From Methanobrevibacter sp. (GTDB lineage: Archaea; Methanobacteriota; Methanobacteria; Methanobacteriales; Methanobacteriaceae): a stretch of 64,000 bases of DNA. Positions 1 through 64,000 of this stretch are shown here, one piece after another (within the stretch, counting starts at the first letter, position 1; every line of letters begins with the position of its first letter). Below the pieces are notes generated by a model. That model was not told the DNA's origin, made no database searches, and was given only the letters and a program-made list of their open reading frames with translations. Made by a program: the position numbers and the translations under genes. The DNA lies in contig NZ_SUTM01000010.1 of NCBI RefSeq assembly GCF_015062935.1, forward strand, positions 1 to 64,000, given 5' to 3'.

Positions 1-123
1 GTTGTATTCATTTAAGGTTAGATTGTAAACTTTCCTGACACAGCCGAAATTCTTATGAAACTCTTCAATTTGTTCAGATGAAGGTTTAAGTCTAACCTTA
101 ATAGCCATTACTCGTTTATCCAT
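1..123 (-). CDS. tnpB: TnpB, IS200/IS605 family (5' end only, runs off left edge)
   Basis: Only the first 41 codons are in the window, read leftward from the ATG at 121-123. The peptide begins MDKRVMAIKVRLKPS and continues to a GCVRKVYN motif, which is the N-terminal helix-turn-helix/beta-barrel start seen in OrfB/TnpB proteins. TnpB is the RNA-guided nuclease carried by IS200/IS605 elements. A TATA-like stretch lies near 221-232 on the minus strand. The RuvC-like core and zinc finger, and any TnpA partner or guide-RNA end, would be to the left and cannot be seen. The family call rests on the N-terminus alone. Confidence 0.75.
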   Translation of the reverse strand, partial: MDKRVMAIKVRLKPSSEQIEEFHKNFGCVRKVYNLTLNEYN

Positions 124-425
124 TATACATCCACCACATTTTTTGAATTAAAACTATAATGGTTCTTCAATTTTAACATACAAAAATTAAAAACTCACTA
201 ATATTAAATATAACAACTTCCCCATATATAAAGAAATAGTAAGAGAGCATATGAAAAGTATTAATTTAATATGAAAATCCAAAAGTAATAGTGAATATAA
301 TAATCCCCCTAAATACCTTATAAAAAAAAGCTTATTTTAAAAAATAACTAATTATATAGACAATTAACAAAAGTACACCCAACTTTTCGATTCATCCCCG
401 ACTTGCAGAAGTCGAGGTATTCTCG
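1..425 (-). mobile_element. IS200/IS605-type element, upstream end (partial)
   Basis: The stretch between the tnpB start and about 425 has no other gene. At its outer end is an imperfect hairpin: arms 396-404 and 409-417 with loop GCAG, 8 of 9 pairs, the odd pair being a T-G wobble on the minus strand. Subterminal imperfect hairpins are typical ends of this family, which transposes as single-stranded DNA and leaves no target duplication. The neighbouring PAP2 reading frame changes to unrelated sequence at about 420-435, which fits an insertion point. The exact boundary is inferred. Confidence 0.5.
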
Positions 426-774
426 AATTTTAAAGATAAAAGAAGCAATGCTAAAAAGTTACTGGCATTAAAAATCAGACAGACAATAAAACCTATGAAA
501 TATGATACGATTCCAACTATTAACGGAACGAACCTGTCTTCCCTGTTGGAAATGTCATTGTCTGTGTTGATTTTTTTAGCCCAAAATACAATTATCGCCA
601 TCGGAAGAAGAGATGCGAAAATTAGGGAGATCAACTCATTGATATGAATTTGGTAAAGTTAAAATCCCCGTTTTCAAATGACAAAACCGCACAGATTATC
701 AAAAATAACGGGATTGTAATAATCGGAGGGTTTGTCAGTACAGAAATTGATTTGGCTAATTTATATTTGTTCAT
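392..774 (-). pseudogene. PAP2-family phosphatase, frameshifted and cut short
   Basis: A start at 772-774 gives MNKYKLAKSISVLTNPP, a hydrophobic segment, then a stop at about 628. The reading continues in another frame from about 640 (INELISLIFASLLPM) with the DISNREDRFVPL motif and a further membrane segment, as in archaeal PAP2-type lipid phosphatases. One base lost or gained near 640-648 explains the break. The second frame then enters the hairpin of the IS-like end (SLKFENTS and onward), so the catalytic C-terminal half is gone. The gene has therefore been hit twice, by a frameshift and by truncation at the presumed insertion. Confidence 0.6.
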
Positions 775-798
775 TGTATAATATTTTAATATTTTCAG

Positions 799-1788
799 TT
801 AATAATCTATCGGTTTTAATATCAAATCAGCAACGAAATCAGTAATTCTGTTGAGGAATTTTGTGATAATGTCGGCAGACAGGATTAGTGTTACGACAAA
901 TACAAATGCCAGGTTTGCAATTAATGTAATAATATCATTTGCAACATATAATTTCACGTTCATGTCCATGAAATATATTAAAATGAACATATGCAGCATA
1001 TATATCGCCATTGAATTTCTTCCGAATTTTGTTAAAATTGATTCTTTGTTGGTCATGGCCCTGTTTAAAAGCAATACCATAGCCATTTCAATAAGTATCA
1101 CTGCAACTCTTTTAATCATTTCAAACAATATATTTCCTGCATATGGGGTTTTGAATAACATGACCCTGACGTCCAGCAGATCAATTGCAATCAATATTAA
1201 AACAAGACCCAGTACAAATATGATTTTAAAGTGTTTTTCATAATAATTGATTAATTTTGGCTGGATTTCAGTGAGTTTTTCCTTATATGAGTTATAATAG
1301 AATCCCATGAGGAATATAGGGAAATATGCAAAGAGTCTTGTCAGTCCCAAAATGTTTGGATGTATGTCTATTATTCCAAAAAACACGGCACAGATAAATG
1401 CGGTTAAAAGAGGGTATCTGAATTTGTCAAAGAGAGGAAGCATTACCTTCATGAAAAACAATGCAACTAAAAACCATAAGCCCACTGATGTCTGAATGAA
1501 TATCATGCTAATATCAATTTTGCCCGTTAGCATAAACCTGAACAGCTTGAGCACGATTGTAAATATTATATATGGGATTAATAGTCTTTTGAAGCTTTTA
1601 GCGTATTGGTCTGAAGATGTTTTTGAAAAATATCCGGAAACGAAAAAGAATAATGGAAGGGCGGTTATATAAAGTATTTTATGCCCCAACATCGGAAACA
1701 TCTCGGAAGTGTTCAGATGCCAGCAAACTATCATAAGTATTGCCAGCCCCTTTAAGTTGTCAAATCTGTGAATCCTTTCATGAGTCAT
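799..1788 (-). CDS. Acyltransferase 3 family membrane protein
   Basis: The 329-residue product starts MTHERIHRFDNLKGLAILMIVCWH, the classic N-terminus of acyltransferase-3 proteins, with the conserved membrane His (WH) in the first segment. About ten hydrophobic segments follow, with an RxxL-type loop (FKRLLIPYIIF) and a late NSMAIYMLH segment typical of the family. These enzymes O-acetylate extracellular or lipid-linked sugars. Length is normal and the frame is intact, in contrast to the broken relative at 21110-22179. The neighbours on both sides are pseudogenes, so no operon is implied. The acyl donor and acceptor cannot be told from sequence. Confidence 0.88.
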   Translation of the reverse strand: MTHERIHRFDNLKGLAILMIVCWHLNTSEMFPMLGHKILYITALPLFFFVSGYFSKTSSDQYAKSFKRLLIPYIIFTIVLKLFRFMLTGKIDISMIFIQTSVGLWFLVALFFMKVMLPLFDKFRYPLLTAFICAVFFGIIDIHPNILGLTRLFAYFPIFLMGFYYNSYKEKLTEIQPKLINYYEKHFKIIFVLGLVLILIAIDLLDVRVMLFKTPYAGNILFEMIKRVAVILIEMAMVLLLNRAMTNKESILTKFGRNSMAIYMLHMFILIYFMDMNVKLYVANDIITLIANLAFVFVVTLILSADIITKFLNRITDFVADLILKPIDY

Positions 1789-1843
1789 ATTATTATATAT
1801 AATAGGTCATATGTATTATACATTTTGACACTTCACCTAAACC

Positions 1844-1886
1844 GTTGCAGATGCAATAGTTGTCAATGCAACAGTTTATATATGAG
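1844..1886 (+). promoter_or_regulatory. Promoter with operator-like inverted repeat of the flavodoxin stub
   Basis: GTTGCA (1844-1849) is matched by TGCAAC (1867-1872); the left arm contains its own palindrome TTGCA-GA-TGCAA (1845-1856). A TATA-like TTTATATATG follows directly, about 25 bases before the ATG at 1907. The layout suits a repressor or activator site upstream of the TATA box, now serving only a truncated gene. Confidence 0.4.
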
Positions 1887-1906
1887 GACATCTTAATATT
1901 AAAACT

Positions 1907-2014
1907 ATGAAATCATTAGTAGTTTATTATTCAAGAACCAACATTACAAAAAAGCTGGCTGAAGACATTGCAGCCAAAACTGGTTCCGACATTGACGAGA
2001 TTATCCCTGTTTGA
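1907..2014 (+). pseudogene. Flavodoxin, N-terminal stub
   Basis: The 35-residue frame starts MKSLVVYYSRTNITKKLAED, a flavodoxin P-loop (YYSRTNIT) followed by helix 1 and the start of strand 2, then stops at 2012-2014. Family members are about 150-200 residues, so over three quarters are missing. Sequence after the stop does not continue a flavodoxin in any frame. The stop falls inside a repeat (2008-2025) that recurs at 2567-2584, which suggests a recombination joint. Probably non-functional. Confidence 0.6.
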
Positions 2015-2025
2015 AACGTGTCTTT
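2008..2025. repeat. 18-bp near-identical repeat flanking the small secreted gene (copy 1)
   Basis: TGTTTGAAACGTGTCTTT here matches TGTTTGAAACGTATCTTT at 2567-2584 with one difference, same orientation. The pair brackets the gene at 2110-2511. A related stretch (AAACGTATCTTTTGTAAACGCAA) lies upstream of the methyltransferase-STAS gene at about 6050-6072. It may be a recombination joint or a shared regulatory sequence. Confidence 0.5.
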
Positions 2026-2100
2026 TGGAGATAATTATTCAAAACTTTTAAAAATCGTTGAATGTTTTCTAAAAAGTGTTTTCTGTGCAAAAAAAAGAAG

Positions 2101-2124
2101 GTAATTGGCTTATTTACCAATTAC
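2101..2124 (-). terminator. Hairpin overlapping the stop codon, with T-tract
   Basis: GTAATTGG (2101-2108) pairs perfectly with CCAATTAC (2117-2124) over an 8-base loop that contains the stop codon. Reading leftward, the hairpin is followed by a run of T with one break. The intact paralogue at 15848-15871 has the same hairpin. Confidence 0.7.
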
Positions 2125-2511
2125 TTGTTCGATTAATTTTTCATTTGGAGCTTCAATTTGAATTACTTTACCATCATCAGGGTAAATATAAACACATCTT
2201 CCATCGTCTTTTTGTTCAAAGAGACCTGATTTGTTTGAAATGTTTTTCATTACAGTGTTTCCTTGAGGGACTAAATCAATAGATTTTGATGGAACGATGT
2301 CAGTTATAGTGATGTTGTCAGTACCATTTTCTGTAACAACAACTGAATATTCACAAGGTACTCCAAAAAATGTGCCGTTCAGGTTGTTTTGAACTAAATC
2401 TTTGTTAATTGTAAACCCTTCAGGATTGTTAACTGAAGTAGCACAAACCATACCTATTGTACAAAGTGCAATAAATAATAATTTGAAGTGTGCAAAAACA
2501 TCATGTCGCAC
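2110..2511 (-). CDS. Small secreted protein, paralogue with damaged 5' end
   Basis: The 133-residue product is nearly identical from about residue 11 to the 15857-16258 protein (about nine in ten residues), including the sequence KLLFIALC-type signal core, the single Cys pair (PCEYS, GRCVYIY) and the C-terminal VIGK. The first ten residues differ: the intact copy begins with ATG and two lysines, this one with a GTG giving MRHDVFAHFK and no Shine-Dalgarno site. Homology starts only inside the signal peptide, so this copy seems to have lost its own start and leader. It may be poorly exported, weakly expressed or a young pseudogene. Family function is unknown. Confidence 0.6.
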   Translation of the reverse strand: MRHDVFAHFKLLFIALCTIGMVCATSVNNPEGFTINKDLVQNNLNGTFFGVPCEYSVVVTENGTDNITITDIVPSKSIDLVPQGNTVMKNISNKSGLFEQKDDGRCVYIYPDDGKVIQIEAPNEKLIEQVIGK

Positions 2512-2566
2512 CTGAAAAACATTTAAATATTAACTATGTTTGAAATTAAATTTGAAAAATACATCA

Positions 2567-2584
2567 TGTTTGAAACGTATCTTT
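2567..2584. repeat. 18-bp near-identical repeat (copy 2)
   Basis: Second copy of the repeat at 2008-2025. It continues into TTTAAACGCAATTATC, which resembles 6050-6075 closely. GTTTGAAA-like words also occur at 2538 and 2550, so this gap holds several related motifs. Confidence 0.5.
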
Positions 2585-2726
2585 AAACGCAATTATCAAA
2601 ACATAAAGACTTAAAAATAAGTATTAAAATAGTTATTAATAATGTTGCAATTCTCCACAGCTTATATGCCCGTGGCATTTGCATTAAAAATAAAACAATT
2701 ATCATAAAATCGGGAGGGGTTAAATT

Positions 2727-3821
2727 TTGTTTAATAAAAGATATTTAGTATTAATTTTAATAATTCTGTCTTTATTTTGCCTAATTGCATCAGTCAGTGC
2801 TGAAAATAGCAATTTAGATGACAATACGAACAGCAGCATTGCAAATGAATCCGGTTTACAACCTTCTATTGCAGAAGAAATTAATCAAAGTGTTAATGAT
2901 TCTTCAGATAATGCATCATCCACAAATCAGAACACTGCTGAGAAATCCAAAGCAGTCGTTAAAAAAGCTCCTAAAGTATGGATAAATAAGATGACTGTTA
3001 AATCAGACAAGAAACTGGTTATAAAACTTAAATCCGACAAGAAAGGAACAATCTATTATTCAACCAACGGCAAAAAGCCAACTGTTCACAGCAAAAAATA
3101 TACGGGATCTATTACTTTAGCGTCAAATAAGGTTTTGAAGTTTTTTGCCGTATCAAAGGACGGAAGCAAGTCAAAAGTTCAAACATATAAAAGAATTTTG
3201 GGAAAAACTTCAAAGGGATATGTTGAAAAGCTCTACTTCGGCGATCTCTCTTCAACAAAAACAATTGCATTGATTGTTGGAGTTCATGTTCAAGAAAGCG
3301 GAATGCACAAGGCAATTTATAAAAGCCTGGTTAAGAAAACCAGCAAATTAAAAAGAAAATACGTGCTTTACTACATTCATGTCACCAAAGACAAGAACAG
3401 CTATTCTAAAAGCAGAATGCATGGTCAGATACTGGGAAACAAATACATAATAAAGGACATAGCTAGGGAAAAACCTCAAATAACAACAGATATCCATGAA
3501 ACAAACTACAAGCTTAGCGGATACAAATATCCCCGTTTCATCCACATGATTTCAAACAAGAACATAAAAAGTGTCAAGATAACTAAAAGTCTTCATAAGA
3601 AATCTTCTCTTTATTTAAAAAGACTGCTTAAACTGGCACCGCATATCAAAAGATTTGATCCCCAGTTAGGTTCCAGTCCTGCCTACATTACAGTACCTAT
3701 TGCCAATAATGGTTTGGTTTCCTATATCTATGAAACAGAACTTTCCTATTCACAAAAGGTTAAGCAGAATTATGCAGACAAATATATTAAAGCTTTGGAT
3801 AAAGTCAGTTTATCCTTTTAG
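2727..3821 (+). CDS. Secreted protein with chitobiase-C-like and M14/AstE-like hydrolase domains
   Basis: The 364-residue product starts at a TTG seven bases after a strong GGGAGGGG site. A signal peptide (residues 1-25, ending VSAENS) leads to an Asn/Ser-rich linker, then a domain with YYSTNGKKPT at about 110-120 as in the CHB_HEX_C_1 beta-sandwich. The remainder resembles the proteins at 27301 and 28082. Shared positions are an HxxE pair (H187, E190 in GVHVQE), Arg230, H257 (TDIHET) and E336 (YIYETE), in the order of the zinc ligands, substrate Arg and catalytic Glu of M14-type carboxypeptidases and AstE/AspA enzymes. I infer a cell-surface metallohydrolase; the substrate (perhaps pseudomurein peptide) is unknown. 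Confidence 0.6.
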   Translation: MFNKRYLVLILIILSLFCLIASVSAENSNLDDNTNSSIANESGLQPSIAEEINQSVNDSSDNASSTNQNTAEKSKAVVKKAPKVWINKMTVKSDKKLVIKLKSDKKGTIYYSTNGKKPTVHSKKYTGSITLASNKVLKFFAVSKDGSKSKVQTYKRILGKTSKGYVEKLYFGDLSSTKTIALIVGVHVQESGMHKAIYKSLVKKTSKLKRKYVLYYIHVTKDKNSYSKSRMHGQILGNKYIIKDIAREKPQITTDIHETNYKLSGYKYPRFIHMISNKNIKSVKITKSLHKKSSLYLKRLLKLAPHIKRFDPQLGSSPAYITVPIANNGLVSYIYETELSYSQKVKQNYADKYIKALDKVSLSF

Positions 3822-3865
3822 CTTTAATTTTTATTTTTTTCAATAAAATACAAAAACACTATAAT

Positions 3866-5320
3866 CTACAGGAAAGCAAATATTTCGGGAGGAATGCAAA
3901 TAATATTGTCATTAATTACAATATCTGACGTAGTATTTGAAATTATTACTCCTTGTGGGGAATTGTATTTTTTAATGGCTCGTTTGATTTGACTTTTATT
4001 TTTATTTCCACAACTAACTTCGAATGGAATAGGTTTTTCAAGTCCCCTTTGAACGATAAAATCAACATTTTTATCACTGCTTTTTTTCTTGCTGTCATCA
4101 TAATATGTTTTATAGGATATGCTGCTTTGATTATCCAAATTATTTAAACTTGAAGCCACATAATTTTCAAGCAGTTTACCGAAATATGCTGTTTGATCTT
4201 CAAGTACAGCAGTGCCCATATTTAAAGCAAGATTATGTTTTATGCTGGGGGTTGCAAAAAAATATTCATGAGGTTTTGTTGTTCTTTTAATTGAGGAAGT
4301 AAAAGCTTCAATATGAAATATCAATTGTGTTTTTTCTAAAATATTCAATACTTTTGTGACTAATGGCTTTTTTGCATCAAAAAGATTTGAAAGAGAACCT
4401 ATTGATACTTCACCGGGATTTTGAAAAGCAAAATAATTCAAAATCTGAAATGCAAGATCATGTGTATTTGTATTTATTCCTTCGATATTGTTCATATCTG
4501 TAGTCACGACTTTTTCTACCATGTTTACAATTTTTTTTGTTATTTCATGATTGTCCTGGTAAAATGATGATGGAAAACCTCCATATTGTAAGAAATTCTT
4601 CCATTCGGATACATTAAAGTTATTGAAATTTGAATAGATATACATTATTTGCCTTTCTATTTCTGCACTGTTATCTGTTTGGCCGTTGAAAATCATTTGA
4701 ATTATAGAATCTGAAATATCATTTTTAAAATTTCCATATTTTAATTTTAAATGTTGTGAATATGTTAACGGATATATCGGAATATTTAATAATCTTCGTG
4801 CGGCATCAGGATTATTGGAAAGTTTTAATGCAGATGACCCACTGAATATCATGAAAATATTTTTGGAAGCATCAAAAATTAATTTTCCATTAAATGCCCA
4901 TTTTTTATCATATTGGGCCTCATCAATTAAAATAAATACGGGTTGTGATAATGTTTCAATGATTGAATTATGAAATGTTTCACAATAATAATTGACAACA
5001 TCAAAAATATCCGCATCTCCAGTTCTTTTTAACTGGTCGCAAGAGAAATACAAAATATTTTGAGAACTGATGTTTTTTTCTTTTAGAAGATACTCATATG
5101 CCTGAAACAATAAAGTAGTTTTTCCAACATCACGCAATCCAGGTAAAACAAGAAATCTGTTTATATTTTCTTCATCCAAGAAGTTATCAACATACCTAAT
5201 AATATTATCATAATCTGAGCGCTTATTAAATTTTTTATTTTTATGGGTAAGTTCCGGGTCCAATCTCATCGGCATTGTTAAGATTTGATTTCTAATATAT
5301 GTTTTTTGGATTTCATTCAT
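3866..5320 (-). CDS. AAA family ATPase with DUF4143 C-terminal domain
   Basis: The product of about 484 residues has a Walker A motif (GLRDVGKTT), a Walker B (FILIDEAQ) and an arginine-containing sensor region near GSSALKLS, followed by a winged-helix segment and a C-terminal PFEVSCGNK stretch typical of DUF4143, a nuclease-like fold. Archaea and gut bacteria carry many such stand-alone ATPases; roles are mostly unknown. I chose the ATG at 5318-5320 because GGTGA lies six bases before it; a GTG three codons earlier overlaps that site. The promoter is duplicated (5351-5420). It converges with the secreted hydrolase gene. Confidence 0.85.
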   Translation of the reverse strand: MNEIQKTYIRNQILTMPMRLDPELTHKNKKFNKRSDYDNIIRYVDNFLDEENINRFLVLPGLRDVGKTTLLFQAYEYLLKEKNISSQNILYFSCDQLKRTGDADIFDVVNYYCETFHNSIIETLSQPVFILIDEAQYDKKWAFNGKLIFDASKNIFMIFSGSSALKLSNNPDAARRLLNIPIYPLTYSQHLKLKYGNFKNDISDSIIQMIFNGQTDNSAEIERQIMYIYSNFNNFNVSEWKNFLQYGGFPSSFYQDNHEITKKIVNMVEKVVTTDMNNIEGINTNTHDLAFQILNYFAFQNPGEVSIGSLSNLFDAKKPLVTKVLNILEKTQLIFHIEAFTSSIKRTTKPHEYFFATPSIKHNLALNMGTAVLEDQTAYFGKLLENYVASSLNNLDNQSSISYKTYYDDSKKKSSDKNVDFIVQRGLEKPIPFEVSCGNKNKSQIKRAIKKYNSPQGVIISNTTSDIVINDNIICIPPEIFAFL

Positions 5321-5350
5321 TATCCTCACCCCCTAACTATTATTATATAT

Positions 5351-5420
5351 CATCATAGTTATATATAAAGACTAGTATTTTTAATCATCATAGTTATATA
5401 TAAAGACTAGTATTTTAAAT
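5351..5420 (-). promoter_or_regulatory. Tandem 35-bp repeat that duplicates the ATPase promoter
   Basis: Two 35-base units, 5351-5385 and 5386-5420, differ at one position. Each holds a minus-strand TATA element (CTTTATATATAACTAT). The inner one would start transcription about 18 bases before the ATPase ATG, the outer one 35 bases further back. A third partial ATAGTTATA follows at about 5425. Both units carry a CATCATAGTT word that could be an operator. Confidence 0.6.
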
Positions 5421-5636
5421 ATTAATAGTTATAAAATTTTCCAACTATAATCCTACTATCAATTAACCATTAAATGAATTAAAAATGATATTTGATAAAA
5501 TATTGCTGGGAAAACCTGCTCCATATTTCCTAGAAAATCAATCCTAAAAAAATTTTTAAAGGAAGAAAAATAGAAGTTTAATAATAAAAATACATAGAGT
5601 ATAAAACATATATTTGAATTTAATTTGGTGATTACT

Positions 5637-5897
5637 ATGGCTAATATTGTGTTTAAAGACTGTGAATACCGTTTCACAGAAGATGACAAACTGTACTGTA
5701 AAAATAAAGAGGCTCCTGAAAACGGATGTGATAACTGTAAGGAAAATGTTCATTTGAACTGTCAAAACTATGTTCCACGAAAGGACATGTGTTTACAATT
5801 CTTCCAGGCAGGAATATCAGAAGTTTCACAGTACGATACCTGTGCAGAAAAAGTTGTATTCAATGATAAAGAACTTCAACGCAAGTGGAGCAATTAA
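5637..5897 (+). CDS. Small cysteine-rich protein of unknown function
   Basis: The 86-residue product (MANIVFKDCEYRF) contains seven Cys, with a CDNC pair in the middle and single Cys spread to the end. No signal peptide is present, so it is probably cytoplasmic and may bind metal or an Fe-S cluster. The ATG at 5637 has a GGTGA site; an in-frame GTG four codons upstream overlaps that site and is less likely. I do not recognise the family. Confidence 0.6.
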   Translation: MANIVFKDCEYRFTEDDKLYCKNKEAPENGCDNCKENVHLNCQNYVPRKDMCLQFFQAGISEVSQYDTCAEKVVFNDKELQRKWSN

Positions 5898-6124
5898 ACT
5901 CCACTATAATTTTAATTTGAACTTCCTATTCTTACACCTAATGCAAGTTCAATTTTATCATATTTATATTAATAAAATCACTAAGACTTAAAAAATACAA
6001 TTCTAATGATTAAACACCATAAACACTTCATCACTTCCATAATTCCTTTAAACGTATCTTTTGTAAACGCAAATACACAAAAAACTTAAATCAATATCTG
6101 ACGAAAATAATAATAGGAGAGAAT

Positions 6125-7396
6125 ATGGACAATATTTTTAATTTTGAAGGAATAGAAATTAATCAGGAGTTATTAAAAAGAACAAATCCCATATTTACCA
6201 CTGCAAAGATGACTCTTTTTCAGCTGGCGGCAGCAGGTCATGATGACGCCAAAACCTTAGCCGAAAAGCTGAATCTTACCCAGAAAGATACGCAGAACAG
6301 TGCGACCGTTAATGTGGATAAGGATGATCTTTTTGTCAACAGTATCATTATGGATGTAAGATATTTTACCAATGGAAAACTCGCCAGGCAGTCCGGTTTA
6401 ACTGTCTTTGACCTGCCATGCGGTTTCACACCAAGAGCCATTGAATTTGCAAAAAGCGGCAGGAAATATGTCGGGATGGATTTACCTGCAACAATCAATG
6501 AAGTTGAACCTGCCGTAATGTCACTTTTAGATGAAGAGCAAAAAAAGCTTGTAAGTTTTGAAGGCGTTGATGCAACCAATTATCACTCCCTTAAATCTGC
6601 ATTTGACAAGATTGACGGCGAGGTATGCATAACAACCGAAGGACTCATGATGTATCTTACTGACCGTGAGATGGACGCCATGTGCGATAACATCAAAAGG
6701 ATTCTTAAAGAGCATGGAGGATACTGGATTACCCTTGATCCTGAGATATCTTTTCTCTATGTTTTGATAGTGAAAGCTTTCTATGGAGACAGAACAAGAG
6801 AGAAAATGTATGAGGCAAAGTATAGAATACAAGATAAATCCGATGTAACTGTCGTAGACAATACAATAACCATCAGTTTAAGAGGAAATGTTCAGGAAAA
6901 TATTAAAAATGCCCTGAATTACATTAAATCAAAAGGATTTAAACTGGAGAGACTTCCCTATGCAGACCACATACCTGAGTTTAAAAGTCTGGAGAATATT
7001 GACCCTGAGATTGCAGAACATATCAAGGAAGGATTAAAGAGAGTATGCATTTGGAAAATCAGTGTTGACGAATCAGAAAATGTTGATATATCTGATAGCG
7101 AAACAGAATCATTTAATGCGGATGCGTCAGTTGACTGTGACAGGCTTAATTTAGCTTTGTCTGGAAATTTGGATTCATTAAGTGCACCTGAACTTCTTGC
7201 AAATTATGAAAAAATTAAGAAGGATTACTCCCTTAAAAGCGTGTTAATTGATTGCTCTAAACTGGGATATGTATCCTCTGCAGGTCTGCGAGTTCTTCTT
7301 ATGATGCAGGACGACTGTGATGATGGCATTATAATGGAGTCATGCAATGAAAGTGTTATTGAAGTCGTATCAGATACTGATATCCAAGTGATTTAG
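6125..7396 (+). CDS. LCM-type SAM methyltransferase fused to a STAS domain
   Basis: The 423-residue product has two parts. Residues about 30-315 are a class I methyltransferase of the leucine carboxyl methyltransferase (LCM/Tcmp) group: SAM motif DLPCGFTPRAIEFA, acidic MDLP end of strand 2, and TTEGLMMYL. Residues about 335-423 look like a STAS domain, with LALSGNLDSLSAPEL and the loop SSAGLRVLLMM, where the Ser of an anti-anti-sigma factor would sit. Start ATG follows AGGAG. A stand-alone LCM methyltransferase lies at 17825. The fusion suggests nucleotide or phosphorylation control of methylation, or docking to a partner, but neither substrate nor partner is known. Confidence 0.75.
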   Translation: MDNIFNFEGIEINQELLKRTNPIFTTAKMTLFQLAAAGHDDAKTLAEKLNLTQKDTQNSATVNVDKDDLFVNSIIMDVRYFTNGKLARQSGLTVFDLPCGFTPRAIEFAKSGRKYVGMDLPATINEVEPAVMSLLDEEQKKLVSFEGVDATNYHSLKSAFDKIDGEVCITTEGLMMYLTDREMDAMCDNIKRILKEHGGYWITLDPEISFLYVLIVKAFYGDRTREKMYEAKYRIQDKSDVTVVDNTITISLRGNVQENIKNALNYIKSKGFKLERLPYADHIPEFKSLENIDPEIAEHIKEGLKRVCIWKISVDESENVDISDSETESFNADASVDCDRLNLALSGNLDSLSAPELLANYEKIKKDYSLKSVLIDCSKLGYVSSAGLRVLLMMQDDCDDGIIMESCNESVIEVVSDTDIQVI

Positions 7397-7402
7397 AAAT
7401 CC

Positions 7403-8002
7403 TTATTCATAATCCTTGCAGTATCCTCCATTGGATATGTTATGGCCCAGATTGCAGTAATACTCAACATATCCGCCCATATCAAAATCACCTATAATTC
7501 CTCCGCCACTGTCCAAATATTCTTCACGGTAATGAATGCAATTAAAACTGCAATATCCCCCATGAGCAGGATGAGTGTTTACTGTTGTTTTACTTCTCAT
7601 CTCTTTTTCTTTAGCTTTTCTGGCATTTTCTTCAGCAATTCTTTTGTCTTTTTTGATTTTATATTCCTTCATCAGCTGATTTACCCTGGATTCAACATCT
7701 TCAGATTTAATCTTGCCGGAGTTTATTTCCTGTTCAATTTGTTGTCTGATTAAATCACCTGCATCATAACCTAAACCGTTTCTGTGCAATTCTTCACTAA
7801 AAGATACCTTGAACAATATTTTTCCGCCAACCACTCTTTTAAGTTCCTTTCTGGCTTTCTCTTTTTCATTATTGTAGAGCTCTGATTTAACTGAATTGAA
7901 AATCTGTTTTGTGTGAGATTTTTCGATTTTTACACCGCAGTTAATGCAATAATTATAATCTTTTTCTAATTTAGCCCCGCAGTTAGTACAAAAATTGCCC
8001 AT
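7403..8002 (-). CDS. Double zinc-ribbon protein
   Basis: The 199-residue product opens with two CxxC knuckles (CTNCGAK and CINCGVK) forming a zinc-ribbon of the zinc_ribbon_2 type, continues with a charged helical middle (residues about 45-135), and ends in a second Cys/His cluster (CSFNCIHY, YYCNLGH, GGYCKDYE). No membrane segment or catalytic motif is visible. It converges with the methyltransferase-STAS gene, ending six bases from it. A minus-strand TATA element lies near 8048-8062. Function unknown; a nucleic-acid or protein-binding role is a guess from the knuckles. Confidence 0.7.
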   Translation of the reverse strand: MGNFCTNCGAKLEKDYNYCINCGVKIEKSHTKQIFNSVKSELYNNEKEKARKELKRVVGGKILFKVSFSEELHRNGLGYDAGDLIRQQIEQEINSGKIKSEDVESRVNQLMKEYKIKKDKRIAEENARKAKEKEMRSKTTVNTHPAHGGYCSFNCIHYREEYLDSGGGIIGDFDMGGYVEYYCNLGHNISNGGYCKDYE

Positions 8003-8474
8003 ATTATCCCCTTCAAGTTAGTCTTCTTAAACAGATTTCAGTCAAAAAACTTATTTATATATTTCTAATTTTTACAATACTTATCAAAATCCCACCTGAT
8101 TTTGTTAAAACATCACCAAAAAAAACAGGTATAACCAAAAATAAGAAAATGTTGAATTAAGAGCGCCCTCTTTAAAAAAAATAAACATCAGCAAACCCTA
8201 GCGTTAATGTCAAAAGCAATATCCTAAAATGAAAAAAGAAATAACTATTTTTTAATTTAACCCTCACATTAACGATACTTGAAACCTGAGCACATGAATA
8301 TCAAATATTTGAAATTTGCTTTTGAAAAGTAGTTGATATATATGCATAATTATAAAGTAACTTGATTTATATGATGCTTGGCGTTAATGTAAAATTACGC
8401 TTATTAAAATTATAGTTTGAGAATTTGATTTAATTTAATTTAATGAAAAAATAATTTAAAAAAAGATAAAAAAG
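8003..8474. other. Gene-free stretch with three copies of a CGTTAATGT word
   Basis: No open frame of note. GCGTTAATGT occurs at 8201-8210 and 8381-8390 in the same orientation, and as ACATTAACG at 8266-8274 inverted. The last copy is followed by AAAATTACGC, giving an imperfect hairpin. The minus-strand promoter of the zinc-ribbon gene is at its left end. I see no tRNA or box C/D RNA that I could defend. Confidence 0.4.
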
Positions 8475-8500
8475 TAGAAGAAATGTTTTAATTTCTTCTA
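8475..8500 (-). terminator. Adhesin terminator: perfect 10-bp hairpin across the stop codon
   Basis: TAGAAGAAAT (8475-8484) and ATTTCTTCTA (8491-8500) pair perfectly over a 6-base loop; the TAG stop at 8498-8500 is in the stem. Reading leftward, T-rich runs follow (about 8455-8473). Confidence 0.75.
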
Positions 8501-11500
8501 TTTGATTGTTACTTTAATTTTTTTGGATGCAGATTTATAGGTATTGTCACCGGCAAACTTGATTACTGCAGTGAAGATACCTTTTTTAGTTATTTTAAGG
8601 CTGAAAGTAGCTTTACCTTCAGCATTTGTTTTTGCAGTATATGTTTTACCGTTTATTTTTAAGGTAATCTTTTTACCTGCTGCAAGGTATGTTTTACCGT
8701 CAATGGATGCTCCTTTAATTGTTTTTAAAGTAACTGTGTATTTTTTGGTTTTTGCTTTAACTTTGAAAGTCTTTGCGTTAGCAGCTATTGAAGTAGTTTT
8801 CTTGTTGACAGTTACTTTAAACACTTTCATGGAAGCGTTGTAGTTTTCATCATCTAAAAATACTGCTACAAATGTGTATAATCCTGCATTTTTGAGGTTA
8901 ATCTGGACATTTGCATAACCATTAGCATCAGTTGTTCTCTTTAATGTTACACCATTATAGCCAATATAAACGGTTTTATTTGCTAATGATTTACCATTTA
9001 CATCTGTAAGCTGTACTGTGAAGTTTTTACCTCTTTCACCGACATAATAGTCACATGCATACTGTGTGAAGTCCTCACCTACAATAACTGTAGACTGTCT
9101 TTGAAGAGTCATTTTAACTGTAATGTTGCAAGCAAGATAGACATTATTTCCTTCATAATTGGCAGCGATTTCAGCTCCAGGCTCAGCAATGATCACAAAT
9201 GAACCATTAGCATCACTGACAGTAGAATTTGAAACTCCGTTTACAGAGTATGAGATATTTGCTTCGGAAATCGGATTTCCGTTTTCATCGCTTAAAATCA
9301 GTGAAACATTATTTTTAACAATGACAACCTCAGCAAATTTAGAAGCTATTTTACTGACAGTTACAGTAATGTTTTTGCTTACTGGAGCATATTTATCATC
9401 ACCAACAGTCAAAGTAATAACAGAAGTACCTTCGTTCAAACCAGTAACAATACCATTATCAACACGGACAACCGCAGGATTGCTGGAAGTATAATTAACA
9501 GTTAAATTTTCAGGAACAACAACAGCATCAAGCTCATAAACCTCATCAATAACAATAAAGACAGTATCATTCAAAACACTAATACTAGCATCTCTCAAAC
9601 TAACAGTAACCCTGATTGTTTTATTTTGAGCTGCAGTATAATTGTCATTACCGGCAAATGAAACAGTAACGGTAGCATTACCTTTACTTAATGCTGTGAT
9701 TAAACCATCACCGGATACTTTAACAACACTTTCATTATTAGAAGAATATGTCAGATTACCTGCGCCTGCAGGAGTTAAATTAGCCAAAACAGCAAACTCA
9801 TCAATTACCTTTAAATCGAGTGTTTCAATAGCTAAAGTGATTTCAGTGGATAATTTATTTACTGTAATGTTGACTTCTTTAGTTACCGGATTATGAATAT
9901 TGTCAGCTATTGTTGTTACAGACAATGTATGATTTCCTGCCTTTAAACCTGAAATCTGAATAGTGAAATTATTAATCACATCAACATTAACACCATCTAT
10001 GCTTGCTGTGATTTCTGTAGCTCCGGTAGTTGTTACAGTAACATTTCTTGAATCGCCATAATCCAAAACAATATTATCAAGAATTATTGTTGAATCCTCT
10101 TTATAGATGGTTATAGTACCATTGCTGACATTAACATTGTCCAATCCGGCATATGATGCATTGACTTCATATTTACCGTAGTCATCAAATGTATGTTCCG
10201 CCCACCAGGTACCATTAGCACCATAGGTCGCATCGATTTCTGTACCGTTTGGTAAGACAAATAATAATTTGCCGGGCATAACTTCACTGTAAATATTGGA
10301 TTTTGCAGTGATGTTTACAGTCCGGTTGTTGGTTGTCTTGGAAGTGACATTCACATTAAGGTTGTTTGAGATTGTTTTTTCAGATTCAGTGTAGTATGAA
10401 TCTGCCTCATGGCGAACGAAGATGTAATAATTATCACTATCATTTATGTTCAAAACAATCTTACCTTCCTTATCTGTGACATTAACTCCATTTAAAATCG
10501 GAACACCATTAACAACACCACCCACAGTAATGTTTATACCGGCTTGTCTATTGGATCTTGATGGAACTGTAGGGGAACTGCCTGTGTTTGCAATTCCATT
10601 GGCGCCCCAATAGGTCACATTGGTAAATGTAACTTCATCCTCTCTAGAATATATTGCATTTAAAAGGTTATTCTGACCTGTGAAAGCAATTGTAATATTA
10701 TTACCATACTTAGTTATTTCTAAAGCTTCTGCATCTGCCCTATTGTTTAAGAAACAAGAATGAGAAACATTTTTGTTGGTTGATGCAGTCCTGAAGTAAA
10801 TTGCAGAACCAACAGTTGCATTATTACGGGTGAAATTACAATATGTCAATTTCCCATTATTCAAGAAGTAAACTGCACCACCAAAACCGTAATCTCCAGT
10901 TGCTGTGTTATCAACGAAATTACAATTTTCAACACTGCCAGAATGCATCCTTATAGCACCACCCTCATCGGTTACAGAGTTATTGACGAAATTACAGTTT
11001 CCAACACTACCAGAATATATGTAGACAGCACCACCATTACTAGCGGAGTTATTAGCAAAAGAACAGTTTGTCACTTCGCCATTATTCAAGAAGTAAACTG
11101 CACCACCATAAGCATTATCTCCAGTTGCAGTATTATTAACAAAATTACAATCTGACACAATACCTGCATCATCGAAGTAAACTGCACCTCCGCCGGTTGA
11201 GTTACCATTTATAAAAGTAATGTTTTCTAAAACAACATCAGTGCACATGACCTGGAAGATGCGAGCCTGACCCTTAGCGTCAATGGTGTAGCCATTACCA
11301 TTGATTGTAACAGACCTGTCAATCACAATACCATCTACAAAAGCAGAATCATAATCTGAATCAAAGTAAAAATCATTAGTTAAATTAATAACGGCATCAC
11401 TATTGGAATTGAGTGTATAATTCAAAAACCAAAATGTATGCTCAGGAGCGGTAACTTCTATGGTTCCTTTATTGACAACAACATTATCCAATCCAGGGAA

Positions 11501-14500
11501 TGCTGCATTGACTTCATAATCACCGTAGTCATCAAAAGTATGCACTGCCCACCATGTACCGTTATCACCATAGGTCGCATTGATTTCGGTACCGTTTGGT
11601 AAGACAAATAATAATTTACCATCCCACAAGAGATTTTTCGGAATGTTGGATTTTGCAGTGATATTCGCAGTTTTGCTGTTGGTTGTAACTGAAGTTACAT
11701 TTACATAAAACTGAACAACAGGCATTATTATTTCCATATTCCTGATAACCGGTTCTGAACCTTTATATTCAGTTCTGAAAACTGCATAATAAGATCCGAC
11801 CGGCAGGTCCACAGTCCAGCCTTCACCGCTTAAACAGGTATACTTAGCCACCGCTCTTTGATTGTCATTAAAGTATATGGTCATTGAAATAATTCCATTA
11901 GTTATTGCCATGCCCCTGTTTGTTGTTAAATTAAATGTTAATTTTTCACCGGAACCGTAAACTGAGTAGAAATCATAAACCTCCAAATTAGGTGAAAGAA
12001 TGAGTGTATTGTTGGTTGTATCTGAATCATTTTTGAAAATGCAGGAATCCGCAGTAACGGCCCATGAATAGCAAAAAATAGCACCACCCTCAGGAGCTGA
12101 GTTACCTTCAAAATAACAATTTGTCGCATTAACCAGCCGATTAGTCATGAAGAAAACAGCACCTCCCCTACTAGCAGCCTCATTTGCAACAAAACTGCAA
12201 TTTATCACATTATCATTATCATTAAGGAAGTAAAGTGCACCACCATTCTTAGCAGAGTTGTCATCAAAATGACAATTTGCCACATTACTTGGATAACTTA
12301 AGCTAACTGCTCCTCCATTATTAGAAGCATCATTACCTGTGAAATTACAATTATCGACAGTACCGAATTTACTGTAGACAGCACCACCATCATGACCAGC
12401 AGAATTGTCGGCAAAACTACAATTTACAACATTACCTCTCTCTGAGATGTAAACAGCACCTCCATTATGGGTAGCACTGTTGTTGGTGAAATTACAGTTT
12501 ACAGTTGAACCGGATCCCGCAAGGTAAACAGCACCTCCATTGTTCGCATGATTGTTGTTAAATGAAATATTCTCAACAGTTCCATAACCTGCAGCTAATG
12601 CACCGCCGTTTTCTGCTGAGTTTTCAATGAATTCCCCATTGAATATTACATCTTCAAAGGTTTCAAAGAAATTGACTCCTCCACCTCTTTTAGCAGCATT
12701 GTTTATGAAATTAGTATTGAATATGATATTTTTAGGAGTCTCACGATAGTTTACTGCCCCACCATTCAAACTGGCAGCGTTGTTTATAAAGTCACAGTTG
12801 AATATGCTGTTGGCAGATACGTTCTTAAATGTTATTGCACCGCCGTTTCCGTTTGCCGGATCGATTTGTCCTAAAGCACTATTGTTAATAAAACGGCCAT
12901 TGAACTCATTTTTGTCAGTAGTGCTGTAGAAAAACATTGCTCCGCCGCATGATTTTGCAGTGTTGTTTATAAAGTCACTGCTGAAACTGTTTGTGTTTGC
13001 GTTCTTGGAGAAAAATATTCCTCCACCGTAGCCTGCATAATTGTCCTTGAAAATGCAATCGAAACTATTGTTTTGAACTAAATTATGGAAAAATATTGCT
13101 CCTCCGCTTTGTCCTGCATAATTATTATAGAATTGGGATGAAAAATTGTTATTTATTGATTGCGCTTCAACATATACTGCACCACCGTTTCTGGTTGCCC
13201 TGTTGTCTGTGAAAATTGAATTTATCACATTTCCCACACCATTAAAGTAAATTGCTCCGCCGGAACCTTTCTCGCCAGCGACTTCATTGTTAGTGAAATT
13301 ACAATTTTCAACAGTACCTGTGCTATAGAAGTAAACTGTACCTTCATTTTCTGAGTATCCGTTTGTAAATTGTATGTTTTTAATAATAACATTGTTTGCA
13401 GTTATATACAGTATTTTTGATAGTTTTTTTGCATCCAGCGTTGCATTGTTTTGTCCAATTAATGTTAAACTTTTTGTAATTCTGATTGGTATTCCAAAAC
13501 CGGAATATAATCCATCAATGGTGATTTCATCCCCATCATTTGCTCCATCTATTAATTTTTGAATTTCTGTGAAATTCCTACCCTGGGCAACATCATCAGC
13601 ATCAAGGACATTATTAGAAAGAGTAATATCTCCAGTAACTGAATGAATTGCACCTTTAGTTATATGATTATTTGTAAAATCACAATCACAAACAGTGCAG
13701 TGATTGGAATTAATATAAATTGCATTTCCCATTTTTGCAGTGTTGTTGACAAAACTGCAATTTGTCAGCTCACCATCACTAGAGAAGTAAACCGCACCAC
13801 CACAGCTATAATCGCCAGTTGCAGTGTTGTTGACAAAACTACAATTTGTCAGCTCACCATCACTAGAGAAGTAAACCGCACCCCCAGTATTTGAAGCAGT
13901 GCTATCTGTAAAATTACAATCTGACAGTGTACCTGACTTTTCAAAGAAAACCGCACCGCCATTATTTTTAGAGGTACTGGTTATAAAATTACAATTTCTC
14001 ACAACACCCTCATTCTGGAAGTAAACTGCACCGCCATCTTTAGTTGCTGTGTTATCCGTAAAATTACAATGTGCCAGAGTGCCCAAATCGCTAAAGTAAA
14101 CCGCAGCGCCATAAGATGCATAGTTATCAAAAAAATTACAATTTGTCACTTCACCTTTACCCACGAAGAAAACTGAACCTCCGTCATTGAAGATATTGCT
14201 AAAATTACAATTTACTACAATACCTGACTTTTCAAAGAAAACTGCACTTCCATTTCCGGTTGTTTTACCATTTGTGAAAATTATGTTTTCAAGTATTACA
14301 TTGTCGGCAGTTATTTTGAATATTCTTGATTTTTCTTTGGCATCGATTTTAAATCCGTTTCCATCGATTGTTATTGACTTGTTAATAATGATTCCTTCAA
14401 TATCAAAACCGCTTTCCCATTCGTAATTCTTATTTAATGTTAATGTTGAACCCTGTTTTGCTGCTGTAATATTGGCTTGCAGTTCAGCAAATGTTCCACT

Positions 14501-14716
14501 ATTTCCTTCACTTATGATTTCAACATTCTCTGTTTGACCTATCAGTTCATCATCCTCTGAAGATAACATCTTATCAGTATCTGACTGTGACAATTCAATT
14601 GTTGAATCCTCCTCACTGGCAATCACTGTATCGTCCATGTCACTGGCACAGACGCTGGCCACACTGAATATGAAAACGGCCAGCACCAGCGTGAACATTA
14701 TTTTCTTGTATTTCAT
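8498..14716 (-). CDS. Giant adhesin-like surface protein (beta-helix plus Ig-like repeats)
   Basis: The 2,072-residue product has a signal peptide (residues 1-25, VASVCASD) and an acidic linker. Residues about 145-900 are repeats of GGAVYF...NCxFxxNxA type, the polymorphic beta-helix of adhesin-like proteins and chlamydial Pmp. A duplicated module follows at about 1005-1092 and 1455-1532 (both contain LLFVLPNGTEI and HTFDDYG), separated by a second beta-helix at about 1128-1372. From 1540 on come Ig-like domains, two with Big_2-like sequence, ending in a Lys-rich domain (ASKKIKVTIK). No C-terminal membrane anchor is seen. Many NxS/T sites suggest N-glycosylation. It is expected to sit on the pseudomurein wall and bind a host or microbial partner. 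TATA at about 14753-14767. Confidence 0.92.
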   Translation of the reverse strand: MKYKKIMFTLVLAVFIFSVASVCASDMDDTVIASEEDSTIELSQSDTDKMLSSEDDELIGQTENVEIISEGNSGTFAELQANITAAKQGSTLTLNKNYEWESGFDIEGIIINKSITIDGNGFKIDAKEKSRIFKITADNVILENIIFTNGKTTGNGSAVFFEKSGIVVNCNFSNIFNDGGSVFFVGKGEVTNCNFFDNYASYGAAVYFSDLGTLAHCNFTDNTATKDGGAVYFQNEGVVRNCNFITSTSKNNGGAVFFEKSGTLSDCNFTDSTASNTGGAVYFSSDGELTNCSFVNNTATGDYSCGGAVYFSSDGELTNCSFVNNTAKMGNAIYINSNHCTVCDCDFTNNHITKGAIHSVTGDITLSNNVLDADDVAQGRNFTEIQKLIDGANDGDEITIDGLYSGFGIPIRITKSLTLIGQNNATLDAKKLSKILYITANNVIIKNIQFTNGYSENEGTVYFYSTGTVENCNFTNNEVAGEKGSGGAIYFNGVGNVINSIFTDNRATRNGGAVYVEAQSINNNFSSQFYNNYAGQSGGAIFFHNLVQNNSFDCIFKDNYAGYGGGIFFSKNANTNSFSSDFINNTAKSCGGAMFFYSTTDKNEFNGRFINNSALGQIDPANGNGGAITFKNVSANSIFNCDFINNAASLNGGAVNYRETPKNIIFNTNFINNAAKRGGGVNFFETFEDVIFNGEFIENSAENGGALAAGYGTVENISFNNNHANNGGAVYLAGSGSTVNCNFTNNSATHNGGAVYISERGNVVNCSFADNSAGHDGGAVYSKFGTVDNCNFTGNDASNNGGAVSLSYPSNVANCHFDDNSAKNGGALYFLNDNDNVINCSFVANEAASRGGAVFFMTNRLVNATNCYFEGNSAPEGGAIFCYSWAVTADSCIFKNDSDTTNNTLILSPNLEVYDFYSVYGSGEKLTFNLTTNRGMAITNGIISMTIYFNDNQRAVAKYTCLSGEGWTVDLPVGSYYAVFRTEYKGSEPVIRNMEIIMPVVQFYVNVTSVTTNSKTANITAKSNIPKNLLWDGKLLFVLPNGTEINATYGDNGTWWAVHTFDDYGDYEVNAAFPGLDNVVVNKGTIEVTAPEHTFWFLNYTLNSNSDAVINLTNDFYFDSDYDSAFVDGIVIDRSVTINGNGYTIDAKGQARIFQVMCTDVVLENITFINGNSTGGGAVYFDDAGIVSDCNFVNNTATGDNAYGGAVYFLNNGEVTNCSFANNSASNGGAVYIYSGSVGNCNFVNNSVTDEGGAIRMHSGSVENCNFVDNTATGDYGFGGAVYFLNNGKLTYCNFTRNNATVGSAIYFRTASTNKNVSHSCFLNNRADAEALEITKYGNNITIAFTGQNNLLNAIYSREDEVTFTNVTYWGANGIANTGSSPTVPSRSNRQAGINITVGGVVNGVPILNGVNVTDKEGKIVLNINDSDNYYIFVRHEADSYYTESEKTISNNLNVNVTSKTTNNRTVNITAKSNIYSEVMPGKLLFVLPNGTEIDATYGANGTWWAEHTFDDYGKYEVNASYAGLDNVNVSNGTITIYKEDSTIILDNIVLDYGDSRNVTVTTTGATEITASIDGVNVDVINNFTIQISGLKAGNHTLSVTTIADNIHNPVTKEVNITVNKLSTEITLAIETLDLKVIDEFAVLANLTPAGAGNLTYSSNNESVVKVSGDGLITALSKGNATVTVSFAGNDNYTAAQNKTIRVTVSLRDASISVLNDTVFIVIDEVYELDAVVVPENLTVNYTSSNPAVVRVDNGIVTGLNEGTSVITLTVGDDKYAPVSKNITVTVSKIASKFAEVVIVKNNVSLILSDENGNPISEANISYSVNGVSNSTVSDANGSFVIIAEPGAEIAANYEGNNVYLACNITVKMTLQRQSTVIVGEDFTQYACDYYVGERGKNFTVQLTDVNGKSLANKTVYIGYNGVTLKRTTDANGYANVQINLKNAGLYTFVAVFLDDENYNASMKVFKVTVNKKTTSIAANAKTFKVKAKTKKYTVTLKTIKGASIDGKTYLAAGKKITLKINGKTYTAKTNAEGKATFSLKITKKGIFTAVIKFAGDNTYKSASKKIKVTIK
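10100..11700 (-). repeat. Duplicated 80-residue module inside the adhesin
   Basis: DNA at about 11450-11700 and 10100-10350 encodes near-identical blocks (TNITAKSNI-like start, LLFVLPNGTE, GTWWA, HTFDDYG, GLDNV). The copies bracket the second beta-helix, so a whole helix-plus-module cassette may have been duplicated or acquired by recombination. Confidence 0.7.
13741..13880 (-). repeat. Near-perfect 56-bp direct repeat, 84 bp apart
   Basis: 13741-13796 and 13825-13880 are nearly identical and encode the same beta-helix rung (YFSSDGELTNCSFVNNTA). The 84-base spacing is exactly 28 codons, so gain or loss of a unit keeps the frame. It looks like a recent duplication. Confidence 0.75.
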
Positions 14717-15126
14717 TTTCTCAATAAACTCCTGAAGAATAATATGCTAAAAATGTTTTATATAATCAAACAATCATAAAAATAAATTTTCTTTGTTTAA
14801 AACTTCTAAAACATGATTAAAATTCTATTCATTAATCTATAAATATATAACTATTTTTGAATATGAATGATATATTATTGCATTAAAATATAGAAATTAT
14901 CTACTAAAAATCGAAATCTTATTCATTAATACTAACAAAAAACATTTAAAAATTAATAAAATTATCTCCCAGTTTTAAATGAAATTATTTGATAGTTAAC
15001 AAAAAAAATAACAGGTATGATGTTTGAACGATATATTTTAAAAATAATTATACAAACAAACTATTCAGACAGACAATTTTTATAAAATCAACAACTATTT
15101 TAATAGCAAACGAAATAACTACTCCC
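14717..15126. promoter_or_regulatory. Divergent promoter region between adhesin and SpoIIM-like gene
   Basis: On the minus strand a TATA element (ATTATATAAAACATT, about 14753-14767) and an AGGAG site serve the adhesin. On the plus strand TATA-like words near 15075-15085 lie ahead of the SpoIIM-like gene, which has no Shine-Dalgarno site. TGTTTGAACGATAT at about 15021 recalls the TGTTTGAAACGTAT repeat at 2567. Nothing else is seen in the 410 bases. Confidence 0.45.
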
Positions 15127-15759
15127 ATGAGTATGCTAATTAAATTTAAGGATTTGGTTTTGGAAAGTCTAAAAGATCACAAAAAACTGATAATCGGACT
15201 GTATATATTATTTATAATTTGTTTTATTGCTGCATGGATTTTATCCGGAGAAGCAGTGAATTCTATTTCAAGCAGTCTTCCGGCCATCAATGGGACCAAT
15301 ACAAATACAGGACTTAGTACAACTGAAATTTTCATCCATAATGAATTCGGAGGAATTATGACCTATGTCTCTTCAGTATTCTTTGCAATACCTGCAATTG
15401 TAATGATAATTTTCAATGGTGCTAACTTAGGAACCCTTGGAGCATTATTCAATACAATTTTGCCGAACGGAGGCATTATGTACATCTTTTATTTAATTCC
15501 TCATGGAATATTTGAAATCACAGCAACAATCATTCAATCCACTGCAGGAGTATTGCTTTTCCTGTTTATCGTGAGATTTTTAAGGACTTGGATAGGCAAA
15601 GACAGTAACGGAGCGTCTGATGCATTTGAAAAGAGCAAAAAATTATTGATTCACAGCATCATTCTCATGATTTTTTCAACAATATTATTGGTTATTGCAG
15701 CACCTGTTGAAGCATATTTATCTGTTCCTTTTTCAGAGTTTATAATGGGCCTTTTTTAA
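15127..15759 (+). CDS. SpoIIM/DUF95-family membrane protein
   Basis: The 210-residue product has about five hydrophobic segments, with a conserved core of FNGANLGTLGALF and a histidine/proline segment (LIPHGIFEI) diagnostic of the DUF95/SpoIIM family, here outside any spore context. The ATG at 15127 has no clear ribosome site, so the transcript may be leaderless. Archaeal members are usually called stage II sporulation protein M only by homology; their role is probably in membrane or envelope processes. It converges with the small secreted gene. Confidence 0.85.
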   Translation: MSMLIKFKDLVLESLKDHKKLIIGLYILFIICFIAAWILSGEAVNSISSSLPAINGTNTNTGLSTTEIFIHNEFGGIMTYVSSVFFAIPAIVMIIFNGANLGTLGALFNTILPNGGIMYIFYLIPHGIFEITATIIQSTAGVLLFLFIVRFLRTWIGKDSNGASDAFEKSKKLLIHSIILMIFSTILLVIAAPVEAYLSVPFSEFIMGLF

Positions 15760-15847
15760 TCAATTAACATAAATATGAGAATCATATCTTAAAAATAAGT
15801 ACGTTTTCATCTAAAAGTTTTACTGTGTAAAAAAAAAGAAAAAATAG

Positions 15848-15871
15848 GTAATTGGTTTATTTACCAATTAC
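15848..15871 (-). terminator. Hairpin overlapping stop codon, with T-tract
   Basis: GTAATTGG (15848-15855) and CCAATTAC (15864-15871) form a perfect 8-bp stem around the stop codon; leftward follow T-runs of six and nine. Same design as at 2101-2124. Confidence 0.75.
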
Positions 15872-16258
15872 TTCTTCTATTAATTTTTCATTTGGAGCTT
15901 CGATTTGTATTATATTGTTTACATCCTGGTAAATATAAACACATCTTCCATTGTCTTTTTGTTCAAAGAGACCTGTTTTGTTTGAAATGTTTTTCATTAC
16001 AGTGTTTCCTTGAGGGACTAAATCAATAGCTTTTGATGGAACGATGTCAGTTATGGTGATGTTGTCAGTACCATTTTCGCTAACAACAACTGAATATTCA
16101 CAAGGTACTCCGAAAAATGTACCGTTCTGGTTGTTTTGAGCTAAATCTTTGTTAATTGTAAACCCTTCAGGGTTGTTAACTGAAGCGGCACAAACCATAC
16201 CGATTGAACAAAGTGCAATAAATAACAAGCTTATTGCAAATACTTTTTTCATATTCAT
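15857..16258 (-). CDS. Small secreted protein (intact paralogue)
   Basis: The 133-residue product has a clean signal peptide (MNMKKVFAIS..IGMVCAAS) and a mature domain of about 110 residues with two Cys (PCEYS and GRCVYIY), several NxT sites and an acidic C-terminus ending VIGK. The ATG follows AGGAG by six bases. The copy at 2110-2511 is nearly identical over the mature part. No family is recognised; exported, possibly disulfide-bonded, possibly glycosylated. Confidence 0.75.
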   Translation of the reverse strand: MNMKKVFAISLLFIALCSIGMVCAASVNNPEGFTINKDLAQNNQNGTFFGVPCEYSVVVSENGTDNITITDIVPSKAIDLVPQGNTVMKNISNKTGLFEQKDNGRCVYIYQDVNNIIQIEAPNEKLIEEVIGK

Positions 16259-16386
16259 AATAATCTCCTATTTTTTATAAATGACATTAAACGTCAATAT
16301 AATATTTGTTTTTAGATAATATAAATATGTTGAACATTGTATATTTTTAACAAAATTAAGAAATCAATTGATATGTCAAAAGATTA

Positions 16387-16872
16387 TCATCTTGACCACT
16401 GATATGCAATTCTTGGGGACCCGTCAGCCACATATATGGTGCCGCATCTTTTGAAATCATTTTTTTCAATGAGTTTCTGCATTATCACGTTGTCATGATG
16501 AGTATCTATACGTATATTGTCGCAGATGCTTTTGCAATAGTCTGCAGCGCATTTGAATATTCCATGTTTTGCGCCATCGCTTGCTATCCTATGAATTGTT
16601 AGATATTCATCATCATTAATCCATATTCCATCTTCTATATATTCATATGTGGGTTCAGCAGTATTAAAAAGAGCAAAAACCCCATGGATATCCTCACCAT
16701 CACATATCAGGTAACAGTTTTCATTGTAGATATCCTGTTCAATCAGGTCAGGGGTAGGATATGAATATCCCCACTGCGTTGGATTTCCATTTTCAATCAT
16801 TTGATTCTGGGCAGAATGATAGATGTCCATTATCCTGTCCAAATCTTCAATATCAGCTTTTCGGACAAACAT
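16387..16872 (-). CDS. GNAT-family N-acetyltransferase
   Basis: The 161-residue product opens with the GNAT strand-helix FVRKADIEDLDRIMDIY, has a central beta segment (YLICDGEDIHGVFAL), a LTIHRIASDG strand and helix resembling the acetyl-CoA region (HGIFKCAADYC), then IRIDTHHDN and a late QKLIEKNDFKRCG. These are standard landmarks of the fold. GAGGGG precedes the ATG. The substrate is unknown. It sits 27 bases downstream of surE and is probably cotranscribed. Confidence 0.85.
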   Translation of the reverse strand: MFVRKADIEDLDRIMDIYHSAQNQMIENGNPTQWGYSYPTPDLIEQDIYNENCYLICDGEDIHGVFALFNTAEPTYEYIEDGIWINDDEYLTIHRIASDGAKHGIFKCAADYCKSICDNIRIDTHHDNVIMQKLIEKNDFKRCGTIYVADGSPRIAYQWSR

Positions 16873-16899
16873 AGACCCCTCATTAAAACTGTATTATCA

Positions 16900-17715
16900 T
16901 TACCAGTCTTTTAATTCATCATAGGTCATGTTAACCTTTAATGGTGTTAAGCTTGGCCTTTTTTCAACAAGCAATGCATATCCGTCACTGCCTTCATCAT
17001 ATTCTTTTACAAGGTCAGGTGTTATCATGATTAAATCGTCACTATCCTGATTTTCATCCAACGGATAGCTGAAAATTTCTTCCTTTTCCTCGTCGGTATT
17101 GTCTATGACTTTTTTGTCAAGCATCTTATGGGACAAACTGGTAATTTTAACATCCTCGGATTCGTAATTGGAAGGTACATTTAAATTAAAGAGATCAACT
17201 TCCTCTGGAAATCCTTTGTCAATTATCTTCAATACCAAATCGTGGAGAACTTTTTTTGTCAAATCAAAATCATAGTCTATATACCATTCCCCTTTTTCAT
17301 CCCTTTTGTATGATGTTTTCGGGTCCATGAAAAGTGATACTGCTATTGCTGGAATTCCCAGGCTGACCGCTTCAAAGGCTGCGCATACAGTTCCGGAGGA
17401 TGTGATGTCACAGCTTATATTAACGCCCTGGTTTATTCCGCTGATAACCAGATCCGGCTTTTCATCCATAACATATTTTGCACCTACAACAACACAGTCT
17501 GCAGGACTTCCGTTGACTGAATATGCAGAACTTCCGTCTTCAAGCTGGCAGGATTCAATTTGCAAGTGTTTGAATAATGTTAAACGGCGTCCGACACTAC
17601 TGTTATTCTTATCCGGAGCCACAACAGTAACATTAGCCAAATCTTCAACCGCCTGTTTTGCAGCCAATATTCCTGGTGCAAATACTCCATCATCATTAGA
17701 TATCAAAATGTTCAC
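16900..17715 (-). CDS. surE: 5'/3'-nucleotidase SurE
   Basis: The 271-residue product starts at GTG and has the SurE metal site ISNDDG near residues 5-10, the APDKNNS loop, NGSPADC and SGINQG with the following TSSGTVCAA. SurE hydrolyses nucleoside monophosphates and is metal-dependent and cytoplasmic. Length is normal for archaeal members (about 250-270). It heads a short unit with the GNAT gene. Confidence 0.93.
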   Translation of the reverse strand: MNILISNDDGVFAPGILAAKQAVEDLANVTVVAPDKNNSSVGRRLTLFKHLQIESCQLEDGSSAYSVNGSPADCVVVGAKYVMDEKPDLVISGINQGVNISCDITSSGTVCAAFEAVSLGIPAIAVSLFMDPKTSYKRDEKGEWYIDYDFDLTKKVLHDLVLKIIDKGFPEEVDLFNLNVPSNYESEDVKITSLSHKMLDKKVIDNTDEEKEEIFSYPLDENQDSDDLIMITPDLVKEYDEGSDGYALLVEKRPSLTPLKVNMTYDELKDW

Positions 17716-17824
17716 AGTATCAAAACCCTAAATGTCAATAGTTACTACTATATTTCTAGCTCATAGTTAAAAAAAGTATTTTAAGATTGTGATGATGTTG
17801 AAAAATTTAAAAGGATTATGGAAG

Positions 17825-18607
17825 CTATTTTTCCAAAACAGCTATATAATCCATTTTTCTTCTAAGAAACGGCAGCCATGTGAATAGTCTGAATGCAGGC
17901 TTGAACTTGCTCATGCCGTCAAATAGATTGACATCCATAATCCATCTGAAATTACGATTCAGTTTAACCAAATCGCTTCCTTTTTCTACACCCCATATGA
18001 ATTGTGAATCAGTTTCTTCTACAGATTTTTCTGTTACGTTTTCTACTGAAACCGGAGGCATTATCTCAATGAATATGCTGCAGTGCCTGAAATTGTCGCT
18101 GATAATCTTGAGGATTTCCCTATTGTCATTTTCACTCAGATACATTGACAACCCTTCAATTATGAATAAAACATTTCCGCTTTCGATTTTTATCTCTTCA
18201 GCCCATCTGGGATCCATTGCCGAATATGACAGTGTCTTGACTCTTTCACTGTCCTTGATGTACTGCAGTCTGAAATTTGCAGAGTTTTCCAAATCAACAT
18301 TGTACCATCTAATCATCCCGTTGTCAAGCCTGTCGAATCTGGTATCCATTCCTGATGCGATATTGACTATTGTTGAGTGAGGATGTTTTTTGATGTAGTC
18401 TGAAACCATCTCATCCAGTACAATTGTCCTTGAAATTACTCCATATTTCATGAACCTGTCCTTATCAGCCATGCTGAAATCATAATCTATTTGTGATATG
18501 ACGTCTATGGCTCTTCTATCGTGAAATTTATGGTTTTTTTGTTGTGAATGCTGTGCTTTGGCAAATAATGTCAAAAGCATTGTCTTTTCTACGCCCTCCA
18601 AATTCAT
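17825..18607 (-). CDS. LCM-type SAM-dependent methyltransferase
   Basis: The 260-residue product carries the LCM/TcmP pattern: a FHDRRA segment, VNIASGMDTRFDR (SAM motif I), YNVDLEN (acidic end of strand 2) and EGLSMYL. Related enzymes methylate carboxyl or hydroxyl groups of small molecules. The ATG follows GGAGG by seven bases, and a perfect DtxR-type palindrome overlaps its promoter, so expression is probably metal-dependent. That suggests a metal-linked metabolite as substrate, but this is inference. A larger relative fused to STAS is at 6125. Confidence 0.82.
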   Translation of the reverse strand: MNLEGVEKTMLLTLFAKAQHSQQKNHKFHDRRAIDVISQIDYDFSMADKDRFMKYGVISRTIVLDEMVSDYIKKHPHSTIVNIASGMDTRFDRLDNGMIRWYNVDLENSANFRLQYIKDSERVKTLSYSAMDPRWAEEIKIESGNVLFIIEGLSMYLSENDNREILKIISDNFRHCSIFIEIMPPVSVENVTEKSVEETDSQFIWGVEKGSDLVKLNRNFRWIMDVNLFDGMSKFKPAFRLFTWLPFLRRKMDYIAVLEK

Positions 18608-18650
18608 AAGTTTTCCTCCATTATTTATTTTGAATTATATAATAATTGGA

Positions 18651-18683
18651 TAAAGAACTATATAAATTTTTAGGTATACCTAA
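18651..18683 (-). promoter_or_regulatory. DtxR-type box next to the TATA element
   Basis: TTAGGTATACCTAA at 18670-18683 is a perfect 14-base palindrome with the form of DtxR/IdeR/MntR-family operators. Reading leftward it directly precedes a TATATA element (about 18652-18659), so a bound repressor would block TFB/TBP. The start codon is 63 bases downstream. Confidence 0.75.
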
Positions 18684-18753
18684 ATTAAATTATAATTATA
18701 TTAATTTTAATTCAAATGTAATTGATAAAAAAATAAAAAGTAAGTAAAAAGAT

Positions 18754-19596
18754 TCAGATAGATTTCAGCAAATCATAAAGTTCAGGAATAGCCTGTTCAA
18801 ATTTGACACCATACCAATGAGTTTCATCACCAATAGTTTTCTCCAAAGCCTTTTTAGTAAATTCACCAGCAATTTTAGCTGATTGAACAGGTGATTTTCC
18901 AATCATGACAGAGCCAACAAATGATGATGCGAAAACATCACCTGTGCCGTGGGAAATATAATCAACCTTGTCATTGTATACGATTTCAACAGTTGATTCC
19001 TGTTTGTCAAAAACAATCATGCCCATCTGGTCTCCATTGTCATACCCCTTAAGGATGACATATCTGTTGGTGAACTCCTTAAGGTCTTCTGCCATTTCCA
19101 GCATCTCCTCTATGGAGAAATTTTCCTTCCAAGGTTTATGGAGTATGTAACACGCCTCGGTTGTGTTTGGAAGAATATAATCTCCCAGTTTGCAGAGTTC
19201 CCCCATCTTATCTGCAAATTCCTGGTCAAAGCCATTGTAAAACTCCCCCATATCCGCCATTGCAGGGTCGACAAATACAAGTCCGCCAGGTTTTAATCTA
19301 GAATCAATAATGTCCTTGATATAGTCCAACTGTTCTGCAGATGCAATGAATCCAGTGTATATTGCGTCAAAATATATTCCTTCACTTTCCCAATGCTTTT
19401 GTATGGCTGGAAGGTCTTCTGTCAAGTCACGAACAGTATAATCTGTAAATCCTGAAGTGTGTGTGGAAAGAACTGCTGATGGAAGTATTGCAGTTTCTAT
19501 TCCAAAAGCGGAAACTACAGGCAAAGCAACTGTTATTGAGCATTGTCCAAAACATGATACGTCCTGGATAGTTAAAATTTTAATTGATTCGTTCAT
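18754..19596 (-). CDS. Pyridoxamine/pyridoxal kinase family protein
   Basis: The 280-residue product has the PdxK/PdxY features: QDVSCFGQCS at the start, DPAMAD, LPNTTEA, and the catalytic GTGDVFASS near the C-terminus. These ribokinase-fold enzymes use ATP to phosphorylate pyridoxal, pyridoxamine or hydroxymethylpyrimidine. The upstream neighbour is a CytX-like permease, so vitamin B6 or thiamin-pyrimidine salvage is likely, and the exact substrate is open. The 66-base gap suggests cotranscription. Confidence 0.88.
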   Translation of the reverse strand: MNESIKILTIQDVSCFGQCSITVALPVVSAFGIETAILPSAVLSTHTSGFTDYTVRDLTEDLPAIQKHWESEGIYFDAIYTGFIASAEQLDYIKDIIDSRLKPGGLVFVDPAMADMGEFYNGFDQEFADKMGELCKLGDYILPNTTEACYILHKPWKENFSIEEMLEMAEDLKEFTNRYVILKGYDNGDQMGMIVFDKQESTVEIVYNDKVDYISHGTGDVFASSFVGSVMIGKSPVQSAKIAGEFTKKALEKTIGDETHWYGVKFEQAIPELYDLLKSI

Positions 19597-19662
19597 ATTT
19601 AAACCCTGATTATTTTTTTTAATGTTATAATTTAATATTGTTTTTCATAAGTTAATTAATTT

Positions 19663-20880
19663 TCATATATTATCTGACTCGCAATGAGTGAATTTTTCTT
19701 TAAATAGTGCTCCTGCATATGCAAGAAATGCTGAAACTATTATTGCAAGCAATGTCGGACCTAAAAATATTGAATCGAGATTGATTGCAATATTGTAGAC
19801 AATAAATCCTGCAAGCCATGAAAAGATGTTCCAGTACCATATCCATCCCCCGTCACTCTGATCCTTAACGACATAATAAGAAACCAGAAGCACCGCAGCC
19901 ATAGGGGCAAATACAGATGCTATGAGGTATAGGAAATCTATATAATTGTCCATTACTCCTGAAATTGCAAGCAAAGCGCTTAATGCACTGACCACAATAC
20001 CAACCATTTTAGGGTTGAGCCTGTTGAAGATTACCTTCGCTGATTCTCCTGCTGAATTGGCCGCCATGAAGTTGGTTGTTACTGTTGAAAGCACCACAAT
20101 TATTATACCGGCAGTTCCAAGATTTGTTAGAAGAATTGCCTGTGAAATATTAACTCCGGCTCCCAGATTTGCAATTTCAACACCAATGAAATACATCCAG
20201 AGACTTGCAAGAGTATATGCTATAGCAGACACCATTGTAGCTCCCATAGGCTTTTCAACATCCTTGGTATAATCTGAAATTACAGGAAGCCATGAAATAG
20301 GCATGGCTATTGAAATTTCAAAGATGTTCCAGAAGCTGAGAGCGGAAGCACTGTGCGCAATATTATCTGCAATCGGAAGAGCTGGAGTATTTGCTCCAAG
20401 CAGCTTGAAAGATAAAACCGCAAGCAAAGCAGTTAGAACCACCATAACTATAGTCGTTACTTTGGAAATTCTCTGAAGGCCAACATAGACATAAATCGCA
20501 ATTAATATTGCAAGGAGAATGCAGATTACAGGAAAAGAGACTGGCAGATTTAAACTGCCCAATGCCAGAGCTCCCTGTGCATTCAGCACTGCAACCCATG
20601 CAACAAGCTGTAGCACGTTCAGGGCCGCAAAGAACTTGGATCCGTATCTGCTGAAGGTTGATTCAGTCATCTCCATTGCATTCATTCGGACATTGGCACC
20701 AATGTATCCGACTAAAAACAGCAATATTCCTCCCAATATATGTCCAAGCACTACCGGAAGCCATAATGAAGATAAAGTGGAGGCGTTTCCTATTCCTATT
20801 CCCGCTTCGATTTCAGAAACGGAAATTGCAACGCCAAACCAGATAACTGCATTTGTAAAAAGTCCAGTACGATTCTCCAT
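19663..20880 (-). CDS. cytX: CytX-like NCS1 permease (probable hydroxymethylpyrimidine uptake)
   Basis: The product of about 405 residues is polytopic (around 12 segments). It opens with WFGVAISVSEIEAG, has PISWLPVISDYTKD in the middle and WYWNIFSW near the end, as in the NCS1 nucleobase-cation symporters of the CytX group. The ATG at 20880 has GGGGG five bases before it; another ATG four codons upstream is possible. It lies upstream of the pyridoxamine-kinase-like gene. No TPP riboswitch is visible upstream. Confidence 0.8.
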   Translation of the reverse strand: MENRTGLFTNAVIWFGVAISVSEIEAGIGIGNASTLSSLWLPVVLGHILGGILLFLVGYIGANVRMNAMEMTESTFSRYGSKFFAALNVLQLVAWVAVLNAQGALALGSLNLPVSFPVICILLAILIAIYVYVGLQRISKVTTIVMVVLTALLAVLSFKLLGANTPALPIADNIAHSASALSFWNIFEISIAMPISWLPVISDYTKDVEKPMGATMVSAIAYTLASLWMYFIGVEIANLGAGVNISQAILLTNLGTAGIIIVVLSTVTTNFMAANSAGESAKVIFNRLNPKMVGIVVSALSALLAISGVMDNYIDFLYLIASVFAPMAAVLLVSYYVVKDQSDGGWIWYWNIFSWLAGFIVYNIAINLDSIFLGPTLLAIIVSAFLAYAGALFKEKFTHCESDNI

Positions 20881-20972
20881 AGTAGCCCCCATTATATTAG
20901 ATTTTAATTTGTCAATTTAAATATTAATTATTTTTTAATTTTTTATTATTATTCTAAACATTATGATATATA

Positions 20973-21001
20973 AACATAACTATTGTTATAACAGTTGTGT
21001 T
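20973..21001. promoter_or_regulatory. Operator-like inverted repeat between cytX and the broken acyltransferase
   Basis: AACATAACT (20973-20981) is matched by AGTTGTGTT (20993-21001), 8 of 9 pairs, with a perfect GTTATAAC palindrome (20985-20992) between. An AT-rich TATATAA lies on its left edge. It could regulate the permease or the gene to the right. Confidence 0.45.
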
Positions 21002-21109
21002 CCCCTAAACTAAATATTCAAAAAATGTCTTAAGAACGTCTAATTCACGTTTTCAAAACTGAAAAAATTTTTTAATCAAATGAAACAAAAATTTAACTTG
21101 GAAGATAAT

Positions 21110-22179
21110 ATGGGAAAATCCAAAAGAATTTTTTACTATGATCTCTTAGGCTGATGGCAATAATCGGAATTATATTTTGCCATACATCTGTATATTTTGT
21201 CATAGGAGATATGGAAAGCTTTAATTTTTACATATCTTCATTCTATGACTGTTTAAGAGATTTTTCCGTACCTGTTTTTGTCATGCTGAGTGGCGCTCTG
21301 CTGCTTAACCGGAAAGATTCCATGATACCATTTTTCAAAAAAAGACTGTCAAGGATTTTAATTCCGTTCATATTCTGGGCTGCGATGTATGTAATATACT
21401 CCTTTATATATCAGAAAGTCCGCAATACTTGAAGATGCAATAAACATATTTTTAGGAAAGGGAAATACCTTTGGAGTCATTTTCTGGTTTGTATGGATGA
21501 TTATAATTGTTTACATTGCAATATCTATTATAAATAAGGCCGTTGAAAGATTTGATCTTGACAAAAAATTCATGGATGTTCTTGCGGTTCTATCAGTTCT
21601 ATTTATCATTCTTACAGACTTCCACATATTAAGCGTACCTTTCTTCCCACTATTGACTTATTTCACATCATTTGTAAGCTTTGCAATTATAGGATATTTC
21701 CTTTCAAACAATTCTTTCATTTTCAATAGAATCAGTGCAAATAAGTCAGTTTTAATTCTATTTGCATCCTCTTTGCTTCTCTACAGCTATTATATCTGTA
21801 CATATGTTGTTCCGCTGTCAATGCTCAGTAGCGGTTTTGTATATCTGGGATATTTCACAGTGATTATTTTAGCAATATCCTCACTAGTCTTTTTATTATT
21901 AAATACCTTGACAGAACAGAGATTATGAACAGATTTAAACATGGCAAATATGGACATGCAGTGACCTCATTAAGCCAGTACAGTTACGGAATTTACTTGG
22001 CTCATTATTTGATACTGCACCTGCTGCTTTTAATTTTAAATCCTTATCTCCACATTACCAGTTTCAATTCAATAATAGCTATTCCAGTGATTGTTGTTGT
22101 AGTATTTGCAATATCTGTTTTAATACTTTCCACAATGGATAAAATTCCGGTTTTAAATAAATTTACAGGCAAAAAGTAA
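21110..22179 (+). pseudogene. Acyltransferase 3 family gene broken by three frameshifts
   Basis: The gene starts at ATG 21110 (MGKSKRIFYYDLLG, then stop). It resumes in a second frame at about 21150 (LMAIIGIIFCHTSVYFV), changes again near 21430 (ILEDAINIFLGKGNTFG) and again at about 21910-21925 (MNRFKHGKYGHAV). Together the pieces give a full acyltransferase-3 of about 355 residues with the CH active-site segment, WMIIIVY core and a terminal SYGIYLAHYL. At the first break, one A restored in TTAGG to read TTAAGG repairs the frame. Three independent lesions mean decay, not a sequencing artefact at one site. Confidence 0.8.
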
Positions 22180-22214
22180 TCATCTGAATCTTATTTTTTT
22201 AAAATTAATAAAAT

Positions 22215-22241
22215 TTAGGCATACCTAAATATTTATATATC
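22215..22241 (+). promoter_or_regulatory. DtxR-type box and TATA box of the 20-residue ORF
   Basis: TTAGGCATACCTAA at 22215-22228 matches the box at 18670 with one change and is followed at once by ATTTATATAT (TATA, 22229-22238). A predicted start site around 22262 would give a leader of about 28 bases to the ATG at 22291. Confidence 0.7.
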
Positions 22242-22290
22242 ATAAAAACAAATATTCAATTGAAGTTTAAAAAAAACATGGAGGTAAACA

Positions 22291-22353
22291 ATGATTATAG
22301 GAATTGAAAACTTAAAAGAAAAACAAAAAGAAGAAAATAACGACGACGAATAA
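22291..22353 (+). CDS. 20-residue acidic microprotein under a metal-type operator
   Basis: The reading frame encodes MIIGIENLKEKQKEENNDDE and stop. It has the strongest Shine-Dalgarno site in the area (GGAGGT at 22280-22285, five bases before ATG), a good TATA box, a DtxR-type box and a T-rich tail (CCTTTTTTTATTATTT) downstream. The peptide is amphipathic at first and ends in a run of acidic residues; it has no Cys, no signal peptide and no membrane segment. It may be a free small protein or a leader, but no gene follows on the same strand. I do not know its function. Confidence 0.55.
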   Translation: MIIGIENLKEKQKEENNDDE

Positions 22354-22515
22354 CTTTAATCCTTTTTTTATTATTTATTTCTTCTCCAATCAAAAAAAAA
22401 TATCTCTTTTTTATATTAAATCAAAAAAATAGGGAAACATTATAAAAATAACAGAGGATGACTAAAAAGATTATCACCCCCGATTTTTAAAAAATTGAAT
22501 CTGTTTGAATAATAC

Positions 22516-23475
22516 TTAAATCACTTCAAAACCTAATAGCTCGATTTTATTGGAAATTAATTCAGAATCATCATCAATTTCTTCTGACAGCTTTGTAGTG
22601 ATATATTTCTTGTTGTCATCAGGAAATACGGTTGCAATTTTAAAATCGTCACTGTCCATAATTACACTGGCCAGGAAATTTGCACCGCTTGAAATACCTA
22701 TTCCCAAACCGAATTCCTTTGCAATTCTTTTGGACATGTTTATTGCATCGCAATCGTGAATCAAAATAATATCATCTATTGCATCTTCATCTACAATTCC
22801 AGGAATAAAGTCATCACCTATTCCTTCAATAAGGTGGCTTCCTTCTTCCATTCCCATTTTAAGAATTGATAGTGTTGACGGCTCCAATGCAAAAATTTTA
22901 GAATCAGGATTATTGTCCTTTAATCTTTTACCTATTCCCATTAAAGTTCCCCCTGTTCCAATGCCTGATACAAAGGCATTGACATCCGGAACTGCATCGA
23001 TTATTTCCTGACCTGTTGTTTTATATTGGGCTTCAACATTTAATACATTATCAAATTGGAGAGGTCTGTATGCTCCGGTTTCGTTGGCAAATTCTTCGGC
23101 AAGCTCAAGAGCTCTTTTGAATCCGCCTTCCTCCCTGGAGACCAAATGGACATGTGCACCATACATTTCAATAAGTTTTCTTCTCTCTAAAGACACCCAG
23201 TCCGGCATGAAAATATGAACGTCATGTCCGTAATGGGCACCTATTGCACTGAAGGAGATTCCTGTATTTCCGCTTGTAACTTCAACAATGCTCTGGCCTT
23301 CCTTTAAGTTTCCATTTTTACGTTCTGTTTCTATTATGTATAATGCTATTCTGTCTTTTATACTGCCTGAATAATTATAATATTCCAGCTTAGTGTATAT
23401 GCTGCCGTTTTTGTCTCCATATTTATAATCGACCTTGATCATTGGTGTATTACCAATTAAATTTCCCAAACTCAT
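22516..23475 (-). CDS. cysK: Cysteine synthase family, PLP-dependent
   Basis: The product of about 319 residues shows IGNTPM near the start, SGSIKDR with the PLP lysine, TSGNTGIS for substrate binding, and GTGGTL for the phosphate. It is a fold type II enzyme that makes cysteine from O-acetylserine or O-phosphoserine and sulfide. I prefer the ATG at 23475 to a TTG three codons upstream, although neither has a clear ribosome site. No serine acetyltransferase is nearby. It is monocistronic. Confidence 0.9.
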   Translation of the reverse strand: MSLGNLIGNTPMIKVDYKYGDKNGSIYTKLEYYNYSGSIKDRIALYIIETERKNGNLKEGQSIVEVTSGNTGISFSAIGAHYGHDVHIFMPDWVSLERRKLIEMYGAHVHLVSREEGGFKRALELAEEFANETGAYRPLQFDNVLNVEAQYKTTGQEIIDAVPDVNAFVSGIGTGGTLMGIGKRLKDNNPDSKIFALEPSTLSILKMGMEEGSHLIEGIGDDFIPGIVDEDAIDDIILIHDCDAINMSKRIAKEFGLGIGISSGANFLASVIMDSDDFKIATVFPDDNKKYITTKLSEEIDDDSELISNKIELLGFEVI

Positions 23476-23777
23476 AATATTCAATCCAATTTAACAATAT
23501 ATTAATTATGTATTTTGATTATAAAATACTTAATTGATTTTAGCGAAATTTTTCTAAAAAAAGTATGAAATTACTTAAAACAAGCCACTAATGGTGATAA
23601 CCAACAACTAAAAATGTGAATTATAAAATAATTTCATTAATTTAAATTATAAGTATTATTAAATAGTGAAGGTTGTGGCCAACTATTAAAATAATCAGCC
23701 ATTTTTTCAAAATAAATGATTTGAAAAATAGGGTGAAAAATGGAATTTCACGCTACATTTTCAGGAAATTTTTTTCA

Positions 23778-24314
23778 TCATACCATTTGCCATTCGTTAT
23801 ATCCCAAATGTCTATACCTGTTGCCATCAGGACCATCGTGAACTTCACCAGTATATATTACTCTTCCTTCCTGAGCACTGTAGAATGCACCTGGATCATA
23901 ATTTGAATCTGAATCATCAGAAGAAACCTCTTCATACATTACTGTTAGGTTTTGAGTTGCATTAGATGGCTCGAAATCGTCATCTCCTGCATAAGTGCAG
24001 TTGAAAACATACTTGCCGGCGTCCTTGTCAACAGTTAAATTTGCAATACCGCTTTCATTGGTAGTAATATTTTTTGTTTCATTCAATCCGTCATCATTGG
24101 TAATCAATACATTAACTGTGGCATTAGCAATAGCTTCCCCCTTGTCGTTGGTGAGATTGATTTTGAATTCATCACCCTGATAGATTGTGTCGCTGCTTGT
24201 AATATTCAATTTTGTCTGCTGTTTACCGAATAATGAAAATGCGGATGATGCTCCGACCATCATAAGAGCAATGATTATTATCAGGCCAGCAAATAGCAAT
24301 TTGTTTTTGTTCAA
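23778..24314 (-). CDS. Small surface protein with one Ig-like domain
   Basis: The 178-residue product starts at TTG after AGGTGA. An N-terminal hydrophobic segment (residues about 6-30) may act as signal or anchor. Residues about 35-125 resemble a group-1 bacterial Ig-like domain: GDEFKINLTNDKGEAI, ATVNVLIT, TNESGIANLTVD, GKYVFNCTYAGDDDF. The tail (residues 140-178) is rich in Gly, Tyr and Asp and ends in a Trp-containing stretch. It probably sits on the cell surface. Confidence 0.75.
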   Translation of the reverse strand: MNKNKLLFAGLIIIIALMMVGASSAFSLFGKQQTKLNITSSDTIYQGDEFKINLTNDKGEAIANATVNVLITNDDGLNETKNITTNESGIANLTVDKDAGKYVFNCTYAGDDDFEPSNATQNLTVMYEEVSSDDSDSNYDPGAFYSAQEGRVIYTGEVHDGPDGNRYRHLGYNEWQMV

Positions 24315-24384
24315 AGTATCACCTCTTGTGTAAATAGTATATAAAACAGATTTAAAATAATTTTTTATTTAATTCAATTACAAT

Positions 24385-24447
24385 TTTCATGAAAGATTAT
24401 ATTGTTTCATAATTAACTGTTTCATAAGAAACATTTATATTATAATA
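24385..24447 (+). promoter_or_regulatory. MarR-type operator array and TATA box
   Basis: GTTTCATAAGAAAC (24419-24432) is a palindrome with arms GTTTC/GAAAC; GTTTCATAA recurs at 24404-24412 and TTTCATGAAA at 24385-24394. The TATA element (ATTTATATTATAAT) begins at about 24434, touching the palindrome. This layout fits autorepression of the marR-MFS operon. Confidence 0.75.
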
Positions 24448-24475
24448 TAACCATATAGTATAACAGGTGAAAAGT

Positions 24476-24925
24476 ATGGATGAAGAATACCACCAGGCAA
24501 TCAGGGACAATTCGCCTTTCATTGCATGGATTCACAATATTTCGCTTAATCAGCAAAAATATATGAAAACAAAATTCAGTAAACTCGATTTAGGTCATGA
24601 CGTTAGATATATAATGTACATATATGACAATCCCAACTGCTCCCAGGATGATTTGGTGAACATGTTCGGGCAAAGCAAAGGAAATATCGCAAAGATATTG
24701 AGAAAGCTTGAAGATAAAGGATTCATCGAAAGACAGACAAATCCTGAAAACAGACGAAAATACATGCTGAACACAACCGACAAAGGACATGAACTAGTAC
24801 CCAAATTCAGAAAGATATCCAAGGAATGGGAAATGGAAGTTGGCATAACAGACGAGGATATTGAACTTAAAAAAAGAATAAAGGAAATAGCGCTTAATGG
24901 AATGAAACTTATCGAAGAGGGATAA
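24476..24925 (+). CDS. MarR-family transcriptional regulator
   Basis: The 149-residue product has the MarR winged helix: a recognition region DLVNMFGQSKGNIAKILRKL and a wing GFIERQTNPENRRKY, then a dimerisation helix. The ATG at 24476 follows GGTGA by five bases; a GTG three codons upstream is less likely. It is followed two bases later by an efflux pump gene and preceded by palindromic operators, so it probably represses both genes until it binds a ligand. Confidence 0.92.
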   Translation: MDEEYHQAIRDNSPFIAWIHNISLNQQKYMKTKFSKLDLGHDVRYIMYIYDNPNCSQDDLVNMFGQSKGNIAKILRKLEDKGFIERQTNPENRRKYMLNTTDKGHELVPKFRKISKEWEMEVGITDEDIELKKRIKEIALNGMKLIEEG

Positions 24926-24927
24926 TT

Positions 24928-26313
24928 ATGAAATTTGATTTAGAAACAATAGTAATAGCAGTATCATTTATTACATCATTTTTTGCAGTATTCCTGTCAA
25001 ATGGTATAATCATCGGTGTTCCTGCTATTGCACAGGAATTTGCAATGAACAACGTTATTCAGAACTGGGTACCGACAATATTCTTCCTTGTGGTGGCTGT
25101 CTTTACGGTTCCTGCAGGACAGATTTCAGGAAAATTCGGAGTTAAAAAGACACTGCTTGCAGGAGTAATCTTATATCTTTTAGCATCTATCGGAGCATGC
25201 CTTTCATTTTCAACAGAAACATTCTTAATATTCAGGATACTTCAGGGAGCCGGAGTTGCATTTCTAAACGTGTCTGCAATGGCAATGGTGGTTCAGGCTG
25301 TCAAACCTCAGAACAGAGGAAAAGCACTTGGATTTACAGTTACAGGAGTTTATCTTGCAACATCACTTTCACCGGTAATCTGCGGATTTTTAGTCCAGAA
25401 TCTCGGATGGAGATCAATGTTTTACTTTGTGATTCCATTTTTAGTACTGTGTATAATACTTATGGTGCTTAAAATTGATGGTGAATGGAAAACATATGAA
25501 AAAGATAAAATCGACAAGATAGGTTCAATATTATATGGAATAGGTATTTTGGCGTTCATATACGGATTTACCACATTAACAACTACAAACGGACTGCTGA
25601 TAACCGTTGTCGGAGTGATACTGTTAATAATATTCGCAGCATATGAACTGAGACAAAAATCACCTGTATTCAATATGCACCTGTTTAAAAACAAAAAGTT
25701 CACATCATCAAATATTGCGGCTCTATGCAGCTATATCGCAGTAATGGTGATTACAACAATACTGAATTATCATTTCCAGTATGTGCGAGGATGGAATGCT
25801 CAGATGTCCGGAATGATTTTAATCATCACCCCAATCATTATGGCAATTATGGCACCTAATGCAGGTAAGCTATCCGACAAGATACATCCTCAAAAGCTGG
25901 CGGCTATCGGAATGGGAATAGCTACAATCGCAATGGTGATATTGACATTCCTAACCAAGGACACACCATTATATCTTGTTGTGATTGCCATGATTCTTCA
26001 GGGTTTCGGAATGGGTCTTTTCTCAAGTCCGAACATGAATGCGATTATGAGTTCCGTTCCTCCAAAAGAGGCTCCTACAGCATCAGCTTCACAGGCAACA
26101 ATGAGAACAATAGGCCAGACCATGAGTTTAGGTCTTTTGACTTTAGTATTCGCTTGGGTGATGGGCAGTTTGGAATTAGCTCCTCAGTATGCTTCAATGA
26201 TTGTGCAGGCTTCACAGACAATCTGTCTGATTTGTACAATAGCATGTGTTCTTGCGGTATTCGCATCACTTGTTGGAATAAGATCAAATGACAAATTCAA
26301 TACAGAAAGATGA
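24928..26313 (+). CDS. MFS efflux transporter, DHA2 (EmrB/QacA) family
   Basis: The 461-residue product has about 14 membrane segments. It shows WVPTIFFL in the first loop area, GQISGKFGVKKTLLAG (motif A), GAGVAFLNVSAMAMV (motif B region) and GVYLATSLSPVICGFL (motif C), all typical of proton-driven drug exporters. It lies in an operon behind marR. A second DHA2 pump is at 53050. Confidence 0.92.
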   Translation: MKFDLETIVIAVSFITSFFAVFLSNGIIIGVPAIAQEFAMNNVIQNWVPTIFFLVVAVFTVPAGQISGKFGVKKTLLAGVILYLLASIGACLSFSTETFLIFRILQGAGVAFLNVSAMAMVVQAVKPQNRGKALGFTVTGVYLATSLSPVICGFLVQNLGWRSMFYFVIPFLVLCIILMVLKIDGEWKTYEKDKIDKIGSILYGIGILAFIYGFTTLTTTNGLLITVVGVILLIIFAAYELRQKSPVFNMHLFKNKKFTSSNIAALCSYIAVMVITTILNYHFQYVRGWNAQMSGMILIITPIIMAIMAPNAGKLSDKIHPQKLAAIGMGIATIAMVILTFLTKDTPLYLVVIAMILQGFGMGLFSSPNMNAIMSSVPPKEAPTASASQATMRTIGQTMSLGLLTLVFAWVMGSLELAPQYASMIVQASQTICLICTIACVLAVFASLVGIRSNDKFNTER

Positions 26314-26332
26314 TTGGTAGAATTCTACCAAT
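26313..26332 (+). terminator. marR-MFS operon terminator
   Basis: ATTGGTAGAATTCTACCAAT is a perfect 20-base palindrome starting on the last base of the TGA stop, followed by TTCTATTCTTTTTTTAA. Confidence 0.75.
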
Positions 26333-26333
26333 T

Positions 26334-27008
26334 CTATTCTTTTTTTAATATATTATTGCTTTTTATTATTTTTGAAACCTTTATATGAGGATTGATGAAT
26401 CTTTCAGCACTGTTTTTTTCATCATTTATTGTAAGGACATTGTTTTTACAGTGATGTACGCATCCAAGGTAGAATTCACAGTTATCTCCTATTACTGGTT
26501 TTTCCTCATCCAGTGAAATGTTTCCTCTAGGGCATACCCTTGTGCATATCCTGCAATTGATGCAGTCATCACCAACAATGATATGAAATTTACGAGTCAT
26601 TGTGGATTCCAGAACCTTTTCTATGAAAGGAACATCAGTGAACATCTTTTTGGATAGTTTGAAATCCTTTTTCATTTCTATATCTTCTTTGATTGACTGA
26701 ATCTGCTCGTCAATGTCATCGTCATTTTTGATTTCCTTTTCCTGTTTCATGTCAAACATAGGCAGGAAATTGTCAACCATAAGAACAGAATTGGTGTAAT
26801 TTACATTCAAACCTTTCTTTTCCAGCAGCTTTATGGTCGGTCTCAATGCGTTCTGATCCCCGTCAGATCCATAGGATGTGATTAAAAAGAGATAATTCGT
26901 TTTGATATTGGCATTTAGCCATTTTTTAATTTTAAAAATAGTTAAATACTTAACTAATTTTTTTAATAAAATAAATATGTATAATATAATCTGATAAAAA
27001 TTATACAA
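26334..27008 (-). pseudogene. EFR1-type flavodoxin-ferredoxin, N-terminus missing
   Basis: The last 170 residues match the EFR1 group: the end of a flavodoxin domain (YLFLITSYGSDGDQNA, MVDNFLPMFDM) and a ferredoxin domain with CINCRICTRVCPRG and a second set CEFYLGCVHHC. The normal N-terminal FMN loop (SGTGNT type) is absent. Residues 1-35 are a basic, membrane-like stretch read from AT-rich upstream DNA. The remnant could still fold a 2[4Fe-4S] domain, but flavin binding should be lost. DtxR-like half palindromes lie upstream (27045-27104). Confidence 0.65.
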
Positions 27009-27300
27009 TATATATTTAATTATATATTCAAATTAAATATTTTTTTAGTTGAACCTAATTTTTTTCATTAATTGATAATTTAAATTTTTTTTGCATACCT
27101 AAAAAAATATTACCCTTTTATATAATATCACTAATTAATATAAATAAATTCGACAAAAAATTTTTTTGAAGATTTAACAGATTTAGCCAATAAATCAATT
27201 AATCTGAACTTATAATCACCAAAAAATTAATTTAGATATTAAATGTAATGAAAAGCATTAAAATACATTATTACACCTTATCTAATAGCTATAAATTTAA
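27009..27300. promoter_or_regulatory. Gene-free stretch with two degenerate DtxR-like sites
   Basis: TTAGTTGAACCTAA (27045-27058) keeps the TTAG/CTAA ends of the box, and TTTTGCATACCTAA (about 27089-27102) matches the 22215 box at 12 of 14 positions. A TATA-like CTTTTATATAATA follows at about 27115. They may be the remains of a metal-controlled flavodoxin promoter. Nothing else is seen to 27300. Confidence 0.4.
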
Positions 27301-28041
27301 TCAGCTAAATTTTAAACCATCAACACCCTTAATAAGCTCCCTCATGTGCATATCCTTAACATCCTGGGAAAAATAACTGTTTTCTTCCAGATAAAATGCA
27401 GGAACTCCATTTTCATTCAACGGTATAGTTAAATAAGGACCGCTTGTTGTCTGGTACGGATTGTAATATGAAATATTCTGTGTACTTTGAGAAACATTTC
27501 TGCCATAATCCTCACCTGTTCCGCCGTCTACCGGGCTAAATACAAATGTATCATAGGGATAGGCACTTCCATGTCCATGTATATCAACAGCAAGTTCATA
27601 GCTTCCATTAACGATTTGAGGATATACATATTTCAAAGCAAGATCCTGACCTTCCTCTCTTCCAGGCTGGTCATCAGGAAGCAGCTGTCCATACTGACTG
27701 TAGTTCATACTAACATTTATCACATAAATGTCATAGCAGTAATTTAAGTTGGATTGTTTTGGAAGCTGATTTAAAAGTGTAGTGTGGGTATCATTTTCCA
27801 AAGGATGCACGCCAACCACATATGCTATCTTTTTACCATTAGGGTTTCCGACGTTCTTAATGACTTCAACAGTACCTAAAGAATCATTTCCAATTAGCTC
27901 ACGGGTAACCTGTGAGGTTGCTGTGGCATTTCCAGAACCGAATTGGTCATGAAATACTGCAAGCTGAGTGAAAAGAAAAACACTGCAGATAATTGCAATA
28001 ATCAATATTATTAAGAATAAACGATAATTTTTTCTAGACAT
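27301..28041 (-). CDS. Secreted or membrane-anchored M14/AstE-like hydrolase candidate
   Basis: The 246-residue product has an N-terminal hydrophobic segment (residues 7-30) and then a soluble domain. It carries H79-P-L-E82 (GVHPLE), R128 in a GREEGQ loop, H155 in DIHGHG, and E219/E220 near FYLEEN. Spacing and order match the two zinc ligands, substrate Arg, third ligand and catalytic Glu of M14-like enzymes. The next gene (28082) is about two thirds identical, and the 2727 protein is a distant relative. I infer an extracellular zinc hydrolase; peptide or acylated substrate is open. Confidence 0.6.
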   Translation of the reverse strand: MSRKNYRLFLIILIIAIICSVFLFTQLAVFHDQFGSGNATATSQVTRELIGNDSLGTVEVIKNVGNPNGKKIAYVVGVHPLENDTHTTLLNQLPKQSNLNYCYDIYVINVSMNYSQYGQLLPDDQPGREEGQDLALKYVYPQIVNGSYELAVDIHGHGSAYPYDTFVFSPVDGGTGEDYGRNVSQSTQNISYYNPYQTTSGPYLTIPLNENGVPAFYLEENSYFSQDVKDMHMRELIKGVDGLKFS

Positions 28042-28081
28042 TACTCAAATATTACTATTTTTTGATTAATAAGTTTTAGCC

Positions 28082-28816
28082 TTACAAATCAAGATTATCA
28101 ACAGCTTTAATTAGTTCCAACATGTGCAGGTCCTTTTCGTTCTGCGGCGCAAAGCTATATTCTTCAAAATAAAAAGCAGGAATGCCGTTTTCATTCAATG
28201 GAACTGTCAGGTATGGGCCGCTTGTTGTTGAATCAGGTGCGTAATATGAAATGTTGTGTGAATCTGAAGCAACTTCACGGGCATAATCAACCCTCAGACC
28301 CTCTTTTACAGGACTGAATACAAATGTCTTATATGGATATGCTCCGACATTTGAGTGCACATCAACAGCGAGCTGATAATCACCATCACGAATTTCAGGA
28401 TAGACATATTTCAGGGCAAGATTCTGTCCGTTCTGCCTTCCCTGACTGTTGTCTGATGAACCGTCACCATAATATCCTATATCTTCAGTCACATTGATTA
28501 TATAGATGTCATAGCAGTTGTTCAAATCCGTCATTGCCGGAAGTAACTTGAGCAGTGTCTTATGTGTAAGGTTTTCAAGAGGATGAACTCCCACAACATA
28601 TGCAATGCGTTTTCCGTTGGGATTACCGATATTTTTCATAACCTGAACTGTGCCCGGGTCCTGTGAAGTGTTGTTTGCAATGACTTCCAGTGTGACGTTG
28701 CCTGAATTATTTTTGTTTGAAGGTTCGTTGTTATTGCTGAAGCTGATGATGGCCATGCCTAAAGCCAATATAATTACTATAAGTATTAAAATTATGATAT
28801 AATCCCTTTTAATCAT
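28082..28816 (-). CDS. Second M14/AstE-like hydrolase candidate, tandem paralogue
   Basis: The 244-residue product mirrors its neighbour: N-terminal membrane segment (residues 7-27), H78-P-L-E81, R127, H154 (DVHSNVG) and E218/E219 (FYFEEY), plus a shared TSGPYLT.PLNENG block. The 40-base gap suggests cotranscription. The pair looks like a tandem duplication that has diverged mainly in the N-terminus and in the 115-125 loop. Confidence 0.6.
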   Translation of the reverse strand: MIKRDYIIILILIVIILALGMAIISFSNNNEPSNKNNSGNVTLEVIANNTSQDPGTVQVMKNIGNPNGKRIAYVVGVHPLENLTHKTLLKLLPAMTDLNNCYDIYIINVTEDIGYYGDGSSDNSQGRQNGQNLALKYVYPEIRDGDYQLAVDVHSNVGAYPYKTFVFSPVKEGLRVDYAREVASDSHNISYYAPDSTTSGPYLTVPLNENGIPAFYFEEYSFAPQNEKDLHMLELIKAVDNLDL

Positions 28817-28858
28817 TTAAATCCAAAAAAAAGTTTAAAACATAGGATTTAACCTATG

Positions 28859-30307
28859 CTACAAGTCATAGTGAATGTTGTGAAGCTTATAAAGACATAC
28901 TGAACTGCTTGAAGGGAACGCATAAATCATGTAGTCAAGCTCTTCAAGGGTTATTTTCTTGTTGATTATGAATGCAAACATGTTTGCAACGTTTTCCGCA
29001 TCTGCAGCATATATCTCTGCACCAACAATCTGAAGGTCCTTATCAACAATTACCTTTGCTTCAGCAGTTGTATCGTTTTTAAGCTCAAGTGAATATGAAT
29101 TACCGTATCTGATCTGGTGAACGTCATATTCATCGCTTTTCTCGGCAACATATGCAGGAACTCCCACTGTAGCTATTCTTGGTATTGTAAATGCTACTGC
29201 AGGAACAACAGGATATGTTATTTCATCCGCTTCACCCAGCAATTCTTTTGCAAGGTATTTTGAGTGATGTATTGCAACTGTCACCAGCTTTGGGATTCCT
29301 GTATCTGCAACATCTCCTGAAGCGTAGATATTAGGAACTTCCGTCTGGAGATGTCCGTTTACCTTGACTCCCTTGCTTGTGTATGTAAGGCCGACATTTT
29401 CAAGACCTATGTCTTCAACGTTTGCTGTTCTTCCCATGGCTGCAACGACATAGTCTCCTGTCAGGGTCAGTCCGCTGTCACATTTTACTGTAAACCCGTT
29501 TTCATATGCTCTGTTGTTGATTTTTGCTTCAGGGTCCCTTAAAAATTCATCTGAATTCTGTGCGCTTGTGACGTTCAGTACCTTTTCAGTCGGGTTTTCT
29601 ATTTCAACTTTGCTGATTACTTCATTTACTGTTTGGTTAAAATGGAAACGAATGTTTTTCTCTTTTAAAATCTCAATTACCTTTTCGACATAAGGCTGGT
29701 GGAAGTATTTGAGCGCCATATTGCCTCTAATGATTACATCTGCGCTGTGGCCTGCTTCAGCAAGTATTGATGCGAATTCCATACCTACAAATCCTGCACC
29801 TATGATTATGGCATGTTCAGGAAGCTCATCGATGTCGAGATAATCTGTACTGTCATGGAGATATTCCTTACCTTTAATATCAGGAATTACAGGTTTAAGG
29901 CCTGTGGCTATTACAATCTTGTCTGTTGTGAATTGCTTTTCGCCGACCTGTACGGTGTGTTCGTCTATGATTACTCCTTTTCCGTGGGCAACATCAAGGT
30001 CATATTCCTCGAATTTTCCGTCCAGAAATGGTGCCATGTTGGCTATTCTTTTACGCTTGAATTTCATCAGGCTCGGCCAGTCCACTTCAAAGTTTCCTGC
30101 CTTTCCGACGCCTTCGAAATTATCCGCAAGAGCCTTTATTTCATATGGTGCGTCGAGAAGTGCCTTTGAGTTGCATCCTCTGTTTGCACATGCTCCGCCA
30201 TATAGGCTCTCTTCGATTATCAGTATTTTAAGGCCGGCTTTTCTTAAAAATCGGCCACCCTGCCAAGCGGCATTTCCGCTTCCAATATAAATTACATCGT
30301 AATCCAT
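28859..30307 (-). CDS. FAD-dependent pyridine nucleotide-disulfide oxidoreductase
   Basis: The 482-residue product begins with an FAD-binding motif (IGSGNAAWQGG), has the redox-active disulfide GGACANRGCNS (Cys-x4-Cys), an NAD(P)-binding IIGAGFVGMEFAS near residue 170, and a second FAD contact YASGDVAD near 330. The C-terminal dimerisation domain lacks the usual HPT.EE end of mercuric or lipoamide enzymes and instead ends YAFPSSSSV. GAGGT precedes the ATG. It is a class I flavoprotein reductase, partner not identified; a dithiol or coenzyme disulfide of the methanogen is possible. Confidence 0.88.
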   Translation of the reverse strand: MDYDVIYIGSGNAAWQGGRFLRKAGLKILIIEESLYGGACANRGCNSKALLDAPYEIKALADNFEGVGKAGNFEVDWPSLMKFKRKRIANMAPFLDGKFEEYDLDVAHGKGVIIDEHTVQVGEKQFTTDKIVIATGLKPVIPDIKGKEYLHDSTDYLDIDELPEHAIIIGAGFVGMEFASILAEAGHSADVIIRGNMALKYFHQPYVEKVIEILKEKNIRFHFNQTVNEVISKVEIENPTEKVLNVTSAQNSDEFLRDPEAKINNRAYENGFTVKCDSGLTLTGDYVVAAMGRTANVEDIGLENVGLTYTSKGVKVNGHLQTEVPNIYASGDVADTGIPKLVTVAIHHSKYLAKELLGEADEITYPVVPAVAFTIPRIATVGVPAYVAEKSDEYDVHQIRYGNSYSLELKNDTTAEAKVIVDKDLQIVGAEIYAADAENVANMFAFIINKKITLEELDYMIYAFPSSSSVCLYKLHNIHYDL

Positions 30308-30510
30308 TTTTTTAACCTCACATTAAATATTAGTTGAAATAGTATAAATATCTAATTTTCAACATTAACATTCCACTTTTCCCTTTTAAAACTTCAATTG
30401 TTTAGGGATATGATATATATCCTGTTTTCAAATCACATTTGATATTGAATATCCTGTATGTTAATGTTAAAGACATTCGATAATTTTGAGGGTTTGTATA
30501 CAAATGCCCT

Positions 30511-30669
30511 CTAAAATTTATCGACAAATTTGGATATGCTGTTCCAGCTTACCCGTGACGGGTCCATACTTTTTCGGATATTGCTTGTGAAGTTATCCGC
30601 CTTTCTGTTGGAGAGTGGATTGTTTTTGATATAGTTCAGGTTTTTTGATGACCTTTTGAATTCGCTCAT
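30511..30669 (-). CDS. 52-residue basic protein downstream of the HTH-repeat protein
   Basis: The frame from ATG 30669 (MSEFKRSSKNLNYIKNNPLS) to the TAG at 30511-30513 has a GAGGT site five bases upstream and follows the 1,022-residue gene by 17 bases. It is rich in Lys, Arg, Asn and Ser, with no Cys. Codon use is like the neighbours. No family is recognised; a partner of the upstream protein is a fair guess. Confidence 0.55.
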   Translation of the reverse strand: MSEFKRSSKNLNYIKNNPLSNRKADNFTSNIRKSMDPSRVSWNSISKFVDKF

Positions 30670-30686
30670 GATTACCTCAAACATTC

Positions 30687-33600
30687 TCATTTTGACATTG
30701 ATATAGGCACTATTGAAATGCCCTGATTTGCCTTAAAGGCCTTTTTTAGAAAGCCAAATTCATCCATATCCTCATTTTTAAAGGTGTTGATCATTAAATC
30801 TGAGCCGCCAAGGATGTCTGCAATCTCATCTTGTGTAATTTCATCGGCAGTGATGGCTTTTGAAGGATTGATGTCTATCAAATCGAGTAGACCGTGTTTT
30901 TTCCATATCTGATATTCCTCTGAGCCGAGATCTTTTTTAAGCTTTTTGTTGATGAGATTTTTAGGCATTCCGTTTACCCTTGCATGGTTGAAAATGATTA
31001 CCCTTGGAATGATGACGCCTATTTCAAATATCAGTCCGAACTCCCTGTATTTATGCTCCCCTCTTCTGGCTTTAAAGTACCATTCATACATATCTGAAAC
31101 GTCAACGCCTATGCTTTTTGCAAGTTTTGTTCCTGTTGAGCGGAACCTGTCGATTTCATCGGCAACTATTTCAACCCTTTTAGCAAATACTGTATCCTCT
31201 ATGAATTCCTGATTGGATTTGAACTCATCAATGCTTAGCCTGGAGTTTTTAAGTGCAATCTTATGTGATTTTTTAGACAATACTGATTTGACATATTTGT
31301 CTATTTTAATTGCAAGAAAAGCATCATAAAACCATTTGAAGTTCATGTTTCCTGATTTGCCAAGCATATAGTAATAGTTCAATTCCATCTGGTTCATCCT
31401 TGAGTTTTTAAGGGATTTGTTGAATGTTTTTGTTTTTATATCCTCCAAAAAGACTGAAAGAAGTTTCGGCACAACCTCATGTTCATAGAGGTTTTTCAAT
31501 TTTTCAAAACCTACAAAACCGTTTTTGCCAAGAGTTAAAAACTCATCGATTGTTTTAAGGGGAATATCATATATTTCTGAAACTTCATTTTTTGATTTCA
31601 TGTCTAAAAATCCCTGAATGACAAGTTCCTTTTCCAGATTGTCTATTCGTTTTTTAAACTGCCAGTACAAATCATATTCAATGTGTCTAAGCCACCTGTC
31701 AATGATTGAATTTGAAAGCCCTACACTTTTGGCCGCATCAGGTCTGTTTTTTCCGTTCTTTCTCTCTTCAATATACTTTTCCATCAATAGCTTTGTTGTA
31801 TTGAGATAGAATTCAGTGGAATTGCTTGTGGCTATGAAACTGTCCTGGTCTTTGATATACCATTCGTTGAACTGCCTTTGGGATATTTCGCTCAGCCTGA
31901 TCGCATTGTAGAAATCATGATTTTTTAATAATTTGACAAAAAGCCTTTTCCTGTTTTCCGCATATTCCCTGTCAAATCTCACGTGGAAGTCAGTTTTCTG
32001 GAATTTGCTTCTGTTGTATATTTCAAGAAATTCCTTTACTGTCAGCTCAGCGGAACTGATTGCATCAGTTTTGCTTTTATCATCCCTCAGGGCATTTATG
32101 ATTTTTCCACGTTTAATCAGGTTTTTGGTAATCTCTTCGTTTTTATTTTCAAAATCTACAAACAGGTCCAGATCATCACGATTCAGCCATGATTTCACCA
32201 TGCTTTTTGGAATGCTTAGGTATTTGAGAATGTCTTTTTTGCTTATGCCCTGCCTTCTGCATTCCAGATATCTCTCCATGAGTATTTCAGTTGTCTTGAT
32301 ATAAAAGTCGTCATGACCTACTTCTCCCAGATAATACCATGAAAAAAAATCATCACGGGTAATTTTACTGATTTTTATGGCCTTATTTAAGTTTTCATTT
32401 TTAAGATGCTTGATGAAGACCTTCTGTCGTTTCAATGTATAGTGCTTGTCGAAATCCTTATGGAATTCATCGCCGGCATTTTTGGATGCCATATAAAGTC
32501 TGTTGAATTCGTTTTCACTTATTCCTACGTTTTTGAATACTTCCCGCAATGTCTTGTTCTTTTTGATTTCATTGATTATGATGAATTTCTTGATTTCACT
32601 TGTCTTTTTTAAAAACTCCTCGCTCATGAAATTGCTGCGCCAGAATTCAAGAACGTCTGGTGAAATGTTCAGCTCGGATGTGATTTTTGCATCGTCAAAG
32701 TTCCTCTTTTTGAGGCTGAAGTATTGCTTTATTAAAAGCTCATTGTATAATATGAATGCATCGTTGAGCTCCCCATGAATGAATGATTCCTTTCTGTTTT
32801 TAAACCAATCCCTGATATTCAAGTCATCCATTGATGAGTTGAGCATGCTTTTTTTGATGTCCTCAATTTTTAGGAGATTTTCTTCAAAGCTTTTTTCAAG
32901 CTTCAGGTTGACAAGGCGGTAGAATTCCATGTAGTTTTTCTGTTTTATTCCACCTTTCCAGTATTCAAGGGTATTTTTTATTTCCTTGGGTGTGATTTCA
33001 TTGCTGTAGAATTTTGTCAAAAGCAGTGCCATTTCTATATACTGGTCGGCTTCATCAAACATTGCATTGAACCTGTCGTCGTTTATATGGTAACTATTTC
33101 CTTTTTTCTGGATTACGTTTTCCTTTGAAAGGTCTATCAGCAGTGCCATCGTTTCGCTTTCACTGAATCCGTATTTGATCAAATCGTTTTTTGTGAAATC
33201 TGAATCTTTGAAAGTGTTTTTTATGCTTAAAAGAATGTTTACATTGTTTATTTTCTGATTGCAGTCATCACACATATTTGAATTTGAGTGTGAGTTTTCA
33301 CATCCGCATATTATGCAGTTTTCAAAGGAAATATCTTCTTTTGAAGGTTTGACATAATCAGGTACGGGAATCTGCTTGTCTGCAAAATCGCTGAAATACT
33401 TTTTGGAGATGTAGTACAGTCTTTGATGCAGGTCATAGGCCAATCTTTCCTCATCTTCAATGTTTTGCTTGCTGTGGATTTTGTTTCTGAGGTTGTATGC
33501 ATCCTGGAGCTTGTTTTTAAATATGTATGATATTGCTCCCTGCCTGTAGAGATTATCTATCTTTTTGTAAAATGAAATCAGATTTTCTGTGATTTTCTTT

Positions 33601-33755
33601 CCAGACCGTCTGTAAATGTCTCCCACCAAGGTTTCAAGAAAAAGTGTTGCATCTGCAGTAACTGCCCTCGGGGAGTTTAAAACATCACTCTCAAGTTTCA
33701 CCCCTATCTCGAAAAGGTCATTGTTGAAGTCCTTTAAAAAATCAAAGTTGGTCAT
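30687..33755 (-). CDS. Large protein of repeated helix-turn-helix-like units, DUF4145-like N-terminus
   Basis: The 1,022-residue product has three parts. Residues 1-125 resemble the DUF4145 helical domain (SPRAVTADATLFLETLV). Residues about 147-165 form a four-Cys zinc knuckle (CIICG and CDDC). From about 180 to 940 there are roughly ten units of about 50-60 residues, each with an A..S..I....W/Y pattern (for example AIRLSEISQRQFNEWY, AIKISKITRDDFFSWYY, KYLSIPKSMVKSWL). Two blocks of about 170 residues, around 425-590 and 595-760, align with one another. I infer tandem DNA-binding HTH units. GAGGTGA precedes the ATG. Function unknown. Confidence 0.65.
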   Translation of the reverse strand: MTNFDFLKDFNNDLFEIGVKLESDVLNSPRAVTADATLFLETLVGDIYRRSGKKITENLISFYKKIDNLYRQGAISYIFKNKLQDAYNLRNKIHSKQNIEDEERLAYDLHQRLYYISKKYFSDFADKQIPVPDYVKPSKEDISFENCIICGCENSHSNSNMCDDCNQKINNVNILLSIKNTFKDSDFTKNDLIKYGFSESETMALLIDLSKENVIQKKGNSYHINDDRFNAMFDEADQYIEMALLLTKFYSNEITPKEIKNTLEYWKGGIKQKNYMEFYRLVNLKLEKSFEENLLKIEDIKKSMLNSSMDDLNIRDWFKNRKESFIHGELNDAFILYNELLIKQYFSLKKRNFDDAKITSELNISPDVLEFWRSNFMSEEFLKKTSEIKKFIIINEIKKNKTLREVFKNVGISENEFNRLYMASKNAGDEFHKDFDKHYTLKRQKVFIKHLKNENLNKAIKISKITRDDFFSWYYLGEVGHDDFYIKTTEILMERYLECRRQGISKKDILKYLSIPKSMVKSWLNRDDLDLFVDFENKNEEITKNLIKRGKIINALRDDKSKTDAISSAELTVKEFLEIYNRSKFQKTDFHVRFDREYAENRKRLFVKLLKNHDFYNAIRLSEISQRQFNEWYIKDQDSFIATSNSTEFYLNTTKLLMEKYIEERKNGKNRPDAAKSVGLSNSIIDRWLRHIEYDLYWQFKKRIDNLEKELVIQGFLDMKSKNEVSEIYDIPLKTIDEFLTLGKNGFVGFEKLKNLYEHEVVPKLLSVFLEDIKTKTFNKSLKNSRMNQMELNYYYMLGKSGNMNFKWFYDAFLAIKIDKYVKSVLSKKSHKIALKNSRLSIDEFKSNQEFIEDTVFAKRVEIVADEIDRFRSTGTKLAKSIGVDVSDMYEWYFKARRGEHKYREFGLIFEIGVIIPRVIIFNHARVNGMPKNLINKKLKKDLGSEEYQIWKKHGLLDLIDINPSKAITADEITQDEIADILGGSDLMINTFKNEDMDEFGFLKKAFKANQGISIVPISMSK

Positions 33756-33985
33756 GTTAAATTCACCTCATTTTCTTTATTTTTTAAAAATTCCTTAATT
33801 TTTATATTAATAGCTTTTATTAAAAAGAGTATTTAAGTTCTTTGAATTTTTAAAGGCATTATTGTTGTTTATTTGAAAAATAATGAGGTTAAAACAATGT
33901 TAATGTTAAAATGAGAAAAAAATTGATATTAAAATAAAAAAAAAGTGTTGAAAATTTAAAAAAAAAATAAAAAATGAGAGGTTTT

Positions 33986-34294
33986 CTATAATTTGAAAAT
34001 ATCCTTTGCCCAGCTGATTTTATGCCTTGCATCCTTGATTTGGACTTCATATGTTTCTGTGTATGTAAAGTTTTCTTCAAGGTTTTCAGCCTTATTGTCA
34101 ACATCAAGGGAATTTTCTTTAACTTTAGAAGCTACTGAAGTGTTCTTTTCAAAATTTTCAATTTCAGAAGACACCATTGTTCTTGCTTCATAGAAATTGT
34201 CAATCAGCTGACCCAAATCAACTTGATGATTTTTTTCCAATTCATTTAATTTTTCAATTTGTTCGTCGGTTAATTCAATTTCAATTTTAGCCAT
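33986..34294 (-). CDS. Small protein with ribbon-helix-helix-like N-terminus
   Basis: The 102-residue product begins MAKIEIELTDEQIEKLNELE, a short strand and helix as in CopG-type DNA-binding proteins, followed by an acidic, helical C-terminal part (residues 40-85). GGTGGG precedes the ATG at 34294; a TTG four codons upstream is an alternative. No toxin-like neighbour is adjacent. DNA binding is only suggested. Confidence 0.55.
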   Translation of the reverse strand: MAKIEIELTDEQIEKLNELEKNHQVDLGQLIDNFYEARTMVSSEIENFEKNTSVASKVKENSLDVDNKAENLEENFTYTETYEVQIKDARHKISWAKDIFKL

Positions 34295-34514
34295 ATGTCC
34301 CACCAACTATTAACTAATATTATATATTTCAATAATCATTTAAATTATTTTCTAGTTTTTGAAAATTTTTTTTGAAATCTTCTATCAATAGTGACTGAAA
34401 AAAATAAAAATTGAAAAATAAATGCAAAATATAAACATTTTTTAATAAAAATATGAAAAAATAAAATTTTTTTCAATTATAAAGAAAAAAATATATTATT
34501 GTTTAAAAATCATT

Positions 34515-34985
34515 TCATTTTTCGACAACAGTCTTGCCTGTCATATGTTCAACTGTGATTTCAAAAACTTCAGTTTTGTCCAGAAGTCTGTTGATTTCAT
34601 CGACAGTTTCCTCATGGGTCGGGAAAAACTTATCGCCCAAATAAGTTAGCTTGTCAATCTTTTCATCCCTGTCAGTCAGGGTTCTGATTTTTCCAAAGAC
34701 TATTACACTTTTGAATGTGTACCACCACTCACCGTCTTTCCTGACGCCGTTGTCCATTACACAGTAGGAACATTTTGAATATTTTTTAACAGCATCATTC
34801 TTGTGGCCCTTTTGAGCCCCGTGGAAATAGATTTTACCGTCAACATATACATGGCTCATCGGAATGACATAAGGATAGTCCTCGTCACCCAGAAGAGCTA
34901 AAAATCCCCGAGGTTCATTGGTGAGCATTTCAATGCATTCCTCTTCCGGAAGCTCCTGTTTTGATCTTCTCATTTTTCTAAACAT
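34515..34985 (-). CDS. Pyridoxamine 5'-phosphate oxidase-like flavoprotein (NimA group)
   Basis: The 156-residue product matches the NimA/PNPOx-like fold: RSKQELP, GFLALLGDEDYPYVIPM, YFHGAQKGHKNDA, and FKSVIVFGK. Such proteins bind flavin (FMN or F420) and reduce nitro compounds or other substrates. It follows the YgjV gene with two bases between, so the two are cotranscribed. Confidence 0.85.
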   Translation of the reverse strand: MFRKMRRSKQELPEEECIEMLTNEPRGFLALLGDEDYPYVIPMSHVYVDGKIYFHGAQKGHKNDAVKKYSKCSYCVMDNGVRKDGEWWYTFKSVIVFGKIRTLTDRDEKIDKLTYLGDKFFPTHEETVDEINRLLDKTEVFEITVEHMTGKTVVEK

Positions 34986-34987
34986 AA

Positions 34988-35527
34988 TTAACCACCACTT
35001 ATTTTAACATTTTTTGACCTTTCATCCATTACCAGCTTAATGAAAGAAACAGCACCTATTATAGCTGTTACGCTTTCTATACCGAATGATGCGAAATCCC
35101 AGATTATCAAGAAGTACACTATATAAAACATTTCATTTACGATGAAACTCAGCTTGATCCATTTGATATTTTTCAGGGCGTAGTTGCATATGGTAATCTG
35201 TATAATGGCGAGAATCGGCAGTAGGCCTACAAATCCCATGGTGTTTACCGCAAGACCCAAAACTACTGAAGCAATAATGAAAAATATGGTCCATCTTAAT
35301 GTCAGCCTGTCATAATACACCATCAGGTTTCTGCTTGCAGCCAGCGCCAGGGTAGTTACCCCTGTCCATGACATGAAAAAAACAGATGAAATCATCAAAA
35401 CAAAGGCATTTAGAAACTGATGCTTATATGCACTTTTTTCATCGTTGACTACCATACTTAAAATCAGAAATATGCCTGCAACAAGAGAAATTGCATTACC
35501 TATTACAATATTTAAAGCCAGACTCAT
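34988..35527 (-). CDS. YgjV-family inner membrane protein
   Basis: The 179-residue product has six or so hydrophobic segments and the YgjV signature: LQHQFLNA-like stretch (YKHQFLNAFV), AASRNLMVYY, GLLPILAIIQI and FIVNEMFYIVY. Its role is unknown in any organism. The start at 35525-35527 has no ribosome site, so a leaderless transcript is likely. It leads the pair with the NimA-like gene. Confidence 0.8.
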   Translation of the reverse strand: MSLALNIVIGNAISLVAGIFLILSMVVNDEKSAYKHQFLNAFVLMISSVFFMSWTGVTTLALAASRNLMVYYDRLTLRWTIFFIIASVVLGLAVNTMGFVGLLPILAIIQITICNYALKNIKWIKLSFIVNEMFYIVYFLIIWDFASFGIESVTAIIGAVSFIKLVMDERSKNVKISGG

Positions 35528-35601
35528 CAATCAAATATTTTATTTTAATAACTTATAAATTTTTCAAAATATTTAATAAGTTTAATTTAAAGACTAAAAC
35601 C

Positions 35602-36168
35602 ATGGATATTACAGCCGAAGAAATGAAAAAATCAATTGAAAAAATTTATGAAAGGCTTGACGGTGTCACACCGGTTGATTTTGATTGCGGAAAGCTATGC
35701 GGTGAAGTTTGCTGCGTATATGATGCGGAAGACTACAGAAATGAGGAGCTTGCACTTTACCTGCTTCCTGGCGAGGAGCTAATGTATGAGGATTCTCCTG
35801 ATTTTGAGCTTTATTATATTGACTCATCAGAAATAAAATATCCTCATTCATGGAAAGGTCAGATTTATCTTGTAAAATGCACAAATCCTCCAAAATGCGA
35901 CAGGTCAATAAGGCCTATACAATGCAGAACATTTCCCCTGATTCCTCATCTGGACAAAAAGGGAAAGTTCCATTTGATTTTTGACGAATCCGAATTTCCA
36001 TACAAATGCCCTATCGTTCATGACCATATCAGATTGAATGACGATTTTGTTAAGGTCACATATGAAATATGGATGATGCTTATGGCTAATCCTCTTGTTT
36101 ATGACCTTGTAGATATGGACTCAAGAATGAGGGACAACAGAAAAACAGATTATGAGATAGTTATTTAA
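35602..36168 (+). CDS. YkgJ-type cysteine-cluster protein
   Basis: The 188-residue product has seven Cys: FDCGKLCGEVCCVYD near the N-terminus, then KCTNPPKCD, QCRTFPLIP and KCPIVH. This is the layout of the CxxCxxCC zinc/iron chelating cluster (YkgJ) family. The upstream 111 bases of the long frame overlap the YgjV promoter and are not coding. No ribosome site precedes ATG. It is divergent from the YgjV gene; function unknown. Confidence 0.7.
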   Translation: MDITAEEMKKSIEKIYERLDGVTPVDFDCGKLCGEVCCVYDAEDYRNEELALYLLPGEELMYEDSPDFELYYIDSSEIKYPHSWKGQIYLVKCTNPPKCDRSIRPIQCRTFPLIPHLDKKGKFHLIFDESEFPYKCPIVHDHIRLNDDFVKVTYEIWMMLMANPLVYDLVDMDSRMRDNRKTDYEIVI

Positions 36169-36192
36169 CTATCTTGCACACATACTATTACC

Positions 36193-36792
36193 ATGGAAAA
36201 AAAGTTTTTAATTATGATTCTATCCTTGTTTGTTTTGATTGGTGCTGCCAGTGCCGTTGACTCATCCAACTGGACTACCGCCAATGTGGGATATGAAACA
36301 TTCAAGATACCTCCAAAATATGAAAATCCATACCAGAGCAATTTCGACATGTATGAGTTTGATGAGGATATCGATGTTTTCACCGTTAGATACGTCAATC
36401 CCAACATCATGAGCCTTTACGGATACTATATTGAAAAATACCATGAAAAGAAAGTTAATGTTTCAGGCCATGATGCTGTCCATTTTACATATTATGACAG
36501 GCATGACGAAACCAACAATTCCATACTTTGGTTTTCATCAGGCGAGGAATTCTACTATATTACCTGGAGAGGCCACAACATCACTTCAGACATTAAGGAA
36601 ATAGTTAAAAGCTCATCAAAATCCAAATATTCTCATAAAGAGTTTTATGATATTCTAAATGACGAATATCAAAATTATAAGATTGTCAATGCTATTGAAT
36701 CACAAAGATATGATTCTTCAAGCCGTGACAGCGGTTCCCATTCCTTTGTTTCATTTGGAAGCAACGGCATTAATTTTGGAATTATGAGCTGA
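36193..36792 (+). CDS. Secreted protein of unknown function
   Basis: The 199-residue product has a signal peptide (MEKKFLIMIL..GAASAVDSS) and a mature domain rich in Tyr, Asp and aromatic residues, with a conserved-looking VGYETFKIPPKYENPY block. Similar short exported proteins are common in Methanobrevibacter. It starts 24 bases after the YkgJ gene and may share its transcript. Confidence 0.7.
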   Translation: MEKKFLIMILSLFVLIGAASAVDSSNWTTANVGYETFKIPPKYENPYQSNFDMYEFDEDIDVFTVRYVNPNIMSLYGYYIEKYHEKKVNVSGHDAVHFTYYDRHDETNNSILWFSSGEEFYYITWRGHNITSDIKEIVKSSSKSKYSHKEFYDILNDEYQNYKIVNAIESQRYDSSSRDSGSHSFVSFGSNGINFGIMS

Positions 36793-36924
36793 AAATTATA
36801 ATCAATATACTCAACGATAGCTATCATTAAATGCATGACTATTAAAAAAAGTAAGTGTTTGGTGATAGGTATTTTCTATTTTTTAAATACATTGTAAAAA
36901 AATTTAAATGTTAAGCTGTGCCAT

Positions 36925-37605
36925 CTACATTAACTTAGTCTCACAGCTCAAGTTCCAGTCAATTTCATCCAAAGAGTTATCGGCTAGAAATTCATTGGCC
37001 TTTGTGAAGTGATTGCATCCCAAAAAGCCACGTCTTGCCGAGAACGGCGAAGGGTGAGAAGTGACCAAAACAAGATGGTTGGGATTTGTGAGCAATTCCT
37101 TTTTCTTTTCAGCCTGCTTTCCCCACAGCATGAAAACAATAGGCTGCTCCTGATTGTTTAAGATTTCAATGACTTTATCTGTGAAAATCTGCCAGCCACA
37201 ATCGCTGTGTGAATTGGCATTGCCCTGCTCTACAGTCAAAACTGTATTCAGCAGAAATACTCCCTGTTTTGCCCAGCTTTCAAGACATCCTGAATCCGGA
37301 ACTGGATAATCATACTCAGCACTGATTTCCTTAAAAATGTTTTTAAGGGATCTTGGAATCGGCCTGCCCTCTGGTGTTGAAAATGCAAGACCATGTGCCT
37401 GACCCTCTTCATGATATGGGTCCTGGCCTAAAATAACCACCTTAACATTTTTGAGCGGTGTAAACTTGAATGCATTGAATATGTCATCATATGGAGGATA
37501 TATTACTTTAGAGCCATATTCCTCATCAACAAAATTCATGATTTTTAAAAAATAATCCTTGTTAAATTCCTCTTTTAAAACTAAATCCCAATCGTTTCCA
37601 ATCAT
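36925..37605 (-). CDS. ung: Uracil-DNA glycosylase, family 1
   Basis: The 226-residue product has the catalytic GQDPYH, LLNTVLTVE, the VFMLWGKQA segment and HPSPFSARRGFLGCNHF, all family-1 UDG motifs. It removes uracil from DNA. Family 1 is mainly bacterial and eukaryotic; most archaea rely on families 4 or 5, so transfer from bacteria is likely. The gene lies behind the asparagine-synthase-like gene with a short gap. I chose the ATG at 37605 (GGTTGAT nearby) over a TTG four codons earlier. Confidence 0.93.
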   Translation of the reverse strand: MIGNDWDLVLKEEFNKDYFLKIMNFVDEEYGSKVIYPPYDDIFNAFKFTPLKNVKVVILGQDPYHEEGQAHGLAFSTPEGRPIPRSLKNIFKEISAEYDYPVPDSGCLESWAKQGVFLLNTVLTVEQGNANSHSDCGWQIFTDKVIEILNNQEQPIVFMLWGKQAEKKKELLTNPNHLVLVTSHPSPFSARRGFLGCNHFTKANEFLADNSLDEIDWNLSCETKLM

Positions 37606-37625
37606 AAAATCAACCAAAAATTGAG

Positions 37626-39923
37626 TTATCTTTTTTTAATCTTACGTAAAGGACCTGTAACTTTCCAGCTTGTGGAATTCAACATTTCCTCATTCATCTT
37701 TTTGACTTTTTCAAGCTCTTTTTTAAGACTCTTGTTTTCAGCAACCAAATTATGATGTTCAATATCACTGTTTTTATTTATTGGCATCCATTCCAGATGA
37801 ATTGTTAATATTTCGCCATCTGCTACCGGCATTTCATATGAAAATGGTTCATCATGCCACACAAGAGTGTTTTCCTTAATGATATCCTCACCATTGATGC
37901 TTAATTTTGTATAATCAATATAAACAGGATATCGTTTATTGTTTTTATCTGAGGCATTCACTCCCCGCAATTTAATTGACAGCTCACCGTCACCAATGCA
38001 TTTTACCTTAACATCAAGATATCCTGCAGTACTTTCAATAAGACATCCTGCACCTTCATCATCTTTAAGCCATAGCGGGAAATCCAATTTCGAAGACTTG
38101 TCCGAGTTTTCAATTACTTCAACCGCATTGTCCGGAGAGTTATTGTTTTTGATATCTATCCTTCCGGTCATGAATTTTGATACCAATAGTGGAAATTCAG
38201 GATTGACATTAAGATGGTTTTGTGATGTGACCTGATAAGTGTCATCCAAAAAGCTGTCAAACCAATCAGATACCAATTCATGATTGTTATTTTCATTGAA
38301 ATTAATTGTATTAATCACCTTTACCAATGCAAATGCAGAAATCGCATCCTGAACCTGGAAATAACTTTTGCTTTCAATTGACTGAAAAATCAGATCATAT
38401 ACTTTTTCAGGAGTATATTTCTTCAATTCATATTTAAACAGCTTGGATTTGAAGACGTCTTTGAGATATTTGTTAATGTCATGCCAACTGATTTTTTTAT
38501 TGTTTTTCATTACAGGTGTACTTTTTTCACTCTCAACTTTAGACAGATAACTGTATTCCTTTGGAGTGTATGGGTAAATCTCATTAATCTTTTTGGCGTA
38601 TTCTATGGTTTCAGGGTTGAATTCACGACCTCCTTCAACTTCAAATTCCATAAGTTGCGGCCAATATCTGACAAATATCAATGTCATCAGCAATGAATTG
38701 TCCTTGCATTCTGCTGTATTTATTTTTAGTTTGAACAAATCAGGGTCAATCAATGGAGATAATGCCAGATTATTTGACATGTAGTTTTCAACTGTCAGTT
38801 TTCCAAAGTGATTTCTGAGCCTTGTTTCCTTGTAATAGCTCCACTGAAAAGTATCTTCCTTGATATCGGGATTCCTTCTTTTTACCTCTTCAAGGCTTTC
38901 TGTGATTATTCTTTCTGTAGATTCCACAAATGAAGGTTCAAATCTTCTGGACCTGTTGACAATGTTGGTAATATGAGAAAACGCATTTCCTTTAGGCCAT
39001 CCACGACTTATCCCTCCACCCATACCTGTAATCATATAAATAGGGTCTTGAGGTCGAATAAGTTTGAAGTTAAGCTGATTGTTGAAACCTAACTTGACAT
39101 AACATGAAATGTCAATAACTGACTGAACGTCAGGATAATTGTAATAGTTGACATCCAAATCTGTGTTTAATTTGAAGCCATATTCATCAGCTATAATGGA
39201 TGCTATTCTGAAATCCTCATCATGGTTGTGCTGGTCATTGTCAATGGAATGCACCCTTATTGAGTTCATATCAATGTTGGCTGTCAGCACCAGCGGCATA
39301 ATCATTCTTGTGTCAAATCCACCGCTTAAATCAAGAGATATGTTGTTGGTCTTTTGTTTGAGGCCTCTTATAATTTCAACCCATTTAAAAAACCATTTAT
39401 CCAAAGTTTTAAGCCCTTCCTCACTGTCAATATCAATAGAACTTTCATTTAACTTTATTTCTTCAAATGACAATTCTCTTGAGGTGAGGTCAATGTGGAC
39501 TTTAGTATTTCTGGAAATGCAAATAATTTCATTCACCAGTGTCTTTTCATAAATAAGCGATGATAATGTCTTTGGAAGCAGTGAAATATATGCATAGTCC
39601 ATGTTTAAGGTCATTTCATGATTAAATTTAAGATATTCAACTAGCTTTATAAATGAATTTGATACCGCAAAGTAACCATCCTTTTGGTATACATAAACAC
39701 CGTAAGATCCAATTACATCCTGTGATATGATAATCTCATCATCTTTTTTCTCAATTAAGACAAAAACCCCTATATCCTCAAAATTAGAATATTCTGTTAT
39801 GTCATTATCCTGTACGACTTGACTATTCTGAAGAGCAAAACCATATAATCGATTTTCAATATCATCAAGATTATCCGAATCTATTATAAAGAATTCATGG
39901 TCTATTATTTTTTTAGCTAACAT
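37626..39923 (-). CDS. Asparagine-synthase-like protein, glycan-cluster type
   Basis: The 765-residue product has an N-terminal domain that lacks the Cys nucleophile of glutamine-dependent enzymes, then a PP-loop (ISLDLSGGFDTRMI, about residues 200-215), DQHNHDEDFRIA, and a DPDLFKLKIN region. The last 130 residues add a beta-rich domain and a coiled coil, ending NSTSWKVTGPLRKIKKR, a C-terminus also common in surface-glycan transferases. Its place among lic genes suggests amidation of a glycan sugar acid or a carboxyl group. Without the nucleophile it would need ammonia from elsewhere. Confidence 0.75.
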   Translation of the reverse strand: MLAKKIIDHEFFIIDSDNLDDIENRLYGFALQNSQVVQDNDITEYSNFEDIGVFVLIEKKDDEIIISQDVIGSYGVYVYQKDGYFAVSNSFIKLVEYLKFNHEMTLNMDYAYISLLPKTLSSLIYEKTLVNEIICISRNTKVHIDLTSRELSFEEIKLNESSIDIDSEEGLKTLDKWFFKWVEIIRGLKQKTNNISLDLSGGFDTRMIMPLVLTANIDMNSIRVHSIDNDQHNHDEDFRIASIIADEYGFKLNTDLDVNYYNYPDVQSVIDISCYVKLGFNNQLNFKLIRPQDPIYMITGMGGGISRGWPKGNAFSHITNIVNRSRRFEPSFVESTERIITESLEEVKRRNPDIKEDTFQWSYYKETRLRNHFGKLTVENYMSNNLALSPLIDPDLFKLKINTAECKDNSLLMTLIFVRYWPQLMEFEVEGGREFNPETIEYAKKINEIYPYTPKEYSYLSKVESEKSTPVMKNNKKISWHDINKYLKDVFKSKLFKYELKKYTPEKVYDLIFQSIESKSYFQVQDAISAFALVKVINTINFNENNNHELVSDWFDSFLDDTYQVTSQNHLNVNPEFPLLVSKFMTGRIDIKNNNSPDNAVEVIENSDKSSKLDFPLWLKDDEGAGCLIESTAGYLDVKVKCIGDGELSIKLRGVNASDKNNKRYPVYIDYTKLSINGEDIIKENTLVWHDEPFSYEMPVADGEILTIHLEWMPINKNSDIEHHNLVAENKSLKKELEKVKKMNEEMLNSTSWKVTGPLRKIKKR

Positions 39924-39940
39924 ATTATCTTAAAACAGTT

Positions 39941-40990
39941 TTAGAATTGAAAGTTATCATTAACTTCCCTGAGTCTTCTTTTCATCTCTTCAAATACTTC
40001 CAATGCATCTGTAGCATATCTGAGTTGTTCTATTCTTGGATGTCTGTGAACTGCCTTTGGAACACTTAAATAATCCCCATATACAGATTTCAAATAAGTG
40101 TGCGGATCATTTGGAGCAGGGAATACTTTTTCACCATAAGGCAATTCTTTTAAAGGAAATACTGTATCATAATCTAAAACCATCAACTTGTAAATGTTAT
40201 TCTTTCCGAATGCTCCTTCAACGCCAGGAACAACATACTGTGCCTTATCCATATTGAGATTTAAATCTTCATATAATCTTTTCAAAGTAGTTTCATAGTC
40301 TACATTGTTTCCTATGTTGCGATAATATCTTCTTTTGGATTCATAATATTCATCGCCAAATGAATCCTTGTTGTAGTCATTTAGAAAATCATAAGGGAAG
40401 ACATCCACTCCTGCTAGCCTCGGAGTTTTTCCAGTGCTGACTTCATGCCTTACATAAAGCTGCAAAAATTTTCCAATTTCCATTCCCTCAAATTTGAGAG
40501 GTCTGTATAATATTTGAATAATGTCATTAAGTCCATGAAGTTCAACTTCCTTTTCAATAACAGAACATAATTTGATATAGTCTTTCCTCATCATTCCAAT
40601 GTCAGTGTCATCATCCCAAGGAACAAAATAACCGTGCCTTACAGCACCTAAAAGATTTCCAGCTTCAAGCCACCATTCCAAATCGTATTTCTTGTTGATA
40701 TTAGCTATGAAAGTCATCAGTTCTACACATAACTTTTGAATATTATCCAATAACGGATTTGGTTTGTTCAATTCATAGTCAATAAATATCTTATTGAACA
40801 GAAAATTGGCGGAATTAATATATTCGTCATTCCTTTTTTTATATCTGTTGAACTCCTTCTGTAATTTGGCAACTTGAGGATGCAGATTTTCGGTAGAAAC
40901 ATCATGATGCTTTTCATAATAATCTTTATAAAAATTATAGCTGTTACTTCTTCTTAATATTATTTCTTCAATTCTTTTTTTGAGTCCCAC
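39941..40990 (-). CDS. licD: LicD-family phosphocholine transferase
   Basis: The 349-residue product has a basic N-terminal helix and then the LicD core WWLEAGNLLGAVRHG, the metal motif PWDDDTDIGM, and LAGVDVFPYDF. LicD enzymes move phosphocholine (or another phospho-substituent) from a CDP carrier to a sugar of a surface glycan. The GTG start follows GAGGATGAT and is two bases behind the cytidylyltransferase gene. In an archaeon this is unusual. Confidence 0.88.
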   Translation of the reverse strand: MGLKKRIEEIILRRSNSYNFYKDYYEKHHDVSTENLHPQVAKLQKEFNRYKKRNDEYINSANFLFNKIFIDYELNKPNPLLDNIQKLCVELMTFIANINKKYDLEWWLEAGNLLGAVRHGYFVPWDDDTDIGMMRKDYIKLCSVIEKEVELHGLNDIIQILYRPLKFEGMEIGKFLQLYVRHEVSTGKTPRLAGVDVFPYDFLNDYNKDSFGDEYYESKRRYYRNIGNNVDYETTLKRLYEDLNLNMDKAQYVVPGVEGAFGKNNIYKLMVLDYDTVFPLKELPYGEKVFPAPNDPHTYLKSVYGDYLSVPKAVHRHPRIEQLRYATDALEVFEEMKRRLREVNDNFQF

Positions 40991-40992
40991 TA

Positions 40993-41706
40993 TTAATCAT
41001 CCTCATTCAAATTTTTAGCTAAGACAAAGCCTTTAAATAGCTCCAAATCCTCTTTTGTTGTGATTTTAATATTAATCTGATTGCTTTTGGACAAATATAT
41101 TTCCCTACCCATCAGATACATCAATGTGGTAGTATGAGGTTCCACTTTATCGATTAGGTCTTTTTCAATAGCTTCATCAAACATCTGGGTTACATATGAA
41201 AATTTGAAACACTGAGGGCAGTTGTGTATCATGACCTGATCCCTGTCAATCCAGTTTAGTGACTTATCACCGTCATTGCTTCCCAAAAGCAGGGGAGATG
41301 AAATTGCCGGTGAAGAATTTCCCTTCAATTCACAAACTCTGATTGCATCGGAAATAATGTCTGGAGAAACAAACGGTGAGGCACCATAATGAACCATTAC
41401 AATATCATCGTCAGATATTTTGCCTTTTAAGTTATAAACTCCATTAATAACTGAATGCTGGAAATCCTTTCCACCCGGAGTAATCCATTTGACCTTATCC
41501 AATCCGTATTCGTCAACTAATCCCTTCAAGTAGTCAATGTGACTTTCTATACACACTACTTCAATGGCATCTATTTCGGGGTGATTTTGAAAAGCTTCAA
41601 TGGTGTATACAAGAACAGGCTTTCCCAATATTTCAATGAATTGCTTTGGTCTATCAGCACCTACCCTTGAGCCTACTCCTCCAGCCAGTATAATAGGTAT
41701 GTTCAT
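40993..41706 (-). CDS. IspD/TarI-type cytidylyltransferase
   Basis: The 237-residue product begins MNIPIILAGGVGSRVGADRPKQF, the CTP-binding loop of the IspD/TarI group, with VMVHYGASPFVSP in the middle. Such enzymes make CDP-methylerythritol (IspD), CDP-ribitol or CDP-glycerol (TarI/TarD). Archaea use the mevalonate route, so IspD is unlikely and a teichoic-like polyol is favoured. The ATG at 41706 is preceded by AAGGAG that lies inside the last codons of the LicC-LicA gene. Confidence 0.82.
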   Translation of the reverse strand: MNIPIILAGGVGSRVGADRPKQFIEILGKPVLVYTIEAFQNHPEIDAIEVVCIESHIDYLKGLVDEYGLDKVKWITPGGKDFQHSVINGVYNLKGKISDDDIVMVHYGASPFVSPDIISDAIRVCELKGNSSPAISSPLLLGSNDGDKSLNWIDRDQVMIHNCPQCFKFSYVTQMFDEAIEKDLIDKVEPHTTTLMYLMGREIYLSKSNQINIKITTKEDLELFKGFVLAKNLNEDD

Positions 41707-41707
41707 T

Positions 41708-43306
41708 TTATAGCTCCTTATAACTTTCAATTACTTCATCAATATTGTCAACAATATATCTGTATGATGTCAAAAAGAAGAAACCATCCTCTTCACCTAC
41801 ACTACCTTTAAACAGACCCCAACTGATCCAATATAATGCATTTAAGATGGATTGGCCCATTGCATGTCTGTGTTCCAATTCGGTTAATTCACGTCCGTAA
41901 TATGCCTTTAACAGATATTCCCTGACCTCCTCGCCATATTCATATCTGGTAAAAATACTGCAGATGTCATTTGCAGGGTCATTTATGCCTGAATATTCCC
42001 AGTCAATCAGGTAGAAATCACCTTCAGCAGTGGAAATGAAATTCGGTTCATAAACGTCATGATGGCTAACTACAAGCTCTATTCCATACTTCTCCCTTTC
42101 AGCTTTGACATATTCATCAACCTGGTCAATCTTGGCGAAGAGTTCCTCAAATTCCTTAAACAGATTTCCTTTTGTTGCACAGGCAAGGCCTATCAATCTT
42201 TTGGATTCTGCAACATTATCAAAAATCTTTGCCTCTTCTGACAACGGTATTTCATGTGTCTTATGGAGAGCATCAATAACCTGCTGCAGATGCATTTCGT
42301 TTTCCAAAATTGTACAAGGAATAATGTTCTGGATGAAATATGAAACTTTCCATCCTGAAGGGTCAATATAAATTAATGATTTGTCCAATCCGTATTCTTT
42401 AGCCATATTTTGAGTATATACTTCAGTACGTCTGTCTATCAGATTGTCTGCAGTTCCGCCAGGATGCCTGTATACATATTCAACATCATGAAGAGAGAAT
42501 TTGAAAGAGGCATTTGTCAATCCCGCCTTGATGATTTCAATGTTTTTTATTTCATTAGGATTGCATTTGAAAACAGTGCAAATGTTTTCAATAATTTCGG
42601 AATCAACATTCAATAAGAAATCGGAATCGAACTGTCTTAAATCGTCAATGTCTTCGAATTCAAGAATATCATCTTTTTCGAATTCCTTCAAATACAGGGT
42701 CAAGTCCTTAATGTGGGTTGCATAGAATTCTTCCCAAAACATGTTTGCAACACCGAAGTTTTTGATTTCATTTTCCATGAAACGGCTAAATCTTTTTGAG
42801 AAATCTTCATTAAAATAGGCATGACCTACCATTGCCATGCTGTCCTTTCCTCCAATGTAACATCCGGTTATGACGTCGGCATCTGAATAATCAACAGAAA
42901 ATTCTAGAAAATCATCATCCAAATATGTACAAGCCCTATAAGATCGGTTATCTTTATTATCATCAAGGAAAGGATTTTCCAGGAAGTAATGGTCAGCGCA
43001 GCAAATAAAAGAATTTTTCAGGTATTGGCGTGAAACATATAATGAATAGATATTACCAAAATGGCCATAAGTATTGTTAATGAGCAGTTTTACCTGAGGA
43101 TATTTATACTCCAAATAGAAAAACTTCTCTTTCATGTAGCCGATTACAATATAAATTTCATTTACTCCGGCTTCAATAAGTTGCTCAATTTGACGTTCGA
43201 TTAAAATTTCTCCCCTTACAATGAAAAGTCCTTTTGGTTTTTCATATGTAAATGGAGCAAATCTGTTTGACTTTCCCGCAGCCATAATTATTGCATTTTT
43301 CTCCAA
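41708..43306 (-). CDS. LicC-LicA fusion: choline-P cytidylyltransferase plus choline kinase
   Basis: The 532-residue product starts at TTG 43306. Residues 1-235 are a nucleotidyltransferase with IIMAAGKSNRFAPFT, EKPKGLF and a late YFNEDFSKRF, as in LicC. Residues about 240-532 are a choline/ethanolamine kinase with the catalytic HHDVYEPN (Brenner motif) and the metal motif YLIDWEYSG. The fused enzymes would phosphorylate choline and activate it with CTP. It is followed by a cytidylyltransferase and licD. The choline transporter LicB is absent here. Ethanolamine is an alternative substrate. Confidence 0.88.
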   Translation of the reverse strand: MEKNAIIMAAGKSNRFAPFTYEKPKGLFIVRGEILIERQIEQLIEAGVNEIYIVIGYMKEKFFYLEYKYPQVKLLINNTYGHFGNIYSLYVSRQYLKNSFICCADHYFLENPFLDDNKDNRSYRACTYLDDDFLEFSVDYSDADVITGCYIGGKDSMAMVGHAYFNEDFSKRFSRFMENEIKNFGVANMFWEEFYATHIKDLTLYLKEFEKDDILEFEDIDDLRQFDSDFLLNVDSEIIENICTVFKCNPNEIKNIEIIKAGLTNASFKFSLHDVEYVYRHPGGTADNLIDRRTEVYTQNMAKEYGLDKSLIYIDPSGWKVSYFIQNIIPCTILENEMHLQQVIDALHKTHEIPLSEEAKIFDNVAESKRLIGLACATKGNLFKEFEELFAKIDQVDEYVKAEREKYGIELVVSHHDVYEPNFISTAEGDFYLIDWEYSGINDPANDICSIFTRYEYGEEVREYLLKAYYGRELTELEHRHAMGQSILNALYWISWGLFKGSVGEEDGFFFLTSYRYIVDNIDEVIESYKEL

Positions 43307-43327
43307 AAGAATAACCCCTATTAATTA

Positions 43328-43340
43328 ATTTTATATAAGA
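43328..43340 (-). promoter_or_regulatory. TATA box of the lic operon
   Basis: Reading leftward, CTTATATAAAATTA lies about 25-30 bases before the TTG start at 43306, after an AT-rich upstream stretch. AGGGG (about 43316-43320) sits just ahead of the start. The transcript could run through to ung at 36925. Confidence 0.55.
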
Positions 43341-43405
43341 ATCTATTTCTTATTATTTTTAAATATTATTGAAAATAGCCTAAAAATAGTTAAAATAATT
43401 AATTT

Positions 43406-43846
43406 CTATAATATTACAACTATAAAAACAAAGAATATTACTAAAGCACATAAGCAACAAGCAAGGTTGCTGTTGAAGTCTTTATTTTCATTGGAGTTTT
43501 TGGAATTGTTCAGTGATGTTGAAGAAATAGTATACTTTTCCTCATTTTCATAAACATCAGCCAGCTTAATTGCAACCCAAACTGACCTGATGATGCCTAC
43601 AAATAAAAGCAAAACAGCCAAAAGTAAAATCAGCATGCTCTGATTCATCGGTATTACGCTTGGGGCTCCGAACAATGCATAGAATACGAAATATAAAAAC
43701 CATGGAAGTTCATACATTACACCTTCCAGAAGCCAATTCTTGTTATTGTATTTCACTGCGATGTAAATGAATCCGAATCCATTTAAAAACATTATAAATG
43801 AAAGGATTACCCACCATGATTTTTTAATTTTTTCAAATACGTTCAT
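43406..43846 (-). CDS. Small membrane protein, last gene of the TelA cassette
   Basis: The 146-residue product has four hydrophobic segments (WWVILSFIMFLNGFGFIYIAV, WFLYFVFYALF, LILLLAVLLLFVGI, and a C-terminal CCLCALVIFFVFIVVIL) with a Ser/Asn-rich loop before the last. The ATG at 43846 is one base beyond the TelA stop; a TTG at 43855 overlaps it. No family is recognised beyond cassette membership. Confidence 0.6.
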   Translation of the reverse strand: MNVFEKIKKSWWVILSFIMFLNGFGFIYIAVKYNNKNWLLEGVMYELPWFLYFVFYALFGAPSVIPMNQSMLILLLAVLLLFVGIIRSVWVAIKLADVYENEEKYTISSTSLNNSKNSNENKDFNSNLACCLCALVIFFVFIVVIL

Positions 43847-43847
43847 G

Positions 43848-44990
43848 TTATTCAATTAAGCTGCTGTTTTTTGTTTCAATTTTATCTACAACTTTCTGAC
43901 CGTCCATTGCCATGTCACTGAACATGTCTATTGTTTCCTTCATTTTAGGAAGTGCCTGTTCTTTGTAGATGCTTACATCTTCAATAGCCTGAAGAGCTTC
44001 TGCAAATGATGCCTTTAACACGTCAGGTGAAATCATGGTTTCTGCACTGTGTTTTTGGATTTCGCTTCCCTGCTCTTTAAGCATGTGTGAAGTTGTCTCG
44101 ATGATGTTTTCTGTTGTGGCATTGAGGATGTTGATTTTATCCATTACAATCTTCTGGTCATAAAGGGCGCTTGCCACCATAACACCTGTTCTTAAAGCTG
44201 ACAGGGTGACGTTTTTAGCACGGTAAACTCCACGGATAAGTTCCTTGTTGTTTCTTCTAATTACATTCAATGATACTATTCCCTGCTGATTTACAACAAT
44301 CATCTGCTGCATATCCATAATCCTTTGCCTGAGAGGGAAAAGAATTTCCTCTTTTACGAATTTGATTTTATCTGCAGGAACTCCATTTATTTCCGCTTCC
44401 TGGATTTGGGCTTCGATTGACTCATCCATCTTTTTACCGAGTTCAATGTCTGCCATCAGTTTGTTTGTTACTTCTCTTAGGTAGTTTTCCTCATTCAAAA
44501 GAGTTGTATTGTCGTTCTGTAAAACTTTGCTGCTGTGGTCCAGTGACTCAACAATGTTGGAAATGGCTCCTTCTGCCTTTTCATATTTTTCAAAGTATTT
44601 TCTGACAGGATTTAAAAGGTCGCCTAAAAATCCTTTTTTTGTAAAGTCAACTTTGCTTGGATCAAGGTCTTTCATCTGTCTGTCAAGTTCAGCCAGTTTG
44701 TCACCGATGTTTTCAGCATCTTTTCCTCCTTTGGAAAGGTCAACGAATCTTGTAGCCAGCATCTCATTTCTGCCTGCTGATTTTGACATGTCAGACAAAC
44801 CGAATGATTCTAATGGTTTTAAGATGCTTTCCCTTTCATGAGGGTCATTCAAATCAGCGTCAAAAATTGCAACAGCATTGTCTTTAGCCTGATTTTTCAG
44901 ATTGGAATTTTCCAATTTTTTCTCTTCCTCTTTTAATGTTGTTTCAACATCGCTTTTGATTTCATCTATATCTAATGAGAATTCAGCCAT
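43848..44990 (-). CDS. TelA-like toxic anion resistance family protein
   Basis: The 380-residue product is almost all helix with long coiled coils. It holds the TelA hallmarks LLNPVRKYFEKYEKAEGAI, LLNEENYLREV, RQRIMDMQQMIVVNQQGI and TVTLSALRTGVMVA-like segment (VTLSALRTGVMVAS). Members are named for tellurite resistance in bacteria but are mostly envelope-stress proteins without proven function. The ATG at 44990 follows GGTGA by five bases. The gene lies between the zinc-ribbon gene and the small membrane protein. Confidence 0.88.
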   Translation of the reverse strand: MAEFSLDIDEIKSDVETTLKEEEKKLENSNLKNQAKDNAVAIFDADLNDPHERESILKPLESFGLSDMSKSAGRNEMLATRFVDLSKGGKDAENIGDKLAELDRQMKDLDPSKVDFTKKGFLGDLLNPVRKYFEKYEKAEGAISNIVESLDHSSKVLQNDNTTLLNEENYLREVTNKLMADIELGKKMDESIEAQIQEAEINGVPADKIKFVKEEILFPLRQRIMDMQQMIVVNQQGIVSLNVIRRNNKELIRGVYRAKNVTLSALRTGVMVASALYDQKIVMDKINILNATTENIIETTSHMLKEQGSEIQKHSAETMISPDVLKASFAEALQAIEDVSIYKEQALPKMKETIDMFSDMAMDGQKVVDKIETKNSSLIE

Positions 44991-45000
44991 TTTTTTCACC

Positions 45001-45594
45001 CTAATTTAAATAATCGATTTTACCTATATCTATTTTTGAAGTAAAGTTATCTATAACTTTTCCGTCTTTTATAATTTCTACATTAACATGATCAGGATTA
45101 GGTTTCTTGTATGTAGTATAATATCCGAAACTTATGGAGTAATCGGTATCGTAGTAGACATTTGCCAATGTTTCGGTTTCATGACCTATTTCAGTATTGT
45201 TCTTGTCCATGTATGTTGTTTTTATGTTATATCCTTTTAAATCTGATGGAACCTTGTTGAATATTGCTTCGGTATATAAAGCGTAGGATGTTTTTCCTGA
45301 ACTTTCACCATCCCATCCGTCAACGTTGGATATTGTCAGGTCAACTTCATGTTTTGGTGCGTCATCTGCAGTATCTGAATTGTCATTTCCTCCAAATCCC
45401 ATGGAAAGAAATATTCCTGCTCCCACTACAATAACAATAGCTATCAAAACTAAAAATATTTTTCCGTCAGAGAAAAGTCCTCCTCCGCTTTTTGATGCGC
45501 CGCTTGAACTGTCGAAAAAGTCATGTCCGCAATTTGCGCAGAAATGAGCATCCTGAGGAACAAATTCTCCACATTCTGGACATTTTTTGGTCAT
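45001..45594 (-). CDS. Zinc-ribbon membrane-anchored protein
   Basis: The product of about 197 residues begins with a zinc ribbon (CPECGEF and CANCGHDF), a Gly/Ser linker, one membrane segment (IFLVLIAIVIVVGAGIFLSMG, about 48-68) and an extracytoplasmic domain rich in Asp, Asn and Tyr. It is the third protein of the TelA/XpaC-like cassette. The topology, zinc ribbon inside and domain outside, suggests a signal or scaffold role. Confidence 0.75.
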   Translation of the reverse strand: MTKKCPECGEFVPQDAHFCANCGHDFFDSSSGASKSGGGLFSDGKIFLVLIAIVIVVGAGIFLSMGFGGNDNSDTADDAPKHEVDLTISNVDGWDGESSGKTSYALYTEAIFNKVPSDLKGYNIKTTYMDKNNTEIGHETETLANVYYDTDYSISFGYYTTYKKPNPDHVNVEIIKDGKVIDNFTSKIDIGKIDYLN

Positions 45595-45599
45595 TTTAA

Positions 45600-46511
45600 T
45601 CACTCTTTATAATCCTTAACTGAACTGATTAGGTCTTCCATATCATCCAGTAAGACCTGAACCTCACCCTGTGACTCTGAGTCCGAATTGATGTTTATAA
45701 CCAGTTCGTTTGTCAAATCCTCTATCTGATTTATAATCTTTTTCATGGAATCTATTTTATTTTCAATCTCCTGTCTGATTCTTGGTGTATCTTCCACAGC
45801 CAAATCTATGATGTTTGATGCAGTATCCGCCTGAGAGTAAAATAGCTTGTTGCAGCTGTCCACCATTTTAATGAACTTGTCATATGTTATTTGAGGCGGC
45901 TTGAATTTCTTTTCAATTAGCTGTCTTACTACATTCTCCTTGACTTCAAATAGAACCTTTAGATTGCTGATTTCATTTTCATATTTGTCCAAAGATTCAA
46001 TATGATTATCCTCAATAACTTCCGCATTTACGTTTTCATCTGCAGATTTCTTGGCAGTGGTTTTTTTATCCTGTGAAACTTTAGACGGTCTTTTCCTTTT
46101 GATATTGAATATGCGGTATGCATATACCAACGGAACTATAAAGAGAACTAAAAGGATTACCGCAAACAATAAGTTCCTGATAAACAGTACTGGGATGGTT
46201 ATAACTATTAAAATCAAATAATAAAAACTTAAAAGCCATGGTAGTGATTCATGCACAAGCAATACATCTGACACATCACCAATGCCCCTGTCCAGTCTGA
46301 TTTGTGAAGCTGCCCTTGAATCAGGTGCATACTGCATTATCTCACTGTCACTAAGGATGCCTTGCCTAGGCTCAATAACATATTTAACTTCAGATAATGT
46401 TTCAACACAGCTAATTAAGTTTCCTTCACAGTCATGTGCCCTGGATTGCTTAAATGTCAGAGGTGTTGTAAGTCTTTTGATTTCCTGTGCCTTTGTAATT
46501 TTTGAAGTCAT
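45600..46511 (-). CDS. XpaC-like protein (5-bromo-4-chloroindolyl phosphate hydrolysis family)
   Basis: The product of about 303 residues has two membrane segments (residues 100-145), then a long helical C-terminal half with ISNLKVLFEVKENVVRQLIE and a late acidic tail. This resembles the XpaC group, which pairs with TelA in many bacteria. The ATG at 46511 follows GGTGA by eight bases. It is the first gene of the four-gene cassette and overlaps the next by a base or two. Confidence 0.75.
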   Translation of the reverse strand: MTSKITKAQEIKRLTTPLTFKQSRAHDCEGNLISCVETLSEVKYVIEPRQGILSDSEIMQYAPDSRAASQIRLDRGIGDVSDVLLVHESLPWLLSFYYLILIVITIPVLFIRNLLFAVILLVLFIVPLVYAYRIFNIKRKRPSKVSQDKKTTAKKSADENVNAEVIEDNHIESLDKYENEISNLKVLFEVKENVVRQLIEKKFKPPQITYDKFIKMVDSCNKLFYSQADTASNIIDLAVEDTPRIRQEIENKIDSMKKIINQIEDLTNELVININSDSESQGEVQVLLDDMEDLISSVKDYKE

Positions 46512-46578
46512 ATTGCATATCACCAATGATTAATATTATTGCATTAACACTTTTTAAATATATGTATTAATATTGTTA

Positions 46579-47022
46579 TTAATCATCGAATTGCTTTTCA
46601 AGCAAAATTGTTACAGGACCATTGTTCAGTAGGTCCACTTTCATGAATGCTCCGAAAACTCCTGTTTCGACTTCGACATATTCACGGCACTTTTCGACAA
46701 AGTAATCGAACAGTTCTGTTGCCCTGTCCGGTGCCAAAGCCCTGTGAAATGATGGCCTGTACTTTTTGACCTTGCCGTATAATGTGAATTGAGGAACAAG
46801 CAGCAGCTTTCCCCCAACATCAATTACGGACCTGTTCATGCGCCCGTCATCATCTGCAAATACCCTTAACTTGGCCACTTTACGAGCAAGATAATCGGCT
46901 TCCCTATGTGTGTCGTTTTCACCGAATCCGACCAGAACCATCAGACCTTCATCAATACGCCCCGTGATTTCTCCTTCTACTTCAACACTTGCATGTGTTA
47001 CTCGTTGAACTACCAGTTTCAT
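46579..47022 (-). CDS. dtd: D-aminoacyl-tRNA deacylase (DTD1 type)
   Basis: The 147-residue product has VVQRVTHASVEVEG at the start, LLVPQFTLYG in the middle and NNGPVTILLE at the end, the SQFTL and NxGPVT-type motifs that form the DTD active site. It removes D-amino acids from tRNA. Archaea usually use the unrelated DTD2; a DTD1 here suggests gain from bacteria. The first residue of the SQ motif is Pro here, which is a variant worth noting. It overlaps sstT by four bases. Confidence 0.9.
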   Translation of the reverse strand: MKLVVQRVTHASVEVEGEITGRIDEGLMVLVGFGENDTHREADYLARKVAKLRVFADDDGRMNRSVIDVGGKLLLVPQFTLYGKVKKYRPSFHRALAPDRATELFDYFVEKCREYVEVETGVFGAFMKVDLLNNGPVTILLEKQFDD

Positions 47023-48257
47023 TTTGCAAATTCTCCTAAGAAATTGACCGGTTCGTCTCTTTTTGACCTTTCATAATATTCCGCTGTTGCTGAAAACAAT
47101 GCGTCTCCTGCTGAGTTGAGTGCTGTTTCACAGGAATCCTGAATTACTCCTATGATGAATCCGACCGCCACTGCCTGCATGGAAATATCGGCAGATATTC
47201 CGAAAAGAGAACATGCCATTGGAATAAGAAGAAGTGATCCTCCTGCAACTCCTGATGAACCGCATGCACCCAGTGTGGATATTATGCACAGTACAACCGC
47301 TAAAGGAAGTGCGACATGAATTCCGATTGTATGACATACGGCAAGTGTCATTACAGTAATTGTTACTGCCGCACCTTCCATGTTGATTGTGGAACCTAAA
47401 GGAATACTTATTGAATAGAAATCCTTGTCAAGACCCAGTTTTCTGCACAGTTCCATATTTACAGGAACGTTAGCTGCTGAACTTCTTGAGAAAAATGCAG
47501 TGATTCCACTTTCCCTAAGACATGTCAATACCAACGGATAAGGATTGCGCTTCAGTGTAAATCCTGCTATCAGAGGATCTGTGACAAAGGCAACGAATGC
47601 AATGCATCCAACCAAAAGAAGAATCAGCTGACCGTATTGGGTGAAAATTCCAAGTCCACTTTCGGAAACTGAAGTGAATACCAAACCCATTACACCGAAG
47701 GGTGCACATTGGATGATTGCACGGACAACTCTTGTAATCGCTTCTGCAAAATCGGACATGACCGCTTTGGTTCCAGTGATTGCGACATTCTTAAGGGCCA
47801 AGCCCACAACAACTGACCAGAATAATATTCCAAGATATTCCCCTTCTGTCAATGATTTTAAAGGATTCTGGAAAATATTCAGAAGAAGATTTGTAACTAT
47901 CTCTTCAAGCCCGCTTGGAGCTGTAACATTGCTGACTGAAGACAAATGCATTGAAACCGGAAACATGTAACTTCCGATGATGGCCACCATAGCTGCCAAA
48001 AAGGTACTGAACAGATATAATATAATTACTGTTTTAAATCTGTCTGCAATTCCGCTTTTAGCCTTTGAAATAGCTGAACAAACCAATATAAATACCAATA
48101 TAGGTGCTATAGCTTTTAAGGCACTTACAAACAATTGCCCCGGCAAACCTATTATATCGTATTGTGGAACGAATATTCCCAGGATTGCACCGATAATCAA
48201 ACCGATGACAATTCTTAAAATAAGACTTGTTTCAGTCCATTTTTTAATAATGCTCAT
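47019..48257 (-). CDS. sstT: Serine/threonine:Na+ symporter SstT
   Basis: The 412-residue product belongs to the DAACS (SLC1) group: eight or so membrane segments, SSAANVPVN and ALAVCHTIGIHVALPL, a serine-rich SLGSTINMEGAAV hairpin and CETALNSAGDALFSA near the end. SstT imports serine and threonine with sodium. It lies between mdh (15-base gap) and dtd (overlap), so they form one unit. Confidence 0.92.
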   Translation of the reverse strand: MSIIKKWTETSLILRIVIGLIIGAILGIFVPQYDIIGLPGQLFVSALKAIAPILVFILVCSAISKAKSGIADRFKTVIILYLFSTFLAAMVAIIGSYMFPVSMHLSSVSNVTAPSGLEEIVTNLLLNIFQNPLKSLTEGEYLGILFWSVVVGLALKNVAITGTKAVMSDFAEAITRVVRAIIQCAPFGVMGLVFTSVSESGLGIFTQYGQLILLLVGCIAFVAFVTDPLIAGFTLKRNPYPLVLTCLRESGITAFFSRSSAANVPVNMELCRKLGLDKDFYSISIPLGSTINMEGAAVTITVMTLAVCHTIGIHVALPLAVVLCIISTLGACGSSGVAGGSLLLIPMACSLFGISADISMQAVAVGFIIGVIQDSCETALNSAGDALFSATAEYYERSKRDEPVNFLGEFAK

Positions 48258-48271
48258 TCAATCCACCTAAA

Positions 48272-49222
48272 CTACAAATTCAGACTATCTAAGACTTCGT
48301 CTGTTGTTTCTTTTACAACATTTGCGGCTTCTTGGAACTGTTTGAGTTCATAATCATTCATATGAAGTGGAACAATCATTGCTACGCCCTTTTTAGACAA
48401 TACAGCAGGCACACCCAATGACACATCCCAAACATCACCAATTTCACCTTCTAGAAATGCTGAAACAGTAAGCAGTTTGTGGGAATCTGTAATTATTGTA
48501 GATATCAAATTTGAAATAGCGAATGAAGGACCGTATTCTGTCGCTCCCTTTTTAGAAATTATAGTGTTTCCAGCTTTTTTAAGTCTGTTTATTAATCTTG
48601 GAACTTCCATGTCAACGCTTTTTACGAAATACTTTAATGGAATACCACCAATGGTTGTTGAACTTAAAAGAGGAACCATATGGTCCCCATGTTCACCGAT
48701 AACCCTTGTGTGAACTTCTGAACTGTTAATGTTAATCTGCCTTGAGAAGTAAGCTTTAAGTCTCAAGGAGTCAAGGTGATTTCCAATACCGATTACCTTG
48801 GTTTTCTTAAATCCTGATGCCTTCAATGCGACTGTTGTCATAACATCAACAGGATTTGTAGCTACCATCAAAATGCAATCAGGTGCATGTATCGCTACAT
48901 TGCGTGCATATTCATAGACTATTTCACCGTTTGGTATTGCCAGATCACGTCTGTTCATTCCCTCTTCACGATGAATTCCAGCTGTTATCAATACGATTGC
49001 AGAATCTTTAAGGTCATTGTAATCTGATGACGGTGTTAGCTTGCAATCAATGTCCTCTGCGGCCAATGCATCATACATGTCAAATGTTTCCCCCCTTGCC
49101 TTTTCAACACTTTGAGGCCTTGCAAAAAATACTATTTCATCTACAGTATCGGCTCTTGCAAGTGTGAATGCAACATTTTTTCCAATAATGCCTGTTGACC
49201 CCATTATTGTTACTTTTACCAT
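48272..49222 (-). CDS. mdh: Malate dehydrogenase (LDH-like)
   Basis: The 316-residue product has the nucleotide loop IMGSTGIIGKNVAF, the substrate region TAGIHREEGMNRRDLA, ATNPVDVMT, and the catalytic HIGEHGD-type stretch (VIGEHGDHMV). The catalytic histidine and arginine positions are in place. It oxidises malate or reduces oxaloacetate in the incomplete TCA branch of methanogens. Its size and MxRxDLA loop fit the methanogen malate group over lactate. First gene of the mdh-sstT-dtd unit. Confidence 0.92.
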   Translation of the reverse strand: MVKVTIMGSTGIIGKNVAFTLARADTVDEIVFFARPQSVEKARGETFDMYDALAAEDIDCKLTPSSDYNDLKDSAIVLITAGIHREEGMNRRDLAIPNGEIVYEYARNVAIHAPDCILMVATNPVDVMTTVALKASGFKKTKVIGIGNHLDSLRLKAYFSRQININSSEVHTRVIGEHGDHMVPLLSSTTIGGIPLKYFVKSVDMEVPRLINRLKKAGNTIISKKGATEYGPSFAISNLISTIITDSHKLLTVSAFLEGEIGDVWDVSLGVPAVLSKKGVAMIVPLHMNDYELKQFQEAANVVKETTDEVLDSLNL

Positions 49223-49410
49223 AATGTTAATATTAGTTTTTAATATAAAAATAGTTAACTAACATAATAAAATAATAAAATAATCCTAAAATAAATTAAA
49301 AAAATTTTAAACATTTCTAAGTTTTTTTAAGTAAAAATACGGTTTTGTTAAACCAGCAATAGTTTTAAATAAGTAAAACAAAGTAATATCTAATAAATGA
49401 GGTTGAAAAT

Positions 49411-50061
49411 ATGGAAGACAGCGAACTGAAAATGGAAACTAAATGTTATGATGCCAATGAATACGGATATCTGTATGGGCTTAACAAAAAAATACCTGAT
49501 GAGGAATTTGAAAAGGTTAAACCTTATTTTAGAAAATTCAAAAGGATGGACTTTGTAGAAGGTAACGTCCAGGTTACAGGAAGACCTGAAGGATGGAGAT
49601 GCCTTGAAAAAGATGTCGCTAAAGTTGAAGAAATTCTTGGTATTACAAACACACTGGAAAAAAGGCAGAATAAAATAAAAGAAGCATTCGCAGACCCGAT
49701 TAAAAAGGCAAATCTGAAAGACAAGTCATATGAATGGCTGACAATGCTGTTTCAAAAAACAGGAACACGTCCTCAGCAGGACCTATCCAGACTGGCTGTC
49801 CATTCAACAAAAATATATGATCCTCTTGATAGCTTCAAGAACGGGGCAAAGGACGGTGAAGGGGAACTTTTCATATACACTCCACACGGAATGTGGTACA
49901 TCATCAACAATAGCGGCGAGTATTCTGACTTAAGCCTGAACAATGTCAAAACACCACAGGGCGGAGCAATCGGCCACAGACTGATGTATGACGATTTGAT
50001 TGACAGATTAATTAGAATATATACTGAAGAAAATGAATACAGCGGTGAAAAATTATACTGA
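49411..50061 (+). CDS. Conserved hypothetical protein
   Basis: The 216-residue product is soluble and lysine-rich, with a central helix-rich segment (KANLKDKSYEWLTMLFQK) and a C-terminal part with YTPHGMWYIINN. GAGGTTGA precedes the ATG. I recognise no domain. It converges with the zinc-ribbon gene at 50072. Confidence 0.65.
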   Translation: MEDSELKMETKCYDANEYGYLYGLNKKIPDEEFEKVKPYFRKFKRMDFVEGNVQVTGRPEGWRCLEKDVAKVEEILGITNTLEKRQNKIKEAFADPIKKANLKDKSYEWLTMLFQKTGTRPQQDLSRLAVHSTKIYDPLDSFKNGAKDGEGELFIYTPHGMWYIINNSGEYSDLSLNNVKTPQGGAIGHRLMYDDLIDRLIRIYTEENEYSGEKLY

Positions 50062-50071
50062 TTTTTCACCA

Positions 50072-50329
50072 TCATTTAAATAAAATATAAAGTGAAACAG
50101 CCATCAAAATCACCACAACAACTATTGCCAGAATCCAGTTAACGAAAGCATAGATTAAAGCACCTATTAAAAAAATTATCAGATATACAAAAACGGCAAT
50201 ATTGCTTTTGTGATATATTGAATTTATGCGGCCGATGGAATTGTTATCAAGTTTCAAACCGCAGTTGCTGCATATCCTTTCCTGAGGAGAAATTATCTTG
50301 TTGCAGTTAGGGCATCTATCTACTGACAT
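50072..50329 (-). CDS. Zinc ribbon with two membrane segments
   Basis: The 85-residue product begins with a zinc ribbon (CPNCNKI and CSNCGLK) and ends with two hydrophobic segments (FVYLIIFLIGALIYAFV and ILAIVVVVILMAVSLYIL). The ribbon would face the cytoplasm. It is a small relative in design of the protein at 45001. Function unknown. Confidence 0.7.
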   Translation of the reverse strand: MSVDRCPNCNKIISPQERICSNCGLKLDNNSIGRINSIYHKSNIAVFVYLIIFLIGALIYAFVNWILAIVVVVILMAVSLYILFK

Positions 50330-50417
50330 GATTAATAATTATATATTCAAATCAATTAAATATTTTATTGATAAACTACAAACATTTAATTTAATTATTA
50401 TAAGGTGGTTTAATTAT

Positions 50418-51215
50418 ATGCAAAAAATTGTAAATGCACATTGTCACATTTATCCGGAAAAGATAGCTGATAAGGCAGTACTTGGAATAAGAGATTTCTA
50501 TGATTTGGACATGTCACTGAACGGAAAGCTTGATGATTTAATCAGGGACGGCAGTGAAGTTGGAGTAACACACTATCTTGTCCATTCAGTTGCAACAACA
50601 CCAAAACAGGTGAAATCAATTAATGAATTCATTGCAGAGTCAGTCAATATGCATCCGGACATTTTCACAGGTTTCGGAACACTTCACCCTGACAGTAATG
50701 ACATTCAGGGAGATTTTGACCACCTCATTGAACTTGGCCTTAAAGGAGTCAAACTGCATCCTGATTTCCAGAGATTTGCAATGAACGAAGAGCGTGCATT
50801 CAAAATCGGTGAAGTGGTAAGCGAAGGTGAAGTTCCTATGCTTGTTCACTGCGGTGATTTCAGATACAACTTCTCAAATCCAGACCAGATTAAACCATTT
50901 TTAGACAAGTTCCCTGATATTCCTTTTATCGGAGCTCATTTTGCAGGCTGGAGCATATGGGAAGAGGCAACAGAAAAGCTTGCAGGCGCTCCTAACCTCT
51001 ATGTCGATTTAAGTTCAAGCCTGTATGCACTGTCCAGTGAAAAGGCACTTGAGCTGATACATGCTTATGGTGCAGATAGGGTTTTATGGGGTACAGACTA
51101 TCCGATGTGGGAATCAAAAAGCGAAATGGAATACTTCAATAAAATCGACCTTACAGAAAAAGAAAGATCCCAGATTCTTTGGGAAAATGCATATAAACTT
51201 TTAGGATTGGACTGA
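50418..51215 (+). CDS. Amidohydrolase family protein (TIM barrel)
   Basis: The 265-residue product has NAHCHIYP at the start (two metal His), GVKLHPDFQRF, MLVHCGDF, IGAHFAGW and VLWGTDYPMW (late catalytic Asp), matching the PF04909 group. These enzymes are zinc-dependent hydrolases or decarboxylases. AAGGTGG precedes the ATG at 50418; upstream in-frame codons overlap the divergent promoter. Substrate unknown. Confidence 0.88.
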   Translation: MQKIVNAHCHIYPEKIADKAVLGIRDFYDLDMSLNGKLDDLIRDGSEVGVTHYLVHSVATTPKQVKSINEFIAESVNMHPDIFTGFGTLHPDSNDIQGDFDHLIELGLKGVKLHPDFQRFAMNEERAFKIGEVVSEGEVPMLVHCGDFRYNFSNPDQIKPFLDKFPDIPFIGAHFAGWSIWEEATEKLAGAPNLYVDLSSSLYALSSEKALELIHAYGADRVLWGTDYPMWESKSEMEYFNKIDLTEKERSQILWENAYKLLGLD

Positions 51216-51598
51216 AAGTTTATATTTTTTTATTTTGCACCACCAGATTATTCAGATTTGAAATTCTGCCACAGCCAGCCATTATCAACCCATATAAATC
51301 ACCACTTCATATATTATACCTATACGGTTGATAAAATTAATTAAAATAATATTTAAATATAATGAAAAACAATGAAAAGTTATATTGAAAAACCATCCTA
51401 AAAAATACCTAAATGTCATGTCAATAATTTTTGATAATATTTAATTTTTGTTTAAATTTAGTATTTATTGATTTTAACAGTTAAAGTTTGTCTAAACAAA
51501 ATTTTAACCATTTTAAAAACATTTATATACCAAATAAGCCCTTATATTAATTTAATGATAAAATATTTTAGTTTAATTACTAATATAGGAGGTCCACT
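51216..51598 (+). promoter_or_regulatory. Gene-free stretch with the msvR promoter
   Basis: A TATA element (ATTTATATA, about 51521-51529) lies 70 bases before the ATG, with an AGGAGGT site at about 51588-51594. GTTT-GTCT-AAAC at 51486-51497 is an inverted repeat upstream of the TATA box and could be an operator. The left half of the gap is AT-rich with no gene I can support. Confidence 0.5.
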
Positions 51599-52366
51599 AT
51601 GACTACCTCAAACCCGATACAGATTATATTAAACCAAAATAAACCCGACCAGAAAATGGTTGGAATAGACATTATCAAAAGTCCGATGAAATATGAGCTA
51701 TTAGACCTGCTTAGGCATGATGAGATGAATTTTGATGAAATAGTTGAAAACACATCAAAATCAAAAGCCAGCGTATCTATGCACCTAAGAGATTTACGAG
51801 AAGAGGGTATTGTAGACTATAAAGCAGACCCGACAGATAATCGAAAAAAGATTTTTTACTTAAAATCTGATTTTCTAGGATCAATTGATTCCAATAAAAT
51901 CAAAAAAGCACAAAAAGACCAGACAGAAATTTTAATCAGCGATTTTGAAGACAATGATGAAGTAGACTACACTACCCTCTTAACTCATATATTCAAGTCA
52001 TTACTGATGGAATACGGAATGGATATGTCTCCGATATTGCAGAAACTCGGAAATCATATTGGAGAATACATATTCAACCAACTATATGATGAGGATCTTG
52101 AGATATTTGCAGACAATATCTCATCCTACTGGCAGAAAAACAAGCTTGGAAAACTATATTTTAAAATGGGGGCAATAATCAAGGTAACCTGCATTGACTG
52201 TTTTGAATCAAGAAGCATGCAAAAATCAGGAACTCCAATATGCAATATCGAAAAGGGAATCCTTGAAACCCTATTCAATAAATTCTTTAAACTTGACCTT
52301 AACATTGAGGAAATACAGTGCTACGCAATGGGAGACGAAAAGTGCGTTTTTGAGATTCAACCTTAA
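51599..52366 (+). CDS. msvR: MsvR-type redox-sensing regulator
   Basis: The 255-residue product joins an ArsR-type winged helix (residues about 25-95: LLDLLRHDEMNFDEIVENT, KASVSMHLRDLREEGIV) to a V4R domain (about 115-255) with several Cys (VTCIDCFES, GTPICN, IQCYAMGDEKC). This is the domain layout of methanogen MsvR, which binds its own and nearby promoters and changes with thiol redox state. Four or more Cys in the C-terminal half are consistent with redox sensing. AGGAGGT precedes the ATG. It is followed by a small gene. Confidence 0.85.
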   Translation: MTTSNPIQIILNQNKPDQKMVGIDIIKSPMKYELLDLLRHDEMNFDEIVENTSKSKASVSMHLRDLREEGIVDYKADPTDNRKKIFYLKSDFLGSIDSNKIKKAQKDQTEILISDFEDNDEVDYTTLLTHIFKSLLMEYGMDMSPILQKLGNHIGEYIFNQLYDEDLEIFADNISSYWQKNKLGKLYFKMGAIIKVTCIDCFESRSMQKSGTPICNIEKGILETLFNKFFKLDLNIEEIQCYAMGDEKCVFEIQP

Positions 52367-52378
52367 ACAGGGGATATA

Positions 52379-52642
52379 ATGACAACCATAAAAGAAATAC
52401 TGCTGAAAAAAATCGAAGATTACAAAAAGGCACAATTACTTCAAACAATACTGCTTGAGCAAGGTTTCAAATGTTTTGTTGAAGTCGATTCGAAATTCGT
52501 CAGAATTGAGGAACTGGACAACAATATCTCATTAACAGACAAGAAACTTTCAGAAATTCTGGAAATAAACCATATACAATCTGCCAAAATTAGAACTGAA
52601 ATAGGGATGTACAATGTTTTCTACATCCCTATCCCCTGTTAA
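52379..52642 (+). CDS. Small protein cotranscribed with msvR
   Basis: The 87-residue product (MTTIKEILLKKIEDYKK) is mainly helical in its first half, with two Cys (FKCFVEV and the terminal C). An AGGGGATAT site precedes the ATG, 12 bases after msvR. Its 3' end overlaps the convergent Nudix gene by 14 bases and contains a strong hairpin (52601-52632). I recognise no family. Confidence 0.65.
   Translation: MTTIKEILLKKIEDYKKAQLLQTILLEQGFKCFVEVDSKFVRIEELDNNISLTDKKLSEILEINHIQSAKIRTEIGMYNVFYIPIPC
52601..52632. terminator. Perfect 11-bp hairpin between convergent genes
   Basis: ATAGGGATGTA (52601-52611) and TACATCCCTAT (52622-52632) pair without a mismatch over a 10-base loop. It lies in the last codons of the small msvR-linked gene and right after the Nudix stop read from the other side. 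There is no T-tract on either side, so it is a block or attenuator and not a classical terminator. Confidence 0.5.
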
Positions 52643-53048
52643 AAGCATTTACTGCAGGGCCTGTTAGAAGGCCTTCTGAAATCATGTCCTCAACCTCATC
52701 CCAGCTGAACCATCCGAAGTCATCATGCTCCCTGCTTATTTTCACATCATCGCTTTCGCATGTTACCTTCATAATCAGCTGAATAGATTTAACCTCTTCA
52801 GATGTTTTGCATGCAGTGTAATCATGTCTTACAACATTATACAATGATACGACATCCACATCAAGGCCTGTTTCTTCAAGATATTCCCTCTTTAAAGCTT
52901 CGTCAAAAAATTCGCATTTTTTAACTTTTCCTCCGGGAAGTTCCCATCTTCCTGCATCATGAGCAGATTTTGACCTGATTTTTAAAAGTAAAACTTTACC
53001 ATTGAACTCGCAAATTCCTCTTACCGCTAATCCCCACATAGTCACCAT
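52629..53048 (-). CDS. Nudix hydrolase
   Basis: The 139-residue product carries the Nudix box GGKVKKCEFFDEALKREYLE and then ETGL, with catalytic Glu in place. It hydrolyses a nucleoside diphosphate linked to another group; MutT-like cleansing is possible. I chose the ATG at 53048 (MVTMWGLAV) after AGGAGA; an upstream frame would overlap the MFS gene. It lies one base behind that gene and is cotranscribed. Confidence 0.88.
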   Translation of the reverse strand: MVTMWGLAVRGICEFNGKVLLLKIRSKSAHDAGRWELPGGKVKKCEFFDEALKREYLEETGLDVDVVSLYNVVRHDYTACKTSEEVKSIQLIMKVTCESDDVKISREHDDFGWFSWDEVEDMISEGLLTGPAVNAFNRG

Positions 53049-53049
53049 A

Positions 53050-54480
53050 TTAAAATACTCTCCTAATATTACGTATAAATCTTTCAATAGATTTTATGAA
53101 ATTCAATGCATTTAAATTATATCCCTCATCATACCTGTACTTGGAATAGAGCAGCAGCACTATAGTTATCAATATCAGGACAGTGGAAATAATCATCATA
53201 ATATTGATTGTTTTAACCAAATCAACTATTTCATCCATTATAGTAACCTGATTGCCCATAATCAATGTAAAAACAACTGTGAAAATTGCTATACTGCATG
53301 TTTTTCCCAATTCTTTGGATGTAGTTAAAATAGATGTTGCATCGCTTACATCCTCATCCTCAACTGTTGTAAGTGCAAATCTGTTGTTCGGCGGTGAAAA
53401 CATTGCATGACCTATACCCTGTAAAACAAGAATTATAATCAGCATGTAAAACGGCAACTGATCTACATGATATAACATTATCATTACACAAAAGAGTATT
53501 GACATTGCAATAGCTGAAAGCATTCTGGAATCATATTTATCCGCCCATCTACCTGAAAACGGTGATACGAATACCATCACTATAGGGGTTGTGAAAAGTA
53601 TAAATCCCGCCATATAGGGTTCGAAATTCAGATATATCTGAAGATAAAAGTTTACAAGATAAGTGGATATGAAAGTTGTGAAGTATGACACGAATGCCGC
53701 AAAATCTGCAACCATCAGCTTGAAATTCTTAAGAAGCTTTAAATTTATTAAAGGATATTCTTTTTTCTTTTCTATTTTTAAAAGAACAACGAACAGAACA
53801 ATGCTTAAAACAAACATAAAAATACCAGTTTCATCAACATCATTCAAACCAACGATAAACAATACCATTGCAACAATATAAATCAGTGCCCCCAATTTAT
53901 CTATAGGATGGCTTTCACCTATCCATTCCTTGTCTACTTTTAGAAACATCAGCAATATCAGTATGCAGATTGGAATGCTGAAAAAGAAAACATATCTCCA
54001 TGAAACCAGTGAGATTAATCCTGCAATTGTCGGTGCCGCTGTCATTCCTATATATCCGCTTGCTCCGACAATTCCCAGAGCAACACCGAGACGGTCTTCA
54101 GAAATCTGATTTACAACTATCAGATATATGCTAATAAGCAAAGCTGAAATTCCCATTCCCTGAATGATTCTAGAAAGAATAAGCATGAACGGTTCATAAG
54201 AAATAATGGATAACATCAGACCTGCAATCAGCAGCATAATATTAATTATTGTGAACTTTTTGACACCCTGCTGTGCAATAACCTTTCCTAAAGGAACTGA
54301 TAATGATATGATTATAATTAAAAACGCTAGGGACATCCAGTTCAGCATGTCAATGTTGAGACCTAATTCCATTGAAATATCAGGTAATATTACTGATACC
54401 ATATTGTTTACGAAAGTTGCTGTAAACTGGATTAAAGCAGCAATAATGATAATATATCTGTCTTCTATCTTCTTATTCAT
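53050..54480 (-). CDS. MFS transporter, DHA2 family
   Basis: The 476-residue product has about 14 membrane segments. It shows DMLNWMSLAFL, GKVIAQQGVKKFTI (motif A), GMGISALLISIYLI (motif B region) and GASGYIGMTAAPTIAG (motif C). It is a drug or metabolite exporter of the same group as 24928 but not next to a regulator. The C-terminal tail is basic and cytoplasmic. Confidence 0.9.
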   Translation of the reverse strand: MNKKIEDRYIIIIAALIQFTATFVNNMVSVILPDISMELGLNIDMLNWMSLAFLIIIISLSVPLGKVIAQQGVKKFTIINIMLLIAGLMLSIISYEPFMLILSRIIQGMGISALLISIYLIVVNQISEDRLGVALGIVGASGYIGMTAAPTIAGLISLVSWRYVFFFSIPICILILLMFLKVDKEWIGESHPIDKLGALIYIVAMVLFIVGLNDVDETGIFMFVLSIVLFVVLLKIEKKKEYPLINLKLLKNFKLMVADFAAFVSYFTTFISTYLVNFYLQIYLNFEPYMAGFILFTTPIVMVFVSPFSGRWADKYDSRMLSAIAMSILFCVMIMLYHVDQLPFYMLIIILVLQGIGHAMFSPPNNRFALTTVEDEDVSDATSILTTSKELGKTCSIAIFTVVFTLIMGNQVTIMDEIVDLVKTINIMMIISTVLILITIVLLLYSKYRYDEGYNLNALNFIKSIERFIRNIRRVF

Positions 54481-54627
54481 CAGTGAACCTCATTCAATTA
54501 AAAGAATTTTTAAAAGCAAAAACTCCTTAATAATATGATGTTGAATGTATAAAATAGTATCCTTGCCTGTATAAATGATATTAAACAGATGGAAAAAATG
54601 TTGGAAAAATAAATAAAAAAAATTAAA

Positions 54628-54646
54628 AAAGGGATGAAACCCCTTT
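54628..54646 (-). terminator. Terminator of the NifU-like/GGGtGRT unit
   Basis: AAAGGG (54628-54633) and CCCTTT (54641-54646) form a 6-bp stem touching the TAA stop, followed leftward by TTTTTTAATTTTTTTTATTTATTT. Confidence 0.6.
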
Positions 54647-55643
54647 ATTTCATAGCTTTCTCAATAGCAACTGCAACAGCTACAGATGCTCCGACCATCG
54701 GGTTGTTTCCCATACCTATCAATCCCATCATTTCAACGTGGGCTGGTACGGAAGATGATCCTGCAAACTGAGCATCGGAGTGCATTCTTCCCAAAGTATC
54801 GGTCATACCGTATGAAGCAGGTCCTGCTGCCATGTTGTCCGGGTGTAGAGTCCTACCGGTTCCTCCACCGGATGCAACTGAGAAGTATTTTTTACCCTGC
54901 AGGATGCATTCTTTTTTATATGTTCCTGCTACAGGATGCTGGAAACGTGTTGGATTTGTTGAGTTACCAGTAATTGATACGTCAACGCCTTCCAAATGCA
55001 TGATTGCAACACCTTCACGCACATCATCTGCACCGTAACATCTTACTTTTGCCCTTTCACCGTCAGAATAAGCTTTTTCTTTAACTACTTTAACTTCACC
55101 GGTGAAGTAATCAAATTCAGTTTCAACATGTGTAAATCCGTTGATTCTTGAAATGATTAATGCAGCATCTTTTCCAAGCCCGTTTAAAATTACCCTTAAC
55201 GGTTTTTCCCTGACTTCATTAGCTGAATTTGCAATACCTATTGCTCCTTCAGCAGCTGCGAAACTTTCGTGACCTGCAAGAAATGCAAAACATTCACTTT
55301 CATCACTTAAAAGCATTGATGCAAGGTTTCCATGACCTAATCCCACTTGCCTGTCATCAGCCACACTTCCAGGAATGCAGAATGCCTGAAGTCCTTCACC
55401 TATTGCCTTTGCAGCATCGGAAGCCTTTACACATCCTTGTTTTATTGCAATAGCTGCTCCGAGAGTGTATGCCCAGCATGCGTTTTCAAAACAGATTGGC
55501 TGAACACCTTTAACAATTTCATAAGGGTCAAATCCTTTGTCGAGACATATTTGTTTTGCCTCCTGAAGGTCTTTGATGCCGTATTTTTCTAAAACAGGAA
55601 TGATCTGATCAATTCTTCTTTCATAACTTTCAAATAAACTCAT
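54645..55643 (-). CDS. GGGtGRT protein
   Basis: The 332-residue product contains the naming motif SGGGTGRTLHP and DTLGRMHSDAQFAGSSS, GMGNNPMVGAS near the C-terminus, and LGHGNLASMLL and FLAGHESFAAAEGAIG in the first half. The family is found in methanogens and some anaerobic bacteria and is paired with a NifU-like scaffold, as here. Its reaction is not established. AAGGAG precedes the ATG, four bases after the scaffold gene's stop. Confidence 0.88.
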   Translation of the reverse strand: MSLFESYERRIDQIIPVLEKYGIKDLQEAKQICLDKGFDPYEIVKGVQPICFENACWAYTLGAAIAIKQGCVKASDAAKAIGEGLQAFCIPGSVADDRQVGLGHGNLASMLLSDESECFAFLAGHESFAAAEGAIGIANSANEVREKPLRVILNGLGKDAALIISRINGFTHVETEFDYFTGEVKVVKEKAYSDGERAKVRCYGADDVREGVAIMHLEGVDVSITGNSTNPTRFQHPVAGTYKKECILQGKKYFSVASGGGTGRTLHPDNMAAGPASYGMTDTLGRMHSDAQFAGSSSVPAHVEMMGLIGMGNNPMVGASVAVAVAIEKAMK

Positions 55644-55647
55644 AATA

Positions 55648-56343
55648 TCACTCCTTTCTAGGGTCTATTTTCTTAGCTGCATCGTCGAATCTTCCGTATT
55701 GACCTGTTGCCTTTTCAATAGCTTCAACAGGTTCAACACCGTCCTTGATTGCATCTAACATAACTCCTAAGTTAATGTACTTATAACCAATGATTTCATC
55801 ATCTTCATCAAGGCCAATCTCTGTAATGTAACCTTCTGTAAGTTCAAGGTATCTTGGACCTTTTTCTTTTGTTGAAAAGATAGTTCCAACCTGACTTCTG
55901 TGACCTTTTCCCAAGTCCTCAAGACCTGCACCGATTTGAAGTCCTCCTTCTGAAAATGCAGACTGGGTTCTTCCGTATACGATTTGCAAGAAGAGTTCAC
56001 GCATTGCAGTATTGATAGCATCGCAAACTAAATCAGTGTTCAAGGCTTCCAGAATAGTTTTTCCAACGAGGATTTCACCGGCCATTGCGGCGGAGTGAGT
56101 CATTCCGGAACATCCTAAAGTTTCAACCAATGCCTCTTCAATAATACCTTCCTTAATGTTTAAAGTTAGTTTACAACATCCTTGTTGCGGTGCACACCAG
56201 CCAATTCCATGAGTGAAACCGGAAATATCGGAAATCTCTTTGGCTTTGACCCATTTTCCCTCTTCAGGAATTGGAGCAGGGTCGTGATTTGCACCTTTGC
56301 GAACAAGACACATATTTTCAATTTCAGTTGAATATATCATCAT
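55648..56343 (-). CDS. Iron-sulfur cluster scaffold, NifU-like
   Basis: The 231-residue product has WCAPQQGCCK early, then LVETLGCSGMTHSAAMAGEIL, the IscU-type Cys and following helix, and DLVCDAIN. The C-terminal third (EKGPRYLELTEGYITEIG) is not found in standard IscU. It probably holds an Fe-S cluster for the GGGtGRT protein or a partner. The pair is well known by context and forms one operon. Confidence 0.85.
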   Translation of the reverse strand: MMIYSTEIENMCLVRKGANHDPAPIPEEGKWVKAKEISDISGFTHGIGWCAPQQGCCKLTLNIKEGIIEEALVETLGCSGMTHSAAMAGEILVGKTILEALNTDLVCDAINTAMRELFLQIVYGRTQSAFSEGGLQIGAGLEDLGKGHRSQVGTIFSTKEKGPRYLELTEGYITEIGLDEDDEIIGYKYINLGVMLDAIKDGVEPVEAIEKATGQYGRFDDAAKKIDPRKE

Positions 56344-56478
56344 TCTTCTCCAAAAAAATTTTACTAATACTATATATTGATTTTTTTAATTAAGTATTTT
56401 TGCAAACAGCTCATGTAAATAAAATATTACATAAATATTTAAGTATAATGAAAATTATAAACTTTTTTTGGTGATAAC

Positions 56479-56775
56479 ATGGATTTCATATTAGTTTTAG
56501 CAAATATTGAACCAAAAGAAGGTTGTCAAGATAGTCTTTTAGAAGTTTCCGACGAATTGATATTTGAAACTTTACAGGAAGAAGGAAATATCGATTATAA
56601 ACTTTTAAAATCTACAAATGATGACTGTTTAACATTTGTTGAAAAATGGGAATCAGTTGATGCCCTTAAAAGACATATGGCTTCACCACACTTCTTAAAC
56701 TTTGGAGAGGAAAGTGAAGAGTTTATTAAAGATATGACTATTCAAGTTATAGGTGCTGAAGAACTCAGCCTATAA
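56479..56775 (+). CDS. Antibiotic biosynthesis monooxygenase (ABM) domain protein
   Basis: The 98-residue product begins FILVLANIEPKEGCQDSLLE and contains FVEKWESVDALKRHMASPHF, the two hallmarks of the dimeric ABM fold. Such small proteins act as quinol monooxygenases or scavenge reactive electrophiles, with no cofactor. GGTGAT precedes the ATG. It is divergent from the NifU-like gene. Confidence 0.88.
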   Translation: MDFILVLANIEPKEGCQDSLLEVSDELIFETLQEEGNIDYKLLKSTNDDCLTFVEKWESVDALKRHMASPHFLNFGEESEEFIKDMTIQVIGAEELSL

Positions 56776-56944
56776 TCCTATTTTTTTATTTTATAATGTA
56801 GATTTACAACATCTGATTTTTTGAATTTAACAACATCTTTCATAATTCTTATTTCAGAATAATTTAAAAACAAGTTTTTTTAAGATACCTATAAAATTAT
56901 AAAGGTATCTTTTAAGTATATCAATAAGAATCAAAAAGAAAAAA

Positions 56945-57181
56945 TCAGTTAACTGTTATGCAATCATTCGGACATATTGCCACACATACCCTGCATCTTC
57001 TGCAAACCTGAGCATCACGGACTGATGACACCTCATCGACAATGATGAAAACATTGTTCGGACATGCAATTGAGCATTTCTCACACCCATCACAGTCATC
57101 AGTGTTAATGTCAATGTGTGAGTCCTCAACTTCTTCTGTTTTATTTTCCTTGTTTCTTTTAAAAAATGAACCTAAACCCAT
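56945..57181 (-). CDS. 2[4Fe-4S] ferredoxin
   Basis: The 78-residue product has a basic N-terminus (MGLGSFFKRNK) and two clusters CDGCEKCSIACP and CRRCRVCVAICP. It carries electrons in the cytoplasm. The start at 57181 follows GAGGGG inside the upstream gene's last codons. It is cotranscribed with the LytS-like sensor at one base spacing. Confidence 0.9.
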   Translation of the reverse strand: MGLGSFFKRNKENKTEEVEDSHIDINTDDCDGCEKCSIACPNNVFIIVDEVSSVRDAQVCRRCRVCVAICPNDCITVN

Positions 57182-57182
57182 A

Positions 57183-58181
57183 TTAATCCCCCTCATTCAA
57201 CTTCTCTTCCAGTTCCTGAATTCTTTCCTCATATTTCTTTAATGAAGTTTTCAACTCTTTAATTTCAGTTTCAGGATCTGCATCCTCATCCGATTCATCA
57301 TCCCTTGCTTCAGCTATAACCAGTCTGAAGAGAATTATTCCAATTACAGCCGCAAATGCCATAGGTGCATATAACACATAAACGATTTTGGAACCTGCTG
57401 TACCGAAATTCATTAAAAAGATTATCAGCATTTCCACACCAACAAACAGGAACATTAGAATAGCTGCCTGGTGGGTTCTTAAAAATCTTTTTCCATTCCA
57501 AAGATATATTGCACTTGCCAGAAATCCGCAGATGTATGTTGAAATGGCACATGGAACTGCAGTCTTACCGCCTACAAATAATCTGGCAGTACCTGCAACA
57601 ATTGCTGTAGGAATTCCGACAATAGGACCTCCAAACATTCCTGCAATCATGATGGTCATGGTTCTCACGTTAGCTGAGAAATTTCCGTAATTAATTATGG
57701 CCACTGTTGAAAAGACTCCCAGTATTATGAAAATTACCATACATATAATCTGATCCCTGCGGGAATAATCCCTTAATATAAGAGCTCTCATCCATTTCAA
57801 TTTGGTTGTCAGTATCATGATTATCAAAACAATAGCTAAAATCATGAACATGTCAATGAAAGGCTCTAAAAGAAGGAAATCATTAGCAATTGAATTAAAG
57901 TAAGATATGCATAGACTCAGCAAACCCATTATCAAAAGATATGCTATTTCATACAGTGCACTGTCTCCCAATGCCCTCAACTTAGGCAATCTTGAAGATA
58001 TGAACCCAAATATAATTAAAACAGAAGCTATAGTAGCATAACCTTCTAAATCAGAAAATGTGAATTTTAAATTGCCGTTAAAAGAATATGTAAATAAAGC
58101 TATCCATAATATTACATTCAATATCAGCAATATCACAAATATGGCTTTAATCTTATTATCCAGCTTGTTAATTCTATTCAT
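57183..58181 (-). CDS. LytS-like 5TM sensor without kinase domain
   Basis: The 332-residue product has eight or so membrane segments. The second half shows the 5TMR-LYT signature: FSANVRTMTIMIAGMFGG, GIPTAIVAGTARLFVGG and GKTAVPCAIS. A coiled coil (ETEIKELKTSLKKYEERIQ) ends the protein, with no histidine kinase or GGDEF output. It may bind a ligand at the membrane and signal through the coil. The ATG at 58181 follows GAGG; a TTG four codons upstream is possible. Confidence 0.82.
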   Translation of the reverse strand: MNRINKLDNKIKAIFVILLILNVILWIALFTYSFNGNLKFTFSDLEGYATIASVLIIFGFISSRLPKLRALGDSALYEIAYLLIMGLLSLCISYFNSIANDFLLLEPFIDMFMILAIVLIIMILTTKLKWMRALILRDYSRRDQIICMVIFIILGVFSTVAIINYGNFSANVRTMTIMIAGMFGGPIVGIPTAIVAGTARLFVGGKTAVPCAISTYICGFLASAIYLWNGKRFLRTHQAAILMFLFVGVEMLIIFLMNFGTAGSKIVYVLYAPMAFAAVIGIILFRLVIAEARDDESDEDADPETEIKELKTSLKKYEERIQELEEKLNEGD

Positions 58182-58327
58182 AAAGTTCCTCAAAACACCA
58201 GTTAATCAATTATTATTTTATCAAATCAACTATTTAAAAAATATTATTTTGAATGATTCTTTAACAAGAATTGAAAGTTTTAGAAAAAAAAACTAATTGG
58301 TAAAATAAATTAAAATAAAAAAAAGTA

Positions 58328-58343
58328 AATCCCTTAAGGGATT
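58328..58343 (-). terminator. Perfect 16-bp palindrome at the hydrolase stop
   Basis: AATCCCTTAAGGGATT overlaps the TAA stop (58342-58344) by two bases. Leftward follow TACTTTTTTTTATTTTAATTT. Confidence 0.7.
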
Positions 58344-59316
58344 ATAAGTTTTGGCTGTAAAACTCAGCAATCTTATCGAATGGGATTACATCTGTTTTAT
58401 AGTATAAATCAGTGTGGACAGCATCAGGTATAATCATAAGTTCCTTGTTGTCCCCTGTTAATTTTGCAAATTCATCCTCTGAGAAATATCTGGAGTGAGC
58501 CTTTTCACCATGAATCATCAAGATTGGAGTTCTTATCTCATCTGAATATGCAATAATAGGCTGTGAGATGAATGACATGCATCCAGTGACATTCCATCCG
58601 TCATTGGAACCCGGTGATCTTGGGTGATAACCCAGTTCCTTGATGTAGAAGTTATGGTAGTCAACTACAAACTGTGGCAAATCATCAGTTAGCTCTTTGA
58701 TAACTCCACCGGCTCTTGCGTATTCACCGTTTTTATAGTCTTCAGTTCTCTGATTGTTGAGAGCTACTTTCATCTCATATCTTGCATCTGCATTATCATC
58801 AGCATCATAGTATCCTTTAGCGTTGATACGTGTCATGTTGTACATTGTTGATGTTACTGTTGCCTTGATACGAGTATCGATTGATGCGGCGTTTAGTGCC
58901 ATTCCTCCCCATCCACAGACTCCGCAGATTCCTATTCTTTCACTATCAACATCGTCATTTGTTGCCAAAAAGTCAACTGCAGCCTGGAAGTCTTCGGTAT
59001 TTATGTCCGGAGATGCCATGAAACGAGGCTGTCCTCCGCTTTCACCGGTAAATGAAGGGTCAAAAGCTATTGTCAAAAATCCGTATTCGGCCAGTGTCTG
59101 AGCATACAGTCCTGAAACCTGCTCTTTAACGGCACCGAATGGTCCGCAGCATGCAACAGCCGGCAATTTTCCATCTGCATCCAATGGTTTGTAGAGGTCT
59201 GCGGCCAAAGTTATTCCGTATCTGTTAACAAAGGTTACCTTTTCATGATGTACTTTATCTGATTTTGGAAATACCTTGTCCCATTCTTCACATAATTCTA
59301 GTTTTTCGCATTTCAT
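58342..59316 (-). CDS. Alpha/beta hydrolase with Cys in the nucleophile elbow
   Basis: The 324-residue product has a beta hairpin start (NRYGITLAADLYKP), CCGPFGAVKEQ near the oxyanion hole, and the elbow GICGVCGWGG, in which the usual Ser of GxSxG is Cys. A late PDAVHTDLYY supplies the His and an Asp lies between. Related bacterial proteins are called alpha/beta hydrolases or dienelactone hydrolase-like. Cys nucleophiles occur in dienelactone hydrolases. Substrate unknown. ATG at 59316 after GTGAT. Confidence 0.82.
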   Translation of the reverse strand: MKCEKLELCEEWDKVFPKSDKVHHEKVTFVNRYGITLAADLYKPLDADGKLPAVACCGPFGAVKEQVSGLYAQTLAEYGFLTIAFDPSFTGESGGQPRFMASPDINTEDFQAAVDFLATNDDVDSERIGICGVCGWGGMALNAASIDTRIKATVTSTMYNMTRINAKGYYDADDNADARYEMKVALNNQRTEDYKNGEYARAGGVIKELTDDLPQFVVDYHNFYIKELGYHPRSPGSNDGWNVTGCMSFISQPIIAYSDEIRTPILMIHGEKAHSRYFSEDEFAKLTGDNKELMIIPDAVHTDLYYKTDVIPFDKIAEFYSQNL

Positions 59317-59545
59317 AAGTATCACTTACATTAAAATTAGGAACCATATTATTTAAAATGTTGTATTTGACAACAAAATATTGTTTTTCAAAAAATAATT
59401 TAAACAAAGCGATGTTGATTTTAATGCATTAAATTTAGTTTAATTAGAATTAAACCATTTATATGTAAGAAAAACCTAATTTAAAATAAAATCATTTGTT
59501 AAAATCAAATCCGATGAAAATATTTAACTGGAATTAGGTGATAAT

Positions 59546-60191
59546 GTGAGTATAGAAACCCAAAAAAATAGAGATTTGTTTCTAAAAATCTGTTTTATGT
59601 ATTTTTTTGAAAGAATACCAAGAATTAGATATTACTTACCACCCCAGAATAATCAAAACAAAAAAAATCAACAAACAAGAAGATTTAAAAACAATTAGAA
59701 ACAAATTTGAACACAACATAATGTTAACTCCTATGGAATGCTCTTTAATTGTTACACTTCCCCTTTTTGAATTGAAAGAAAGCGAATCCCAGATAGTTGA
59801 AGAGATGTGTGAAAAAATTCATAAGAAAAATGTTTGCATTCCAGAAGATAAATTAGATGAAATAACAATGGGAATGTATCTAAACATACTTGAATACATT
59901 GACTTAGAAAAACAAGAAGAATTAATGGAGATGATAGATATGGCTGCAAAAACTGAAGGTATGATTGCAAAGATGAAAAGAGAAGAACGAGACAAGGGAA
60001 TTGAAGAGGGAAAAGCTGAAGGTATTAAAGAAGATATAAAAGAAGGTATAAAAGAAGGAAAAACTAAAGGAGTTATACAAGGCCAAAAAAATATCATACT
60101 TGAATTGCTAAAAAACAATACTTTAAGCGAAGTTTCATCAATGATTAACAAAGATGAAAGCGAAATAAGAAAAATAGTTGGAATAGATTAG
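59546..60191 (+). pseudogene. Rpn/PDDEXK-family nuclease remnant
   Basis: A GTG at 59546 reads MSIETQKNRDLFLKICFM and ends in a stop near 59700. The second frame, 59607-60191, gives the family's C-terminal half: ELDITYHPRIIKTK, LTPMECSLIVTLPL, and then an EEG/KEG-repeat coil (GIEEGKAEGIKEDIKEGIKEG) and an LSEVSSMI end. The nuclease core with its catalytic PD-D/E residues is missing between the two pieces. The Rpn group are mobile nucleases. Probably an internally deleted copy. Confidence 0.7.
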
Positions 60192-60207
60192 AATTAAATC
60201 TAATCTA
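60184..60207 (+). terminator. Perfect 9-bp hairpin across the stop, with T-tract
   Basis: TAGATTAGA (60184-60192) and TCTAATCTA (60199-60207) pair over a 6-base loop, followed by CTTTTTTTTGTTT. The TAG stop at 60189-60191 lies in the stem. Confidence 0.75.
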
Positions 60208-60218
60208 CTTTTTTTTGT

Positions 60219-60761
60219 TTAAAATTTTAAGCCTAATTCGTAAGCTTCTTTTAATTTGTCTTTCTGTTCTTCAGCTACAATTCCTGCAGGACCTGCACTG
60301 CCCGCATCAACATGACCTATTACATCATATCCCATAAATGTGAATGGTGAGAATTTGGTAAGTTCAATGTAGTCTGCATAGGTTCCTTCAGGCTGATTTT
60401 CAGTAAATATCAATGCTGCTTTACCGGATAAGCTTTTATCAGGGTTTTGACCGATTGCATAGAATCTGTCGATGATTAATTTACCTTGAGCAGTCATCTG
60501 ACCATAGTAGATTGGTGTTGCAAATATTACACCATCAGCAGCAACGAGTTCATCGATTATTTTGTTTCCGTCATCTGCCCTTACACATTCAGGATGTTCA
60601 GCACAGTACATGCATGCTTTACATGGTGAGATATCGCAGCCTTCAAGGTAGTATTTTACTACTTCACCGCCGTTTTCTTCAATACCTTTTATCATTTCAT
60701 CCATTAATACATCACAGTTTCCGCCTTTACGAGGACTTGCTTGAAGTGCTATAATTTTCAT
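60219..60761 (-). CDS. Iron-sulfur flavoprotein / NADPH-dependent FMN reductase family
   Basis: The 180-residue product has the FMN phosphate loop SPRKGGNC, then the cluster CKACMYCAEHPEC (four Cys), then ADGVIFATPIYYGQ and KAALIFTE. This is the Isf layout of methanogens, with an N-terminal flavodoxin-like fold and a 4Fe-4S cluster. It takes electrons from ferredoxin in characterised relatives and may reduce O2 or H2O2. GGAGAG precedes the ATG. Confidence 0.85.
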   Translation of the reverse strand: MKIIALQASPRKGGNCDVLMDEMIKGIEENGGEVVKYYLEGCDISPCKACMYCAEHPECVRADDGNKIIDELVAADGVIFATPIYYGQMTAQGKLIIDRFYAIGQNPDKSLSGKAALIFTENQPEGTYADYIELTKFSPFTFMGYDVIGHVDAGSAGPAGIVAEEQKDKLKEAYELGLKF

Positions 60762-60856
60762 TTTTAATACTCTCCGATTGTTAAAGTGAACAGAACTTCA
60801 CTTATTTATAATATTTATAAAAACTTATTTAAAATATTTTTTACAGATTTTAATCT

Positions 60857-61579
60857 ATGAAATTGTCCAAATCAAAAGTCAACACATATCTTAAATGCCC
60901 CCGTGAGTTCAAGTTTCAGTATATTGATGAAATAGAAGTTAAACCCAACAAATACATGGCACTGGGAAGCGATGTTCATCTGATAGCTGAGAAGTTTACC
61001 GACAAGTTTGAGGACAATCTTGATGATGTGGATATTCAAAACGAATTGATCAAGGTTGCTAACGATTTGGACATAGGTTATGGTCTTGATGAGCATATTG
61101 ACAATTTGGGACTGTTTTTTAAGGAAGTTTTTGTGGAAAATGACTATAAGCTGTTTTCAAATGAGGAATATCTCCTTGACAAGAAAAACAGGTTTTCAGG
61201 AATATGCGACATTATCCTTGAAGATGAAGATGGAAAGCTTACCGTTATTGACTACAAGACAAGCAATTCAAATTCCTTTTCAAAGTATCGTCTTGAATTG
61301 TGCTATTACAAATTGCTTGTTGAAAACGTGTATCACAAACCAGTTAACCGTGTTGGAGTGTTTTTTACAAAAAACGGACGTTTAAGGCTTCTTGATGTAT
61401 GTGAAGAGGAAAACAAGCGAAAGAATTTATGCTATTCTGAAATTGATGATGCTGTTGATACTCTTCATGAAGTCCGTGATAAAATCAACAGAAAAGAGTT
61501 TCCGGCTAAAAAACAGTACTTATGCAGATACTGTACTTACAAACATATCTGTGATGATGAGTTTTATTTTTTCAGGTAA
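60857..61579 (+). CDS. PD-(D/E)XK nuclease, Cas4/RecB-like
   Basis: The 240-residue product has KVNTYLKCPREFKFQY (first Cys), ALGSDVHLIAEKF, then GICDIILEDEDG and LTVIDYKTS, the metal-binding core, and QYLCRYCTYKHIC (three Cys). The four Cys form the Fe-S site of Cas4 and AddB-like proteins. No CRISPR array or cas gene is in the window, so a DNA-repair or standalone role is more likely. The ATG has no ribosome site. Confidence 0.82.
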   Translation: MKLSKSKVNTYLKCPREFKFQYIDEIEVKPNKYMALGSDVHLIAEKFTDKFEDNLDDVDIQNELIKVANDLDIGYGLDEHIDNLGLFFKEVFVENDYKLFSNEEYLLDKKNRFSGICDIILEDEDGKLTVIDYKTSNSNSFSKYRLELCYYKLLVENVYHKPVNRVGVFFTKNGRLRLLDVCEEENKRKNLCYSEIDDAVDTLHEVRDKINRKEFPAKKQYLCRYCTYKHICDDEFYFFR

Positions 61580-61593
61580 AAAAAAGAAAAGGA

Positions 61594-61613
61594 GAGTTAA
61601 TTTTCATTAACTC
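61594..61613 (-). terminator. Perfect 8-bp hairpin at the adhesin stop
   Basis: GAGTTAAT (61594-61601) and ATTAACTC (61606-61613) pair over a 4-base loop; the adhesin TGA is at 61612-61614. Leftward follows CTCCTTTTCTTTTTTTTACC. Confidence 0.75.
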
Positions 61614-64000
61614 ATATATTTTTAAACATTGAATAGAATACAATATTGTTATAGTTTCCTTTTGCGGAATCGGCAGCTATTTTTTGAGCGAGATCTGCAC
61701 TTTTTGCTATGAACTTGGTGTAAATCTGCTTTAAGGAAAATTCAATAAATTTGTCTTGAGTTATAGTTTTAATTCCATTGAAAGCATTACCAAAGGCAGA
61801 ATATTGAATACCTCTGGATACTCCTTTCAAGACATCGCCCCAGAATCTGCTGTAATCCTGATTGTCATCTGCATAGATAAATCCTTCCATTGCACCTAAA
61901 GCACCGCCAACAATTGCATTAACACCCATTGAAATGAAGTTTGCAAGGGTTGCACCGGTTGCAGATATTGCGGCACCTATATTTGCGGTAATAATTGCTG
62001 TTGCAACCATTATAGAACCGCCAATAAGGTCCTTTTTCCAGGAAGCCATAGGATGCTTTTCAACAATCTTGTGAGCAGTTCCATAGATAACTACATCTTC
62101 TACAAAACCGTCCTTATTGTAAATGTCCACATTGGATTTTGAATCATATCCAGTATTGTCAGAGAACTTTGACATAAAGACTTTAGCTGTTGCGGTATTG
62201 TAGATTGCTCCACCATATTTAGCATAGTTGCCAGTGAAAGTGGAGTTAAATACATCCAATATTCCATTATTTACAATAGCTCCACCATAATCCGCCTTGA
62301 AATTATAGTCCACTATATTTTTATTGAATACGGAATTTCTGATTATCACATTACCTGAATTTTGAATAGCTATGTTGAATCCTTCAATTATCAGATTGTT
62401 TATTTCAACATGTGATCTTACAGTGTTGGTTAAGAACTGTGTTGTATCATCATTTTTCGGATTTTGAACAAATATTTTTGCACCGTTACCGTTCAGTATA
62501 ACTCTTCCGTAATCCGCATCAAACATGCTTTTGGAATTAGGGAAAACACCGTAATCTCCTTTGACAAATGTAATATTGATTATATCATATTTGTTATTTT
62601 CCCTAATAACCTTTACAACTTTCATAAGGGATGCCAGGCTGTCCACTACACCATTGTAAACGGAATTGTTGAGATTATCCCTGAACATGTAAAGTCCGTT
62701 TTTCTCAGTGACTATTGTGGATGCTGAAAATCCTCTGGAGTTGACGAATTTGACTGTGGAGTAGTCTTCTATATCAAAGTCATTTCGATCATTGTTTTTC
62801 CAAGCCCAGTTGGATTTATATACATTACCTGAGAATGTACAGTTTGAAAATACTGCATTTGCAGTTTTTCCGGTACTGAAATAAGCACCACCCTTGACAG
62901 CACCATTGTTTATGAATGATGAATTGTAGCAGAAGACATTACCATAGTTTCTGATTGCACCTCCATAGTCACCGTCCCTGGTTAAGTGATGCATGATGTT
63001 GTCCTTAAAGGTACAGTTGATAGCTATGAATGTTCCGTAATTGAATATAGCTGAGTTGAAACCTATCAGAGTCATGTTGACAAGTGTAAGTGATCCGAAT
63101 TTCGGAATATATGCAAAGTGATAATCACTGTATGCATGGTTTCCTGTCATTGATATTGTTGCGCCGTTACCGTTGATTACAACAGGTTTTGAATTGATAT
63201 CAAGGAAACTGCGCTCATGTATAAATACTGTAGTCCATGAAGAAGTATAATCGCTACGCCATTCATATTTATCAACAATATTGTCAAGGAAATCAGCTGA
63301 TATTGAATAGGCAGCCTTATTTAATGTTACATTAATTACATTTGCCTGATTTAAACCTCTAATCCATTCATATAAATTAGTCAAATCAGTTTCATTATTA
63401 GCTACAGTCAGGTTTTTGGTAAAACCATTGTTTGTGTTGAAAGTGTTAATGTGTCTTATGCTGTATGAAGCCAATATGTCCAGCTGACTGTTTTCCTTAA
63501 CTTTATCATATGTATCCCAATTGTCGTCATAAATGACCACCATACTTTTATCTGCAGCACGGATATTGTCATTTTTGGTTACGAACTGACATTTTGCGAA
63601 ATTAGTAATGGAACCTGCATCGCCGTATAATACTCCACCCTGAGTGGCGTCACCTGAACCGCTGTTATCGTTTCCATTAAAGACACACTTATAGAATGTT
63701 GCCTTGTTTTTGTTGTAGATTACAGAACCCGGAGTTTGTGTAGCCCAGAATTTAGCATTGTTTTCAACGAAACTGCAGTCTTCACAGTACACTTCTCCGC
63801 TGCTTGCAAATACCCTGTAGAATTTTTTGAATGTTAGGTTATTGACGATAATGCTTGTACTTGGTTCGAGATTGATGAAATTGTGATGATAATCATCTTC
63901 AAGTGTTGAACCTGCACCGTTGATTATAATTTTTCCATGGGTCAAGTGAATAAGGTAATTCCATTCGGAATCTCTCCAGAAGTTCTCAGTTACTTTATAA
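61612..64000 (-). CDS. Adhesin-like protein, beta-helix with unusual C-terminus (5' end off the edge)
   Basis: The frame remains open to base 64000 (the last codons read KVTENFWRDSEWNYL), so the visible 796 residues are the C-terminal part of a larger protein. They hold beta-helix repeats (GGAIRNYGNVF, NSSFINNGAVKGGAYF, YGGAIYNTATAKVF) typical of methanogen adhesins. The last 145 residues differ: a Gly/Ala-rich hydrophobic run (MVATAIITANIGAAISATG, GALGAMEGFIYADDN) and then a soluble helix-rich end, with no Ig repeats. This could be a membrane-inserted or toxin-like tail. Stop overlaps a hairpin terminator. Confidence 0.85.
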   Translation of the reverse strand, partial: YKVTENFWRDSEWNYLIHLTHGKIIINGAGSTLEDDYHHNFINLEPSTSIIVNNLTFKKFYRVFASSGEVYCEDCSFVENNAKFWATQTPGSVIYNKNKATFYKCVFNGNDNSGSGDATQGGVLYGDAGSITNFAKCQFVTKNDNIRAADKSMVVIYDDNWDTYDKVKENSQLDILASYSIRHINTFNTNNGFTKNLTVANNETDLTNLYEWIRGLNQANVINVTLNKAAYSISADFLDNIVDKYEWRSDYTSSWTTVFIHERSFLDINSKPVVINGNGATISMTGNHAYSDYHFAYIPKFGSLTLVNMTLIGFNSAIFNYGTFIAINCTFKDNIMHHLTRDGDYGGAIRNYGNVFCYNSSFINNGAVKGGAYFSTGKTANAVFSNCTFSGNVYKSNWAWKNNDRNDFDIEDYSTVKFVNSRGFSASTIVTEKNGLYMFRDNLNNSVYNGVVDSLASLMKVVKVIRENNKYDIINITFVKGDYGVFPNSKSMFDADYGRVILNGNGAKIFVQNPKNDDTTQFLTNTVRSHVEINNLIIEGFNIAIQNSGNVIIRNSVFNKNIVDYNFKADYGGAIVNNGILDVFNSTFTGNYAKYGGAIYNTATAKVFMSKFSDNTGYDSKSNVDIYNKDGFVEDVVIYGTAHKIVEKHPMASWKKDLIGGSIMVATAIITANIGAAISATGATLANFISMGVNAIVGGALGAMEGFIYADDNQDYSRFWGDVLKGVSRGIQYSAFGNAFNGIKTITQDKFIEFSLKQIYTKFIAKSADLAQKIAADSAKGNYNNIVFYSMFKNI

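Follow-up and report, generated by a model that had tools for sequence, protein, structure and literature searches.

A giant Methanobrevibacter protein with a long helix-turn-helix-like array and a probable HEPN head: a possible accessory conflict protein related to BREX/Shango-type modules

Introduction

The gut methanogen Methanobrevibacter encodes, at 30687..33755 (-) of the window (the whole stretch of 64,000 nucleotides of DNA analysed here), a giant protein of 1022 aa in which helix-turn-helix (HTH)-like units follow one another in a long array, and the question that this locus raises is what such an array is for. Tandem HTH proteins have been described with two, three or 'multiple' units (PMC12839542, PMC10293859), and a monomer with ~13 units, built from a repeat of three, would amount to a naturally occurring modular array with a layout similar to that of TALE or PPR proteins, on which a unit-to-base code could be tested. 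The defence systems of rumen methanogens are poorly mapped, and are relevant to any virus-based methane control. We describe here the domains, repeats, relatives and chromosomal site of the giant protein, and propose that it may be a one-protein alarm recognising foreign DNA.

Results

A real gene under purifying selection

The giant open reading frame is a real gene. Its ATG has an upstream ribosome-binding site, TGAGGTGA, its start residue is identical in the full-length orthologues (42-57% identical to it over the full length), and close pairs among its relatives have dN/dS values of 0.08-0.12, showing that members of the family are maintained as proteins by purifying selection. The relatives with names belong to Methanobrevibacter, several of them from ruminant guts. 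The family has a longer form, A, of about 1020-1040 aa, to which the window's protein belongs, and a shorter form, B, of 780-900 aa, which is without roughly one three-unit block of the array; residues R90, H94, C147, C150, C162, C165, Y265, I358, R443, L657 and R665 are invariant in both. The earlier note on this DNA knew of no characterised protein of this build, and our searches agree: no relative was found in a PDB sequence search, and no described family in Pfam, NCBIfam, PHROGs or PADLOC shares it.

The N-terminal head, zinc site and winged helix

The N-terminal domain (residues 1-125; 33381..33755 (-)) is HEPN/DUF4145-like, and in the full AlphaFold2 model residues 12-124 form a four-helix bundle. 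Foldseek matches this head to the HEPN four-helix fold of 2hsb (prob 0.99, TM 0.66) and to the HEPN-MNT structure 8xeh (prob 0.92). The DUF4145-like domain of the earlier note thus stands as a HEPN-type fold and not as a Pfam assignment, the DUF4145 model giving E 0.068 and 13.7 bits, below its cut-off of 23.1, with a best value of 7e-4 in one other family member. HEPN RNases carry the motif Rx4-6H with a polar residue after the arginine (PMC3710099), whereas the giant protein has R-N-x-I-H (R90 and H94), an Rx3H that is one residue shorter than the published motif. The R and H are nevertheless invariant, an N directly follows the R, and Rx3H is present in most family members; Rx4H is present in some divergent members, in a DndF-linked head and in UvrD-linked heads. 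HEPN is the probable identity of the head, which would then be a likely RNA-cutting (RNase) domain. Three solo HEPN-head-like genes also lie in tandem at another locus (L071 7032-8241), and the conserved His is lost in at least two of these.

The head is followed by a zinc site, C147xxC150 ... C162xxC165 (33261..33317 (-)), whose four cysteines are invariant in forms A and B and bear out the zinc knuckle that had been proposed. Residues 163-225 (33081..33269 (-)) are modelled by AlphaFold2 as a winged-helix domain of three helices and a beta hairpin, which Foldseek matches to MepR/LmrR (prob 0.97) and NCBIfam to winged-helix Sul7s (E 0.007).

An array of tri-helical units in a three-unit repeat

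The array occupies residues 275-955 (30891..32933 (-)) and consists of ~13 tri-helical HTH-like units, as assigned from repeats, AlphaFold2 and HTH_23 matches. Two aligned blocks of ~170 residues had been noted, and profile self-comparison of 14 orthologues using ungapped 80-residue matches confirms them, the best match pairing residues 397-476 with 556-635 (offset 159, score 132) and the second 482-561 with 647-726 (offset 165). The maxima in shuffle controls were 18 (200 single-column shuffles) and 45 (200 shuffles of 18-column blocks) against the real score of 132; a repeat arising from chance or composition is therefore ruled out, and the suspicion that the blocks align only by chance did not survive. 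Block 1 contains units U3-U5 (residues 378-529; 32169..32624 (-)) and block 2 units U6-U8 (residues 530-693; 31677..32168 (-)), and their corresponding units align in hhalign with probabilities of 98% (U3/U6), 99% (U4/U7) and 99% (U5/U8). Further pairs also align (U2/U5 98%, U6/U9 95%, U3/U4 95%, U4/U10 94%, U10/U11 85%), weaker copies flank the blocks on both sides (84-98%), and lesser offsets of 53, 106, 322, 375 and 428 fall close to multiples of ~53 residues, the length of one unit. Three-unit blocks recur every ~160 residues in the protein; the three-unit repeat is thus longer than the two noted blocks, which are its two best copies.

The full AlphaFold2 model has a pLDDT of 82 and a pTM of 0.42, at which the relative placement of units is uncertain, and contains long-short-medium tri-helical units spanning residues ~276 to 955. 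The earlier count of about ten HTH-like units was right as to the type of unit and low as to their number, which is ~12-13 in this model. Structure prediction, suggested earlier as a check, gave a clear outcome, since three units folded alone reach a pLDDT of 93.8 and a pTM of 0.84, their nine helices following the expected pattern, and the units have the short turn between helices 2 and 3 that is expected of an HTH. Pfam HTH_23 matches residues 665-691 of the giant protein with E 9e-5 and 22.6 bits against a cut-off of 24.6, and among 22 family members HTH_28 matches seven and HTH_23 four, the matches in several members lying near or above threshold. HTH_28 is above its cut-off in the relative at locus L100 (E 8.5e-9).

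Whether the array reads DNA is less certain than its fold. A serious rival explanation, although an unlikely one in our estimate, is that HTH-fold units have been multiplied for shape, and that the array serves chiefly as a helical scaffold for proteins or RNA, a complex organiser rather than a DNA reader. The units are nearly neutral, their third (recognition) helices have net charges of -2 to +2, about zero, and many form-B proteins are acidic, as would suit a scaffold. Foldseek with the whole model returned mostly unrelated alpha-solenoids, for which reason the three-unit model was searched; it gave no significant match to a DNA-binding protein or otherwise, and its weak matches were for the most part to HTH regulators and small subunits of terminases. 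However, the units match the profiles of DNA-binding HTHs, the array is preceded by a zinc site and winged helix, and relatives of the array adjoin helicases and ATPases, as described below, all of which speak against a mere scaffold.

Relatives of the head and the array in defence-type loci

The earlier note proposed a link to defence genes and a search for homologues beside them. With the family HMM run on 20 loci, homologous arrays and heads were indeed found in defence-type loci of the same archaea. HEPN/DUF4145-type heads are fused, in Methanobacteriaceae, to the N-terminus of DndF (L108 10609-13035 and L113 7308-9797; PADLOC DndF 9e-177), of BrxL adjoining PglZ (L111 8811-12443; PADLOC BrxL 5e-257), and of UvrD/RecB-like proteins (L101/L102). 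Proteins of 870-1686 aa contain zinc/winged-helix/HTH stretches, with E values as low as 3e-30, and these HMM matches, at 12-99 bits, are not low-complexity artefacts, as shuffled or reversed decoys reach 8.9 bits at best.

In seven loci (L099, L100, L103-L107) the array is clustered with a BrxD/SngB ATPase (PF10923 E 6e-96; PADLOC BrxD 3e-76, SngB 7e-67) and a BrxHI/SngC helicase, and each of the six strong PF10923 (BrxC/D) genes of the genus lies within ~5 kb of an array, with an Lhr-type helicase. Other arrays adjoin SMC-like ATPases and helicases, or UvrD-PDDEXK proteins. The array proteins of the seven loci also have repeats at the C-terminus (FAWVxKxGxxWxYxR...WGVRDLxKA) and, at the N-terminus, an undescribed domain.

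A DUF1232 gene of 137-149 aa is a recurrent neighbour. In the genus 17 of 19 such genes adjoin an array protein, which in 12 cases is form B, usually in divergent orientation, and a DUF1232 gene also adjoins the array in several BrxD clusters and at the DndFG locus. The remaining two (L126 6457-8770 and L127 7788-10118) adjoin a protein of ~630 aa in an SMC-like ATPase/helicase cluster. This protein has a different tandem repeat, GxFxSLxEAxxxRDELxxNxW.

The clusters of BrxD/SngB, BrxHI/SngC and array in Methanobacteriaceae, usually with DUF1232, may represent a Shango/BREX-like system that has not been described before. Beside the window's form A there is no BrxD, helicase or DUF1232 gene, and its genome contains no PF10923 gene and no DUF1232 gene of the array-paired type; this copy has thus lost, or never had, a DUF1232 neighbour.

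Distribution and chromosomal site

Family matches are present in 31 of 67 Methanobrevibacter genomes, and by hand count form A is in 16 of the 67 and form B in ~22, fragments included. Because the genomes are largely metagenome assemblies, absences are weak evidence. Both forms occur together in eight genomes against ~5 expected, which is uninformative as a signal of co-occurrence. Across the phylum, a profile search found many related arrays and a single full copy in a second genus of the family, and a thin sampling of other archaeal phyla, with 115 genomes of one of them, turned up no family member. Nor was any found in phages, plasmids or viral contigs, which speaks against an origin there, though weakly, given the thin coverage of archaeal viruses. 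The window's own genome also has form-B pieces at two contig ends (L032, G000:C22 1-976; L033, G000:C13 1-385); the first comes after a TnpB-like fragment, and an IS605-type element may interrupt this copy.

Seven genomes without form A were compared at its site, and most keep the flanking genes in the same order (UDG, secreted protein/YkgJ-like, MFS/MarR, oxidoreductase), the rest keeping part of it; form A is thus accessory, and its site is fixed. Csm6-type genes (PF09670) occupy this variable site in three genomes (L057 3926-5200, L059 14788-16077 and L037 4722-6011). Adhesin-like genes are also found there in several genomes, on both sides of the gene, and together with the fixed position and the strong purifying selection this could indicate a chromosomal regulator or DNA-organising protein controlling nearby adhesin-like surface-protein or oxidoreductase genes. 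We regard this as improbable, since the distribution is accessory, the neighbours vary among genomes, relatives lie in defence-type operons, and a HEPN head with invariant R and H would have no obvious role in such a regulator.

The small downstream gene

A small open reading frame at 30511..30690 (-) encodes 59 aa from an ATG that overlaps the stop of the giant gene, or 52 aa when read from an internal ATG located 17 bases further along, and had been taken for a 52-residue partner. The reading frame exists, but the partnership does not hold. Homologues in five genomes (E 8e-7 to 0.02) all adjoin a HIRAN/TPR-like gene and a pyridine nucleotide-disulphide oxidoreductase, which in the window lies at 28859-30307, and in the three genomes that have form A on the same contig the homologue is 8-11 kb from the giant gene. 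The small protein is thus a conserved gene of the oxidoreductase neighbourhood, and a role as antitoxin or partner is ruled out. With the homologues at L084-L088 it forms a small basic protein family with the consensus YxTFYxxKDINYQxNNPLDTxxAxxxxxNI....

A selfish or addiction-like HEPN toxin, with the array autoinhibitory and the antitoxin unlinked or absent, would accord with the frequency of HEPN domains as toxins (PMC3710099) and with the accessory distribution of form A, but is very improbable, as there is no conserved linked antitoxin gene, the small gene being unlinked and DUF1232 absent beside form A.

Discussion

The reading that we prefer, and to which we give a little short of an even chance, is that the giant protein is a stand-alone reader and HEPN accessory conflict protein, probably antiviral or anti-mobile-element, related to BREX/Shango-type modules. 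The zinc/winged-helix/HTH array would dock on an extended tract of DNA (or nucleoprotein) that is most likely not normally present in the cell, and the HEPN domain, silent until then, would cut RNA and so stop growth or viral expression. The array would then be a reader of the type that is coupled to BrxD/SngB and BrxHI/SngC at other Methanobrevibacter loci, and the head would be of the type that stands before DndF, BrxL and UvrD-type helicases at others.

Several observations favour this reading: the fold and repeats of the array with the invariance of R90 and H94 and the structural match of the head to HEPN; the heads on DndF, BrxL and UvrD-type proteins and the arrays encoded with BrxD, Lhr-type helicase and DUF1232; and the accessory status of form A at a site that is empty elsewhere and is shared in some genomes by a Csm6-type gene. 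Caution is advised by the roughly neutral recognition helices and often acidic form-B proteins, by the Rx3H motif, by the lack of the usual partners in the window, and by the lack of family members in phages, plasmids and viral contigs.

A broader proposal, which we offer as speculation and think unlikely in its full extent, is that Methanobrevibacter has swappable long DNA readers, made of head-to-tail tri-helical HTH units or, in sister loci, of other tandem repeats, and often accompanied by DUF1232, which would be plugged into a BrxD/Lhr helicase, Dnd-type restriction, an SMC-like ATPase/helicase or a fused HEPN RNase, with unit order setting the target. Together with the HEPN-array fusion, the operon of BrxD, helicase, array and DUF1232 suggests that rumen methanogens have a branch of archaeal immunity not yet described.

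Comparison with known systems

The unit profile is similar to that of the phage terminase small subunit and homeodomain-like HTHs (HTH_23/HTH_28), and the Sf6 terminase small subunit is among the weak fold matches, but in those proteins each chain has a single HTH, and arrays form through oligomerisation. BrxA, PglZ and other BREX components (PMC12839542) also have tandem tri-helical HTH units, likely target readers in defence; theirs number two to three, with no three-unit higher-order repeat, compared with ~13 in the giant protein. The TnsD/TniQ target selectors of Tn7 share the order of a zinc finger and then several HTH domains, and TnsD-like proteins guide insertion to the target site (PMC10293859); the giant protein differs in having many more units and a HEPN head, and neither a TniQ match in Pfam nor a transposase among the neighbours examined was found.

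BrxD-BrxHI of type 2 BREX and SngB-SngC of Shango (PMC12839542, PMC10250203) resemble the pairs encoded with array relatives, although it is distant relatives, at the seven loci, and not the window copy that have both BrxD/SngB and BrxHI/SngC. These loci differ from BREX and Shango in having a giant array and DUF1232 in third place, no model for TerB (SngA), PglX or PglZ having matched the neighbours scanned, and type 2 BREX has been reported without archaeal members (PMC12839542).

HEPN/DUF4145 proteins, namely HEPN-headed DUF499 ATPases and DUF4145-restriction fusions (PMC3710099, PMC12839542), share with the giant protein an N-terminal HEPN fold, a conserved R and H, and a DNA-handling body. 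Here the body is a zinc/winged-helix/multi-HTH array rather than an ATPase, helicase or endonuclease, and the motif is Rx3H. The HEPN heads on DUF499 ATPases are read as backup, last-resort RNase effectors, and are the closest published logic to the reader and effector proposed here (PMC12839542).
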